A stretch of DNA of 64,000 nucleotides from an uncultured Ilyobacter sp. (lineage in GTDB: Bacteria; Fusobacteriota; Fusobacteriia; Fusobacteriales; Fusobacteriaceae). The DNA lies in the NCBI RefSeq assembly GCF_963668085.1, contig NZ_OY764059.1, positions 1,116,001-1,180,000 of the forward strand, given 5' to 3'. The position numbers and the translations under genes were made by a program. Of this stretch, positions 1 through 64,000 are shown in pieces. The notes beneath the pieces were generated by a model. It saw nothing but the letters and a program-made list of their open reading frames with translations, did not search any database and was not told the DNA's origin. Each line of letters opens with the position of its first letter. The stretch's first letter is position 1.

Positions 1-737
1 GTTTTGTTAGTGCCCGTAGTAACAAGTCGGAAAATTGCGATCATTTTTTCATATCCAAATATATTATGGATGCTAAATTTGGAGAAAGAACAACTCAATC
101 AAATATGTTTCCGCTATACACTTATTTCGAAACATCTGATGATAAATTTGCCTTTATGAAAGGCTGTAATAGAGAGCCTAATCTAAAATTAGATATAATT
201 GATGAAATATCCAAAAAAATTAAAATTATTTTTACAAAGGAAAAAGAAACAGGGGAAACTTTTGCGCCAATAGATATACTAGACTATGTATATGCAGTTT
301 TACATTCTCCATCCTATCGTGAAAAGTATAAAGCATTTTTAAAAATCGATTATCCCAAGGTTCCTTATCCTAAAAATTTAAAAGAGTTTAATGAATTAGT
401 AGCTATTGGTTCAAAACTACGGGATCTTCATTTAATGAAAAAAATAGATCTTTCAAATATTAAAATTTCATTTCCAAATTCAGGTGATAATATTATTGAA
501 AAACCTAGGTTTAAAAATGGGAAAGTATACATTAACAGTACTCAATTTTTTGAAAATGTTTCTGATACAGCGTGGAACTTTTATATTGGAGGTTATCAGC
601 CAGCTCAAAAATGGTTAAAGGATAGAAAAAACGAGGTTTTAAGATTTGAAGACATTAATCACTACAAAAAGATTTGTTTTATTTTGGAAGAAACAAATCG
701 ACTAATGAAGGGCATAGATAATATTTATAATCTATAG
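1..737 (+). CDS. Type ISP restriction-modification enzyme, C-terminal fragment
   Basis: Only the 3' end of the gene is present. The frame is open to the left edge, so the first internal ATG at 66 is not the start. About 245 residues remain. They match the C-terminal specificity region of single-chain type ISP/LlaBIII-like enzymes: a stretch ending in MFPLY, then DILDYVYAVLHSPSYREKY, then FLKIDYPKVPYP and a conserved W..Y.iGGYQPAQKWLKDRK near the end. In that family this part recognises DNA, while nuclease, helicase and methyltransferase domains lie upstream, outside the window. The recognition is by remembered family motifs. The gene abuts a defective prophage, so it may be accessory DNA itself. 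Confidence 0.8.
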   Translation, partial: FVSARSNKSENCDHFFISKYIMDAKFGERTTQSNMFPLYTYFETSDDKFAFMKGCNREPNLKLDIIDEISKKIKIIFTKEKETGETFAPIDILDYVYAVLHSPSYREKYKAFLKIDYPKVPYPKNLKEFNELVAIGSKLRDLHLMKKIDLSNIKISFPNSGDNIIEKPRFKNGKVYINSTQFFENVSDTAWNFYIGGYQPAQKWLKDRKNEVLRFEDINHYKKICFILEETNRLMKGIDNIYNL

Positions 738-849
738 TAAAACCTAGCTCTATTCAAACTATCTTTTTTCTTAAAAAGGATAATTAATTTACAATGTCTT
801 TCCTATTTCTCGTATTTAAAAAAAACAAAATATTTTCTTGTAGGATATA

Positions 850-965
850 AACTATACCCGACAGTCATCTCCCCAAGGTGGCTGTCACCCAAAAACTTAT
901 ATGCAATATGTCTAATCCAATAAGGATGATGAGATGATCAACAGTGGTCATCTCATTTTTTTATA
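850..965 (+). ncRNA. Structured small RNA, copy 1
   Basis: A 10-bp hairpin (860-869 with 877-886, loop tccccaa, two wobble pairs that only form on the plus strand) is followed by an A/C-rich single-stranded stretch and a second 10-bp hairpin (930-939 with 946-955) ending in a T run, a Rho-independent terminator. A second copy lies at 44919-45029. The first 36 bases from 853 are identical in both, the linker is variable, and the terminator stem carries a compensatory G-C to A-T change. No open frame fits. The class is unknown; the C-rich loop could bind Shine-Dalgarno sequences, which is inference. Confidence 0.7.
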
Positions 966-978
966 AAATATTTTTCCG

Positions 979-1009
979 AGAGGGGTACAGATCTGTACCC
1001 CTCTTTTTA
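979..1009 (+). terminator. Perfect 26-bp palindromic terminator
   Basis: Positions 979-1004 are a perfect inverted repeat centred on AGATCT with GAGGGGTACAG arms, followed by five T residues. It insulates the prophage late genes from the small RNA upstream. Confidence 0.75.
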
Positions 1010-1034
1010 TATATAGTGAAATCAATTTCAGGAG

Positions 1035-2015
1035 GTGATTAAAATTTTAAAGAAAATATTCAAGGCTGGAAACTACGGCAGTAAAGGTAACTACACAAAA
1101 GAGGTTTTGAAAAAGTGGGTTGAGGACGGGAAAGAGTTTTCTGTCGTGCCTGGACATATAGGGGACTGGCTTAAAAACGGTTATGTTAAAACAGCTATTC
1201 CTTTAGGTGGGAAAGTGAAGTGCACTTCTGTTGATGACGAGGGATTCTTATATGGAGAGATCCAATACAATGAGTTCGGAAAGAAAGTCACAGAGGGCGG
1301 AGCTTATGAAAACTTTTCTATCGGTGTTGGCCCTACAGGTGATCCTGACCATTTGGCTATACTTGGTTATACCCCACCACACATCAAAGAACTGGACAAG
1401 GCATTTTCTGAGTTCTCAGGTGAAGTGGAAGAGGCTGAATATATCGAGTTTTCAGAAAGAGAACCAGAACCAAAACCAGAGCCCCAAGGCTTAACTATAG
1501 AAGAGGTTGTGGAGTTCCTAAAAGGTTTAGATGTATCCGAAACAAACAAAGGTTTATTTCAAGAACTGCAAGAGATCCTCTGGAAAAAGATGGATCAAGC
1601 GTTCTGGGCTGAGAAGCTAAAAGAGGAAGGATACACAGTAACAAAAGAGTTCTCAGAACCTAAGAGTGAAGCAGAATTAAGAGCCGAGATCAGAGGGGAA
1701 CTTATAAAGGAATCTCAAAGAGAGGCCCTTAAAACTAAAATCACAGCGTTGGTTCCACCTTCATTAAAAGGATTAATGGAATTTACTGTAGATCAAGCTT
1801 TTGTTGGAGAGAACTACGAGAACATCATTGAGTTTTCCGAGGGAGAGAGTGCCACAATGAAAGATCATCTAGAAAAGATGGTTGAAGATGGCGGCCCTTT
1901 TAAACATTTGTTTAAAGAATTTAACAAAGGGATAGGAGCGGAACCTGTAGAAAAACCGAAAACCGCTGACGAAATAGCCGAGTCAGCTAAAAAACTTATG
2001 AGGGAGGTTGGATAA
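1035..2015 (+). CDS. Phage prohead protease/scaffold-like protein
   Basis: 326 residues. The N-terminal IFKAGNYGSKGNYT followed by a beta-rich segment and DHLAILGYTPPHI resembles the Mu gpI/prohead protease-scaffold family. The C-terminal half is charged and helical, as expected for a scaffold. The start is unclear: GTG at 1035 lies inside the Shine-Dalgarno GGAGGTG (1031-1037), whereas ATT at 1044 has ideal spacing, so a rare ATT start is possible. It is the first gene of the late block and its stop overlaps the next start (TAATG). Terminase and portal genes, which normally precede it, are absent, so the left side of the prophage appears lost or rearranged. Confidence 0.65.
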   Translation: MIKILKKIFKAGNYGSKGNYTKEVLKKWVEDGKEFSVVPGHIGDWLKNGYVKTAIPLGGKVKCTSVDDEGFLYGEIQYNEFGKKVTEGGAYENFSIGVGPTGDPDHLAILGYTPPHIKELDKAFSEFSGEVEEAEYIEFSEREPEPKPEPQGLTIEEVVEFLKGLDVSETNKGLFQELQEILWKKMDQAFWAEKLKEEGYTVTKEFSEPKSEAELRAEIRGELIKESQREALKTKITALVPPSLKGLMEFTVDQAFVGENYENIIEFSEGESATMKDHLEKMVEDGGPFKHLFKEFNKGIGAEPVEKPKTADEIAESAKKLMREVG

Positions 2016-2395
2016 TGGCTAAATTTTCACAAGAAACAGTATCTTTGGCGGCTGACATTAAAAGAATGGCCCCAGATATGAGAGTAACGCTTGGAGCGGC
2101 AGATGTAACAATAGAACCTTTTCAAGCATTGGCACAAAGTGCAGCAGATGGTAAGTTCTATAAATATGTTAAGGGTGATACCAACTTAGGAACTATTGCC
2201 GGGATCTATACCGGAGAAGAGGTAACACTAACAGCAGCCGGGGATGACCAACTAGGATCTATCACAACAATGGCTATAGTAGGAAAAGATGACATAGTAG
2301 GAGTGGACTTTGATACTGACTACTCAGCAATTTTACAATTTAAACAATGCGGAATTGTCTTAACAGACACAATGCCAGAAGTAGAGGAGGTTTAA
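2015..2395 (+). CDS. Head decoration protein, gpD-like
   Basis: 126 residues placed between protease and capsid genes, the position of lambda D. The segment GIYTGEEVTLTAAGDD is typical of the gpD decoration fold, which trimerises on the expanded capsid surface. The start overlaps the upstream stop by one base, implying translational coupling. No cysteines or membrane segments stand out beyond a single CGIVL near the end. Confidence 0.75.
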   Translation: MAKFSQETVSLAADIKRMAPDMRVTLGAADVTIEPFQALAQSAADGKFYKYVKGDTNLGTIAGIYTGEEVTLTAAGDDQLGSITTMAIVGKDDIVGVDFDTDYSAILQFKQCGIVLTDTMPEVEEV

Positions 2396-2401
2396 TACTA
2401 G

Positions 2402-3379
2402 ATGAATGAAAAAATGATATATTTGATTGCCCTTATTAATGAGGCACAGCAAAGAATACAAGGGCCTAAGATCTATACAAATAAGTTCTTGGCCTCTGGA
2501 AACAAATTCCTTTCTAATACGGAAACTATCAGAATTGATGAACTTCTAGATCACTTTGTAGTAGCCGGAATAGTTGGAAGAAGTGACGTTCTGCCTCTAT
2601 TAGAGAAAGACGGATTCCAAAAGACAGAGTTCGAACCAGATATTGTCGGTGGTACTTATCCATACTCAGCCTCAGACGTTCTTAATCTTAGAGCCGGAGT
2701 ACCTACATACACAACAGACGGGAAAGAGATTAATTCAGTAGCAGCCTTAGAGGTTAAATACTCTAAGATGGCAGCAGCAGCGATCTATAACAGAGTTGAA
2801 AGACAATGTGCAGACGCTTACTTAAAAGGAACTTATACAGATAAGAATGGAACTGTTCACAATGTAGGAGTAACTTCAAGCACTACTCTATCCCTTACAG
2901 ATAAAGTGGTATCTGACGAGATCCTAAAGAAAGTAACAACTTTCATTAAAAAATACGGTGTATCTCCTAAGATTGAGGCCGGAATAAATGTTTTCAACGC
3001 TATTAAGAACGAGGCAAGAAACAGCGAGAATAATATTAACGGTGTATCTTTTGCTTATAACGGAGATTCTGCAACTCTTACAGTAGCCGGAAAGCAAATT
3101 GAACTTCTTATAGACGCTATAGGAACAGACGGAAACACTATTGATACCTCTTCAATGCTTATTCTTTCTGACAAGGAAACTCTTGGAGTTGGTTATGGTT
3201 GCCTAACTTGGGGAGATGTAACCTCTAATGAAACTAAAATAGCTAGAGCGGAATTAATAGCCGGGGAACTTTCTGTGGAAACTACTACAGGTCAAAAAGG
3301 TCTATGGGCTAAGTCAGCACCTATGCCAGTTGTTTTAAACCACGATAAGTTCATAAAATATAACTGTACTGGACTATAA
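2402..3379 (+). CDS. Major capsid protein, lambda gpE family
   Basis: 325 residues, within the normal range for the major capsid protein E family. The N-terminus has the family layout: IYTNKFLASGNKFLSNTETI, then HFVVAGIVGRSD, then a FEPDIVGGTYPYSASD stretch that aligns with the E-loop region. It forms the icosahedral shell. It lies six bases after the decoration protein gene, and the pairing of D and E is the lambda head arrangement. Codon use includes many GCC and CCGG-containing codons, unlike the chromosomal genes farther right, consistent with phage origin. Confidence 0.85.
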   Translation: MNEKMIYLIALINEAQQRIQGPKIYTNKFLASGNKFLSNTETIRIDELLDHFVVAGIVGRSDVLPLLEKDGFQKTEFEPDIVGGTYPYSASDVLNLRAGVPTYTTDGKEINSVAALEVKYSKMAAAAIYNRVERQCADAYLKGTYTDKNGTVHNVGVTSSTTLSLTDKVVSDEILKKVTTFIKKYGVSPKIEAGINVFNAIKNEARNSENNINGVSFAYNGDSATLTVAGKQIELLIDAIGTDGNTIDTSSMLILSDKETLGVGYGCLTWGDVTSNETKIARAELIAGELSVETTTGQKGLWAKSAPMPVVLNHDKFIKYNCTGL

Positions 3380-3402
3380 GAAAGGGGGAGGGCCTAGAAT
3401 AA

Positions 3403-3792
3403 ATGGCTAATTACACCTATATGCCGGATCAGTTTATGCCGGATCAAACTAAAAATGCTATATTGCACCATTGGGGGTTTGACGAGTCTGATTTTATCTC
3501 TAAGGCCCAAACACTTGAAAATGTTGCTATAGCAGTTATTGACGCAGCGGTTAATCTTACAGCACTTAAAGCGAGTACAAACGGGGCCGCTCTTTTAAGT
3601 GACTTATGCACTTCCTACGTAGGAGCGAAATTATTTGAACAGGTTTCTAATGATGACTATGAATCCTATGTAGATAATCTTATGACAGGTTTCTGGGATA
3701 CTATAAAAGAAATAAAAGAGGCCCAAGAGAAAGCCTCTATCACACCAGAGGATGAACCAGAGAATTACTCTAAGGGAATTATGGTGTTTTAG
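3403..3792 (+). CDS. Probable head-tail connector protein
   Basis: 129 residues, mostly helical, with an N-terminal YMPDQF/MPDQTK repeat. It lies directly after the capsid gene where connector or adaptor proteins are found, and a good ribosome site (GGGAGGGCC) precedes ATG. I recognise no diagnostic motif, so the assignment rests on position and size. Its stop (TAG) is immediately followed by the next ATG. Confidence 0.5.
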   Translation: MANYTYMPDQFMPDQTKNAILHHWGFDESDFISKAQTLENVAIAVIDAAVNLTALKASTNGAALLSDLCTSYVGAKLFEQVSNDDYESYVDNLMTGFWDTIKEIKEAQEKASITPEDEPENYSKGIMVF

Positions 3793-4233
3793 ATGTTAGT
3801 ATGGGGATTTGATACAGATTATTTAATAGGCCCGGCAGAATTAAGTCTTGATGGAATAAGTTTAGGCCCGACATTGGAGAGTGAATCAGTAAAGCTGACT
3901 ATATCTCCTATAACAGAAGAGGTAAAAACAGACGTAGAGAAAGAACCAGTTGAAATCATACAGCTTGATGAAAAGGTTACATTTGAATGTACGGTTCCTT
4001 TTACCTCTGATATGGCTGAAATGCTAGAATTATCCGGGAACTCTTTGGAGCTACACCGGACAGGAGAATTAAAAATAATATCATCCGGACTAGAAATCAC
4101 ACTTTATAAAGCAGCGGTCACTATGACTTTAAGTAAACCTTATTCATATAGCGAGCTGAATACCTTAAAAATAAGTGCCAGAGGACTAAAAAACAGTTCC
4201 GGTTATAAATATAATATTGAATTAACTTCATAG
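3793..4233 (+). CDS. Phage structural protein, probable tail or tail-terminator
   Basis: 146 residues, beta-rich, beginning MLVWGFDTDYLIGPAELSLDG. The alternating hydrophobic pattern and the ISP..EEVKTDV stretch resemble tail-tube or joining proteins. It starts directly on the preceding stop codon, so it is coupled to the connector gene. The exact role (tube-like versus tail terminator) cannot be told from the sequence alone. Confidence 0.5.
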   Translation: MLVWGFDTDYLIGPAELSLDGISLGPTLESESVKLTISPITEEVKTDVEKEPVEIIQLDEKVTFECTVPFTSDMAEMLELSGNSLELHRTGELKIISSGLEITLYKAAVTMTLSKPYSYSELNTLKISARGLKNSSGYKYNIELTS

Positions 4234-4247
4234 GAAGGAGGAAAATA

Positions 4248-4766
4248 ATGGATGTTATAACACTAGGAGTATGTAAGATAGATTTTACTCTAGACGGTGG
4301 AAATGCAGTTGAAATATCCAAGACATTGGAAGAACAGGACACTATCTTTACAGCACCTTATGAAACTAATAAAATCAAGTTTGACCAACTAGCAGGAGCA
4401 CAGGCCGGAAATCACTATATTTCTGACGAGCCAACTCTTACTTGTTCTGTAGAATTGGACCTTGACACACTTCCAGATCTCACAGGAGTATACCAAGCCG
4501 GAGCAGTTTCTGGACTTGGAATGGCCGCCCATGGGCAAGCGATTCAATTTGGAGCTATAAATGTTCACCCTATTAGTGCCGGGGATTCTAATACAGATCA
4601 CGACATTATAGGTAAAAGAGTTTACTGTGTAGTAACTAACCAAGTTGAATATAAGAACGAGGGAAAAACAAGAGCTGACCTAGTATTCTATTTCTCTGCT
4701 AATCCAGAGGAAACAGACGCAGACTATGGAATGCCTTTTACTATCGGTACTTACTCAGAATCTTAA
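4248..4766 (+). CDS. Probable major tail tube protein
   Basis: 172 residues, glycine- and beta-rich, in the place of lambda gpV, between the connector genes and the G/GT chaperone genes. GAGGA-type ribosome site upstream. A strong terminator follows at 4772-4800, as expected if tube and capsid are made in excess over tail-tip proteins. Assignment is by position and composition. Confidence 0.6.
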   Translation: MDVITLGVCKIDFTLDGGNAVEISKTLEEQDTIFTAPYETNKIKFDQLAGAQAGNHYISDEPTLTCSVELDLDTLPDLTGVYQAGAVSGLGMAAHGQAIQFGAINVHPISAGDSNTDHDIIGKRVYCVVTNQVEYKNEGKTRADLVFYFSANPEETDADYGMPFTIGTYSES

Positions 4767-4771
4767 ATATA

Positions 4772-4800
4772 ATGGCCCTCCTTTTAGGGGGGCTATTTTT
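4772..4800 (+). terminator. Intra-operon terminator/attenuator after the tail tube gene
   Basis: ATGGCCCTCC (4772-4781) pairs with GGGGGGCTAT (4787-4796) through ten base pairs including two G-U, then a T run. It sits between tail tube and chaperone genes in an otherwise continuous late operon, so it probably lowers downstream expression. Confidence 0.7.
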
Positions 4801-4814
4801 AGAGGTGAAAACAA

Positions 4815-5126
4815 ATGATAATTTATGACATAGATAAGATAATCCGGGAACCTCTCAGAGTAAAAATGAAGGGTGAAACCTACGAGGTTAATGAACCTTC
4901 GGTTAAAACCTTTGGAGTGATTCAGAAAGAACTTGAGGAACGACTAGAGGCAAATCCTATAGAGGGCCAGAAGTGGCTTATAAAGTTATTGATCCCAGAT
5001 ATTCCATTGGAGAACATAACAAACTCTGAACTCTCTATCATAGGGAAAATCTGTACTAAAGTTCTAAGTGGTAAACACTTGGGAAAGATCCCGGCCCCGG
5101 AAGAGATAATGGAGAGGATTCTGTAG
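4815..5126 (+). CDS. Tail assembly chaperone G (upstream part of G/GT)
   Basis: 103 residues in the lambda gpG position. Near its end, in frame, lies GGGAAAG (5081-5087) read as ..G GGA AAG, identical to the lambda G-T slippery heptamer. The -1 frame is open from 5075 through the stop of this frame and on into the 5150-5449 region. Most ribosomes would make the short G form; a minority would shift and produce GT. G and GT coat the tape measure during tail assembly in characterised siphophages. Confidence 0.8.
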   Translation: MIIYDIDKIIREPLRVKMKGETYEVNEPSVKTFGVIQKELEERLEANPIEGQKWLIKLLIPDIPLENITNSELSIIGKICTKVLSGKHLGKIPAPEEIMERIL

Positions 5127-5449
5127 AAACAAAAATTTCTTTTCCGTACTTGATTATGAAATATAAAATGCTGACCGGGGCAGCTATGGAAGAAATAATG
5201 AACACTAATGTATTTGAGTTCTTTACTTTTTTGGGGGCCTCTGAGGCGGTTATTTCAGAGGACAGCATAAGACTAATGAAGATCTACGATAATAAGCTTC
5301 TTTTAAGGAATAAAAAGAACGCCTCGAAATACCCGGATCTTATGAAGTACCATAAAAGGATCTTCTTTGAAAAAGGTGTTAAACAATGGCGTAAAAAAGC
5401 AGACTTTTCCGGGCTAGAAAGATTGAAAGCCCTAGTAAAGAAAGGGTGA
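5081..5449 (+). CDS. T domain of G-T, expressed by programmed -1 frameshift
   Basis: The -1 frame continues from the slippery site at 5081-5087 to the stop at 5447-5449. After the slip, GAT at 5087 is the next codon; the predicted GT fusion has 91 residues from G and 120 from T (211 total). The linker begins DPGPGRDNGEDSVETK and leads into KYKMLTGAAMEE. ATG codons at 5150 and 5156 lack a good ribosome site, supporting frameshift rather than independent initiation. The stop is followed closely by the next gene. Confidence 0.8.
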   Translation, partial: GKDPGPGRDNGEDSVETKISFPYLIMKYKMLTGAAMEEIMNTNVFEFFTFLGASEAVISEDSIRLMKIYDNKLLLRNKKNASKYPDLMKYHKRIFFEKGVKQWRKKADFSGLERLKALVKKG

Positions 5450-5453
5450 TCTA

Positions 5454-6002
5454 ATGGCAAAGAAAGTAACCTTTGAACAATTTAGTGCAATCTTAGAGGA
5501 AAAGACAGCAAGGGCAAAAGATCTAGAGCCTATTATGAAAAAAGTAACAGCAGATATGAAAACTAAAGTTGATATGAGGTTTCGGAATACTGTAGATCCA
5601 GACGGGAATAAATGGGCCGCTCTAAGTGAAGCGACTATTTCCAGAAGAAAAGGGAGAAGCAGTAAGCCTCTAAATGACAGCGGAGATTTAAAGCAATCTA
5701 TAAATGGAAAATACAGTTCTGATTATGCGGTAGTTGGTACAAATACGCCTTATGCAGCTTTTCAGCAGTTCCCGGCCTCTAAGGGGGAGAACGGTAAGGA
5801 AACAGTAACGGAAACCGTCAAAAAGCATACTAGGAGGACCAGAAGCGGAAAGAAAACTACTGTCAGAAGTCATTCAAGAACTAGATCCTTTCTTAATCCG
5901 TGGGGAGATAAACCGGGGCGGCCTTTTCTTGGATTCTCTACTAATCAAAAGGCTAAGTATAGAAGGTGGATCACAAATTATATACAGAAGGGAGGGACCT
6001 AA
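5454..6002 (+). CDS. Phage virion morphogenesis / tail completion protein
   Basis: 182 residues. It carries the pattern of the Mu gpG/P2 gpS-like virion morphogenesis family: RF.NTVDPDGNKWAALSEAT, LNDSGDLKQSI, VGTNTPYAAFQQF, then a basic insert rich in Arg/Thr and the closing GRPFLGFS. In this family the protein finishes the tail end that joins the head. The basic insert (about residues 120-148) is longer than usual. It lies between the chaperone and tape-measure genes rather than before the tube, a variation on the lambda order. Confidence 0.75.
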   Translation: MAKKVTFEQFSAILEEKTARAKDLEPIMKKVTADMKTKVDMRFRNTVDPDGNKWAALSEATISRRKGRSSKPLNDSGDLKQSINGKYSSDYAVVGTNTPYAAFQQFPASKGENGKETVTETVKKHTRRTRSGKKTTVRSHSRTRSFLNPWGDKPGRPFLGFSTNQKAKYRRWITNYIQKGGT

Positions 6003-6007
6003 AATAA

Positions 6008-8704
6008 ATGGCCAATAAAGAAACTTATATTATTGAACAGAAGCTTACAACGGATAATAGCAGTTTTATATCTGGGAATAAAGAGGCCAAAAGTTCTGCG
6101 AACGATCTTAGCGGAGCTGTAAGCGGAGTAAAAACCAAGATGAAAAGTCTTTTAAGCCCTACAAACTTAGCAGCCGCAGCAGTTGGTGTAATGGCTTATC
6201 AAACAGTTCAAGCGGTCAAGAACTTTGCAGCCTATGAAAAACAACTCAGCTCTCTTAATACCCTTCTAAAAGTTTCAAAGACAGAATTAAATAACTATGG
6301 TGATGGCCTAGTAGATATAGCTATAAAAACAGGTGTAGCAAAAGAAGCATTGGCTGACGGAGCCTATCAAGCTTTGAGTTCCGGGGTGGATCCGGCTGAA
6401 CTTTTGGAGTTTATGGAAACAGCCGCAGAAGGGGCCACAGTAGGGATGACAGACGTTGCAACAGCTACAGATACCCTTACTTCTACCTTAAATGGATTTA
6501 AGCTAGAAAGCTCTGACGCTACAGACACTATGGATAAACTAATCACTATCCAGAATAACGGTAAAGTTGTCTTAGGACAATTATCAACTGTTATGGGTGA
6601 CGTTGCTGATATGTCGTATAACTTGGGCTTGGATCTGGACAACGTAGGAGCGGCAATCTCTACTATCACTATGAACGGTACACCGGCAGCACAGGCCGGA
6701 ACTAGATTGAAAGCTATGTTCTCAGAGCTATCTAAAGAGGGTACTACAGCCTATGACACCTTTCAGATGATAACAGGAGAGAGTTTCAAAGAGTTTATTG
6801 AAAAAGGTGGAAATCTCGGAGAGGCTATGCAAGAAATGCAAGAGTATGCAGAAGCCAACGGAAAGGAAATGATTGACCTTTGGTCCAGTATAGAGGCCGG
6901 ACAAGGGGCTATGGGTATAACTGGTTCCAATGCAGAAACCTTCACAAAGAATCTGGACGCTATGAAAGACTCAGCCGGAGAGCTTGAAGAATCTTTTGGA
7001 ATAGCCTCAGACAATATCGAAACAGAGTGGAAAAAATTGACCGAAACTCTAAGCGGCAAATGGGACGATCTCGTGGAAAATATGAGAGATCCTATTATAG
7101 TGACGCTTAAAGTCATCAGAAAGGGCCTCGGAGGGGAAACAGATGATGACCTAAGAGAAGAGGCTACAAAATCCCTTACTGAGTCTGAGAGCAAAATAGC
7201 AGAACTTCAACAAGAAGCCGCAGAGCTAGAAGCACAGATTGCAGAAAGTGAAAAGAATCCTACTTGGTGGTCAGAAAAAGGTTGGGGCGGTACTGATTCC
7301 CTAAAAATAAAACTAGCTAATATCCAAGAAGCTATAAAGACAGCAACTTGGGAATATGAAAAAGCAAGCAACGACATAGCAGCATTAGACGCTAAAAATG
7401 CCGAAACTGTAACAGAAAAAAAATCCGGTGATGATAATTCCGGAGGATCTGACAACGGGGGATCTGGAAATGGTGAGGATCCGGACGAAATAAAAGAGCG
7501 GCTTGATGAAATAGAGGCTTATGAAAAGGCCCACGCTGATAATATGACTCAAATTGATATAGAGGCCCTTAATTCTAGAAAGGACTATCAAGAAAGCTTA
7601 AATGAACAATTAGAAGCCGGATTGATATCAAGAGAGGAATATAATGACAAGCTAGAAGCCTTTGAGGACCAAACAGAGCTTGAGCAGAAAGAACAGTATG
7701 TTTCAGCCCTAGAGGAACTCAAAAGCTTTTACGAGAGCGTTGGAGAGCTTACAAAAGCGAATGAAATAGAAAAGCAGATCCTTGAAATAGAGGTCCAGAT
7801 CACAGGAATGGAGGGGGATCTCCTAGACGGAGGTTTGACAGCCTTTCAAGAGGCCCAGACTAAAGCGGCTGAATTATATCATAATACACTTCTAGCCGGA
7901 GAGTACGAGTTCCAACAGGAAAAACTTGCTTTGTTAAGTTCCGGGGCGATCTCAGAACAAGAGTATACTCAATCTTTATTTGATTATAGGCAAAATATGA
8001 ACACTCTGGAAAACGAGTTCAATATACAGCAGTTAGAAGAGTTGAAAGCCTATCAAGCTGAAAAACTTGGGGATCTAGCAGCAGCAGCAGAAACTCAAAG
8101 AGAGATTGAAGAGGCAAGACTTGAGGACTCGAATCAAATAAAAGAATTGGAATTACAGAATGAGGAAGATTATAGCAATACAATATCTGATCTAAAACAG
8201 GGAGTTGTAGAGGTATTTGCAGAAACAGCCTCAGATATTTTAAGCGGGGAAATCGAGTCATTAAATGATTTGGCAAGCGTTCTACTAGAAAGACTTGGAA
8301 CCTTAGCACTAGGAGAAGCAGAACAGGCCCTTGTAAGAGCCTATGTGGACTATGCGAAAGCTACATCATATGCAGCAGATCCGCTTACAGCCTCTCTGGC
8401 TCCGCCTTTGTATGCGGCAGCCTCTCAAGAGGTGGCCCTTGCTAGTCAACTAGGAGCAATAGGAGCAGTATCAATGGCAGCAAGTTCTGCCTTTAGTACA
8501 GATGATGATGATTCGGATTCAGATTATGACTATGATGACGACGACGTAAGCACCACAGAAGATACAGCCTCAGATTCAGATGATGATTCTACAACTATTT
8601 ATGTCAATGTAGATGATAGCACTATGGCTAAAAATATGATTGCAATCCTAGAGGATGAACTCAATGACGAATATAATGTTTCAATTATAGGGAAGAAAAA
8701 GTGA
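6008..8704 (+). CDS. Tail tape measure protein
   Basis: 898 residues, the longest phage gene here. The N-terminal 60-330 region has the tape-measure core (AAYEKQLSSLNTLLKVS, VAKEALADGAYQALSSGV, NLGLDLDNVGAAISTITMNG). Residues about 370-700 are long coiled coils rich in Glu, Lys and Ala. A hydrophobic Ala-rich stretch near 770-830 may span a membrane during DNA delivery. Residues about 836-870 are an unusual Asp/Ser run (FSTDDDDSDSDYDYDDDD). The protein sets tail length and probably takes part in genome ejection. It follows G/GT, the canonical order. Confidence 0.88.
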   Translation: MANKETYIIEQKLTTDNSSFISGNKEAKSSANDLSGAVSGVKTKMKSLLSPTNLAAAAVGVMAYQTVQAVKNFAAYEKQLSSLNTLLKVSKTELNNYGDGLVDIAIKTGVAKEALADGAYQALSSGVDPAELLEFMETAAEGATVGMTDVATATDTLTSTLNGFKLESSDATDTMDKLITIQNNGKVVLGQLSTVMGDVADMSYNLGLDLDNVGAAISTITMNGTPAAQAGTRLKAMFSELSKEGTTAYDTFQMITGESFKEFIEKGGNLGEAMQEMQEYAEANGKEMIDLWSSIEAGQGAMGITGSNAETFTKNLDAMKDSAGELEESFGIASDNIETEWKKLTETLSGKWDDLVENMRDPIIVTLKVIRKGLGGETDDDLREEATKSLTESESKIAELQQEAAELEAQIAESEKNPTWWSEKGWGGTDSLKIKLANIQEAIKTATWEYEKASNDIAALDAKNAETVTEKKSGDDNSGGSDNGGSGNGEDPDEIKERLDEIEAYEKAHADNMTQIDIEALNSRKDYQESLNEQLEAGLISREEYNDKLEAFEDQTELEQKEQYVSALEELKSFYESVGELTKANEIEKQILEIEVQITGMEGDLLDGGLTAFQEAQTKAAELYHNTLLAGEYEFQQEKLALLSSGAISEQEYTQSLFDYRQNMNTLENEFNIQQLEELKAYQAEKLGDLAAAAETQREIEEARLEDSNQIKELELQNEEDYSNTISDLKQGVVEVFAETASDILSGEIESLNDLASVLLERLGTLALGEAEQALVRAYVDYAKATSYAADPLTASLAPPLYAAASQEVALASQLGAIGAVSMAASSAFSTDDDDSDSDYDYDDDDVSTTEDTASDSDDDSTTIYVNVDDSTMAKNMIAILEDELNDEYNVSIIGKKK

Positions 8705-8720
8705 TAAGAGGGGGTGGAAA

Positions 8721-9128
8721 ATGCAGATCTTAACAACAATCAATGCTCTAGATTCCTATAAGATTAAGGGTATAAAGTATGAAGGGTATGAAGAGGATGA
8801 TGACGGGGCTATCCTTAACACCTCTGAAAGTGGTACGGAATACAACATTATAAGGTGGTTTAAACATAAATACACCTTATCCCTTCAATTCCTTACTTAT
8901 ACGGAGATTGAGAGCATTATAAAGCAATTTCAGACAGCTAAAATCAATGAGGATAAAGTCACTATAACAAAATCTAAACTGATAGCAAAAGGTTATATAG
9001 ATTTTAAAACGACAGCCGGGGAACCAATTTTCTCTTTTGAACTCTCAGATTTAAGCCCTTCACAAAAGACAGGTACAACCTATTACAGCCTCTCTATTCC
9101 TCTTATAGAAAGGGTTGATATGATATGA
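8721..9128 (+). CDS. Minor tail protein, unrecognised
   Basis: 135 residues, beta-rich, no motif I can name. It follows the tape measure where distal-tail proteins sit in many siphophages. Its stop overlaps the next start in ATGA, so the two are coupled. The ribosome site is GGGGGTGG. Role inferred from position only. Confidence 0.5.
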   Translation: MQILTTINALDSYKIKGIKYEGYEEDDDGAILNTSESGTEYNIIRWFKHKYTLSLQFLTYTEIESIIKQFQTAKINEDKVTITKSKLIAKGYIDFKTTAGEPIFSFELSDLSPSQKTGTTYYSLSIPLIERVDMI

Positions 9129-10705
9129 AGTATTATCACTATGCTATTAAGATTTTTGACTCTCTTAGGTCCGGTACAGATGATGAAAGCCCTTTATATG
9201 TAGCTACAGGAGAGGGAATCTATATTGACGGGGTAGAGTGTGCAGCAATATGTGACACACCAAGTAATATAACCACGAGTATAACGCCTACAGAAAGTAA
9301 ATGCTCTGTTTCTTCTACTACCGTAAAGATCTATAACAAAGATTATTCATTATCACAATGGTTCTACGAGAGGCAGAACTCAGAGGGATCTATGACCTAC
9401 GGGGAAAAGGTGGAGATCTACGCTGTAGACGCTGACAAGAACACCTATTTGATCTATATGGGAATTATAAGGGAGATCAGTAATGATACTTTAGAAAGTT
9501 ATTATGAAATAGAGGTTTCAGATGTTCAAGAGAGATTAAAGACTTCTATATTTGACCGGGAGTTCTCTAGCTATTCAAATGAAACTCTAGATGATATAAA
9601 CACTTACAGGCTGCCTTATTACTTAGATGATGACGGAGTAACCAGAAAGGGATTCTATGCCCTAGAGCAAGATGAAGGGGAAACAGATGATGACGGGGAG
9701 TCTGTAGACACTAGAGTAATAACTTTTGATGGTCACGTAATAGACTTTATAGAAATGATCTATCAAATAGCCTTTTCTACTGACACCCTAGACGTTCAAG
9801 CCTCTTATCTATCAGACGATTGGCAAGACTTTGTAGATACTGACTCTTTTGATTCTGTAAGAGAATCACTCAGCAGCAGCTCTTATGACTTCTATTTTGA
9901 GTTCAGAGAGGCGGTTGATGATCCTTATGAATATTTACAGGAAAATATATATAAACCTTGTGGGATCTTTCCATATGTAAACTCAGAGGGAAAGCTAGGA
10001 ATAAAGCTACATAAACAGCCGGAATCTGGGGATGAAGTAGCGACCTTTTCAGAGGAAAATATAATTTCTGTAGATGATAAGACTATCACAGATGAAAACG
10101 TAGTAAACCACATTCAATGCAAGTACGGGTGGAAGTTTGAAGATGATGAAGAAAGTACAATAAGTTATTACGGGAATTCTGATTCATATAATAAATTTAG
10201 AATGTTTATACCGACAGATGGACCTCAAGAAATAGAAATAAGGGGTATCAATAACCTATCTGATACAGCGAGGGCTACATTTGCTCAGGGAGTTTCTGAC
10301 GCTCTTTTCTCAAGGTACGCCTTGCCCTTAATAGAAGTGACTATTACAGTACCTTTAGAAGAGGCCACAGATCTAAAAGTTGGAGATTATGTGTATTTTT
10401 CTCACGAAACTGTTGTCGCTTGGGAAGGTGACACACAGGGTACAGCCGGGATTGGATCAGTAGAGGAAGAGGAAGAAGAAGATGAGTATGATGGAATAGC
10501 ACATCTTGACGTAGGTCACGAATGGGGGGCTTTTATAGATGGGAACAATCTAGGGAAAGCAATAGATTCCTTCTTAGTGGTTACTACTACAGATTCAGAA
10601 ATTAATCATAGTTTTTTCAACGATACAACAGATTCAAATATTAGAAGCTGCCTAGATAACCACAATGAAGTTGACAGTTTTCTAGACGATCAAGGGGGTT
10701 GTTAA
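9125..10705 (+). CDS. Probable tail tip / hub protein
   Basis: 526 residues, acidic, with a Glu run VEEEEEEDEYD near residue 455. The early part is beta-rich with IYIDGVECAAICDTP and CSVSSTTVKIYNKDYSLSQW, resembling baseplate-hub style proteins that bind below the tail tube. No enzymatic motif is visible. The start overlaps the previous gene by four bases; the next gene begins on GTG one base after the stop. Confidence 0.5.
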   Translation: MKYYHYAIKIFDSLRSGTDDESPLYVATGEGIYIDGVECAAICDTPSNITTSITPTESKCSVSSTTVKIYNKDYSLSQWFYERQNSEGSMTYGEKVEIYAVDADKNTYLIYMGIIREISNDTLESYYEIEVSDVQERLKTSIFDREFSSYSNETLDDINTYRLPYYLDDDGVTRKGFYALEQDEGETDDDGESVDTRVITFDGHVIDFIEMIYQIAFSTDTLDVQASYLSDDWQDFVDTDSFDSVRESLSSSSYDFYFEFREAVDDPYEYLQENIYKPCGIFPYVNSEGKLGIKLHKQPESGDEVATFSEENIISVDDKTITDENVVNHIQCKYGWKFEDDEESTISYYGNSDSYNKFRMFIPTDGPQEIEIRGINNLSDTARATFAQGVSDALFSRYALPLIEVTITVPLEEATDLKVGDYVYFSHETVVAWEGDTQGTAGIGSVEEEEEEDEYDGIAHLDVGHEWGAFIDGNNLGKAIDSFLVVTTTDSEINHSFFNDTTDSNIRSCLDNHNEVDSFLDDQGGC

Positions 10706-11605
10706 GTGGGTAAAAAGCTTATGGAAATAACAGAGCTTAAAAAGAAGCTCAAAACGGGCCGGGCCTCACTAACTTTACTAGATACGAGCTTTTCACAACT
10801 TACAAGGAAGATCACAAGTAATAACGGGGCAGATTATACGACAGCAGCGGCCGGGGATCCTCTAAGTAAAGAATTAATAGTTTCATTAAATGAGGCCCAG
10901 ATCGCCCTAAAGGAAAGATATGAAACTCTTTTCTCTGATTACAATACTTGGATAGAGGAAAAACAGAGTGATATGAAGGATCTAGACACCTTTGAATATG
11001 AGTTTTCTTCAGTATATGACTATTCAAGTGGATACACAGCAGATTCTACCTCAGCCGATTATTATATGTTAACAAGCATTGTTAATGCTGAGAAAGAGCT
11101 TTATGAGGCTGGGAACTATTGGTTTATGAATAACCTTGAGTCAAATATAGAGGCTATAAAAGAATGGAGTAAAACTCAAAATTATGGAAGTACGACTTCA
11201 AAGGTTATAGGGTATTTTGAGACTGGATGGAACAAATATCCCGGGGCTTGGACAAGTAACTCATATGGCCTAACGATAGTTAATTACCCGGGTTCTTCCG
11301 ATAAAGTTTGGGTACATGTGACCGGAATGGAGAACATCCCGGACGGGACAACGGCAACTATAAAAATATCGGCATCTTATGAGGCCGGCTCACACGATGA
11401 TAGGTATACAGTTTACGAATACGGCTACATGTACATCAAGAGAACCGTTATAGACGGTGACTCTTATTTGACTTGTTGGGCTACAAAAGGCGATCTAGAC
11501 GATCATGGAAGAATTGACAGTTATGTGAGAACCGGAACAAGTGCGACACATTTTGATACAGATACGCCAAGTTTTTCTTGCTTAAATTCTAGAAGGATAT
11601 TATAA
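10706..11605 (+). CDS. Phage tail-tip region protein, unrecognised
   Basis: 299 residues, GTG start directly after the upstream stop. The first 150 residues are helical with many Tyr/Asp/Ser; the rest is beta-rich and Tyr-, Trp- and His-containing (TGWNKYPGAWTSN, AGSHDDRYTVYEYGYMYIK), suggesting a surface or receptor-contact module. No family recognised. Confidence 0.5.
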   Translation: MGKKLMEITELKKKLKTGRASLTLLDTSFSQLTRKITSNNGADYTTAAAGDPLSKELIVSLNEAQIALKERYETLFSDYNTWIEEKQSDMKDLDTFEYEFSSVYDYSSGYTADSTSADYYMLTSIVNAEKELYEAGNYWFMNNLESNIEAIKEWSKTQNYGSTTSKVIGYFETGWNKYPGAWTSNSYGLTIVNYPGSSDKVWVHVTGMENIPDGTTATIKISASYEAGSHDDRYTVYEYGYMYIKRTVIDGDSYLTCWATKGDLDDHGRIDSYVRTGTSATHFDTDTPSFSCLNSRRIL

Positions 11606-11617
11606 AGGAGGGCCTAA

Positions 11618-11947
11618 ATGTTAGAAACTATAAAAGCAATAAAAACTTATATCCAGACTGGGATAAAAAGCACAGCTATGACTATTATTGACACGAGTTT
11701 TGCTGTTTCCGCTTGGAAGATGAACTCTGACGGGGAATTGTTATCAAAAGAGCATTGGAGCTTGGATAATGAGGATCTAGATACAGCCACAACAGATGAT
11801 TTTACCCTAAGACACTCTATAGATATGAGTTACAGTACCGGGCTAACTTCTACAGAGGTTTCTAAGATCTATGTTGAAGTTGACGTTGAAAAGAATCCTA
11901 ATAAACTTATACCGGATTCACTACAGACAGAGCTTGACGCTTTATAA
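11618..11947 (+). CDS. Small phage tail-region protein
   Basis: 109 residues with ribosome site AGGAGGG. An N-terminal helix is followed by beta-rich sequence (TIIDTSFAVSAWKMNSDGE). Ends KLIPDSLQTELDAL, a pattern like fibre-attachment linkers. Lies directly before the fibre gene. Function unknown. Confidence 0.5.
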   Translation: MLETIKAIKTYIQTGIKSTAMTIIDTSFAVSAWKMNSDGELLSKEHWSLDNEDLDTATTDDFTLRHSIDMSYSTGLTSTEVSKIYVEVDVEKNPNKLIPDSLQTELDAL

Positions 11948-11959
11948 GGGGGTGACTAA

Positions 11960-13885
11960 ATGTTTAGAGGTGGAAGTTTAAAAGAAATTATTTTTAATGT
12001 ATATGCAGATCTAAAAAAGACTATAGAGGGAGAAATATCAAATGCAAATGAGGCTACTCAGACCTATGCAGATGAAACTATAAAGCCAGAATTAGACGAT
12101 TATATTGAAAATACAAGTAAAGTAAGCTTAGATAATTATTTGACGGATGAAAAAAAACCAGAGTTAGATACTTATACAACTGCCAAAAAGGGAGAGCTTG
12201 ACACCTACGAGGGAGAGAAGGAAACCGAACTTGACACCTATAGGAGCGTAACAGTTGAACCGGCTATAGATACCTATACAACTGCCAAAAAGGGAGAACT
12301 AGACACCTATAAAGACGAGAAAATTACAGAAATAAATGAATCTGTAGGAACTTTACAAGAATCAGATGTAACAAATGATTATACTGGTTCTAGTGAATCT
12401 TTGGTTCCTTCTCAAAAGGCCCTTTCAGATGGGTTAGGTACTAAGTCAGATACTCACGATCATCCTTATTTATCAGAGGATTGGACACCTAGCGTAGAGG
12501 ATGGGGCTCAAATAATCGAGTATACAAAAGAAAATCAATCAACTGTGAGAATAAAACAACTTCCAATAGGTGATTCTTACGAGTCAAATATAGCCCTTAC
12601 CACCGATAACAGAGTTATCTATTGGGGAAAGTCAGACGACTACGGATCTTTGTATAACCAAACTGTTTATGGAGTAAATGAAGTCCCTATTCTGGATTGC
12701 GATACCTCAGCAGTAAAACAAATTGTTGAGTCAGCTAGAAATAGATATATACTCTTTGAGAATGGGAATCTATGGGGTTGGGGTAGAAACTACTATGGAC
12801 AACTCGGGTTAGGATATACTGGTGGAGTAAGTGTTCCAACACTTTTAGCTACTGATGTTGAAAAATTTGTAGGTCATACTCATGGTTGTTATCATTTAGA
12901 TTCTCCAACTGTTTTCTACAAGAAAACTGATGGCACATGGTGGGGAACGGGACGGAATGAAAAAGGAAGAATTGGTGACGGAACAACATCAAGCTTAACT
13001 ACGTGGACACAAGTAACTATACCAAACGGTCATACATTTATCACAAGACTTTGGAGTTTTGGAACAAGTTATGGATGCACATTCGTAGAAGTTGAGGATG
13101 GGACTATCCATGCTTGTGGATATAACGGAATGGGGCAATTAGGAATTGGAAATGAAGTAAGTAGCAGTACGTGGTCACAAGTGCTTTTCCCGGAAACAGT
13201 AACCATAAAAGATATACAGGGCGGATATGGACATTATGGTGGTTCAGCGTCTGCATGTGGATTTACAATATTTCTCACTACTGATGGGAAAGTATATTCG
13301 TGCGGAGATAATGACTGGGGACAATGCGGACTCGGTGTAAGTACTGGTACAGATACTACCACGCCAACTCTTGTATTAGATGATGGAGTTGATTCTATTC
13401 AAGTATTTGGAGGGGGAGCAGGGTCGGTATATTGTTTATATGAGTCCAAAGACAAATTGAAAGTTTGGGGTTACAACAGTCAAGGACAACTAGGTGTTGG
13501 TAATACGACCAATCAAACTTCTCCAGTGGAAATAACGATAAATTATGACAAAATTTTTACAAACACAAGTGGCCACACTTATTCATTCGTTTCACAAGCC
13601 TTTTTGTTATACAACGATGAAGTTTGGGCGACAGGTGATAACGGGAATGGTGTTCTAGGGTTGGCAGACACAACAGATAGAAGTTCATTTACCAAATCCT
13701 ATATACAAGGGTCAAATTTGAAAGATTTAACAATTAAAGGATATAATGACGCTGGTCATTTTACACTAATTCTTTACGAGAACGGAAAAATGTTTGGCAC
13801 TGGCTACGGTGGAAGAAATAATATAAATGGAATCTTTAGAACTGACACGCAATCTATAAATCCTATTCCTAGAAGAATGTTTTAA
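11960..13885 (+). CDS. Tail fibre with RCC1-like beta-propeller tip
   Basis: 641 residues in three parts. Residues 1-150 form a repetitive fibre stalk with two copies of DTYTTAKKGELDTY and further LDTY units. A short DTHDHPYLSEDW joint follows, typical of fibre proteins. Residues about 210-641 hold repeated W/x-G-x(4-6)-GQLG-type units: LWGWGRNYYGQLGLG, WWGTGRNEKGRIGDG, IHACGYNGMGQLGIG, VYSCGDNDWGQCGLG, LKVWGYNSQGQLGVG, VWATGDNGNGVLGLA. These are RCC1 repeats and predict a roughly seven-bladed propeller, most likely the receptor-binding tip. The next gene looks like a fibre assembly protein. Confidence 0.8.
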   Translation: MFRGGSLKEIIFNVYADLKKTIEGEISNANEATQTYADETIKPELDDYIENTSKVSLDNYLTDEKKPELDTYTTAKKGELDTYEGEKETELDTYRSVTVEPAIDTYTTAKKGELDTYKDEKITEINESVGTLQESDVTNDYTGSSESLVPSQKALSDGLGTKSDTHDHPYLSEDWTPSVEDGAQIIEYTKENQSTVRIKQLPIGDSYESNIALTTDNRVIYWGKSDDYGSLYNQTVYGVNEVPILDCDTSAVKQIVESARNRYILFENGNLWGWGRNYYGQLGLGYTGGVSVPTLLATDVEKFVGHTHGCYHLDSPTVFYKKTDGTWWGTGRNEKGRIGDGTTSSLTTWTQVTIPNGHTFITRLWSFGTSYGCTFVEVEDGTIHACGYNGMGQLGIGNEVSSSTWSQVLFPETVTIKDIQGGYGHYGGSASACGFTIFLTTDGKVYSCGDNDWGQCGLGVSTGTDTTTPTLVLDDGVDSIQVFGGGAGSVYCLYESKDKLKVWGYNSQGQLGVGNTTNQTSPVEITINYDKIFTNTSGHTYSFVSQAFLLYNDEVWATGDNGNGVLGLADTTDRSSFTKSYIQGSNLKDLTIKGYNDAGHFTLILYENGKMFGTGYGGRNNINGIFRTDTQSINPIPRRMF

Positions 13886-13900
13886 GAAAAGGAGGTTAAA

Positions 13901-14572
13901 ATGCTTTTTATATTAGATAAAGAAACAAAAGAAATAGTCAAAAGAATACATCCGTTAAGTGGATCCTACGAGGAAATTATAAATGACCTTAATTCTGAAC
14001 TTTATGCTTATTATGAATCAGATGAAGCTTTTAAAAGCCCGATTATTTCAGATGAAGTAGAAGTAATAGACGAGGCCGGGGAAAAGCCCTCTGAATATTA
14101 CGTCTGGGATGAAGCCAATTCCGTATGGATGATCCCAGATGAAATATTAAACCCTCTAAAAGAAAAACTAAATGAAGAAGTCACAACCTATAGGAATTAT
14201 CTGAGGGAAACATCTACAATTGATTATAAGGGAAACTTACAAAGATACCGAAAATCAGATCTTTCAGACATAGACTATTATCAAAACCGACTTGAAAAGG
14301 CCCAGATTAATGCACAAAAATCGGAAAATAAAATGGCTATAAAAGAGAAAAGAGCACCGGTGGAAATCACTCTGACAATGAGTTGGTACTTCTTCGGAGG
14401 TACAACCGCCAAATTAAGCGTCTCTGATTTTGATGATCTCATGGCGCTGACAGATGATCCTATAGAGAGATTGTACGGGAAAGAGATTACCTTAAAGGCT
14501 TTTATAAATGGATTAAATACAGTTGAAGAGTTAGAAAAATTTGACGTAGTTACTATGTGGAGCAAGTTATAG
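13901..14572 (+). CDS. Probable tail fibre assembly protein
   Basis: 223 residues with strong ribosome site AAAGGAGG. The centre has YYVWDEANSVWMIPDEILNPLKEKLNEEV, similar to the C-terminal part of fibre-assembly chaperones; a coiled segment and an acidic helix follow. Its place right after the fibre gene fits. Family identity is only moderate. Confidence 0.5.
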   Translation: MLFILDKETKEIVKRIHPLSGSYEEIINDLNSELYAYYESDEAFKSPIISDEVEVIDEAGEKPSEYYVWDEANSVWMIPDEILNPLKEKLNEEVTTYRNYLRETSTIDYKGNLQRYRKSDLSDIDYYQNRLEKAQINAQKSENKMAIKEKRAPVEITLTMSWYFFGGTTAKLSVSDFDDLMALTDDPIERLYGKEITLKAFINGLNTVEELEKFDVVTMWSKL

Positions 14573-14666
14573 AAGAAAATTAAATTGTATAGAGAAACGA
14601 CCTGGAACAGAGCAAAAATAATTAAATGTATTGCCAAATCATATTAATAATAAAGGAGGGAACTAT

Positions 14667-15107
14667 TTGAAAATGAATCAAGCGGGATATGACTTATTGA
14701 AAAACTCAGAAGGCCTAAAATTAGAAGCTTACTTATGCCCAGCTGGAAAATGGACTATAGGATACGGTTCAACCTTATATGAAGATGGTTCAAAAGTAAA
14801 AGAAGGAGATTCTATAACAAAAGAAAGAGCCGAGAATTTAATGATTAATCTATTGTCCAAGTACGAAAAAGATGTAAAAAAACTAATTAAAGTTCAACTA
14901 GATGATAATCAATTTTCAGCTCTAGTTGATTTTACATATAATGTAGGAACTGGAAATTTTCGTAACTCCACACTTCTGAGAAAAATAAACTCTGGAGAAA
15001 TGGTGGGAGCATCTAAAGAGTTTGAGCGTTGGGTATATTCAAATAAGGTAAAGCTTCCAGGACTTATAAAAAGAAGGAAGGAAGAGAAAGCTTTATTTCT
15101 AAAGTAA
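14667..15107 (+). CDS. Phage endolysin, T4-type lysozyme (GH24)
   Basis: About 147 residues from a TTG at 14667, which has GGAGGG (14655-14660) at proper spacing; ATG at 14673 is the alternative and the upstream ATG at 14631 lacks a site. The catalytic region reads SEGLKLEAYLCPAGKWTIGY: Glu, eight residues, Cys, five residues, Thr, the E-C-T variant of the E-D-T triad known in T4-type lysozymes. It would cleave peptidoglycan for lysis. No signal peptide, so export depends on a holin, with two candidates next. Confidence 0.88.
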   Translation: MKMNQAGYDLLKNSEGLKLEAYLCPAGKWTIGYGSTLYEDGSKVKEGDSITKERAENLMINLLSKYEKDVKKLIKVQLDDNQFSALVDFTYNVGTGNFRNSTLLRKINSGEMVGASKEFERWVYSNKVKLPGLIKRRKEEKALFLK

Positions 15108-15138
15108 ACAACTATGAATAGTACTTAAGGAGGAGATA

Positions 15139-15402
15139 ATGTTTGGATTGATCCAAGGCATGTTTGAGAACCCGCTTTATGGCATCTTAACCTTGGTTTT
15201 CTGTACAATTCTATATCTTTGGAAAGAACAGAATAGAATAAAAGGAGAGTTAGAAAAAGTAGAAAAAAGTCTCGACAATAAAAAATTAGACAAAGAAGAT
15301 CATGAGAGTTATATACAATTACATAAAGAATTGCACTCAGAAACCCATAGACAAACTAATATTGTTTTAAATTTATTGGAAAAATTATCTGGTAGGAGGT
15401 AA
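15139..15402 (+). CDS. Small membrane-anchored coiled-coil lysis protein
   Basis: 87 residues: one transmembrane helix (about residues 10-28) followed by a charged coiled coil to the end. Lies between endolysin and a second membrane protein, so it is probably a holin, antiholin or spanin-like part of the lysis cassette. Ribosome site AAGGAGGAG. Confidence 0.6.
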   Translation: MFGLIQGMFENPLYGILTLVFCTILYLWKEQNRIKGELEKVEKSLDNKKLDKEDHESYIQLHKELHSETHRQTNIVLNLLEKLSGRR

Positions 15403-15404
15403 GA

Positions 15405-15695
15405 ATGGAAAAAATATTTGAATTTTTAGGAAAATATGGAGCTTTAATATCTCCAATTATAGCTATTGCGGTTGGGGTCTTAATACCAAAGGAAAAGGTA
15501 TTTAAATTTGTAAAAAAAAATACCGATAAAATTCCAGACTCTGCAAAACTTAAAATGGCTGAGTATCTTGATGTAATTGAACAGGCTTTAATAAATGACA
15601 CTTACAATGGAGACCATTCTATTGTAAGTAATTTACAAGTTTCAGAAACTATAAATAAGGCAAAAATTGATTTGGGTTTGGGGGAATTTCAATAA
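15405..15695 (+). CDS. Small membrane protein, holin-like
   Basis: 96 residues with one hydrophobic helix (about residues 9-29) and a soluble helical tail. Begins two bases after the preceding stop. The tail ends on two overlapping slippery-type heptamers (TTTGGGT at 15671 and TTTGGGG at 15677), and the -1 frame stays open to 15814, so a C-terminally extended form is conceivable but unproven. Likely lysis function from context. Confidence 0.55.
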   Translation: MEKIFEFLGKYGALISPIIAIAVGVLIPKEKVFKFVKKNTDKIPDSAKLKMAEYLDVIEQALINDTYNGDHSIVSNLQVSETINKAKIDLGLGEFQ

Positions 15696-15816
15696 AAAAG
15701 CGAGGTCTTGAATTAAATTTTACCCCCCTTCAATATAAAAAAAATCTAATTACACTTAGGATAAGTCTTAGTGGAGATTCTATTCAAGGAATAATTAAAG
15801 ATATTTTTAAATGAAA

Positions 15817-15845
15817 AAATCCGGGATAATCCCCGGATTTTCTTA
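15817..15845. terminator. Bidirectional terminator, prophage/tldD
   Basis: AAATCCGGG (817-825) pairs perfectly with CCCGGATTT (832-840), A-rich on the left and T-rich on the right. It lies between the convergent lysis genes and tldD and can stop both. It is near the probable right limit of the prophage. Confidence 0.75.
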
Positions 15846-15855
15846 ATTACTGCAA

Positions 15856-17241
15856 TTATTTGTCTGATCTACCTCCGACTGTACACCACGTTCGTATCGC
15901 AGGTTGTCCTACGTTGGCAGGAATGCTTCCTGAGACTGATCCGCACATTCCTTGTCCGTGAGCCAAGTTGTCTCCTACCATATCTATCTTATTTAGAACT
16001 TCAGGCCCGTTTCCAATTAGGGTAGCTCCCCTCACTGGCTCAGTTATTTTACCATTCTCAATCAAGTATCCTTCCATTACTGAAAAATTGAAGTCTCCTG
16101 TGGCTGGATTAACTGATCCTCCACCCATTCTCCTTGCATAGATTCCATTTTCTGTATTTGAAATCATCTCATCTAATTTTGATTTTCCTGCCAAAATGAA
16201 AGTATTGGTCATCCTTGACGTAGGGGCGAACTTATAAGATTCTCTTCTGGCGCTTCCTGTACTTTCCATTTTCATTCTTCTACCATTCAACTTATCAATC
16301 ATATACCCTTTTAAAATGCCATTCTCTATGAGAAGATTTCTTTTGGTTGGGGTTCCTTCATCATCTATATTAGCTGATCCCCATTCATTTTCTAGGGTCC
16401 CGTCATCTACAGCGCTAACTAGATCAGATGCCACCTTTTTTCCAAGCTTACCAGCAAAGACAGAATTCCCTTTTGCCACACTAGTTGCTTCAAGACCATG
16501 TCCACAGGCCTCATGGAAAATTACACCTCCAAATTCATTGTCAATTATTACTGGAAACTTTCCGCTGGGACAGTATTTTGCATTTAGCATAGTCTTTGCA
16601 ATCCTAGAAGCCTCTATACCGCACTCCTCTATATTTATATCCTCAAAAAACTCAAACCCCTTTAGGGCTCCTGGCCTGTATGATCCAGTTTGCATGTCAT
16701 TGTCCTTTGAGGCCACACTTTCTATACCAACTCTAGATCTTGTCCTAGTGTCCTCAGCCCACAAGCCTTCTGAATTTGCAATCATGATATTCTGAACAGA
16801 ATCAGAATAACTTATCCTCACTTGAGATATAGAATCATCATATGAAGAAGCAGCCCTATGAGCCCTTTTCATAATCTCTACCTTTTGGTTTTTTCCTACT
16901 TTATCAGGAGGAAGTATAATTTTATGTCGGTTTTCTATCTCCTTTTTTATAAGATTTATGGTAATATCACCTTTGGTACCTGTGATAGCTTCTGCGGCTC
17001 TTTTCGAAGTCTCTATGAGGGATTCTCTCGTTACGTCATTTGTATAGGCATATACAGAAAACAGACCCTTGAATATCCTTATTCCAACTCCGAAATCTTT
17101 CCCTGAAAGTGATTTTTCAACGCTGCCGTCAATCATATACAATCCAGTATTAAATTTTTCTTCAATAAATACCTCGGCAAAATCCCCACCAGTAGATAAA
17201 GCCTGGTTCAAAATATCCTCTATCAAAATTTTATTTAACAT
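15856..17241 (-). CDS. tldD: TldD family metalloprotease
   Basis: 461 residues from ATG at 17241, preceded by GGAGG at ideal spacing; a longer reading from 17259 has no site. HEACGHGLEA carries the HExxxH zinc motif of TldD, and the C-terminal MEGYLIENGKITEPVRGATLIGNGPEVL is characteristic. TldD with PmbA/TldE processes antitoxins and modified peptides in characterised bacteria. No pmbA partner is in the window. It is the first clearly chromosomal gene right of the prophage. Confidence 0.93.
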   Translation of the reverse strand: MLNKILIEDILNQALSTGGDFAEVFIEEKFNTGLYMIDGSVEKSLSGKDFGVGIRIFKGLFSVYAYTNDVTRESLIETSKRAAEAITGTKGDITINLIKKEIENRHKIILPPDKVGKNQKVEIMKRAHRAASSYDDSISQVRISYSDSVQNIMIANSEGLWAEDTRTRSRVGIESVASKDNDMQTGSYRPGALKGFEFFEDINIEECGIEASRIAKTMLNAKYCPSGKFPVIIDNEFGGVIFHEACGHGLEATSVAKGNSVFAGKLGKKVASDLVSAVDDGTLENEWGSANIDDEGTPTKRNLLIENGILKGYMIDKLNGRRMKMESTGSARRESYKFAPTSRMTNTFILAGKSKLDEMISNTENGIYARRMGGGSVNPATGDFNFSVMEGYLIENGKITEPVRGATLIGNGPEVLNKIDMVGDNLAHGQGMCGSVSGSIPANVGQPAIRTWCTVGGRSDK

Positions 17242-17441
17242 TATAAACCTCCATTGCACGAATTTGTCTATAAGAAAATACTACCAAAATTACCATTAAA
17301 ATACCATGATAAAAACCATTAAATATAAATAAATTTTAAAATAAAAGTAGTATTTATTACGGTTACTCCTTCTAGATACCGACATAAATGTGTTTCTTTA
17401 GATATAATTACTCTAATTTTTTAGAAAAAAACAAAAAAATG

Positions 17442-17470
17442 TTGACAAATGCCCGTAAACAAGATATATT
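17442..17470 (+). promoter_or_regulatory. Strong sigma-70 promoter for glnB-amtB-glnK
   Basis: TTGACA (17442-17447), 17-bp spacer, TATATT (17465-17470). Transcription would start near 17477, giving a leader of about 220 bases before the first PII gene. Confidence 0.75.
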
Positions 17471-17476
17471 ATATCA

Positions 17477-17640
17477 ATAGAGAATAACAAAAGAATACAT
17501 CAAGTAAATGACATTCTTCGTCAGTCGGAATAGAGTAACCCTCATTCCATCCTGAGAAGACCAGCGGTCGGCTTACTTTCATTAAAATGGAAATATATAG
17601 TTTTCTGTTTAAATAAGTGGAAGTAGTGCGGACTTTTTTT
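17477..17640 (+). promoter_or_regulatory. Structured leader of the nitrogen operon
   Basis: A long interrupted hairpin can form: TCTTC (17515-17519) with GAAGA (17556-17560), TCAG with CTGA, GGAAT with ATTCC, GAG with CTC around loop TAACC. Outer AAGTAA (17502-17507) can pair with TTACTT (17573-17578). A competing hairpin GACC-AGC-GGTC overlaps the GAAGA strand (17559-17569). A weak GGAAGT..ACTTTT stem plus T run (to about 17640) could terminate. This layout suggests a switch, but I cannot assign a known riboswitch or antiterminator class. Confidence 0.5.
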
Positions 17641-17700
17641 ATTTTTGCTGTTAATACAAATCACAATAAATAGTTTTATTAAAAGGGAGGCTTGTTACTT

Positions 17701-26909: not shown

Positions 26910-27530
26910 ATGAAAAATAACTTTGATGAGGCAGCAAAAGTCTGGGATTCAGATATATGGAAAAAAATAAGGGCTGAAGATGTGGCAAAAGATATCTTGA
27001 AATTTCTAGATAATATGGAAAATATGAGTGCCATGGAGTATGGTTGCGGTACAGGGCTACTGGGATTCTATCTTTTGCCTTATTTTAAAAATATTACATT
27101 TTGTGATTCCTCTGAGGGAATGATTTCCCAGGTAAAAAAGAAGATAGATAAAAAAGCATGTAAAAACTGTGATGTCATTCTAATAGATAACGACAAACCT
27201 TTTGATACATCAAAAAAATATGACTGTATATTCAACCTTATGGTTCTACACCATATATCTGACGTAGAGGAAATAATAAAAAAATGGTCTGAAAGTCTGA
27301 ATAAGGGTGGATACCTCTGCATAGCCGATTTAGAAGAAGAAGACGGAAGTTTTCATGGAAAAGGATTCTCTGGACACCATGGCTTTAGTAAAAGAAAATT
27401 AACTGAGATTTTTAAAAAGAATGATTTTAACTTCATAACCACTTCACAACCCCATATTATAAAAAAACAAGATTCACAGGGAAAGATTACTGAATATCCT
27501 ATTTTTTTAATGATTGGCAAAAAAATCTAA
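26910..27530 (+). CDS. SAM-dependent methyltransferase, class I
   Basis: 206 residues. AMEYGCGTGLLGFYL (motif I), TFCDSSEGMISQ (motif II), FNLMVLHHISDVEEII (motif IV) and YLCIADLEEEDGSFHG (motif V) are the Rossmann methyltransferase pattern of the UbiE-like group. Substrate unknown. Terminated independently at 27549-27586. Confidence 0.88.
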   Translation: MKNNFDEAAKVWDSDIWKKIRAEDVAKDILKFLDNMENMSAMEYGCGTGLLGFYLLPYFKNITFCDSSEGMISQVKKKIDKKACKNCDVILIDNDKPFDTSKKYDCIFNLMVLHHISDVEEIIKKWSESLNKGGYLCIADLEEEDGSFHGKGFSGHHGFSKRKLTEIFKKNDFNFITTSQPHIIKKQDSQGKITEYPIFLMIGKKI

Positions 27531-27548
27531 GTTTGTATTCTGAACCGT

Positions 27549-27586
27549 AAAAAGCCTTCCCAAACTAGACGATGGGAAGGCTTTTT
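27549..27586. terminator. Bidirectional terminator
   Basis: AAAAGCCTTCCC pairs with GGGAAGGCTTTT between the convergent methyltransferase and channel genes. Confidence 0.85.
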
Positions 27587-27626
27587 ATATTCTGAGTAAA
27601 TAAAATAATATAGTTTTAAAAAGAGT

Positions 27627-28643
27627 TTAGTTGGTTCCATTTGCTATTGCGTTAAGTGAATTTATCTGTTCTAAACTTCCAAGTACAAGAAGTTTGTCTC
27701 CTGCATTAATTCTTGTATGAGACATGGGGTTAAATTCAGTTTTTTCTTTTTTCTCTATTCCAATTACAATTAAATTGGTTCTCTGGGGAATCATTGCTTC
27801 TTTTAGGTTTTTCCCTTTTATATCACTATTGGTTTTTATCTCCACTGATGCAAACTTTAAGGTTTGCAAGGAACTATTATTACTCATAATATCTAAAAAA
27901 CTAAGTATATCACTCTGGGTAGCAGTGGCAAAAAGTCTGCTAGCTTCAATTTCCAAGGGAGAAATGACAATATCTGCACCTGCCATCTTTAGTTTTTTAG
28001 TATTTCCTACCTCAATAACTCTTGTGACAATTTTTATATTTTTACTGAGCTCTCTAGAACTCAAGGTTATAAATAAATTTTCCGCATCTGTAGCAAGGAC
28101 AGATAAGACCACCTTAGCACGCTCTATTCCAGCCATTTTCAGAGTCTCATCATCTGTTGCATCGCCAATTATATAGTGGAAACAATCTCCAAATCTTTCA
28201 ACATAGTGTTCTAATTCTTCGTAAGATTTTTCAATCACAACAAAATCTAATCCGTTATTGATAAATTCCTCTATAATTTTTTTCCCTGTCCTTCCACATC
28301 CAACGATTATGTGATGATTTTTCATGCTACTTATTTTTTTGTTCATTTTTACCCCCTTGAGATAATTTTTCATTTGCCCCTCTATAAAAAAAGTCGTCAA
28401 CTGTCCAAGGGCGTATATAACCACAGATATCCCGGCAAGTATGAGAAGACAGGTGAATATTTTTCCCTGATTTGATAGGGGCTTAACTTCTCCAAAGCCC
28501 ACAGTGGATAAAGTAATAAATGTCATGTATATTGAATTTATGAAACTGTATTTTTCAATATAATAGTATCCCAAAATTCCCAACATGAATATTATCACTA
28601 GTATCCACATTGCAATAATAACCTTTTTAATTTTACTCTGCAT
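27627..28643 (-). CDS. Two-helix potassium channel with RCK (TrkA) domain
   Basis: 338 residues. Two membrane helices (about 9-28 and 63-90) flank a pore loop with TLSTVGFGEV, the TVGFG selectivity filter (a form of TVGYG). Residues about 110-230 form a TrkA-N Rossmann domain (HHIIVGCGRTGKKIIEEF), then a TrkA-C domain. It should conduct K+ with gating by a ligand of the RCK ring. Ribosome site AGGAG. Confidence 0.93.
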   Translation of the reverse strand: MQSKIKKVIIAMWILVIIFMLGILGYYYIEKYSFINSIYMTFITLSTVGFGEVKPLSNQGKIFTCLLILAGISVVIYALGQLTTFFIEGQMKNYLKGVKMNKKISSMKNHHIIVGCGRTGKKIIEEFINNGLDFVVIEKSYEELEHYVERFGDCFHYIIGDATDDETLKMAGIERAKVVLSVLATDAENLFITLSSRELSKNIKIVTRVIEVGNTKKLKMAGADIVISPLEIEASRLFATATQSDILSFLDIMSNNSSLQTLKFASVEIKTNSDIKGKNLKEAMIPQRTNLIVIGIEKKEKTEFNPMSHTRINAGDKLLVLGSLEQINSLNAIANGTN

Positions 28644-28846
28644 AAATTCTCCTTCTGATTATTAAGCAAATTATTGTTTTATTAACAATTAGGTTTTTAC
28701 TATAATTTTTATGTTTTCCTTTTATAACTACTATCATATGCTTTTCCAAATGAAAATACAAATTTTTTTATTTTCATTTTTAGGAGGATTCCTACTATTA
28801 ATTTTGTAAATATATAGTGAGTAAATTATAGCAGGAGGTGCACTAT

Positions 28847-29209
28847 ATGAACAATCAGTTTCATGAGCCTTTTGAACTTCTTAGTGAAAAAACTAAAGAT
28901 GTTACCAGGGCAATCAATAGTCTGAGAGAGGAACTCGAGGCAGTCGACTGGTACAACCAGCGAGCCGATGTGGCAACTGATGATGAACTCAGATCGATTC
29001 TTGAGCATAACAGAAATGAAGAGATGGAACACGCAGTAATGTTGATGGAATGGCTCAGGAGAAATATGGATGGGTGGGATGAAGAGATGCATACTTATTT
29101 TTTTACCAATTCTCCAGTTACAAGCTTAGAGGAAGAATCTGAACAACCAAACGAATCTAAAGATACCCCTTCGTTTGGTAAATCTTTGAATATAGGAAGT
29201 ATGAAATAA
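28847..29209 (+). CDS. Encapsulated ferritin-like protein (EncFtn)
   Basis: 120 residues from ATG at 28847 (AGGAGG before it; a GTG at 28838 overlaps that site). EELEAVDWYNQRAD and HNRNEEMEHAVMLMEWLRRN are the EncFtn core; Glu29, Tyr36, Glu59 and His62 match the ferroxidase set of Rhodospirillum EncFtn at a constant offset. The C-terminal SFGKSLNIGSMK is an encapsulin targeting peptide. It oxidises Fe2+ inside the shell encoded next. Confidence 0.92.
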   Translation: MNNQFHEPFELLSEKTKDVTRAINSLREELEAVDWYNQRADVATDDELRSILEHNRNEEMEHAVMLMEWLRRNMDGWDEEMHTYFFTNSPVTSLEEESEQPNESKDTPSFGKSLNIGSMK

Positions 29210-29225
29210 TTTAGGAGGGATATGG

Positions 29226-30011
29226 ATGAATGTTTTAAAAAGAGAACTCGCTCCAATTTCTAGTAAGGCCTGGTCAGAGATAGACGGAAGAGCCAGAGAA
29301 ATTTTAAACTACTATCTTTCAGCTAGAAAGTTTGTAAATGTTCAGGGACCTAAAGGGCTTGATTATACCTCTGTTACTGAGGGTAGGATACAGGTACATA
29401 ATGACCCTATTTTAAATTACGGTATTTTCAAAGTTAAGCCTCTTGTGGAGCCAAGGGTAAGTTTTGTTCTCAGTCGTTGGGAACTTGATAACATAGAGAG
29501 GGGAGCTAAAGATATAAATTTTGATGCTCTCGACGAAGCTGTAAAAAAAATAGCACTTTTTGAAGAAAAAGTAATTTTTCAAGGTTTACAAGAGGCAGAT
29601 ATTAGCGGTATTTTCGACTGTTCTTCTCATAAGGTAAAAACTTTCGGCGAATCAGATGAAGAAATACTTTCTAACATATCACAGGGAATATTGGAATTGG
29701 AGAGATCCATAGCTCCAAAACCTTACACTCTCATAGTTAGTGAAGATTACTGGTGTAAATTAAGTTCTATGGGTAAAAGATTTCCACTTCTAGATCAGAT
29801 AAAATCTTTGATAGGGGGGGAAGTAATAGTAAGCAGGAGTATAGAGGGTGCTGTTTTGCTACCTTTTGATAATGAAAATATTGAATTTTCTATAGGGGAA
29901 GATTTTTCCATAGGTTACCAAGAGCACTCTGAAAGTGAGGTTAAATTATTTATTACTGAAACTTTTACTTTTAGGATATTAGACGAAAGCTTTATAGTGC
30001 TGTTTAAGTAA
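29226..30011 (+). CDS. Encapsulin shell protein
   Basis: 261 residues, HK97-fold family 1 encapsulin. MNVLKRELAPISSKAWSEID, the RKFVNVQGPKG turn, FQGLQEADISGIF and the end FTFRILDESFIVLF are hallmarks. It would assemble a T=1 shell around EncFtn. Begins 16 bases after the cargo gene with ribosome site AGGAGGG. The pair is an iron-storage nanocompartment. Confidence 0.95.
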   Translation: MNVLKRELAPISSKAWSEIDGRAREILNYYLSARKFVNVQGPKGLDYTSVTEGRIQVHNDPILNYGIFKVKPLVEPRVSFVLSRWELDNIERGAKDINFDALDEAVKKIALFEEKVIFQGLQEADISGIFDCSSHKVKTFGESDEEILSNISQGILELERSIAPKPYTLIVSEDYWCKLSSMGKRFPLLDQIKSLIGGEVIVSRSIEGAVLLPFDNENIEFSIGEDFSIGYQEHSESEVKLFITETFTFRILDESFIVLFK

Positions 30012-30100
30012 AAAATGTTTTTGTTAAAAAGAGGAAATATGCAAGCTTAAGGTATAAACTATACTATAGCGGTATTTAAATAAACAAGGGAGGTAATTTT

Positions 30101-30430
30101 ATGAAAAAGGGACTAGTTATTTTATTTGCTGCAGGTTTACTTGCTGCATGTACTTCGACTGAACCAATGGACGCACAGGCAGGGGCTTCACTTAACAGGG
30201 CTGACACAATGGCTAAGTACGAAGCTTTATCAACTAAGGTAGACGCTATCGCGGCTAATCCTGATGCAACTCCAGAAGAATTTGCTGCAGCACAAGCTGA
30301 AGTAAAAGAATTTATGGATTATCTAAATTCTTACAAAGCATCTGCTACTCCAGGAGCACAAAAATATATTGAAGACTACAACAAAACATTGAGCGGATCA
30401 CGAATTTTCAAATCTTCTCCTAGTAAGTAA
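30101..30430 (+). CDS. Small lipoprotein, tandem copy A
   Basis: 109 residues. Signal peptide with lipobox LLAAC at residues 13-17; mature part is Ala-rich and helical. From about 30069 to 30373 it is nearly identical (three mismatches seen) to copy B 420 bases on, including the upstream region. The last 17 or so residues (KTLSGSRIFKSSPSK) differ completely. Own terminator at 30451-30478. Function unknown. Confidence 0.8.
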   Translation: MKKGLVILFAAGLLAACTSTEPMDAQAGASLNRADTMAKYEALSTKVDAIAANPDATPEEFAAAQAEVKEFMDYLNSYKASATPGAQKYIEDYNKTLSGSRIFKSSPSK

Positions 30431-30450
30431 TGTTACTATTTTATTTAAAA

Positions 30451-30478
30451 GAAGCTGCCTAAGGGCAGTTTTTTTTCT
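30451..30478 (+). terminator. Rho-independent terminator
   Basis: GCTGCC pairs with GGCAG around TAAG, followed by eight T residues. Confidence 0.75.
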
Positions 30479-30520
30479 AATCTATACAACGGTATTTAAA
30501 TAAACAAGGGAGGTAATTTT

Positions 30521-30847
30521 ATGAAAAAGGGACTAGTTATTTTATTTGCTGCAGGTTTACTTGCTGCATGTACTTCGACTGAACCAATGGACGCACAGGC
30601 AGGGGCTTCACTTAACAGGGCTGACACAATGGCTAAGTACGAGGCTTTATCATCTAAGGTAGACGCTATCGCGGCTAATCCTGATGCAACTCCAGAAGAA
30701 TTTGCTGCAGCACAAGCTGAAGTAAAAGAATTTATGGATTATCTAAATTCTTACAAAACATCTGCTACTCCAGGAGCACAAAAATATATTGACGAGTATT
30801 CTGGTACTTTAGAAGAATCTTATATCTTTAGAAGAAGAAATGACTAA
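30521..30847 (+). CDS. Small lipoprotein, tandem copy B
   Basis: 108 residues, sharing the first 90 or so with copy A (A/E, T/S and A/T-level changes only). The end diverges to GTLEESYIFRRRND. The 5' duplicated block includes the ribosome site and about 30 bases before it. Own terminator follows. The shared head and different tail point to recent duplication with tail replacement or local gene conversion. Confidence 0.8.
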   Translation: MKKGLVILFAAGLLAACTSTEPMDAQAGASLNRADTMAKYEALSSKVDAIAANPDATPEEFAAAQAEVKEFMDYLNSYKTSATPGAQKYIDEYSGTLEESYIFRRRND

Positions 30848-30856
30848 ATAATCAAG

Positions 30857-30890
30857 AAAAAACCAACTTTTAAAAGTTGGTTTTTTTTAT
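30857..30890 (+). terminator. Rho-independent terminator
   Basis: AACCAACTT pairs with AAGTTGGTT around TTAA, followed by T residues. Confidence 0.85.
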
Positions 30891-31786
30891 TTATTTCTAC
30901 GATAATTATTTTTATGTTTTTTAATTTATAATATCAAAGTTTTTACTAAAACTGTCTGAGTGGTTAAGGACAGTTTTTTTATTGGAGTACCATAAAAGAA
31001 ATTATATTTACAAATAATTTTGGAATTCATGTTACTGAAAAATAAATGGAAGTTTGCTACATAAACTTTTTTCGATCAAATCTTAATAATAATGTATTAA
31101 AAATATATTGTTTTAAATTTTATGGCTTATTTACGTTTATAAGCAACTATAATTATAAATAATAAAGTAATAGAAACCATAACACAAATTTAATTAAAAA
31201 TAGTATTACGACATATTAAAAATAATAATTATTTATTTAATTTTTAGTATTCAGAAACTACCTCTATAAAATGATATTAATTTTCTATACCTATAAAAAA
31301 TCAATTTTCACCCTATTTATTATTTGGAATAATAAATATTCTTAGACTAACTATGGCTATTATAAATATAATTACAGTTATATTTATATCTGTTATTCAG
31401 ATTATAATTATTCGGAATAAATATACTCGTTTTAAACCTTAGTTTCCAATGAAAAAATTTTTTATAGATTTTAAAAAATTAAAATAGTCATTTTAACTTA
31501 AGATTTCCATTTTTATTAAAATATTAATCGAATTATTTTAATAAAATAAAAATACCCTATAAATAAAAATATAGAAATTTTTTTGTAAAAAATATTTTTA
31601 AAAATTTCTCTGCTAGAGTAAGTGGCTTAAATGGAAATAAAAAAAATACGTTCAATGGTATGACACTGAACGCATTCAAAAAGCTTTGGATTATCAATCT
31701 TTTATTCAATTTTTAAATTAGAATTAGTTTTTTTATTTATAGGAACTTTGCAGGGTATAGTATCATGGATATGCTTTTTTTATTGA
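30891..31786. other. 900-bp AT-rich gene-free region
   Basis: No open frame of note. One further hairpin plus T run lies at 30952-30979 (AAACTGTC..GACAGTTT) with no gene before it, possibly the end of a lost third lipoprotein copy or a small RNA. A terminator for the recombinase (minus strand) is at 31648-31680, TGCGTTCA pairing with TGAACG(C/T)A. The rest is AT-rich without visible features. Confidence 0.6.
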
Positions 31787-32761
31787 TTAGTCTAAACTCG
31801 GTAATTTTTCTATAGCACGTTTTTCCAGTAAACCTTTGGCGTTAATATATACTTCTGTAACCTTTGTATCGGCATGTCCTAAAAAATCTCTTATCTCCAT
31901 AATGTCGGCTCCCTGGAGAGAAAGTTCTGTAGCAACTGCGTGACGTATATTGTGAGGACTTATATCTTTTTCTATCAGCTTTCCCATATTCTGTATGATG
32001 GTATAGAGGGAACTATATGATAGACGGATATTATTTAAAAAATCAGATGGAAATAAATATCTTTCTTCTAGCTGTGAATCTGACAAAACATATAATTTCT
32101 TTATATACTTCTTATAGGAAAATATTTTTTCTACACATTCTGGATGAAGGGCCTTATATTGCTCTCGGCCACTTTTGGTTTTTTCAACCTTGATAACATA
32201 CTCGCCTTCACGTTTGATGATGTCTCTATACTTTAGATTTAAAAGTTCTTGACTACGCATTCCAGTGTAAAATAAAGTGTGAACTATAACCCTATTTCGA
32301 TAACTTTTGTCATCAAAGACCTCATGTTTTTTCAAGATTTCTTTTATCTCTGTAAAAGATACCTTGAGAACATTTTCGAAATTATGTCTTGATACTTTTA
32401 AAAGCGGGACAAACTTCAAAGGATTTTCGTGACCATGTTTTTCAAGCTCATTATAAAGACTTTTTAAAGATGATATTATCTTGTTTACAGAAGTATTTTT
32501 TAATTCCCGTTCCTCTATAAGATGATATACATAGTCTTCTATATCTTCTTTTCCCACCTCTGTCATAAGCCGTAATATTTCATCCTTGTGGATTTCTCCG
32601 TCACCTTCGTAAACAAAATTTAAAAACTTGTTCAAATAAAACATATAGTCTTTTAGGGTTTTTTCAGATTTGTACATGGAAAAAATATTTTTAGAATTTA
32701 TATTTCTTTTTCTTTTTTTTCTGTTTCCAATTTGAAAATTTTCTTTTTTAGTTATATCCAT
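31787..32761 (-). CDS. Tyrosine recombinase, XerC/D-like
   Basis: 324 residues. N-terminal SAM-like DNA-binding domain, then the catalytic domain with YTGMRSQELLNLKYRD (Arg I), HNIRHAVATEL (HxxR), and LGHADTKVTEVY (His/Tyr). All catalytic residues are present, so it is active by sequence. Not next to recognisable prophage genes; it may be a solo integrase or a Xer-type protein. It follows the pseudouridine synthase operon on the same strand. Confidence 0.9.
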   Translation of the reverse strand: MDITKKENFQIGNRKKRKRNINSKNIFSMYKSEKTLKDYMFYLNKFLNFVYEGDGEIHKDEILRLMTEVGKEDIEDYVYHLIEERELKNTSVNKIISSLKSLYNELEKHGHENPLKFVPLLKVSRHNFENVLKVSFTEIKEILKKHEVFDDKSYRNRVIVHTLFYTGMRSQELLNLKYRDIIKREGEYVIKVEKTKSGREQYKALHPECVEKIFSYKKYIKKLYVLSDSQLEERYLFPSDFLNNIRLSYSSLYTIIQNMGKLIEKDISPHNIRHAVATELSLQGADIMEIRDFLGHADTKVTEVYINAKGLLEKRAIEKLPSLD

Positions 32762-32819
32762 AATAATAGCCTTTCAAGTGATAGATTTTTAAAAAGTCCT
32801 CTAAAATTAAATACGGAAA

Positions 32820-33263
32820 TTATCTTGTTTTCATTTTAAAATCTAAAACCTCAACAACTACATTTCTGCCGTCAATGTCATCTACATTTATATGTCTTTT
32901 AACTGTAAATTTTTCTTCAGATTTCAAGTTTTTAACAGTTATAAGCTTTCTAAGGGAGTATTCGTCAGCGAATAAAATTTTAACCTTATAGACTACATAT
33001 TCCAAATCGTATTCTGAGTAATTCACAACATCAAAAGTTACTCGTCTGAAATCATTATCTTTTGAATCGACATCTAAATTTTCTACCTTAACCATCTTTT
33101 GAAATTCCATTTTTTTGTGGTAACTATCCATAGTTTCCCAGGTTTTATCTGCCTTTAAAACAATCTCTTCATCCTTTGAGTTTCTTACAACCTCAATATC
33201 TCTGGCAAAGATCAAATTACCGAGCAATATCATACTAGCTGTTATTAGATATAATTTTTTCAT
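32820..33263 (-). CDS. Secreted hypothetical protein
   Basis: 147 residues with a signal peptide (about 1-20) and a beta-rich mature domain (VTFDVVNYSEYDLEYVVYKV), like FxLYD-type extracellular domains. Ribosome site AGGAGG; starts ten bases after the pseudouridine synthase stop, so co-transcribed. Confidence 0.65.
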   Translation of the reverse strand: MKKLYLITASMILLGNLIFARDIEVVRNSKDEEIVLKADKTWETMDSYHKKMEFQKMVKVENLDVDSKDNDFRRVTFDVVNYSEYDLEYVVYKVKILFADEYSLRKLITVKNLKSEEKFTVKRHINVDDIDGRNVVVEVLDFKMKTR

Positions 33264-33273
33264 TGAATACCTC

Positions 33274-33954
33274 CTAAAAAATATCTTTTAAACTTATCTC
33301 TCTTACACCACCTATTGGTAGATCTCCTAGTTCTAAATTTCCAAAGCGAAGCCTTTTCAAATAAATCACTTTATTTTCAACAGCCTCAAGCATTTTTTTT
33401 ACTTGGTGAAATTTCCCTTCACTTATCGTGAGCAAAATTTCCATATTATTTATTATCTGAACTTTTGAAGGTTTCGTAATATAACCACCGATATCAACGC
33501 CTTCTTCTAATAACTTTACTGATTTTTCGTCTATTTCCTTTAAGAGTTTTACCTGATATGTTTTGTCGACATGTTTTTTAGGAGATAGCAGCTCATGGGC
33601 TAGCTTACCGTTATTGGTAAACAATAGTAGCCCCTCTGTGTCCTTATCTAGTCTCCCAACTGGAAAAAGATCTTTTTTATTTACCCATTCCGGAAGGAGC
33701 TCCATCACTGTTTTTTCTCTTGAATCCTCAGTGGCAGTTATAAATCCAGCCGCTTTGTTCATTATGTAGAATCTGTCTTTTTTATATTCCAAGACAGTTT
33801 CTCCAATTTTTACAACATCTTTTTCTAAATCTATTTTTTCTTTGGGAGAATCAGCTTTTTTACCATTAATAGTTATCTCATTTTTAGATATTATATTTTT
33901 GACCTCTCTCCTAGTACCTATACCACATTCAGTAAGAAATTTATCCAATCTCAT
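33274..33954 (-). CDS. rRNA pseudouridine synthase, RsuA/RluB family
   Basis: 226 residues. N-terminal S4 domain (MRLDKFLTECGIGTRREVKN) and the catalytic GRLDKDTEGLLLFTNNG with its Asp. Isomerises a uridine in rRNA. Length fits RsuA. Ribosome site AAGGAGG. Confidence 0.9.
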   Translation of the reverse strand: MRLDKFLTECGIGTRREVKNIISKNEITINGKKADSPKEKIDLEKDVVKIGETVLEYKKDRFYIMNKAAGFITATEDSREKTVMELLPEWVNKKDLFPVGRLDKDTEGLLLFTNNGKLAHELLSPKKHVDKTYQVKLLKEIDEKSVKLLEEGVDIGGYITKPSKVQIINNMEILLTISEGKFHQVKKMLEAVENKVIYLKRLRFGNLELGDLPIGGVREISLKDIF

Positions 33955-33961
33955 TTTACCT

Positions 33962-33991
33962 CCTTGTAAAAAAAAGCAGCCCCCAAGGCTG
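33962..33991 (-). terminator. Terminator of the LysM/M23 gene
   Basis: On the minus strand AGCAGCC pairs with GGGCTGCT, followed by eight T residues. Confidence 0.75.
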
Positions 33992-34813
33992 CTACATTGT
34001 AATTGTAGGATCTACAGGTTTATTATTTTTACGAATTTCGTAATGAAGATGTGGGCCTGTTGATAAACCGGTATTACCTGTTTTTGCAATAATCTGACCT
34101 TTTGAGACCTTCTGGCCTTTCTTTACCAGCCATCTATTTAGATGTGCATATCTACTCTCGTATCCGTTGCCATGGCTTATTATTACGATTTTTCCATAGC
34201 CCCTCATCCATCCAGAATATGTAACGACTCCCGAATAAGGAGCATATACTGGAGTGTTCATTTTTGATTTTAAATCTACCCCCTCGTGAGAGGTCTTTCT
34301 TCCTGTTATAGGGTGAATTCTAGTTCCAAACTTACTTGTAATTTCTTTTGTTTTTATAGGCCACTTAAAAGACTTTAATGTGGGAGAAATATATAAATTT
34401 TTAGTTGATGAGTTTGAATGGTGGTCTTTCTCTTTTGAATATTTTGAATTCAGATATATCTTTTGACCAACATATATCCTGTTATCCGAAAGATTATTAT
34501 ATGTTCGCAGCTCTTCTACAGAGACATCATACCATACTGATAATCTATACAAGGTTTCCCCAGGTTTTATCACATGATAGCTTGGTCTGACTTTCTGATT
34601 CTCAGCCTCTCCTTTTATTAACAGCTTAGTTCCGGTGTTAATATGTGGGGTATTTAGATTGTTCAAAGACATTATATCTGTAACACTAACCTTATTCTTA
34701 ACAGCTATGGAATAAAGAGTATCTCCTTTTTTAACTTTATGATACTTGCCACCGCTACATCCCATTATTATTACGGAAAAAGCAGATATTAATAATTTTT
34801 TATAAATGTTCAT
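33992..34813 (-). CDS. LysM-M23 lipoprotein endopeptidase
   Basis: 273 residues. Lipobox IIMGC at 15-19, two LysM domains (about 24-68 and 78-122), then an M23 peptidase with SHEGVDL and HLHYEI (zinc ligands His, Asp, His). Resembles NlpD/EnvC-type cell-wall hydrolases. Anchored to a membrane, it would cleave or regulate peptidoglycan. Confidence 0.9.
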   Translation of the reverse strand: MNIYKKLLISAFSVIIMGCSGGKYHKVKKGDTLYSIAVKNKVSVTDIMSLNNLNTPHINTGTKLLIKGEAENQKVRPSYHVIKPGETLYRLSVWYDVSVEELRTYNNLSDNRIYVGQKIYLNSKYSKEKDHHSNSSTKNLYISPTLKSFKWPIKTKEITSKFGTRIHPITGRKTSHEGVDLKSKMNTPVYAPYSGVVTYSGWMRGYGKIVIISHGNGYESRYAHLNRWLVKKGQKVSKGQIIAKTGNTGLSTGPHLHYEIRKNNKPVDPTITM

Positions 34814-34944
34814 CGCCTATTCCCCCAATACTTTGTATAAATAATTTACCACACTTTATATTAAGTTTCAAATTTATTTATTGGAAAAATCAATTATGAG
34901 TAGTATAATTATTTTAAGTAATAATAACGAGGGGGTTATGTTTT

Positions 34945-35487
34945 ATGGTTAATTTTGATAAAGTAGACGATATGATAAAAATTATAGAGGATGGTGAACT
35001 TCAAGATGGAAAAAATTTCAACCAGTTTGCCGTTGAATTTTATTTAGAATCAAAATCTTTACCACTATCAAAATATCTAAGAATGCAGAGAAAAACCAAA
35101 AAAATGCCAAAAATAATGAACACAAAAAAAGCCGGTGAAGTTCTCTACTTTACTGAAAAAGATGATGATGCAAAAAGATTTTTAAAAAGAAAAGGCTATA
35201 GTGAGATACCTCAGCTGAATTACACATGTATTATGCTTCTAAGAAAGGTTGATATTATCACTAATTGGACTAAGATACTTTCCTATTTTGAAGGTAAAGG
35301 AACTATAGAAGAGATAAATAACTCTACAAGAACCGAGCTTCTCCCTGAAGAAAAGAAAAAAATGGATGAATTCATCAAGGAAAAATTAAAACTTTCAGAA
35401 AAAGAGTACGACTGGTTCTGTATAAAACTTTCTAAGGTATTTGAAAACAAGGAGATAATGAAGGCCCTAAAAAAAGTGGTCAGATAA
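34945..35487 (+). CDS. Hypothetical cytoplasmic protein
   Basis: 180 residues, charged, mostly helical at the ends. Ribosome site GAGGGGG. No family recognised. Followed by a strong terminator, so a single-gene unit. Confidence 0.6.
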   Translation: MVNFDKVDDMIKIIEDGELQDGKNFNQFAVEFYLESKSLPLSKYLRMQRKTKKMPKIMNTKKAGEVLYFTEKDDDAKRFLKRKGYSEIPQLNYTCIMLLRKVDIITNWTKILSYFEGKGTIEEINNSTRTELLPEEKKKMDEFIKEKLKLSEKEYDWFCIKLSKVFENKEIMKALKKVVR

Positions 35488-35489
35488 TT

Positions 35490-35529
35490 AAAACCCATTG
35501 CCCAAATTTAATTGAGCAATGGGTTTTTT
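35490..35529. terminator. Bidirectional terminator
   Basis: AACCCATTGC pairs with GCAATGGGTT between convergent genes. Confidence 0.85.
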
Positions 35530-35531
35530 TA

Positions 35532-36395
35532 TTAATCTATTCCCAAAATATTTTTTATAAATATTCCTACAATAAAGGATAGTGTTGCAATACCGAGACT
35601 CAGAAAAGTCATTTCAAAAAATCGTTTTTTAAATGAGGCCCCTGTAGCTACAGCAACATAATAATTAAATACAAAAATTATAGAAATACCCGTTACAAGA
35701 GTTAGAAATAGTGCTATATAAGGAGTGGCTCCTAGTAGAAAAGGAGAGACCAATAGAAATACGGTGATCATATACGTAATACCAGTATATATGGCTGCTC
35801 TTTTGTGATTTTTGTCAGAATTTTTTTCAGCTTTAGAAGAAAGGTATTCTGAGGCCCCCATGGATAGAGAGGCAGAAATTCCAGTAATCAGGCCAACCAT
35901 TGCAATAATTTTTGAATCATCTAGGGCAAAGGTATAACCTGCAAGGGCTCCTGTAAGTTCTATAAGTGCATCATTTAGGCCCAATATTATAGAACTTACA
36001 TAAACAAGTTTCTCTTCCTTCAAAAGATCTACAACATCTACCTCATGGTTCTCCTCATCTTCTAAAACTTTTTGAATTTCAGGTATTTTTCCCAATATAC
36101 CCCTATAGTTTTCTTGAGCCTTTTGTTCACCCAATTCCATGGCCTTTAGACCAAAAGTAAGACCAAAATATTTTGCTACAAAGTAATTTTTTTTGGACCT
36201 AAAGCAATTGGGTTTAACCTCACATTTGGTGTATTGTTTAAAAAACTCATAATGAGACAATTCTGATTCAGCCAGTTTTATAAGTGTTTCTCTGTTGCTC
36301 TCTCCACCTATTTTTGAGAGCATCATATAAGTGTGATGCTCTGTTATTTCATCTTTCTGAAATTTCTTCAGAATTTTTACGAGGTCTTTTTCCAA
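35532..36395 (-). CDS. Rubrerythrin-like domain fused to VIT1/CCC1 transporter
   Basis: 287 residues from TTG at 36395, with GGGGGTGAT before it. Residues 1-130 form a ferritin/rubrerythrin-like domain with repeated E..H (ITEHHTYMML, ESELSHYEFF, EDEENHEVD). Residues 135-287 carry five membrane helices of VIT1/CCC1 (SSIILGLNDALIELTGALAGYTFAL, SLSMGASEYLSSKAE). Likely moves Fe2+ or Mn2+; the cytoplasmic domain may bind iron. It complements the encapsulin iron store nearby. Confidence 0.9.
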   Translation of the reverse strand: MEKDLVKILKKFQKDEITEHHTYMMLSKIGGESNRETLIKLAESELSHYEFFKQYTKCEVKPNCFRSKKNYFVAKYFGLTFGLKAMELGEQKAQENYRGILGKIPEIQKVLEDEENHEVDVVDLLKEEKLVYVSSIILGLNDALIELTGALAGYTFALDDSKIIAMVGLITGISASLSMGASEYLSSKAEKNSDKNHKRAAIYTGITYMITVFLLVSPFLLGATPYIALFLTLVTGISIIFVFNYYVAVATGASFKKRFFEMTFLSLGIATLSFIVGIFIKNILGID

Positions 36396-36439
36396 TATAT
36401 CACCCCCTATACCCTAGAACTCCACCCAATCATGCAAAA

Positions 36440-38521
36440 TTATTCTTCCTCTTCCTGCTGCTTAGATATAAGTATTACAGAGCTTTTAGGGTGCACCAGG
36501 TATTTTTTCCTTTTCACAATAGTGGGCTCTTCAAGGAAGTCATCATCTAAATACGTGTCCACCACCCTATACCATTTTTTTCCATTTTTCAGGATAGGTA
36601 ATTCAAAGATCAACGGATCGTGATACGAGTTTAAAGCCACATATATATCATTATCTGTTTCTTCTATTTCTCTAGTGTCTCCCCCATCAATCATAAATGC
36701 AAGACTTCTTGAATAATGAGACCAGTCTGGAGTACAGGCCTTAACACCGTGCCAGGTTATATCTCTATAGCCATCCCCGTCTATATCTGTGTCAGTAAAG
36801 AAATGTTCTCTCTTAAGAGCAGGGTGACTTTTTCTAAAGCCGATCATATTTTTCATAAATTTATGTATATCTTTAAATTCATCTAGTCTATCCCAGTTAA
36901 TCCAGTTCATATCATTATCCTGACAATAAGCATTATTGTTTCCATACTGAGTTTTAGCCATTTCGTCTCCCATTAAAATCATAGGAACCCCTTGAGACAG
37001 CATGAGTATCACCAGGAAATTTTTTATTTGCCTTTTTCTTAGTTTTATAATTGCAGGATTTGGGGTATCACCCTCTATACCATGGTTATATGAGTTGTTA
37101 TGATTATCTCCATCCTTATTATACTCACCATTGGCATGATTGTGTTTCTTGTTATAGGAAACCAGATCCCACATGGTAAATCCATCATGAGATGTTACAA
37201 AATTTATACTGTGGTAGGGTCTTCTTCCAAATTTTCTAAACAGGTCTGGACTACCCACCAGTCTAGTGGCCAGATCTTCCACTTGTCCCATATCACCACG
37301 AATAAACCTTCTGACAGTGTCACGGAATTTACCATTTAATTCAGCCCATCCACAAGGAAATTCTCCCAAAAAATAACCTCCAGCGGCATCCCATCCTTCT
37401 GCAATAAGTTTAGCTCCTGCTAGAACTGGGTCATCTGCAATATCTTTTAGCAGTGATAAGTCCCCTATCCATCTTCCAGTACTGTCACGTCCCAATATTG
37501 CCGCCAGGTCAAAACGGAAACCGTCTACATTGAGCTGTCCATACCAGTATCTTAGACTATTTATAATAAGTTCTTTTACGACAGTATGGCTGCAGTTGAC
37601 TGTATTCCCTGTTCCAGAGTAATTTGAATAATACATCTTATTTTTTTCTAAGATATAGTATACAGAGTTATCAAGACCTTTAAAGGATATAATAGGCCCC
37701 ATCTCATTACCTTCCCCTGTATGGTTAAAGACCACGTCTAAGATAACCTCTATACCCTCATTATGAAGAGCCTCTACAAGTTGTCGAAACTCGATAACAT
37801 GTTCCCCCAGCTTCCCGAGGATTTTTCTGTCCCCAGAAAGATAGTTAGAAGTAGGTGCATAGAAACCGATGGGGTTATAGCCCCATACATTCTTCAATTT
37901 CTCTCCGGTTATAGGGTTGGTTCCCACAACATCATCTTCATCAAATTCAAATATAGGAAGTAGCTGCACAGCTGTGACTCCAAGATCTTTTAAATGGGAA
38001 ATTTTTTCTATAAGCCCCTTATATGTTCCAGGGTGTGTTACACCGGAATTTTGATTTGCAGTAAATAATTTTACATGCATCTCATAAATAATAGTATCCC
38101 GAAATTCATTTTTAGGTTTTTTATCTTCAGACCAATTATATGTTCTGGTATCCAAGATCAAACCTTTCCTAGGAGACTTAGGACACCCATTTTTAGGAGT
38201 TATACACTTTGCATAAGGGTCTATAATAAGTTTATTTGGAGAAAATCGATGTCCGTTCCTCATATCAAAAGGTCCATCTACTATCCATCCATAATAATAG
38301 CCTTCAGTCATTCCTTCTACATAGACATGCCATACATCTCCAGTTTTATTAACATTTTCGTCTAATTTATATGAAAAACAAGGTTCACAATCATCTGAAT
38401 GTTCAAATATCTGTAAAGTCATATCGGTCGCATTTCTGCTGAATATACCGAAATTCACTCCTGCATCAAGAACAATTGCCCCCATAAAATAAATTCCTGG
38501 TCGAGCTACAAATTTATTCAT
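36440..38521 (-). CDS. glgX: Glycogen debranching enzyme / isoamylase-type GH13
   Basis: 693 residues, the usual GlgX length. N-terminal CBM48 domain, then GH13 barrel with VFNHTGEGNEMGP, DGFRFDLAAIL (nucleophile Asp), AEGWDAAGGY (acid Glu) and FVTSHDGFTMWD. Hydrolyses alpha-1,6 branches of glycogen. Ribosome site GGAGGTGA. No other glg genes nearby. Confidence 0.9.
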   Translation of the reverse strand: MNKFVARPGIYFMGAIVLDAGVNFGIFSRNATDMTLQIFEHSDDCEPCFSYKLDENVNKTGDVWHVYVEGMTEGYYYGWIVDGPFDMRNGHRFSPNKLIIDPYAKCITPKNGCPKSPRKGLILDTRTYNWSEDKKPKNEFRDTIIYEMHVKLFTANQNSGVTHPGTYKGLIEKISHLKDLGVTAVQLLPIFEFDEDDVVGTNPITGEKLKNVWGYNPIGFYAPTSNYLSGDRKILGKLGEHVIEFRQLVEALHNEGIEVILDVVFNHTGEGNEMGPIISFKGLDNSVYYILEKNKMYYSNYSGTGNTVNCSHTVVKELIINSLRYWYGQLNVDGFRFDLAAILGRDSTGRWIGDLSLLKDIADDPVLAGAKLIAEGWDAAGGYFLGEFPCGWAELNGKFRDTVRRFIRGDMGQVEDLATRLVGSPDLFRKFGRRPYHSINFVTSHDGFTMWDLVSYNKKHNHANGEYNKDGDNHNNSYNHGIEGDTPNPAIIKLRKRQIKNFLVILMLSQGVPMILMGDEMAKTQYGNNNAYCQDNDMNWINWDRLDEFKDIHKFMKNMIGFRKSHPALKREHFFTDTDIDGDGYRDITWHGVKACTPDWSHYSRSLAFMIDGGDTREIEETDNDIYVALNSYHDPLIFELPILKNGKKWYRVVDTYLDDDFLEEPTIVKRKKYLVHPKSSVILISKQQEEEE

Positions 38522-38595
38522 AAAAAAATCACCTCCAAAACTCTATCTATATAATACCATTTTTTTCCGATTTTCATTTATTGTTTGGTTAAAAA

Positions 38596-38626
38596 TAAAA
38601 AGACAGAAGTCTCTCCTGTCTTTTTA
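38596..38626 (-). terminator. Rho-independent terminator
   Basis: AAAGACAG pairs with CTGTCTTT between the nitroreductase and glgX genes. It can serve the minus-strand unit. Confidence 0.65.
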
Positions 38627-38806
38627 GCTAAAGTCTTTTAGGAGTTCTTAACCCCCTGTAATTTTACCTTTATCAATTTTTATTTCTTGTTTACATTAAT
38701 TTTATAGATTATTTACTCTTATAAGAAGCTTTATCTTTCCATAGATTTCTTAGGTGCAAAGACTATGTGATATTTACAATTCCATCTTGTGTGTGCTAAA
38801 CTATTA

Positions 38807-39331
38807 CTATCCAAAACTGTTGTAGTGAACTTTTGTAAAATCCATGTCATCTTCAGTGTAAACAGGTCTTTCTTGCTCAGGATATCCCATTGCAAGTATA
38901 GCAAGTACTTTGAGATCTCCCTCTATACCTAATATCTCCCTAGCAATTACATCTGCTCCCCTTCCGTCTTCAGACGGTCTTTTGTCTATCTGTACCCAGC
39001 ATGATTTTAATCCCTGTTCCTCTGCCTCTAACTGCATAAATGTCAGAGCTATAGAGCAGTCTTCTACCCAAGTATCTGACTTCTCCTCTTCGCCAAGAGC
39101 CACTATAGCTACCGGGGCATCTTTTACAAGCTGACCTCCTGCAGGTTTTGCTTTAGAAAGTTTTTCTAATTTATCACTGTCGTCTACCACTACGAACTCC
39201 CAAGGTTTCTTGTTTTTTCCACTTGGAGATATAAGTCCCGCCTTTAAAATAGTTTCTAGTTTATCAGCCTCTACTGATTTTTCCTGAAATTTTCTGATAC
39301 TTCTTCTTTTTTTTAGTAATTCAAACAACAT
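38807..39331 (-). CDS. Nitroreductase family protein
   Basis: 174 residues. LLKKRRSIRKFQEKSVEADKLE and SGKNKKPWEFVVVDD are the FMN-binding start of the family; the end (LAMGYPEQERPVY) is intact. Reduces nitro or quinone compounds with NAD(P)H. Located 12 bases after nfo on the same strand, so co-transcribed. Confidence 0.9.
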   Translation of the reverse strand: MLFELLKKRRSIRKFQEKSVEADKLETILKAGLISPSGKNKKPWEFVVVDDSDKLEKLSKAKPAGGQLVKDAPVAIVALGEEEKSDTWVEDCSIALTFMQLEAEEQGLKSCWVQIDKRPSEDGRGADVIAREILGIEGDLKVLAILAMGYPEQERPVYTEDDMDFTKVHYNSFG

Positions 39332-39343
39332 AATTTTTCCCCC

Positions 39344-40240
39344 TTAATCTTCTATTAAATTATACAAAAGCTCTATTTCTTCTTTCCACAGTGTTTCATC
39401 TATAGTTTCTAAAATAATAGGCATTTTATCAAATCTAGGGTCATTCATAAACCTTTTAAAAAAGTCCATTCCGAGAACTCCTTTCCCTATACTGTGATGC
39501 CTGTCTTTTCTACTTCCTGTGTCAAACTTCGAATCGTTGAGATGAATGGCTTTTAGATATTTGAAACCGACTATTTTTTCAAACTCATCCATTGTTTTGT
39601 TATATCCTTCTTTATCTTTTAACTCATAACCTGCAGCAAGTGTATGACACGTATCTAAACAGACTCCTATCCTTGATTTGTCATCTATTCTTTCTATTAT
39701 ATAAGCTAGATCTTCAAATCTGTTTCCAAGGTTAGAGCCCTGACCTGCTGTGTTTTCTAATATTACAGAAATATATTCTGTAGTTTCTAAGGCTTTATTT
39801 ATGCAGCTAGAGATATAGTCGAGACACTCTTCACGGGAGATCTCATTTAGGTGGCTTCCCGGGTGTGTATTTATATATTTTAGCCCAAGTTGTTCACATC
39901 TTTTCATCTCGTCAATAAATGCATTTAGAGATTTTTCTCTTTTTTCTGAATCTGGATTACCGAGGTTTATAAGGTATCCGTCATGAGGAAGGACTACATC
40001 AGGAGTATAATTATTTTTCTCCATTGCCTCTTTGAATTTTTCGATATCCTTTTCAGTGAGGGGTTTTGCCTCCCAACGCCTCTGATTTTTTACAAAAAGT
40101 CCAAAGGCCCTTGCCCCTATACCCCTGGCGTTTATAGGGGCATTGAAGACCCCACCTGAAGCACTTACATGCGTCCCAACATACTTATTTTTTATCTTTT
40201 CTTCTCTGGTTTTTGTATCTTTTTTAGCTTTTTTATTCAT
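39344..40240 (-). CDS. nfo: Endonuclease IV (AP endonuclease)
   Basis: 298 residues. Metal-binding motifs in order: LPHDGYL, NTHPGSH, ENTAGQG, CLDTCHTLAAG, HLNDSKF, RHHSIGKG, ETIDE. Repairs abasic sites. Its first 20 residues are a Lys-rich extension (MNKKAKKDTKTREEK). The promoter and this extension are echoed by two decayed copies at 42.0 and 45.6 kb. Confidence 0.95.
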   Translation of the reverse strand: MNKKAKKDTKTREEKIKNKYVGTHVSASGGVFNAPINARGIGARAFGLFVKNQRRWEAKPLTEKDIEKFKEAMEKNNYTPDVVLPHDGYLINLGNPDSEKREKSLNAFIDEMKRCEQLGLKYINTHPGSHLNEISREECLDYISSCINKALETTEYISVILENTAGQGSNLGNRFEDLAYIIERIDDKSRIGVCLDTCHTLAAGYELKDKEGYNKTMDEFEKIVGFKYLKAIHLNDSKFDTGSRKDRHHSIGKGVLGMDFFKRFMNDPRFDKMPIILETIDETLWKEEIELLYNLIED

Positions 40241-40508
40241 TAGATACTGCTCCTGTTATCACTTTATATATAGAAAGAGTATAACATATTTTTATACTTT
40301 TCCTATTCTGGGAATCGACCATAGTACATGATGGATAATTCTCCATAGACCTTGCCCTACTTTTTAAGGTTTTTTTCCGCTATTGCTAAACAGATAGAAT
40401 GCCTTAAGAAGCACTTGATTTGATGGAAAGACTCTAGAACTCGAAACAGACTCAGAGTGGTGATTTCTAGCTCATCATACACGTTTTATGCCAAATTCTT
40501 TTTTCTTT

Positions 40509-41831
40509 TTAATTTCCATTTTCAAAAGCGTAGTAGATCGCATTAATAGCATTTCCCAAATCATCTGATTCAACACCAATAATAATATTGATTTCACTTG
40601 AACCTTGATCAATCATTCTAATATTAATATTCTCTTTTGCTAAAGCTGTAAAAACTTTTGCAGACATTCCTGGTATCTCTGCCATTCCATAACCAACAGT
40701 AGCAATAATTGCCATATTAGAAAAAACATTTATAGAGTTTGGTTCACACTCTTGGTTGATTTCTTCAATTGCCTTATCTAATTTTCCTTTTACTTTACAA
40801 TCTTGAATAACAATAGATAAAGTATCTATCCCAGATGGTAGATGCTCAACAGAAATTTCATATTTTTCTAATATAGATAATATTTTTCTAATAAAACCAA
40901 TTTGTCCATTCATAAGGTCTTTATGAATAGCTAAAACTGTAAAGTTTTTAGTTCCTGCTATACCTGTAATTTTTCCTACCTTTAAATTATCACTGTAATC
41001 CTCAACAATGATTGTCCCTTTATGGTCAGGATCATTAGTATTTCTGATATTAATTGGAATACTAGCTTCCCGTACTGGAAATACTGCTTCATCATGTAAT
41101 ACATTAGCACCCATATAAGAAAGCTCTCTAAGCTCTTTATAAGTTATTTTTTCAATAGGTTTAGGATTATTAACGATTCTTGGGTCTGCCATAAGAAAAC
41201 CAGAAACATCTGTCCAATTTTCATAAACTTCTGCGTTAACTGCTTTAGCTATAATGGCTCCTGTAACATCTGATCCACCTCTTGAAAAAGTTTTAATTTC
41301 TCCATCAAAAGATGAACCATAAAACCCAGGTATCACTGCATTTTCAACACCTATTAAGGTTTCACGAATTGTTTTATAAGTTTTTTCAACATCAAGGTTA
41401 TTGTTTTGGTTAAAATAAATCATATCTTTTGGATCTAAAAATTTAAACCCTAACAGCTGTGATAAAATAAGACCATTTAAATATTCTCCTCGACTTGCTA
41501 CATAATCTGTGTTAGCACCTTTAGATATATTTTCTTTTATTTCAATTAAGTAGGGCTTGATACTAAAATCAAGATTAAGATCCCTGACAATTTCTTCGTA
41601 TCTATTAGAAATAATTTCAAATACTTGATCAAATGGCACTGACTTTTGAACATGCTGACGACACAAATAAAGTAAGTCCGTTATTTTTGAATCTTCTTTA
41701 TTTCTTTTTCCTGGCGCCGAAGTAATAACAAATTTTCTTTTTGGATCTTTTTTAACAATATTAAACACTTTCATCATCTGGCTTGCATTAGCAACTGATG
41801 ATCCACCAAATTTTGCAACTTTAATTCCCAT
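40509..41831 (-). CDS. lysC: Aspartate kinase, monofunctional
   Basis: 440 residues. VAKFGGSSVANA start, catalytic FSRGGSDVTGAI, and two ACT domains at the end (NVFSNMAIIATVGYGMAEIPG). First step of the aspartate family pathway. AAAGGAG ribosome site. No lysine riboswitch could be seen in the region above the start. Confidence 0.95.
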   Translation of the reverse strand: MGIKVAKFGGSSVANASQMMKVFNIVKKDPKRKFVITSAPGKRNKEDSKITDLLYLCRQHVQKSVPFDQVFEIISNRYEEIVRDLNLDFSIKPYLIEIKENISKGANTDYVASRGEYLNGLILSQLLGFKFLDPKDMIYFNQNNNLDVEKTYKTIRETLIGVENAVIPGFYGSSFDGEIKTFSRGGSDVTGAIIAKAVNAEVYENWTDVSGFLMADPRIVNNPKPIEKITYKELRELSYMGANVLHDEAVFPVREASIPINIRNTNDPDHKGTIIVEDYSDNLKVGKITGIAGTKNFTVLAIHKDLMNGQIGFIRKILSILEKYEISVEHLPSGIDTLSIVIQDCKVKGKLDKAIEEINQECEPNSINVFSNMAIIATVGYGMAEIPGMSAKVFTALAKENINIRMIDQGSSEINIIIGVESDDLGNAINAIYYAFENGN

Positions 41832-41953
41832 GAACTACATCTCCTTTGATAGTAAACTTTCTTTTTTATGAAAATTATTATTATTGATTTATTTCAATAC
41901 ACCGTCCTAATTCAAAACTAATTTTGAAGATTCATTTATTATTTTATACCAAC

Positions 41954-42165
41954 AACTGTCATTTTCCACCTATGGAATAAGAAAAGTTAACCTAAATGAC
42001 ACACGCACTTACATGTGCCCCAAAAAATTTATTTTTTCTTTCCTGGTTCTTGTACTTTTTTAGTTTTTTTATTCATTGGATACTACTTCTAATAATGACC
42101 TTATATATGAATAGAGTATAACATATTTTTATAAGAGATATTAAGAGCATTTATCTAAATTTTTA
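41954..42165 (-). repeat. Decayed nfo 5' copy and flanks, copy 1
   Basis: Positions 42005-42135 parallel the nfo start and promoter (40161-40300): gcacttacatg, ttattcattggatac, gagtataacatattttt. Reading frame is destroyed soon after MNKK. The segment before it (41954-42004) matches 45558-45610, so both share a duplicated block. Confidence 0.65.
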
Positions 42166-42309
42166 ATTTCTAAAATAAAAAAGGATCGGATTTCAAAATT
42201 GGCAATTTAAGCTTCTATTTTTTTTAGAGTATTTTTTATAATTTTATCTTCTACCTTTTTATCATTGGAATTTAAGGAACGGATAAAAACTCATTTTACT
42301 TATAAAAAT

Positions 42310-42342
42310 TACAAGACCTCAGGCAACTACTCCTGAGGTCCC
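42310..42342 (-). terminator. Terminator for the HepT-like gene
   Basis: GACCTCAGG pairs with CCTGAGGTC. It lies downstream of the minus-strand gene at 42612. Confidence 0.7.
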
Positions 42343-42611
42343 GTAAAAAATTATTTTTATCCTTTGTTATGATTGGAAGGGTCATAACAAAATTTGAGGA
42401 TAACATATTTAAATGAATCTGATAAGCCATTTTTAAATATATATACATTACTTTTATGTCTCAAAATGGCCGGTGTTGGTACTCTGTTTAATTTTAGAAA
42501 TACACGAAAATATTAACCTGTGCATATTTAATTCTAAAATAAATTTGTTTTGCCATGCTTAATCTTAATAACGTATTTTCAAAAGAAAAAAGATTCGAAT
42601 ATCGTATTCGA

Positions 42612-43115
42612 TTAGGATCTCTGCCATAGGGTTTCATAAATGATTTCGGATATTTTCAATTGTAGAAGATGAGCATTTATACGTTTAAAATTGACGTAAG
42701 CAAAGGATTTACCTAAAGATAAAGACTTGTATTCTTTAAAAGAAAAATACTTTTCATTAAGTTCTTTTGCTACTATTTTTTCCAGAAGATCCTCTATACG
42801 AGGAAGCTCATCTTTGATTAAATCAAGCAAGGCAGTTTTACCAAATAACTCATAGTCCATATCGCAAATATTTGCAAAATCCTTTATTGTTTTCCAAGGA
42901 ACTCTTTGGTATTTTTTTATTATCCTGTCACTTATTTTTCTTGATGCTTTACCTATCTTTACCAGGACAGGAACTGAATGGTTAAATGGAATGTTATCAA
43001 AATAATGAAGAAACTCAGATATATTTTGATATGATTTATCGGTTTCTGAAAGCTCTCCAATATGATTTAAAACTCTTATAATAGACATCAAATCACTAGT
43101 AGTATTATATAACAT
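42612..43115 (-). CDS. Orphan HepT-like (DUF86) protein with degenerate active site
   Basis: About 167 residues from ATG at 43115 (AAGGAGG nine bases before). The pattern NISEFLHYFDNIPFNHSVPV, IGKASRKISDRIIKKYQRVPW, KTIKDFANICDMDY, and DELPRIEDLLEKI follows the HepT toxin fold. The active R-x4-6-H-x-Y motif is replaced: FANICDMDY where FRN...HDY is expected, so Arg and His are lost. No nucleotidyltransferase antitoxin (MNT) lies beside it. Probably not an active toxin; it may be a neutralised remnant or have another role. Confidence 0.55.
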   Translation of the reverse strand: MLYNTTSDLMSIIRVLNHIGELSETDKSYQNISEFLHYFDNIPFNHSVPVLVKIGKASRKISDRIIKKYQRVPWKTIKDFANICDMDYELFGKTALLDLIKDELPRIEDLLEKIVAKELNEKYFSFKEYKSLSLGKSFAYVNFKRINAHLLQLKISEIIYETLWQRS

Positions 43116-43139
43116 AGTCAATCGCCTCCTTAAACCCAC

Positions 43140-43723
43140 ATAAAACTATCTTTGATAGTTATTTAGGCTTATCTACTTTTATGAGGATGGACAAATGTCA
43201 ACTGTGATGTTGGCTAATTTTTTCAAAATTTTCTAGTTACAGAGCTAACTGTGTAAATTTCATCTTAAATTATGTTTGTCTATTATAGAGGAATGTCCTT
43301 TTCTTACTTGATTTCAACGAGACCCTTGAAATTCTTAACATCATAAATATTTTACGATAAATTTTCATTAAGAAATTTTTAATTGCAAAATTTCCCGAGA
43401 ATCTTATATACAATTTAATTTTTAATATCCTTTAATAATTTTAAAATAAATCAGAAGTAGAAGAAGGCCTTCCAGGAAGTCGATACACGTTATCTAAAAT
43501 TTTATTAAAATAAATTAATATTATATATCTTTTAAATTTGCAATTATATCAAAAAAATATTAATATAAAAATATCTAAGAATAAAAGAACTTCATTCCAC
43601 TAATATATCTTACATTATGGAAAAAAATAAGAAAATTAAGAAAGAAAGCATATACAATTTGGAAATTGATCTGATTATTGCAATTTTATAGATTAATATA
43701 TTTAATTATAGGAGGAGCGTCAC
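43140..43723. other. 580-bp AT-rich gene-free region
   Basis: No open frame, repeat or stable hairpin that I can support; contains promoter-like AT tracts before the 43724 gene. Confidence 0.5.
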
Positions 43724-44080
43724 TTGAAAACAATAGTACAGTTATTTGGAAAGGATTTGAATAAAGTGCCAGATGTACTGAGAAAGATAGCAGATGAAAT
43801 AGAAAATGGAAAAACTGATTCAAGCTGTCTAGAAGACGAATATTGCTACGACTATCTTATTGAAGAAGAAAGCTACTACAGAAAATTTTTAGTTTATTCA
43901 AATGATGAGATTATTGGTTTGGACGGAAAAAATAGAAAAGAGGCCAAAATTCTGGGAATAGCATTTGGATCCTGTCCACACGAAGCTTTTGAAAATTTTT
44001 ACGTTAAAGATAAAAAACTCAAAAACATAGTTGTTAGAGAAATATTAGGAAACCCAGCTTATAAAAATTTAAAAGAATAG
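43724..44080 (+). CDS. Hypothetical protein
   Basis: 118 residues from TTG with GGAGGA before it. The N-terminal half (VQLFGKDLNKVPDVLRKIADEIENGK) is a helix; the rest is mixed with SCPHEAFENFY. Acidic. No family recognised. Confidence 0.55.
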   Translation: MKTIVQLFGKDLNKVPDVLRKIADEIENGKTDSSCLEDEYCYDYLIEEESYYRKFLVYSNDEIIGLDGKNRKEAKILGIAFGSCPHEAFENFYVKDKKLKNIVVREILGNPAYKNLKE

Positions 44081-44285
44081 TAAATTGAAGAATTTAATTC
44101 ATACTACTCCTCTAATTTAGATTCAGTGGGGAGTTGTTTACAAATAAACCAAACTTAGTTCTAGATTTAGAGATAATCTGTATTTTTGAAAAATTCACTT
44201 GAAATTTTATACTTATTTTGTTAGTCTGATTTCGTAGTAATTTTTTTGACGCAGCAATGTTTGTGATAATTTTGAAGGTGATACT

Positions 44286-44675
44286 ATGTATTTTAAACAA
44301 ATCAAAAAAATAATAGAAAACTATGTAGACAACTTAAATTCTCTGGATATTTCCAAGATTATTTCTTTAGTTCACCAAGAAATAAATATTTATAGCATGA
44401 AAAATGGTAAAATTATAAAATTAGCTTTTGGGATCGAAGAATTTAAAAGTATTCTAAATTCTTTTGATTTGGAGTATCAATTTATTTATTGGAAAATTCT
44501 TAATAAAAATATAAAAAATGAAGTTGCCGAGATAACTATTAAACAAAAGATATTTTTTATGGAAGATATCCCTGATGGACCTAAAGCCTGGGATATGAAA
44601 GAACAAATTTCAAAAATGATTTTTAAATTTGAAAAATTAAAAATTAAAAATATTTTTATAATACATAAAAATTAA
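44286..44675 (+). CDS. NTF2-like domain protein, paralogue 1
   Basis: 129 residues with the NTF2/SnoaL-like order: an N-terminal helix NLNSLDISKIISLVH, IYSMKNGK, FGIEEFKSIL, and closing strands (EVAEITIKQKIFFM). About three quarters identical to the gene at 46521, with the same GGTGATACTATGTA start context. Function unknown; such folds often bind small molecules. Confidence 0.65.
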   Translation: MYFKQIKKIIENYVDNLNSLDISKIISLVHQEINIYSMKNGKIIKLAFGIEEFKSILNSFDLEYQFIYWKILNKNIKNEVAEITIKQKIFFMEDIPDGPKAWDMKEQISKMIFKFEKLKIKNIFIIHKN

Positions 44676-44918
44676 TTTAAATAAACATTGTTTTTAACTA
44701 ATTATACCAATATATAAAATTACATGTTTAATTTCAAAAGAATACATGTTGATTAATAACTTGTGAATCATATAACTTATTTAATATTGATCTTTAGTTG
44801 AAGTATCAAGGATATAAAAATACTACTTAATAAAAATAAAATTACATTTTTTTATAAAAAAAAGTTCATTTTTTGATAGTTTTATGATAAAGTATAGTAT
44901 AACAAAACTTTCCAACCA

Positions 44919-45029
44919 GCTATACCCGACAGTCATCTCCCCAAGGTGGCTGTCAACCCAAAACTTATATTCAATATTTATAATTGAAAAATATGATGAG
45001 ATAATCGCCAATGGTTATCTCATTTTTTA
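44919..45029 (+). ncRNA. Structured small RNA, copy 2
   Basis: Same architecture as copy 1. Hairpin 1: 44928-44937 with 44945-44954, sequence identical to copy 1. Hairpin 2: 44997-45006 with 45013-45022, plus a T run, carrying A-T where copy 1 has G-C. A promoter-like TTGATA at 44873 and TATAGT/TATAAC at about 44894-44902 precede it. Confidence 0.7.
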
Positions 45030-45221
45030 TTCTGATAGATTTTTAAACATCCCTTTGCCATATAAAGAGCTCCTTCAAAATCTTCACTATATGTATATCT
45101 TACCAAGTGTTTCTATACGTTTCAATCAGGATATTAATAGTATAAACTGAAAAAGACAAGAACCTCTCTTGCATTTTACTTATTTTTTATCTAGACTAAT
45201 ATTTATATTAAAGAAGAAAAA

Positions 45222-45244
45222 AAGGCTGGAAATTAATCCAGCCT
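45222..45244 (-). terminator. Terminator on the minus strand
   Basis: GGCTGGA pairs perfectly with TCCAGCC around AATTAA, with a T run on the minus strand just after the small gene at 45245. Confidence 0.7.
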
Positions 45245-45382
45245 CTAGCCTAAAAACATATTTTTTAATAGAAGTATTATCCCTAAAATATAGGTTATTA
45301 TTGACAAAACTTTTCGTTTTGGATTATTTCTAGAAATTAAGTAATTTATTCCCATTAGAGTAATTATCATTATATTTGACAT
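45245..45382 (-). CDS. Small membrane peptide, 45 residues
   Basis: From ATG at 45382 it starts MSNIMIITLMGINYLISRNN and ends LLLKNMFLG, two hydrophobic segments around a basic loop. It ends directly on a terminator stem. The ribosome site is weak; AGGAGG lies farther up in another frame. Could be a small membrane protein or remnant. Confidence 0.4.
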   Translation of the reverse strand: MSNIMIITLMGINYLISRNNPKRKVLSIITYILGIILLLKNMFLG

Positions 45383-45557
45383 TCTTTTGGATCAAGGTAA
45401 AATTTACTAAAAGCATGAGGGAACACCTGTCCTCTAGCATTGCTTTTATTTCCCCCTTCCCTTTCACACCTCCTTTTTATTATTATATTTTGGTTATTTA
45501 AACTGCATGGTATATATTAGGTGTATTTTATAATTCTACTGGTTATTTTCTACCATC

Positions 45558-45730
45558 TACTGTCATTTGATATGTTCTATAACATAAGAAAGTTAACCTC
45601 AATGACACACATATTTACATGTGCCTCCAAATGTTTACTTTTTATTTTTTCTTCTCTGATTTTTTTTATAAAATCTCACTCCGCTGACTATAATTATCTC
45701 TTTGAAAGTATAACATATGAAAAATATTAT
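45558..45730 (-). repeat. Decayed nfo 5' copy and flanks, copy 2
   Basis: 45611-45725 parallels the nfo 5' region (tttacatgtgcc, ttttcttctctg, gtataacatatg) and 45558-45610 matches 41954-42004, including gttaacct-aatgacacac. Older and more decayed than copy 1. Confidence 0.6.
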
Positions 45731-45737
45731 TAAAACC

Positions 45738-45983
45738 TTAATATCCTAATAAATATAGAAATAGATCTTTAGAAATAATCTTATATGTATTTAAATACCT
45801 GACTTCCCAAAGAAATGAGATAAGTGTATCAATGTCTATCTTATAAATTTCTTCAACAGTATTTGAGTTTCGAAGTTTTAATATCAAATAATTTTCATCT
45901 ATATAAAAATTAAAATTATTATATTTATCAAAACAAATTTTATAATCCCTATTTTTATATTTAATGTTTCTTGAATTGCATAA
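45738..45983 (-). pseudogene. Gene fragment, unidentified
   Basis: An open stretch of about 80 codons without start codon, containing YKICFDKYNNFNFYIDENYL and ISFLWEVRYLNTYKIIS. Reads like coding sequence (mixed helix, Tyr/Phe-rich) with its beginning lost. Family not recognised. Confidence 0.45.
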
Positions 45984-46007
45984 TTAACTGCAACAGGTTA
46001 TTTTTTA

Positions 46008-46060
46008 AGGAGTATAGCATATTTTTATAAGAGTCATTAAAGCCATTTATTTAAAATTTT
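46008..46060. repeat. Short third copy of the nfo upstream segment
   Basis: agtatagcatatttttataa followed by gagtcattaaagcca closely matches 42116-42165 (agtataacatatttttataa, gagatattaagagca). Confidence 0.6.
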
Positions 46061-46149
46061 AATTTTTTAAAAAACTAGACAGTATTATAAATGGAACTTA
46101 AATTTATAAGACCGTTAGAATCAAAAGATTTTCTCACAAATAAAAATCA

Positions 46150-46410
46150 ATAAAAGATAAAAAAATCGCACCAATAATAGAAAAACTTGTGCTCCTAGAG
46201 AACACAGAAAAAAAGAAGGACTGACCATAGAAAAAATAAAATTAAAAATATAATAATAAATATATTAAAGGAAAAAAACCTTCATCGAGTATAAGTTTTT
46301 TAAGGATATTCTCAAGATATGGTGTATCTTTAGATTATCTTTTTAGAAACAAACCCATTAAAATTTTCTCCCTAAGAAAGCCAGACCTAGGTCTGGCTTT
46401 CAAAACATAA
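46150..46410 (+). pseudogene. XRE-family repressor remnant
   Basis: Reads APREHRKKEGLTIEKI, then, after stops, a further open frame with YIKGKKPSSSISFLRIFS and RYGVSLDYLFRNKP, the second half of an XRE helix-turn-helix protein. Several stops separate the parts. Followed by a terminator at 46375-46401. Confidence 0.55.
46375..46402. terminator. Perfect palindromic terminator
   Basis: GAAAGCCAGA pairs with TCTGGCTTTC around CCTAGG. Confidence 0.7.
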
Positions 46411-46520
46411 GTGAAATGTAATATGAAACAGACTAAAACCTTATATTTATTTGATACTATGTTTACTAATAAAATTTTTATATATCGTTGCAATGGTTTA
46501 AAAATCCCAAAGGTGATACT

Positions 46521-46910
46521 ATGTATATTAATAAAATTAAAAGTATAATAGAGGATTATATAAGCAGCCTTAACTCCTCGGATATTTCCAAAATTATTTC
46601 TTTAGTTCACCGAGATATAGGTATTTACAGCATGAAAAATGGTGATATTGTAAAATTGGCTTTAGGTAAAGAGGAATTCAAGAGTATTCTAGAATCTTTT
46701 AACCTTGAATATCAATTTATCTACTGGAAAATTCTCAATAATAATATAAAAAAGGAAGCAGCTGAGATAACTATTAAACAAAAAATATTTTTTATGGAAG
46801 ACATCCCTAATGGCCCTGAAGCCTGGGATATGGAGGAACAGACTTCAAAAATGGTTTTTAAATTTGAAAAATTAAAGATTAAAAATATTTTTATAATACA
46901 CAGTAAATAA
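46521..46910 (+). CDS. NTF2-like domain protein, paralogue 2
   Basis: 129 residues from ATG at 46521 (AGGTGATACT before it). Differs from paralogue 1 at scattered residues and retains IYSMKNGD, GKEEFKSILESF, EYQFIYWKIL and the FFMEDIPNGPEAWDM stretch. The pair lies in duplicated DNA; divergence suggests selection retains the protein. Confidence 0.65.
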   Translation: MYINKIKSIIEDYISSLNSSDISKIISLVHRDIGIYSMKNGDIVKLALGKEEFKSILESFNLEYQFIYWKILNNNIKKEAAEITIKQKIFFMEDIPNGPEAWDMEEQTSKMVFKFEKLKIKNIFIIHSK

Positions 46911-46971
46911 GCTAAACATAGTGCTTATTAAGCTTAAACTTTTTATTATGATTTTAAAGAGGTGTTTTATT

Positions 46972-47133
46972 ATGAAAAAAATAGACAAAGTAATGACCAA
47001 TTCGGAGTATCAGGAATTATTAAACGAGTTCAAAAAGCTCGAAATGGAAGAGGAGATAACTGGGAAGGACAATAGTGTCCGAATGAACAAGATCAAAGAA
47101 ATCCTTGAAATCGACGAAAAAGAAGATGATTGA
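46972..47133 (+). CDS. Small acidic protein, 53 residues
   Basis: From ATG at 46972 with AGAGGTG before it. Helical, charged (MKKIDKVMTNSEYQELLNEF). 61 bases after the NTF2-like gene, so possibly co-transcribed. A hairpin GGCC-TAGAA-GGCC plus T run ends the unit at 47141-47160. Function unknown. Confidence 0.5.
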   Translation: MKKIDKVMTNSEYQELLNEFKKLEMEEEITGKDNSVRMNKIKEILEIDEKEDD

Positions 47134-47271
47134 ATATAGGGGCCTAGAAGGCCTTTTTATTTTTCCAAATCAATTTTTTATAAAAATTGTAAAGTAAAAT
47201 TATAGGTACTACACCAAAAATTAATAACAACTTTTACTAGTATGCCTTCCTCTTGGAATGGCAACACTTTT

Positions 47272-48105
47272 TTAGACAACTTTTTTAAGGTTATTCATTC
47301 TGTACTCTACTGGCGTTTGATAACCAAGAGAAGAGTGGATTCTGTGGTTATTAAACCAGTTAACATAATCTAATAATTCATAATTTAATTCTTCTAAGGA
47401 ATCAAAATAAACTCCATTTATAAATTCCGTCTTTATGGTTTTGAAGGTGGCTTCTGCCACTGCATTATCGTATGGACACCCTTTCATACTTAAAGAACGC
47501 CTAATATTAAAGGTTTCTAGCGTTCTTTTTATTAATTGATTATTAAATTCATTTCCACGGTCCGTATGGAAAATTTTAACCTTTTGTAGGTTTCCTTTCA
47601 CTTTTGAAAAAGCTCTTGCTACCAACTGGGCATCTTTGTTTTTTCCAGAGCTATAACCTATGATTTCTCTGTTAAAAAGATCTATTAAGACACAGATATA
47701 ATTCCAGGCCTTACCTACCCTGACGTAGGTTAAATCGCTAACTACAACTTGTAGATGATCCTTTTTGTTAAAATTACGCTCAACTAAATTAGCCAACTCT
47801 TCTTCATTGACTTTGTCGTGATGTGGCTTAAAATTTGCGATTATATATTTTGATACCAACCCATTTTGTTTCATGATTGAGCTTATTCGTCTTCTGGAAA
47901 TTTTATGTCCCAGTTTAAAAAGCTCAAATTTTATTCTTCTGGTTCCATAGTTTCTTCTACTCTCTTCAAAAATATCTTTGATTAGTTCTATTAAAGGAGA
48001 GATGTTATTTTTAATTTTAGACTTGTAATAATAGATACTTCTAGAAATCTCAAGGACTTGGCACATTGCTGATACAGAGTATTTGTGAATATTATTTTTA
48101 ATCAC
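47272..48105 (-). CDS. IS3 transposase OrfB (DDE integrase)
   Basis: 277 residues. DDE motif: VVSDLTYVR, HTDRGNEFN and DNAVAEATFKTIKTE. Probably made as an OrfAB fusion by -1 shift at TTTAAAG on the minus strand (48138-48144), where OrfA reads T TTA AAG and the -1 frame is open on both sides. Appears intact. Confidence 0.88.
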   Translation of the reverse strand: MIKNNIHKYSVSAMCQVLEISRSIYYYKSKIKNNISPLIELIKDIFEESRRNYGTRRIKFELFKLGHKISRRRISSIMKQNGLVSKYIIANFKPHHDKVNEEELANLVERNFNKKDHLQVVVSDLTYVRVGKAWNYICVLIDLFNREIIGYSSGKNKDAQLVARAFSKVKGNLQKVKIFHTDRGNEFNNQLIKRTLETFNIRRSLSMKGCPYDNAVAEATFKTIKTEFINGVYFDSLEELNYELLDYVNWFNNHRIHSSLGYQTPVEYRMNNLKKVV

Positions 48106-48460
48106 ATTTACTTTCGTCCTAAAATCAGCGCCGCCTGCTTTAAAATATCATTCTCCATTTCAAGCTGCTTATTTCGCTTACGAAGTTCAATAAGTTCTTG
48201 TTCTTCAGGGGTACGATTATCTTTTCCATTAAAAGAGCCACTAGTTTCAGATTGGTTTATCCATTTATTTAATAATGAGGCAGAGATATCATATTCTCTT
48301 ACGATATCACATTTACGCTTTCCATTTAGATGCAATAGAACTAATTGATTTTTAAATTCATCTGTGTAGGTACGACGTTTTCTCTTCTGGTTTGATATGG
48401 TCATGATTATTCTCCTTTGGTTTTATATTTTATTTTACATGACCTTAAGAAAACTGTCCA
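47273..48460 (-). mobile_element. IS3-family insertion sequence
   Basis: About 1.19 kb with OrfA and OrfB in the IS3 order. Imperfect terminal repeats: tagacaacttttttaagg (47273-47290) and the complement of ccttaagaaaactgtcca (48443-48460), 14 of 18 matching. The OrfB stop codon falls in the left terminal repeat. A target duplication could not be fixed with confidence. Confidence 0.85.
48108..48404 (-). CDS. IS3 transposase OrfA (helix-turn-helix)
   Basis: 98 residues: YTDEFKNQLVLLHLNGKRK helix-turn-helix, then a leucine-zipper tail (ELIELRKRNKQLEMENDILK). Ends just before OrfB and overlaps its frame. Confidence 0.88.
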   Translation of the reverse strand: MTISNQKRKRRTYTDEFKNQLVLLHLNGKRKCDIVREYDISASLLNKWINQSETSGSFNGKDNRTPEEQELIELRKRNKQLEMENDILKQAALILGRK

Positions 48461-48568
48461 ACATATTGTAACCTATCCATCTTTTAATATCTCATATTTA
48501 CACCAAGTTTGGGATATTCCTATTATTTTATGTCCAAAATATCATTATTGTTTATTTTAAAATGAGGT

Positions 48569-49555
48569 CTATTTAAAATCTGAATGCACTACTTTTATGA
48601 TGATATTTCCAAGCTTTTCTCCTTTTTCTACGTACTTGTAGGCCTCTGAAATTTCTTCTAAAGTATAGCTTCTGTCTACTACCGCATGAAATTTTTCTTC
48701 TTCTATTAGTTTTTTAATTAGAAGTATACTTCTCTTTATGTTTGCAGGAAAGGGAAAAGCAGTTTTCTTGTTTTTAAATAAGAATTTTATAAAAGGAGTT
48801 ATAAATGGCAGAAATAGATTTTGTGCCATATAACCTAAGTCTGAAGAAACATAAACTCCACCATTTTTCAGTATCGATCTGCATTTGAAAAAAGAACTCT
48901 TACCTACAGTGTCAAAAACAAATTGGTATTTCTGATTAGATTTTGTAAAATCTTCACTGGTAAAGTCTATCACCTCATCTGCCCCCAATGATTTTACCAA
49001 ATCCTTATTCTTTTCCTTGCAAACTGCAGTAACATGAGCTCCGTAATATTTTAAAAGTTGAACGACACTTGAACCTATAGCCCCAGTAGCACCGTTTACC
49101 AGGACTTTATGGCCGGCTTTTAGATCGACTTTGTTGATGAAATTATACGCATAATGAGCACCCTCTATACCAGCAGCAGCCTGTTCCAGACTTACATTTT
49201 TGGGTATAATAAAGGCCTTCTCCTCTGAAATTTTCAAATACTCTGCGTGTGATTCTAGCCCTTGATCATCAAAGCCAAAAACTTTGTCCCCTTTTTTTAG
49301 AGAAGTAGCATTTTTTCCAGTTTCTTCTACTATACCTGAAAACTCGCTTCCTGAAATCTCAAGTTTTGGTTTGAATATTCCTGTAGCGACTCTGGTTAAA
49401 AGTGGTATTCCCCTTAGAGTTGCACAGTCTGTTCTGTTTACTGAAGTTGCATATACTCTTATCAAGACCTCCTTGTCATTGGGAACTGGCTTTTCTATCT
49501 TTTTTATCTGAAGTATGTCTGGTGAACCATATTTTTCATGAACAACTGCTTTCAT
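48569..49555 (-). CDS. Zinc-free MDR quinone oxidoreductase
   Basis: 328 residues. GHKVLVNGATGAIGSSVVQL is the NADP-binding loop; the N-terminal GroES-like domain has SGSEFSGIVEETG. Lacks the zinc-binding cysteines of zinc ADHs, as quinone oxidoreductases do. Ribosome site AGGAGG. Confidence 0.88.
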   Translation of the reverse strand: MKAVVHEKYGSPDILQIKKIEKPVPNDKEVLIRVYATSVNRTDCATLRGIPLLTRVATGIFKPKLEISGSEFSGIVEETGKNATSLKKGDKVFGFDDQGLESHAEYLKISEEKAFIIPKNVSLEQAAAGIEGAHYAYNFINKVDLKAGHKVLVNGATGAIGSSVVQLLKYYGAHVTAVCKEKNKDLVKSLGADEVIDFTSEDFTKSNQKYQFVFDTVGKSSFFKCRSILKNGGVYVSSDLGYMAQNLFLPFITPFIKFLFKNKKTAFPFPANIKRSILLIKKLIEEEKFHAVVDRSYTLEEISEAYKYVEKGEKLGNIIIKVVHSDFK

Positions 49556-49900
49556 TTTATTCCTCCTATTTCACATTTATATGACAATTAGAGCAGACAA
49601 AAACTCTATAATAATTTACTTCTTTTTATTAATCTTCCTGCCGATTTAAGATGTCTGAAGTTCTAATCCTATTTAAAATAGATTCTCGGAATTTACAAAA
49701 AATTATTCTGAATTATTTAGTATTATAGTTTTAACTTTACTTAAGTATGAGATATAATTGGGAGATATTTAAGATAAAAGTCAATTTGATAAAAAAATTG
49801 ACTTTTTAAAAAAATTAAATGATTTTTTACATTTTTTAAGTATAATGCTTTAAAATGTCAGAAAATTTAATTTTTTTAAACATGAAAAGGAGGTTTGGCC

Positions 49901-51148
49901 ATGGGGACAGCTGTAAAAATTGCCCTAATAAGCCACTGTATCAGCAATATAATAGTTACTTTGGTTATTTTTTCCCTGTGGAGACAAAACAAGAGTCGGT
50001 TTAATGGGATTTCCAGTTGGATGTTCTCTTTCTTGCTTCAGGCTGTTGGGATGCCCCTTATTTTCATGAGAGGAATTATTCCGGATTTTTTTTCCATAGT
50101 ACTAAGCAACACTTTGATTGTTGCAGGATCAGTTATACTTTATTTTGGATTCGGAGATTTTATAAATGAAAAAATATTAAGATGGCCATATTTGACGGCA
50201 GTTGGTGTTTTTTTTATTTTTTACACTTATTTTGGAGTAATCTCTCCCAATCTATATATGAGATTAACGCTGATTTATTTTTCTGTGGCAATTATAAATT
50301 TCCAGTGTGTCAGAATTCTCTGGAAAAACAAGGATTCAAATATGGCTATTAATTACGAGCTGACAGGTGGGATAATTTTTTTCTCTGGACTATTTTATCT
50401 CGGAAGTATGTTTGATAACCTCTATAATCATTATGACATTGATTTTTTTTCCAAGGGTCTGCGTTTTGTTACACTTATTATCGTAAGTCAGTTGATAAAA
50501 ATTATAGTGACATTTTCTATTATGATCATGGTAAACAGAAGACTTCTTTTGACTCTAGAAGACGAATCTGTTGCAAAAGAAAATCTAATGAAAGAGCTAG
50601 AATATCAGGCAAGAGTAGATATTCTTACCAATATATGGAACAGAAGGACATTAGAAAAAAGGTTAGAAGAGGAATTAATGAGAGCTAAAAAGTATAGGGG
50701 CAAAATGTCTCTTATTTTACTGGATATTGATTATTTCAAGAAAGTAAACGATACCTTCGGACATCCCGTAGGTGACTCTGTACTAAAAAAGATAGTCGAG
50801 ATATTAAAAGACAATCTCAGAAAAACTGATTTTATAGGTCGCTGGGGTGGAGAAGAGTTCATTGTGGTCTGTGCCGAAACAGATGAAAAAACAGTATGGA
50901 AAGTAGCAGAAAAATTGAGAAAGGCCGTGGATAATTATGATTTTAAATTAGATATCCCTCTAACCATCAGCTTAGGTACCGCTACATTTGACAACATTGA
51001 AAGTTTAGACGAAATTTTGAAGCGAGCAGATATTAATATGTATAAGGCCAAAAGAAAAGGCAGAAATATAACCCATCCTGATATCTGTAATAAAATAGAT
51101 AAGGAAAACCCAGTAGATAGTCTGGAAATTTTGAATTCCACAATATAA
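49901..51148 (+). CDS. Membrane diguanylate cyclase
   Basis: 415 residues from ATG at 49901 (AGGAGG six bases before). Six or seven membrane helices, then a GGDEF domain with LLDIDYFKKVNDTFGHPVGD and RWGGEEF at about residue 315. RKTD five residues before is a product-inhibition I-site. Catalytically complete, so it should make c-di-GMP. Confidence 0.92.
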   Translation: MGTAVKIALISHCISNIIVTLVIFSLWRQNKSRFNGISSWMFSFLLQAVGMPLIFMRGIIPDFFSIVLSNTLIVAGSVILYFGFGDFINEKILRWPYLTAVGVFFIFYTYFGVISPNLYMRLTLIYFSVAIINFQCVRILWKNKDSNMAINYELTGGIIFFSGLFYLGSMFDNLYNHYDIDFFSKGLRFVTLIIVSQLIKIIVTFSIMIMVNRRLLLTLEDESVAKENLMKELEYQARVDILTNIWNRRTLEKRLEEELMRAKKYRGKMSLILLDIDYFKKVNDTFGHPVGDSVLKKIVEILKDNLRKTDFIGRWGGEEFIVVCAETDEKTVWKVAEKLRKAVDNYDFKLDIPLTISLGTATFDNIESLDEILKRADINMYKAKRKGRNITHPDICNKIDKENPVDSLEILNSTI

Positions 51149-51161
51149 ATAAAATTATTTC

Positions 51162-51190
51162 TTGACATATATCTGTAAAAATGATAGAAT
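51162..51190 (+). promoter_or_regulatory. Promoter of the cold-shock gene
   Basis: TTGACA (51162-51167), 17-bp spacer, TAGAAT (51185-51190). A leader of about 115 bases follows, long as in cold-shock mRNAs. Confidence 0.75.
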
Positions 51191-51311
51191 CTTTCTTAGT
51201 GATTCAGAATAAAATTTAATTCTAATTTTCGTTCAATACTTTATAAGTTTTGTGATGATTTAGTTAAAAATTGTTCTAGATTTCAAAACAAAATTTATGG
51301 AGGTATTACAA

Positions 51312-51512
51312 ATGGCAAACGGAACAGTAAAATGGTTTAATGCAGAAAAAGGATTCGGATTTATCACTTCTGAGGATGGAACTGATGTATTCGCACACTT
51401 CTCTGAAATTCAAAAAGATGGATTCAAATCTTTAGAAGAGGGAGAGCAAGTTACTTTTGAGATCACTAAAGGTCAAAAAGGTCCTCAAGCTTCTAACATC
51501 AAAACTGTATAA
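51312..51512 (+). CDS. cspA: Cold-shock protein
   Basis: 66 residues from ATG at 51312 (GGAGG before it). [15 protein letters not shown] and DVFAHFSEI are RNP1 and RNP2 motifs of the OB-fold. Chaperones RNA. Terminator follows at 51525-51553. Confidence 0.96.
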
Positions 51513-51524
51513 TTAAAAAAAATT

Positions 51525-51553
51525 AAAGCTGTCTTAAATGACAGCTTTTTTTA
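51525..51553 (+). terminator. Rho-independent terminator
   Basis: AAAGCTGTC pairs with GACAGCTTT, then T residues. Confidence 0.85.
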
Positions 51554-51760
51554 TTTGTATAATAATCCAGTCTTAATATGAGTTTCTTTTTTTATTATTT
51601 ATTAACTTTCTACTTTCTCCCTTTTTACTCTACCTAGCCCGTTGCTCCTCTATACTCGATTTTACAGTAATTTATATGAAGTTATCACTTTAATTTTTAG
51701 TAGTTTCAAGTAAAATATGTTATAATGTTGTTTAGATCAATAGAATGGGAGAAAAAAGTT

Positions 51761-53380
51761 ATGAATCTTATAGAATTTCAAAATGTTTCAAAATCATTTT
51801 TTACTCAAAAATTATACAAAAAAGTTAATTTAGAAATAAACTCTGGAGACAAAATAGCCCTTACGGGGCATAATGGTACTGGAAAATCTACCTTTATAAA
51901 ACTTATTACTGGTGAAGAAGACCCTGACTATGGTCAAGTTATAATAAATGAAGAGATTAGTTTTTCTTGCTTTGATCAATTTGGCAGAGTAGATCAAAAT
52001 ATGAAAGTAGAAGATCTGTTAAATATTCCTTTTGAAGATGTGATCGCAACACAAACTGAACTAGAACTTATATCCGCTCAATTTTCAGATGATGCTAAAG
52101 AGAATGAGGCTATTATGGAAAAATATGCCCTTGTTTCAGATAAATTTGAGAGCCTAGGAGGATACTCTTACATCCATATACAATCGGAATTCATAGATGT
52201 ATTTGGAATAGGGGATAAACTGGGAAAAAAATTCAGAGAATTAAGCGGAGGAGAAAAGCAGTATATAAGGCTTGCAATGACACTCTTTAGCAACTCTGAT
52301 CTGATAATTCTAGATGAACCGTTATCATATTTTGACAAGAAAAAAACAGCTTGGCTTTCAAGCTATATTTCAGAAAGCACTAAAGCCTTTGTGGTTGTTT
52401 CTCATAACGTTGACTTTATAAGAGGTATTGCTAATAAGATACTTGATATAGACAATAAAACTATCACAGCCTATGAATGTGACTATCGGAACTTCCTTAA
52501 GGAGAAAAAATTAAAACTTTCAGAAGAGAGAAAGCAAAACCAAAAGACTGATCTGGTTATAGAGGAAACTCAGTTAAGTGTTCACAGAAAAGTTAAACTT
52601 TTGGAAAAAGTAGATAATAAACATGCTCATGCCGTAATATTACGTAGAATGAGAAGAGAGCTTAAAAAACTGGAAAAACAGAAAATTGAATTTTCTCCTG
52701 AGTACAAGTATGAATATGCCGCTGCTCCAGAGGATTTCTTTACTAAAAACAGGGATATCGGTGAAAACATGGTCACTTTATCTAGAGTCTCTAAAGAATT
52801 TCCAGATAAATTTCTCTATAAAGATGCAGATCTTGAGATATTAAAAGACAGTAAAATCTGCATTGTGGGAGAGAACGGTTCTGGAAAATCCACTCTCCTT
52901 AGAATACTCGCAGGGAAAGAAACACCTACAAGCGGTATGGTAGAGATAAACGAGAAGGCTAAAATATCTTTTATAGAGCAGGAAACTGTTTTAGAAAATG
53001 AGCAGCTCTTTATAAAAGATTATCTAAAGGACAAGACAGGTCTGTCAGATGACTTTATAGAGGCTGCTATAGACTCACTGTATAACCACGACCCTGAATT
53101 TAGAGACAAAAAATTGTACATGTTATCTGGTGGAGAGAAAAAGAGACTCGAGATCTTTGCTCACATCCTATCAGAAACAGACGTCTTAATAATCGATGAA
53201 CCTTCAACATATATGGATGACTATTCTAGAAACACAATAGCAAACATGCTCTTAGAATATCCAGGAGCTGTCATAATGGTGACCCATGACAAAGCTCTGC
53301 TTAGAAAAATAGATTTCCAACTTTATGATATCCGTGACAACAGATTCAGAATAAAAGAACAAGGAAACAAAGCTGTATAA
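51761..53380 (+). CDS. ABC-F ATPase
   Basis: 539 residues from ATG at 51761. Two ABC domains without membrane helices: TGHNGTGKST with LSGGEKQYIRLAM and LDEP, then VGENGSGKST with LSGGEKKRLEI and IDEPSTYMDD. The linker is charged and helical. ABC-F proteins act on stalled ribosomes; some give antibiotic resistance. Subtype not assignable by eye. Confidence 0.9.
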   Translation: MNLIEFQNVSKSFFTQKLYKKVNLEINSGDKIALTGHNGTGKSTFIKLITGEEDPDYGQVIINEEISFSCFDQFGRVDQNMKVEDLLNIPFEDVIATQTELELISAQFSDDAKENEAIMEKYALVSDKFESLGGYSYIHIQSEFIDVFGIGDKLGKKFRELSGGEKQYIRLAMTLFSNSDLIILDEPLSYFDKKKTAWLSSYISESTKAFVVVSHNVDFIRGIANKILDIDNKTITAYECDYRNFLKEKKLKLSEERKQNQKTDLVIEETQLSVHRKVKLLEKVDNKHAHAVILRRMRRELKKLEKQKIEFSPEYKYEYAAAPEDFFTKNRDIGENMVTLSRVSKEFPDKFLYKDADLEILKDSKICIVGENGSGKSTLLRILAGKETPTSGMVEINEKAKISFIEQETVLENEQLFIKDYLKDKTGLSDDFIEAAIDSLYNHDPEFRDKKLYMLSGGEKKRLEIFAHILSETDVLIIDEPSTYMDDYSRNTIANMLLEYPGAVIMVTHDKALLRKIDFQLYDIRDNRFRIKEQGNKAV

Positions 53381-53446
53381 AACAGATTTTATCCAGTTGT
53401 TTCTTTATTGGTAAATGAGCCAATAATATTAAAAAATAATTTAAAC

Positions 53447-53492
53447 TCTTCTGCCTACTAGATTAAATCTTTTAAGCAGGAGGGTTTTTTAT
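53447..53492 (+). terminator. Rho-independent terminator
   Basis: ACTCTTCTGC pairs with GCAGGAGGGT, including G-U pairs, followed by T residues; it ends the ABC-F gene. Confidence 0.6.
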
Positions 53493-53583
53493 ATTATAAT
53501 ATCCGCCTCTGATTATTTACTTTTAAACAATAGGAGGGTATAATTTTTTTATTATGCAAATAATTAACTAAGGGGGTAGTCAG

Positions 53584-54078
53584 ATGAAAATAAAGAGTGA
53601 ATGCCGTCTAGACAGGGAAAAGGTAATGAGTATGTTGAGTAAAATTACACTTTTCGGAGGATTCCAGAGAAATAATCTTGAAGACCTTCTAGATAACCTA
53701 AGTGAAATTTCCATAGAAAAAGGTGAGATTATATTTAAGGAGGGAGATTCTCCTAGTGATATTTATATAGTTTTAGAGGGAAGGGCAGAGTTCTTTTTAA
53801 AGGGAGAAAAGTTTCTTGATATAGAAAAGGGATTTAGTATGGCAGAAACGGCAGTCGTAGGGATACAAAAACATGTCTTTACTGCTATAGCTGCTACTGA
53901 CATGGAGCTTTTAGTTCTTTCAAAGAATAAACTTATGGAACTGTTTAATGAAAATAAAGATATTTTCAGTCTCCTTATTTTAAATATTGCAAGAGAACTG
54001 GCAAGAGGAGTGGCCCTTTTCGGGGACCAGAAACTCCTATATACTTCCATGAAAAGTAAAAGAAGCGAAGAAAAATAA
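53584..54078 (+). CDS. Cyclic-nucleotide-binding domain protein
   Basis: 164 residues. GEIIFKEGDSPSDIYIVLEGRAEFF is a cNMP-binding roll. There is no helix-turn-helix domain, so it senses a ligand without obvious DNA output. Terminator at 54172-54196. Confidence 0.85.
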   Translation: MKIKSECRLDREKVMSMLSKITLFGGFQRNNLEDLLDNLSEISIEKGEIIFKEGDSPSDIYIVLEGRAEFFLKGEKFLDIEKGFSMAETAVVGIQKHVFTAIAATDMELLVLSKNKLMELFNENKDIFSLLILNIARELARGVALFGDQKLLYTSMKSKRSEEK

Positions 54079-54171
54079 GGGCTCAGTTGTTTTAGTTCAT
54101 CAAATTTCTAATGAATTGTTAGATAGAGATGATTTACAAAAACAACAGAATATTATAATATTTTCCCGTAA

Positions 54172-54196
54172 AAAAAAGGCCCCTACGGGCCTTTTG
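54172..54196 (+). terminator. Rho-independent terminator
   Basis: AAAGGCCC pairs with GGGCCTTT around CTAC. Confidence 0.85.
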
Positions 54197-54325
54197 GACA
54201 AGGGGGAAAGTATAACAACTCCTCAAATCCCAGGAGCTTGAATGTAACACCTCTTAAATCTCACCTATCCTACTGTGCAAATATTAAAATACAATTAATT
54301 CGATACCTCTAAAAAACTAGAACTA

Positions 54326-56005
54326 TTAAAAATTTGAGGCTAATTTCTCAGTAGAATTATAATCTTTATGCCATCTTATAAATTCAAGATAAGTCATGGG
54401 TTTGGCATAGTGATAGCCCTGGGCAAAGTCACATCCCATATTCTGAAGTATTTCTACTGATTTTATGGTCTCCACCCCTTCTGCTACAACTTCCATTCCT
54501 AAGGTGTGTCCAATGTCTATAGTTGACTGGACAAGGGCCCTCATCCTTTCATTTGTTTTTATATCCTTTATAAACATCCTGTCGATCTTTATTATATCAA
54601 AAGGTAATTTCTGCATATAGGACAAAGTAGAATAGCCTGTCCCGTAGTCATCTAGAGAGAAATTAATTCCCATTTTTTTTAAATCATCCATGGCAGAGGC
54701 AGTTTTTTTAAAACTATCTATACTATCTCTTTATAAAATTTCTAATTCTAATCTATGAATGGGAAGGGATTTTCTCTTATATGCTTCTATATATTTTTTG
54801 ATTTTAGGATTTTCAAGAATTTTTAAAGGAATATTTACAGAAAAATTGATATTTATATCTTCTTTTTCCATATTTTTAATTTCCGAAAAAGCTGTTTTTA
54901 TAACCCATTCTGTCACTGTATTGATCATCGATGTCTTTTCTATATAGGGGATAAAAGCATCAGGAGGAATTAGTCCTTTTTCTGGATGACTCCACCTTAT
55001 GAGAGCTTCGACTCCCTCTACTTCCCCAGACTTAAGATTGATTTTAGGGTGATAAGTTAGAAAAAACTCCCTATTATTTATTGCTCTAGGAATCTCCAGT
55101 GAAAGATCAAAATTTTTATTTAAATGTTCACTTAATTCTGGATAATACACTTCATAAAAGTTAAGATTTTTCCTAGCCGACCTTCTTGCTATTTCAGCCT
55201 TCTGCAAAACTTCTGTATTACTACCACTCCACGGGCTTATTCCTATAAAATAACTAGGAAAATAAGCCATATTTTTTTCTTTTATTGCCTTATAAAAAGT
55301 CTTGTACACGACTTTAAAATTGTCCTTCATCTCTGAATCTGAAAAAATAATTGCAAACTTGTCCTCTTCAAGGTGAAATACATTTTGCTGTTTATCATTT
55401 ACATCTTTCTTATTAAAAATTTTTACAAAAATATCAGATATTTTATGTATAAAATCCTTAGCATAATCAAGTCCTAAATTTTCTATCATTTTGGGATACT
55501 CTTCAAATTTTATAACTGCTATATGTTCGTCAGGATGGTAGTCTCTAGCCATATTTTCAAAATAATTTTTATTGGGAAGCTTGGTAATTGGGTTATAGAG
55601 GGTAATCGAACTGAGTCTGTCGATAATATTTAAAAGATATTCTATAACCACTCCTGAAATATACCCAGTAAATATGTAAAAAAACAGCCTAAACAGCCAG
55701 CTAGCCTTTTCCTGCATAAGCATCGTCGTCGTATCTGCAGGCATAAAAGGTCCTAAAAAAAATCCGCCTGTTATTCCTAAAAAAGCTCCACCAAATGGTC
55801 CTAAAACAAAACCACCTATTATTATTGCTGAAAGTTCTAAATAAACATATGAATTTTTAGTCCCACCTGAATAAAAAATAAAAAAGGCGATCAAGAGCTG
55901 TATGGACACTATGAAAATCATAAATAAAATTTTTCTGACGAGACTGGTTTTATTCCAAATTATTATTTTTTCTATTCCGGTTATTACATCCACCAAACCT
56001 ATCAC
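54326..56005 (-). pseudogene. Membrane GGDEF-EAL protein with in-frame TAA
   Basis: The gene reads continuously except for one TAA at 54731-54733. N-terminus: four to five membrane helices shared with the gene at 56690. GGDEF is degenerate (HLEEDKFAII). EAL: GVEALIRWSHPEKG before the stop; DYGTGYSTLSYMQKL after it, in the same frame, with 13 codons between the stop and the first ATG. The stop lies at the second Glu of the EITE motif, a metal ligand in active EALs. Without suppression this is a broken c-di-GMP phosphodiesterase. GTG start at 56005 is uncertain. Confidence 0.8.
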
Positions 56006-56165
56006 CCCAAGTAAGTATTTTTGTTATTTTACAGTATATATTATTCTTTTTCAACAAAATAAAGAGATTTAAGATAAAAGTTACAATTTATGTACTGTAA
56101 AAGGATTATACATATTTATATGGTATTTTCTTTTTAAGTATATTAATTTTATTGAAGGAGGTTTT

Positions 56166-56528
56166 ATGAATTGGTATTTAAAGGCATTTAAAAATTATGC
56201 TGTTTTTAATGGGAGATCCAGAAGAAAAGAGTATTGGTACTTTGTACTATTCAACATAATATTTAGTATTCTTTTGACCGCTGTAGATTCTATGGCAGGA
56301 ACCCTCGATGCCAACGGAAGTGGACTTTTAAGCAGTATCTATGCTTTAGTTGTATTTCTTCCAAGTATTGCAGTAGCAGTAAGGAGACTTCACGATGTGG
56401 ATAAGTCGGCGTGGTGGATGCTCATAGGTATAGTGCCGGTTATAGGGGTTATAGTATTGTTTATATTTATGGTCAAAGAGGGAGACCCTTACGAAAACAG
56501 GTACGGAATGAACCATAAACTATATTAG
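56166..56528 (+). CDS. DUF805 membrane protein
   Basis: 120 residues. FNGRSRRKEYWYFVLFNII and VAVRRLHDVDKSAWWMLI define DUF805; three or four membrane helices. Function unknown. Ribosome site AAGGAGG. Confidence 0.9.
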   Translation: MNWYLKAFKNYAVFNGRSRRKEYWYFVLFNIIFSILLTAVDSMAGTLDANGSGLLSSIYALVVFLPSIAVAVRRLHDVDKSAWWMLIGIVPVIGVIVLFIFMVKEGDPYENRYGMNHKLY

Positions 56529-56689
56529 TATAAATTTTTATTTTCAGGATTCCTAGAGGGATCTTTTTTTGTCCTATCATTCATAATATATATTCTAATG
56601 ATATTTTTTTTAGTTTTGAGCTTGTCCTCATATTTCATCTATGTTATACTTCTACGTAATCGTATTAAAAACCAAGGAGTCAGCGTCAA

Positions 56690-58330
56690 ATGAATATTAT
56701 TTTACTAATCAGCCGTCTTTCTCAGTGGACTGCTTTAAAAGGGCTGAAAAAAAACCTGGTAATTTTAGCCATACTTTTACTGCAAATAAGTGTTTTTGTC
56801 TTGGTCTACAAAACAGGAGGAATAAAATATTCCTATTCTCATATTATGTATCTTGTGATAATATTAAGTTCATTTTTTTTCGGGGCTATAGGGGGAACTT
56901 TATTTGGTATTACCGGTGGTTTAATCTTAGGGCCTTATATGCCACTTAATACTGCTACGATGGAGATGCAGCTTCCCTATAATTATCTCTATAGGATATT
57001 TTTCTTTACGGTGGTAGGTATTTTGTCTGGGTTTATCTCACACTATTTAATAAGTATTTTGAAGAGAGTGGAAAAAAGCTCTTTCTATAGTCAGATAACA
57101 GGTATTCCAAATAGAAAATATTTTGAAAATATGGAGTTCGATGAATCTCTTTCGCCCACACTTATCTTGATAGAGCTTAAAAATTATCATAAAGCTGCCG
57201 AAGATTTTGGATATAATTTTTATACTCGTATGATCAAAGCTTTTAATCAATCTTTTAAACAGTCTATAAAGAATAATGATTTAATGGAGTTATTTCATTT
57301 TGATTCAGGTACTTTTGCAGTTTTACTCTATGAAAAAGATCCCCAGAAGTACATAGATCTTTTTCTTGATTTTTTAAAGAAGCCTCTTAAAATCAAAGAG
57401 ATCGATTTCTATCCATCTGCAACTATAGGAGTTTCTACTTATGGTGGGAACACCCTGAAATTCATCAGAGAAGCTTATTTTGCAAAGGAGCTAGCTACAG
57501 AAAACTTAAAACATTATCTAATATTTACCCCGGAAATGGAAAAGGAGTCTTCTGCAAACTTTAACCTTGTAAATGATATTCCTAAGGCTCTAAGTAGGAA
57601 TGAATTTTTTCTATGCTATCAGCCTAAGATAGATCTTTTTACAGACCAAGTAAGCAGTATAGAGGCTCTTATAAGATGGAATCATCCAAGACTTGGCCTA
57701 GTTCCTCCCAATGATTTTATAGAGTATATCGAAACAACAACTTTTATAGATGACATTACCAGATGGGTTATAAAGACCTCCTTGGATTCTATTATCCTCA
57801 TGGAAAAAATAAATATTTAGATGGATATAGCAGTTAATGTACCTCTAAAACTTCTTGAGCATGAAAATTTTTATGATTTTCTTTCTGACTTGAAATCTTC
57901 TGGAAAACCAATTGATAAAATTCAGTTTGAGATTATCGAGAGGGATCTTGTTAAGGATTTTGAAGCTACAGCCTCACTCATATTGAGATATAAAGATCTT
58001 GGAATTCGTTTTGCACTAGATGACTTTGGAACAGGATATTCTACACTATCATACCTACAGAAGCTTCCATTAGACAAGATAAAATTAGACAGAACATTTA
58101 TAAAAAGTCTCAAAACAGACAAAAAGGACAGTGATATAGTAAAATCTTCCATCGATATTGCACATATTCTAAATCTGAAAGTTGTGGCTGAGGGGGTAGA
58201 GGACAGGGAATCTCTTGATATTTTAAAAAAAATGGGATGTGATTTTGCTCAAGGATACTATTTTACTAAGCCCGTTGTATATGAGAAATTTATAGACTGG
58301 TATAAAAATTATACTGAAAATCATCAATAA
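56690..58330 (+). pseudogene. Membrane GGDEF-EAL paralogue with in-frame TAG
   Basis: Paralogue of the gene at 54326. Membrane region and degenerate GGDEF (HFDSGTFAVLL) match. EAL part: SIEALIRWNHPRLG before a TAG at 57818-57820, then ATG at 57821 in the same frame with DIAVNVPLKLLEHE, QFEIIERDL and DDFGTGYSTLSYLQKL. The interruption is one codon. The second part could restart at the ATG but has no ribosome site, so the phosphodiesterase is probably not made whole. Confidence 0.8.
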
Positions 58331-58375
58331 AACAAAGAATAAATTTATTTGAATATATTTATATTATTTAGGAGG

Positions 58376-58515
58376 AAATTTCGTTAAGACACAGAAAAAT
58401 ATAGCAGGTGACACCTACCCCACCTAACCGTATTTTGAGAGCATCTAAGTATAGAGGTGCGCTCATAAAAAAGAGAAAGTCCTCTGGTATTTCCAGAGGG
58501 CCTTCTTTTTTTGTC
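58376..58515. other. Possible small transcript with terminator
   Basis: Between convergent genes. AAAGTCCTCTGG pairs with CCAGAGG...CTT near 58478-58512, a terminator usable from both sides. The stretch before it contains GAGC..GCTC-type inverted repeats. No open frame. It may simply be the shared terminator region. Confidence 0.35.
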
Positions 58516-58554
58516 TTATAAGGGAAGAAGGACTATTAAATTACCAAATTTTCC

Positions 58555-59478
58555 CTAGTCTTCTTTATAAAATTTACCCTGATAGGAGTTTTTTTCTTTT
58601 AAAAGTTTGTCCACACCATTTAATATAGACCTCTTATCCAAACTCCATAAAGGCCCTATAAGTGTATCTCTGGTACCATCTCCTGTGATCCTGTGCACAG
58701 TCATCTTTGGATCTAGTATTTCTAATATTTCAACCACTAGTTCTATATAAATCTGTTTCTCCATCAGAGGAAAATATTTTTTTTTGTAGTATTCATGGAG
58801 GGCTGTATCTTTTATGACATGCATAAGATGAAGTTTTATGCCCCAGCTTTTTGATTTATTTACAAATCTGACACTTTTTAAAATATCTGTTTTTGATTCT
58901 CCAGGAAGTCCTAGTATCAGGTGTGTCACAAAGGGAATTTTTCTTTTTCTAAGATTCTCAGCCGATATTGTAAACTGTTCTAATGAGTAACCCCTATTGA
59001 TTAACTGTGAAGTTTTCTCATTTACAGTCTGAAGCCCTAGCTCTATCCATATAGGATATTCACGTCCTAGCTCCTCTAAAAGGTCTAAAACTTCATTTTG
59101 AAGACAATCTGGCCTAGTTGCTATGGCAAGACCTACTACTCTAGGATGGGACAAGGCCTCTGAATATATTTTTCTTAATTTTTCTATAGGGGCATAGGTA
59201 TTGGTAAAGCTCTGAAAATAGGCAATAACCTTTCCTTTTGGGAACTTTTTTTCTATAAGTTTTAACTGATCTTCAATCTGATCCCCTATACTCTTTCTTC
59301 TGTCACCTGCAAACTCTCCGCTTCCTTTGTCACTGCAAAAGATACACCCCTTATAAGCTAAGGTTCCGTCCCTATTAGGACATGTGAATCCCCCATCTAA
59401 AGATACTTTATATATTTTTTCTCCGAATTTTTTTTTCAATTCATAATTCAGTGTATGAAATCTTTTATTATCCCACAT
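58555..59478 (-). CDS. Radical SAM protein, YhcC/TIGR01212 family
   Basis: 307 residues. GGFTCPNRDGT and GCIFCSDKGSG provide the cluster cysteines; IELGLQTVNEKTSQLINRGY and ITGDGTRDTLIGPLW are family signatures. Probably RNA-related, function not established. Ribosome site CAGGAG. Confidence 0.9.
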   Translation of the reverse strand: MWDNKRFHTLNYELKKKFGEKIYKVSLDGGFTCPNRDGTLAYKGCIFCSDKGSGEFAGDRRKSIGDQIEDQLKLIEKKFPKGKVIAYFQSFTNTYAPIEKLRKIYSEALSHPRVVGLAIATRPDCLQNEVLDLLEELGREYPIWIELGLQTVNEKTSQLINRGYSLEQFTISAENLRKRKIPFVTHLILGLPGESKTDILKSVRFVNKSKSWGIKLHLMHVIKDTALHEYYKKKYFPLMEKQIYIELVVEILEILDPKMTVHRITGDGTRDTLIGPLWSLDKRSILNGVDKLLKEKNSYQGKFYKED

Positions 59479-59620
59479 AAAACAGCTCCTGTTGTAATCT
59501 ATTTTAGATATTTTACAATATTTTAAATAATATTCAAAACTTAATATAAATTTCCCTTGATTTCTAGTTTTTAAGATGTTACTATTAATTTGTAATCATT
59601 ACAAAAAGAGAGGTGTTTTT

Positions 59621-59797
59621 ATGGAATTAAAAAACAAAGTTTTAGAACTTTTAAAAAAATCAGAACCACTGAAGGCTGGTGAAATAGCTGAAAAATTAAA
59701 TACAGATAAAAAAGATGTTGATAAGGTTATAAAAGCCTTAAAAAAAGAAAACGCTGTTATTTCTCCAAAAAGATGCTTTTACTCTGTAGATAAATAG
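59621..59797 (+). CDS. Small winged-helix protein
   Basis: 58 residues from ATG at 59621 (AGAGGTG before it). LKAGEIAEKLNTDKKDVDKVIKALKK is a winged-helix core, followed by a short wing. Possible DNA-binding regulator. Terminator at 59829-59864 (AAGTGGCT with AGCCACTT). Confidence 0.7.
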   Translation: MELKNKVLELLKKSEPLKAGEIAEKLNTDKKDVDKVIKALKKENAVISPKRCFYSVDK

Positions 59798-59884
59798 AAT
59801 CTTAAAGTGAGTTTCTTATACATAAGAAAAAGTGGCTGGATTTTTTATCCAAGCCACTTTTTTTATAAAGTCAGATTTTTAAGT

Positions 59885-60517
59885 CTATCTTATAAAGTGC
59901 ATAAACTGTTTGGCCTCTTTTTCAGGGGCCTTTACCTTATCCTTGCCATTTTCTACAAGCTTTAGTGCCCAAGCCATATTCTTCCCGAGAATTCTCATTA
60001 TCTGTACACCCTCTTCATCTTTTAGGGCCTCTCCAGGAGTTGTTCCGTGTATTACATTCCAATAATTAGATGTAGGAATAATCATCTCAGAATAGTTTAA
60101 AAAGTTGTTCAGCTGATCAAAGGTAGGCAGACCTCCAGAACGTCTAACTGCTACAACAGCTGCTCCAACCTTATGACGGAACAGACTTCCATTTACTCCT
60201 GCCACATAGAAAACTCTGTCTAAGAAAGACTTCATAGTCCCCCCTATAGCAGAATAATGTACCGGGGATCCCAATAACAGCCCGTCTGCTTCCTTGATCT
60301 TTTGGATAGCCTCATTTACCTCGTCATCAATAATACATTTTTCATTTTTATTTTTTATACATGCTCCACATGCTGTACAGCCTCTTATGGCTTTATTCCC
60401 TATGTGTAGTATCTCAGTTTCTATCCCCTCGTTTTTTAGCTCGTTGATGACCATATTCAGTGCATGGTATGTATTCCCGTCTTTTTTAGGACTTCCGTTT
60501 ATAGCGATTACTTTCAT
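59885..60517 (-). CDS. Iron-sulfur flavoprotein / NADPH-FMN reductase family
   Basis: 210 residues from ATG at 60517. INGSPKKDGNTYHAL binds FMN; GCTACGACIKNKNEKC has cysteines suited to an iron-sulfur cluster; GSPVHYSAIGG follows. Transfers electrons at low potential. Divergent from the HxlR gene at 60667, which probably regulates it. Confidence 0.9.
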   Translation of the reverse strand: MKVIAINGSPKKDGNTYHALNMVINELKNEGIETEILHIGNKAIRGCTACGACIKNKNEKCIIDDEVNEAIQKIKEADGLLLGSPVHYSAIGGTMKSFLDRVFYVAGVNGSLFRHKVGAAVVAVRRSGGLPTFDQLNNFLNYSEMIIPTSNYWNVIHGTTPGEALKDEEGVQIMRILGKNMAWALKLVENGKDKVKAPEKEAKQFMHFIR

Positions 60518-60666
60518 ATTGTTTGACACCTCCATTGTTTTATATATATAATGTATCAGATATTATAATTTATTAAAAGTAGGCACTTTTTCGTAAGTAT
60601 GGTTACTAAAAAGTAAGTTTATTGGAATTAATGGATATTAAGTAAATTTTATAGGGGTGATTTTTT

Positions 60667-60999
60667 ATGTTAACCGTTGATGACAAAAATTACATCTGTT
60701 CATTGGATTATGCCATGAGTATAATAAAAGGCAAATGGAAATCCGTTATAATCTGTCATCTAAACCGATCATCAACTAGGTTTTTAGAGCTTCAGAGACA
60801 GCTCCCTGGAGTTAGCCAGAAGGTTCTCACAGAAAATCTAAAAGAACTTGAAGCTGACAAAATAGTTAAAAAAATTGTTTTCCCAGAGGTTCCCCCAAGA
60901 GTAGAGTATGAGCTCACAGAGACAGGTTATAAGCTTTTTGAAATAATTACTCAGCTGGAAACCTGGGGTAAAGAATACATAAAAAAATTCAAAAGTTAA
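60667..60999 (+). CDS. HxlR-family regulator
   Basis: 110 residues. YAMSIIKGKWKSVIICHL, RFLELQRQLPGVSQKVLTEN and EYELTETG define HxlR. Ribosome site ATAGGGGTGA. Divergent from the flavoprotein gene; may sense redox or aldehyde stress. Convergent terminator follows (AAAGGG..GCCCTTT). Confidence 0.9.
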   Translation: MLTVDDKNYICSLDYAMSIIKGKWKSVIICHLNRSSTRFLELQRQLPGVSQKVLTENLKELEADKIVKKIVFPEVPPRVEYELTETGYKLFEIITQLETWGKEYIKKFKS

Positions 61000-61033
61000 A
61001 AAAGGGTTTTTTAAGCCCTTTTTATTTTTTATC

Positions 61034-61657
61034 TTATTTAGTTTCTCTCTCTACTTTTGAAAAAACGCAACCGCAGTAATCCTGTCTATAAAGATTATGT
61101 TTTTTAGACAGTTCTACAGACCTTTTATAACCATTTTTCTTTTTGAAATCCCCTATAAGGAACTTTACTTTATATTTCTCCTGTAGCTCTTTTCCTATTT
61201 CATTTATTTTCTGAGAATTTTTCAGTGGACTTATTGAAAGCACCGTGGAAAAATAGTCAAACCCCATCTCCTTGGCTTTTTTTGCAGTATCTTCAAGCCT
61301 TAGGGCATAGCATCTGAAACATCTCTCCCCGCCTTCTTTAGAATCCTCTAACCCATTTATACATTCAAAGAATTCATCGACATCGTACCTTCCCTCTAAA
61401 AGTTTAATCTCATCCTTAACCTCTATATTACCATTGAAAACCTTCTGTTCCTCTAGCCTCTTTTGGTATTCTTCTTCAAAGGTTATGTTTGGATTATAAA
61501 AGTTTACAGTGATATCAAAGTACTCACTGAGATATTCTAGGACATAAGAGCTGCAAGGAGCACAGCAAGAATGTAGAAGAAGTCTAGGTGTTTTCTCAGA
61601 TTTCTTTATTTTTTCCAATATTTGTTCTAACTCTTTCTGATAATTAATTTTCATCAT
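61034..61657 (-). CDS. queH: Epoxyqueuosine reductase QueH
   Basis: 207 residues. HSCCAPCSSYVLEYL at the start and RCFRCYALRLE, YCGC near the end carry the cluster cysteines of QueH. Final step in queuosine tRNA modification. Start may be either of two adjacent ATGs. Confidence 0.93.
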   Translation of the reverse strand: MMKINYQKELEQILEKIKKSEKTPRLLLHSCCAPCSSYVLEYLSEYFDITVNFYNPNITFEEEYQKRLEEQKVFNGNIEVKDEIKLLEGRYDVDEFFECINGLEDSKEGGERCFRCYALRLEDTAKKAKEMGFDYFSTVLSISPLKNSQKINEIGKELQEKYKVKFLIGDFKKKNGYKRSVELSKKHNLYRQDYCGCVFSKVERETK

Positions 61658-61725
61658 CTATTGATACCTCTTATTTTTCAAATGACAGCTTACCTGTCTT
61701 CAATTTCATTTTTATCTCAGTGCTA

Positions 61726-62256
61726 TTATTCAACAGGGGAAGGAGTCCCTAGTATTTCTAGATGCTTCATTGCCAGTATTGATTTACCATCCACCAGATT
61801 TAAATCTTGTAATTCTTCAAAAGAAGCCTCTATAATCTCTAAAAATTCATCTTCATCTAAAGACTGCTTTGTTTTTACCAAAGATTTTGCAAGGAATATA
61901 TGGGTTTTAGACTTTGATATACCTGGACTAGAGTAATATTCATATATTTTCTCCATGCTTTTTGCCCTATACCCGGCCTCTTCTTCTAGTTCTCTGTAGG
62001 CAGTTTCTTCAGGAGACTCCCCCGGCTCTATAAGTCCAGCAGGTATCTCTAGCACAAAATCCTGCACTGCAGGCCTGTACTGTTTTACCAGGATTACCTT
62101 GTTGTCATCTGTAAGGGCCAATATCCCCACAGCATCTACTCCTTCTATAAAACTCCACCATACCTCTTTTCCACCTGGAAGCACCAGCTTTTCCTGAGAT
62201 ATTTCAAAGTGATCATTTTTGTAGACTACCTTTTTATCTATATGTTTGAACTTCAT
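61726..62256 (-). CDS. NUDIX hydrolase, ADP-ribose pyrophosphatase type
   Basis: 176 residues. GLIEPGESPEETAYRELEEE plus AGY is a complete Nudix box. Likely cleaves ADP-ribose. Ribosome site GGGGGA. Confidence 0.92.
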   Translation of the reverse strand: MKFKHIDKKVVYKNDHFEISQEKLVLPGGKEVWWSFIEGVDAVGILALTDDNKVILVKQYRPAVQDFVLEIPAGLIEPGESPEETAYRELEEEAGYRAKSMEKIYEYYSSPGISKSKTHIFLAKSLVKTKQSLDEDEFLEIIEASFEELQDLNLVDGKSILAMKHLEILGTPSPVE

Positions 62257-62266
62257 ATTAATCCCC

Positions 62267-63022
62267 CTAATCCAAAAGTTCTCTGAACTTATAAAGAACT
62301 ATTCCTGCAGCCACTGCCACATTGAGAGATTCAGCAGAGCCATATATAGGTATGATTACCTTGTTGTCGCTAGCTTCTATAATTCTCTCAGATACACCCT
62401 GCCCCTCGTTTCCAAATATTATGGCATTTTTTGACCCTGGAAGGATATCTGTATAAGATACTGCATCTTCTCTCAGGGCAGTTGAAGTTGACTTATAAGA
62501 TTTTTCAGCCATAAACTTTATAAGCTCATCCTCCTCCATATATATGAAGTTCATATTGAAAAGGGAGCCCATACTGCTTCTCACTGTTTTTTCATTATAA
62601 ACATCTACACTGCCTTTTAACAGGACTATATCTTTGTATCCCGCCGCATCAGCCACCCTTATTATCGTTCCTAGGTTTCCAGGATCCTGTATTCTGTCAA
62701 GAACCACTATATTGTCCCCTATACCCTCTATAGATGATTCTCTCATAGGATAGATTACTATTACTCCTTGAGAATTTTCCTGGGAGCTTATTTCATTAAA
62801 AATTGACTCAGAGAATATATATTTCGGGCATGTAAATTTCTCTGCCTTGTCTCTGTATCTGTCATCCCCTTCCTTTAAGATGACTGCCCAGGGAATCTCC
62901 TTAAAATCCAAGAACTTATGTCCCTCTGCAATAAAGAGTTTTTCTTTTTCTCTGTATTTTCTAGTTTTTAGTTTTTTTATTGTTTTATAGAGTTTATTCT
63001 CTTTACTTTTTATAAATTCCAA
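62267..63022 (-). CDS. SpoU/TrmH-family RNA 2'-O-methyltransferase
   Basis: About 251 residues from TTG at 63022, which follows GGAGG by six bases; an ATG at 63046 precedes that site. SPOUT motifs: NLGTIIRVADAAG, IFGNEGQGVSERI, IPIYGSAESLNVAVAAGI. An N-terminal RNA-binding part is present. Methylates rRNA or tRNA. Confidence 0.92.
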   Translation of the reverse strand: MEFIKSKENKLYKTIKKLKTRKYREKEKLFIAEGHKFLDFKEIPWAVILKEGDDRYRDKAEKFTCPKYIFSESIFNEISSQENSQGVIVIYPMRESSIEGIGDNIVVLDRIQDPGNLGTIIRVADAAGYKDIVLLKGSVDVYNEKTVRSSMGSLFNMNFIYMEEDELIKFMAEKSYKSTSTALREDAVSYTDILPGSKNAIIFGNEGQGVSERIIEASDNKVIIPIYGSAESLNVAVAAGIVLYKFRELLD

Positions 63023-63063
63023 ATTTATCCTCCAGATAGTAGTCATCAGGATAATTATATCTT

Positions 63064-63645
63064 TTATTGCTGATGTTTATCAAGTTTTTTTATTCTTTCA
63101 GACAAAAACTCCAGATCAATACTGTCAGGTACCTGACTTTTAGAAGTTTTAAAGTTCTGAAGATGCCAAAATCCCTTTTTCCTGATATAGGCCTTAGATG
63201 AGCTTTTTCCAAGCCATTCTGGGGATGGTTTATAGTGTTCTGCCGACTCTATACATTTTTTAAACTTTCTTACCAGTCTTTTTCTCACACGGGAGGAATC
63301 GATTTTCACAAAGCATATTTTCATATTCTCTCTTACATATTGATCTAAAAAGGCATTTATCTCCTCAGGGGTTTTAAAATTCTTATATCTCTTCTGTATA
63401 GCTTTCCTCAGGTTTTTTCTGAAAGAGGAAGACCCCCATAAGACCTCTCTTATCTTGTTGGGAAGATTTCCCTTTTTTTTGTTAAATCCTATTCTTACAA
63501 TTCTTTCTAGGTCCTTGTAGTTCTCTCCTGACTCTGTTATAAAATATATACCGTCAACTGGTATGTTTTTATAATCCATCTCTTTTATATAAATTTTGGG
63601 TATCTTATCAACCAAACCGTGAAGCATATCGCATTCAGAACTCAT
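63064..63645 (-). CDS. GIY-YIG-like protein
   Basis: 193 residues from ATG at 63645 (GGGGGG(A)G upstream). VDGIYFITESGENYKDLERI and VRIGFNKKKGN resemble the GIY-YIG nuclease start, followed by SSSFRKNLRKAI. Moderate match; function unknown. Confidence 0.55.
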   Translation of the reverse strand: MSSECDMLHGLVDKIPKIYIKEMDYKNIPVDGIYFITESGENYKDLERIVRIGFNKKKGNLPNKIREVLWGSSSFRKNLRKAIQKRYKNFKTPEEINAFLDQYVRENMKICFVKIDSSRVRKRLVRKFKKCIESAEHYKPSPEWLGKSSSKAYIRKKGFWHLQNFKTSKSQVPDSIDLEFLSERIKKLDKHQQ

Positions 63646-63664
63646 AGCTCTCCCCCCTATACGA

Positions 63665-64000
63665 TTAAACAAAGGATATTGAGGTAACACCTGCATTTAG
63701 AACTTCGGCCAGTTTTTCCGGTTCTAACTCTATCTGTATTCCTCTTCTGCCACCACTTATGAGTATAGATGAAAATTCCATTGCGCTTTCATCTATATAA
63801 GTGGGATAACTCTTCTTCATACCTAAAGGAGAACATCCACCTCTTATATATCCCGTTATTTTTTCTAGATCCCTCATGGGAATCATCTCTACTTTTTTAT
63901 TCTTACTGGCTTTTGCCAGAGTTTTAAGATCTAGTTCTCTCTCGCCGGGAATACAGGCCACAAGATAACCTGTTTTATCCCCTATAAGCACCAGAGTCTT
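63665..64000 (-). CDS. ybaK: YbaK/EbsC Cys-tRNA(Pro) deacylase, partial
   Basis: The 5' end lies beyond the window; about 110 residues are visible. KTLVLIGDKTGYLVACIPGE, then YIRGGCSPLGMKK and the closing SGGRRGIQIELEPEKL fit YbaK. Hydrolyses Cys-tRNA(Pro). The stop lies just before the GIY-YIG-like gene. Confidence 0.92.
   Translation of the reverse strand, partial: KTLVLIGDKTGYLVACIPGERELDLKTLAKASKNKKVEMIPMRDLEKITGYIRGGCSPLGMKKSYPTYIDESAMEFSSILISGGRRGIQIELEPEKLAEVLNAGVTSISFV

What the first reader, a model, noticed from the sequence alone, without database searches (positions are those of the whole stretch)
850..965. Two-copy structured RNA with conserved hairpin and compensatory change
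Seen: 853-888 and 44921-44956 are identical over about 36 bases; both carry the 10-bp GACAGTCATC/GGTGGCTGTC stem with wobble pairs specific to the plus strand, then a less conserved linker and a terminator stem in which one pair changes G-C to A-T on both sides. One copy abuts a prophage, the other a repeat-rich region. No open frame fits. Inference: a trans-acting small RNA; the C-rich loop TCCCCAA could pair with Shine-Dalgarno sequences.
Basis: partly seen in the sequence, partly recalled or inferred. Interest (0 to 1): 0.8.

Follow-up and report, generated by a model that had tools for sequence, protein, structure and literature searches.

The report
Mobile C-rich-loop small RNA family
A short, hairpin-forming RNA gene that the Rfam catalogue does not list is carried in several copies by a prophage, plasmids and chromosomes of the marine bacterium Ilyobacter and its close relatives, and it looks like a small regulatory RNA that uses a run of C's in its loop to grip other RNAs.

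Summary
Both form an 11-bp hairpin with loop CCCCA, followed by a linker and a terminator with the stated G-C to A-T change. It is not a two-copy oddity. Covariance models find 12 hairpins: 3 in this genome, 6 in Ilyobacter polytropus DSM 2926 (chromosome I and pILYOP02), 2 in a third genome of the genus, 1 on an IMG/VR phage contig. I found none convincing in the other 95 of 98 Fusobacteriota genomes, and Rfam has no match. Arms covary: 8 double-sided changes against 2.8 in shuffles. Five of 8 type-A copies share an extended -10 promoter, and several terminators differ while the hairpin stays. So it is a candidate small RNA family carried by mobile elements. Trans-action through the C-rich loop, as in FoxJ, LhrC or 6C/B11, is the best mechanism, but it is inferred: my target tests were not significant. 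Unexpected: on pILYOP02 three of four RNA loci lie under 250 nt from a c-di-GMP-I riboswitch, and a 118-aa protein of unknown family lies within 1 kb of a copy in all three genomes. Window copy 1 is prophage cargo and lacks the shared promoter.

The parts
852..963 (+). RNA copy 1 (w1), in a cargo slot of a prophage between a type IIG/ISP restriction gene and the head genes
   Evidence: R1 72.3 bits, R2 48.0 bits
860..886 (+). 11-bp hairpin of copy 1, loop CCCCA 871-875
928..963 (+). intrinsic terminator of copy 1 (stem 928-957 and T run)
44865..44893 (+). promoter-like element of copy 2: TTCATT, 17 nt, TAAAGT with TGA before it; same layout in 5 of 8 type-A copies
   Evidence: not called by the generic scan
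44900..45029 (+). RNA copy 2 (w2) with leader AACAAAACTTTCCAACCAG; start inferred from the -10 box
   Evidence: R1 71.4 bits, R2 47.7 bits
44928..44954 (+). 11-bp hairpin of copy 2, loop CCCCA 44939-44943
44995..45029 (+). intrinsic terminator of copy 2 (stem 44995-45024 and T run)
43724..44080 (+). 118-aa protein of unknown family; a relative lies within 1 kb of an RNA copy in all three genomes of the genus
44286..44675 (+). 129-aa protein of unknown family, phage cargo gene found 5' of the RNA here, on I. polytropus chromosome I (partial) and on L037

Best explanation
The feature is an independently transcribed small RNA of about 110-130 nt, one of a multi-copy family carried by prophages, plasmids and chromosomes of the Ilyobacter genus. 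A full unit has its own promoter, a C/U-rich leader (CUUUCCAACC), a conserved hairpin that shows CCCC in its loop, an unpaired (A)CCCCA stretch, and a terminator that varies from copy to copy. Most likely it acts in trans: the exposed C-runs start pairing with G-rich mRNA regions (ribosome-binding sites or G-rich terminators) and block or change translation. The mobile elements use it to adjust host or element genes. Shown: sequence, structure, covariation, copies, contexts. Inferred: transcription, trans-action, targets.
For: Copies and distribution. Stem covariation on 11 rows: 97.6% of cells paired; 8 cells changed on both sides against 2.8 in shuffles (0 of 500); best slid register 4. In type A the C-rich loop and stem are kept while flanks, leader and terminator sequence diverge. 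The promoter layout is shared by 5 of 8 type-A copies. Terminator hairpins of other sequence follow copies b and c (folded) and L037 (by eye). Wobble pairs hold on one strand only. No kept frame. Precedent in the same phylum: FoxJ of F. nucleatum carries a cytosine stretch in a hairpin loop as its likely seed, in a species that lacks Hfq and ProQ (PMC11005410, passages); Hfq is likewise not found in the three genomes here (0 of 3).
Against: No transcript data. Target tests gave nothing: the best prophage duplex is reached by 10 of 60 dinucleotide shuffles; loop against start regions 112 of 1000; RNA against riboswitch leaders 34 to 196 of 200. w1, copy a and copy c lack the shared promoter pattern, copy c and the I. 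polytropus chromosome I copy have stem defects, and copy a has no clear terminator. Between the two species the w2 RNA is no better conserved than its flanks (0.95-0.98 over the RNA, mostly 0.90-1.0 around it). On type-A rows alone covariation is modest, and the spacing typed into A8 fits that alignment to the structure.
Confidence: 0.62

Rival explanations
1. A cis-acting leader or insulator: the hairpin and terminator separate transcription units or form part of the leader of the next gene (head genes in the phage, riboswitch-controlled genes on pILYOP02).
For: Copy a has no clear terminator, and a c-di-GMP-I riboswitch and a TPR gene follow 97 nt on; copy b precedes a riboswitch on the same strand by 175 nt; in both phages the RNA sits just before the head genes.
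Against: Downstream genes differ between w1, w2, ownC1, a, b and c; most copies end in their own terminator; the type-B hairpins lie on the opposite strand to their riboswitch; the related prophage L215 has the slot without the RNA.
Confidence: 0.17
2. A decoy RNA that holds a protein or another RNA through its C-rich loop and tail, rather than pairing with mRNAs.
For: The loop and loop-proximal stem are almost invariant in type A, as expected for a protein site too; a 118-aa protein of unknown family lies near a copy in 3 of 3 genomes.
Against: No protein partner is constant at every copy: each genome has only one 118-aa locus, so w1, ownC1, the I. polytropus chromosome I copy and copies a, b and c have none beside them.
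Confidence: 0.12
3. A DNA element (attachment site, recombination site or transposon end) and not an RNA.
For: Several copies lie on mobile elements; comparison of L037, w1 and w2 shows exchange inside the unit.
Against: w1 and w2 are not attL/attR: the prophage extends upstream of w1, and ordinary host genes lie between the copies. Wobble pairs hold on one strand only, and where promoter and terminator are seen their orientation to the hairpin is constant.
Confidence: 0.06
4. Anti-CRISPR RNA that mimics a CRISPR repeat.
For: Single hairpin units on phage and plasmids.
Against: No Cas1 in this genome; by eye the CRISPR repeats of I. polytropus and G001 bear no likeness to the hairpin, and R2 gives at most 11.3 bits (E 3.9) on those loci.
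Confidence: 0.02

Closest known systems
FoxJ and FoxI of Fusobacterium nucleatum (PMC11005410, passages seen)
   Same: Same phylum; cytosine stretch as likely seed, in FoxJ in a hairpin loop; F. nucleatum lacks Hfq and ProQ, and Hfq is not found in the three genomes here (0 of 3; ProQ not searched).
   Different: FoxI and FoxJ have sigma-E promoters; no R1 or R2 hit that I take as real in genomes outside the Ilyobacter genus. Ours lies largely on mobile elements with an extended -10 sigma-70-like promoter. The FoxJ sequence itself was not compared.
LhrC1-5 of Listeria (PMC4132741, passages seen)
   Same: Several copies of one small RNA; UCCC motifs in a stem-loop and a single-stranded stretch, for a G-rich site upstream of a start codon.
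   Different: Sequence relation not tested; in LhrC the terminator loop carries the motif too, in the window copies it does not; our copies lie on different replicons.
6C / B11 RNA of mycobacteria (PMC10470900, passages seen)
   Same: Hairpin loops with runs of C that pair with G-rich sequences of 5' UTRs or ribosome-binding sites.
   Different: Two C-loops and another phylum; our RNA matches no Rfam family.
Prophage-borne small RNAs such as DicF (recalled)
   Same: Small RNA genes carried by prophages.
   Different: No sequence likeness was tested.

Membership tests
C-rich-loop trans-acting sRNAs (functional class) | C-run exposed in a hairpin loop or single strand, conserved | tested here: met
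   CCCC in 7 of 8 type-A loops, ACCC in the eighth; TCCCC in type B1, shorter C-runs in B2
C-rich-loop trans-acting sRNAs (functional class) | own promoter and terminator | tested here: inconclusive
   shared promoter layout in 5 of 8 type-A copies, not called by the generic scan for copy 2; terminators scanned for w1 and w2 and folded for b and c; no transcript data
C-rich-loop trans-acting sRNAs (functional class) | pairs with G-rich mRNA targets | tested here: inconclusive
   no signal beyond shuffles; only part of the genome tested
FoxJ/FoxI (homology) | sequence relation and presence in Fusobacterium | tested here: not met
   no convincing R1 or R2 hit outside the Ilyobacter genus among 98 genomes of the phylum; indirect, since the FoxJ sequence itself was not compared
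Any of 4227 Rfam families | score at or above the gathering threshold | tested here: not met
   whole window 0 hits; 700-1100 only sub-threshold hits; plasmid and phage loci give c-di-GMP-I riboswitches beside the RNA, not on it; L278 0 hits
Racr anti-CRISPR RNA | likeness to a CRISPR repeat of the host | tested here: not met
Prophage attachment site | copies flank the prophage | tested here: not met
   terminase and portal lie upstream of w1; host genes lie between the copies

The most novel reading that the evidence does not exclude
The RNA is part of a mobile c-di-GMP signalling cassette: an RNA family that travels with c-di-GMP-I riboswitches, GGDEF/EAL and HD-domain proteins and a 118-aa partner protein, and carries the c-di-GMP response of the plasmid or phage to genes elsewhere in the cell, so that a riboswitch in cis and a C-loop RNA in trans work as a pair.
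Probability: 0.13. Interest if true: 0.75.

Novelty: new member of a known kind. Interest (0 to 1): 0.5.

Why it matters
It would be a new RNA family, absent from Rfam, in a phylum whose small RNAs I know only from work on Fusobacterium. It is carried by phages and plasmids, so it may be a way for mobile elements to adjust host genes in cells where no Hfq is found (0 of 3 genomes). The closeness to c-di-GMP riboswitches on pILYOP02 can be tested directly in I. polytropus DSM 2926, a cultivable marine-mud isolate.

Tried and rejected
Attachment-site reading of the two direct copies 44 kb apart: rejected, since the prophage continues upstream of w1 and host genes (TldD/PmbA family, ammonium transporter, nitrite/sulphite reductase family) lie between them.

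Anti-CRISPR RNA: rejected. Small peptide: rejected. Iteron-like array TTCTCCGCAAGTGTGATGG of pILYOP02 as a relative of the loop: it looked alike by eye, but spacing alternates near 44 and 61, it lies before the ParA gene region, and the models do not hit it.

Target in the phage capsid gene: a perfect 12-nt complement at window 3207-3218 looked striking, but the duplex energy (-33.0) is reached by 10 of 60 dinucleotide shuffles; the related phage L215 has a similar site (-34.8), which the conserved WGDV codons explain. An earlier control with 20 plain shuffles at a coarser step (best -32.2) had made it look better. A complement at a his-operon-like junction (label recalled): also present in G001, which has no type-A RNA. 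Longer complements (8-9 nt) in start regions: 12 found, not tested against shuffles.

Broad scans: genome contigs pattern, 101 stretches reported, 80 received and rescored, best 22.2 bits over loop and inner stem only; viral contigs 15-mer, 74 stretches, only L037 real (67.9 bits), the other 73 at most 20.7 bits. Plasmid search: besides pILYOP02 one 27-nt match in Rossellomorea to the terminator part, E 0.03. Six weak R2 genome hits (E 0.03-0.24) were read by eye and taken as chance; one (L282) is a terminator-like hairpin with TCTCCCCAAG. A 131-nt type-B query gave matches at E up to 0.1 in 47 of 98 genomes; I count only the four in G002 and G001 (E 2.5e-9 or better), the rest (best 9e-4) as chance.

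Structure predictions of the 118-aa and 129-aa proteins were of low confidence (pLDDT 45 and 37), so no fold search was made.

Counts and dropped rows: A4 used 6 rows; A5 used 8; A8 used 11 of the 12 hairpins (degenerate copy c was left out because of a one-base deletion in its arm). A7 had two type-B rows cut short and was not used for counts.

Full report
Observation. The two copies are real and as described, one base off: 852-887 and 44920-44955 are identical, with an 11-bp stem, loop CCCCA, a linker and a terminator with a compensatory G-C to A-T change. Both fold far better than shuffles (z -5.4 and -6.6). Rfam gives nothing.

More copies. A third copy lies on the 31.7-kb contig C1 of the same genome. 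A 47-position covariance model of six copies (R1) searched over 98 Fusobacteriota genomes found 3 hits in this genome and 4 in G002; the others had E 0.06 or worse. G002 is I. polytropus DSM 2926: its contig lengths 2,046,464 and 961,624 and the record length 124,226 of pILYOP02 equal the published ones (PMC3035301, passages). An eighth copy lies on a 14.3-kb IMG/VR contig, L037. No match in 50,697 phage records; among plasmid records the only match I take as real is pILYOP02.

Divergent relatives. While checking a weak hit I found two tandem hairpins on pILYOP02 (47256-47438) and their counterparts in the third genome of the genus, G001, the first 93% identical over 131 nt. The eight outer pairs of the first hairpin are those of type A except for a double change G-C to A-U (and, on pILYOP02, one G-U), and the loop is TCCCC, followed by TCCCC. 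A joint model (R2) recovers 3 hairpins in G000, 6 in G002 (one degenerate, 21.9 bits) and 2 in G001; six other genomes have weak hits (E 0.03-0.24) that I take as chance. With L037 that makes 12 hairpins. The model was built from 11 of these 12, so their scores are high by construction.

Structure evidence. On 6 or 8 type-A rows alone covariation is modest: 2 double-changed cells, shuffles reach it 26 and 19 times of 500. On the 11 rows of A8: 97.6% of 125 cells paired, 8 double-changed cells against 2.8 in shuffles (0 of 500), 4 in the best slid register; the number of pairs with a double change (3) is not beyond shuffles (140 of 500). These cells are few events: one change between types A and B gives four of them. 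The wobble pairs exist on one strand only.

Gene anatomy. Five of 8 type-A copies have TTYATY, 17 nt, TARART with TG before it, upstream of the hairpin; the pattern was derived from these copies and occurs 3 times in the whole window on both strands, copy 2 included. The generic promoter scan does not call it. The transcript would start near 44900, so the RNA is nearer 130 than 110 nt in copy 2. Leader CTTTCCAACC is exact in 4 of 8 copies, varied in three (a, b, c) and absent from w1. Copies b, c and L037 have terminators of other sequence (folds of b and c). Window copy 1 keeps the hairpin and terminator but shows no likeness to the other copies upstream of 850, beyond the restriction gene's end, so it lacks the shared promoter; it may be read from another promoter or be silent.

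Context. Copy 1 is inside a prophage: terminase, Mu-like portal/head protein, an 82-aa ORF, a 1021-aa type IIG/ISP restriction-modification protein, the RNA, a gene without family match and a capsid gene. In L037 the same slot holds a porin-like reading frame (label by eye), the 129-aa protein and the RNA; in the I. polytropus prophage L215 the slot holds the 129-aa protein but no RNA. Copy 2 sits in a region with two 129-aa genes and a small ORF also found beside the slot in both phages, shared with I. polytropus at 96%: a likely phage remnant. So the RNA looks like cargo that phages gain and lose.

c-di-GMP. On pILYOP02 there are four c-di-GMP-I riboswitches. Copies a and b and the type-B pair lie 97, 175 and 176 nt from one; copy c lies 21 kb away. 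Random placement of four loci reaches 3 of 4 in 3 of 100,000 trials; if a and b are one duplication, 140 of 100,000 (the 250-nt limit was chosen after seeing the distances). G001's type-B pair is about 1.2 kb from a sub-threshold riboswitch match (29.9 bits, cut-off 35) and near a GGDEF-EAL gene. Against this: none of the three RNA loci of this genome is near any of its three riboswitches, the type-B pair points the other way, and there is no pairing signal between RNA and riboswitch leaders. A 118-aa protein of unknown family lies within 1 kb of an RNA copy in all three genomes (about 0.8, 0.25 and 0.6 kb; G002's copy has a stop inside); the fourth genome with a distant relative, G006, has no convincing RNA.

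Mechanism. The best reading is a trans-acting C-loop small RNA, by analogy with FoxJ (same phylum), LhrC and 6C/B11 (passages of PMC11005410, PMC4132741, PMC10470900). Hfq is not found in the three genomes (0 of 3). I could not show a target. Only 91 start regions from part of the genome were tested.

Prior art. Searches for 'Fusobacteriales-1', for 'Ilyobacter' with 'sRNA', and for related terms listed no paper that describes it (listings only); the library holds only part of the literature.

Verdict. A real candidate small RNA family, found only in one genus here, carried by phages, plasmids and chromosomes; function inferred.

Noticed in passing
L015:9640-10110 (pILYOP02 123,640-124,110): Array of about ten units TTCTCCGCAAGTGTGATGG by eye (7 called) with spacings near 44 and 61, just before the ParA gene region; looks like iterons or a partition site.
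   Followed up: partly
L014:7143-8046, L015:8889-8975, L246:31005-31080: Four c-di-GMP-I riboswitches on one plasmid typed as conjugative, beside GGDEF/EAL and HD-domain genes.
   Followed up: yes
L019:5673-8738 (window start to 737): A 1021-aa type IIG/ISP restriction-modification protein carried as prophage cargo between portal and head genes.
   Followed up: partly
window 44286-44675, 46488-46910; L037:2519-2905; L215:6001-6390: 129-aa protein family; the window copy has no Pfam match above the curated cut-off and no PHROGs or PADLOC match. A recurring phage cargo gene, duplicated in the window.
   Followed up: partly
L019:2291-5284 against L037:4479-7403: By eye the C-terminal parts of the portal/head proteins differ between the two phages while roughly the first 690 residues agree; a swapped domain at the edge of the cargo slot.
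   Followed up: no
L282 (G006:C4:209760-209806): Terminator-like hairpin GGCAGCCATTCTCCCCAAGATTTAGGCTGTC in another genus; possibly chance, possibly a far relative.
   Followed up: no
window 978-1005: A second strong terminator directly after copy 1, before the head genes; by eye L037 and L215 have different ones near this place.
   Followed up: partly
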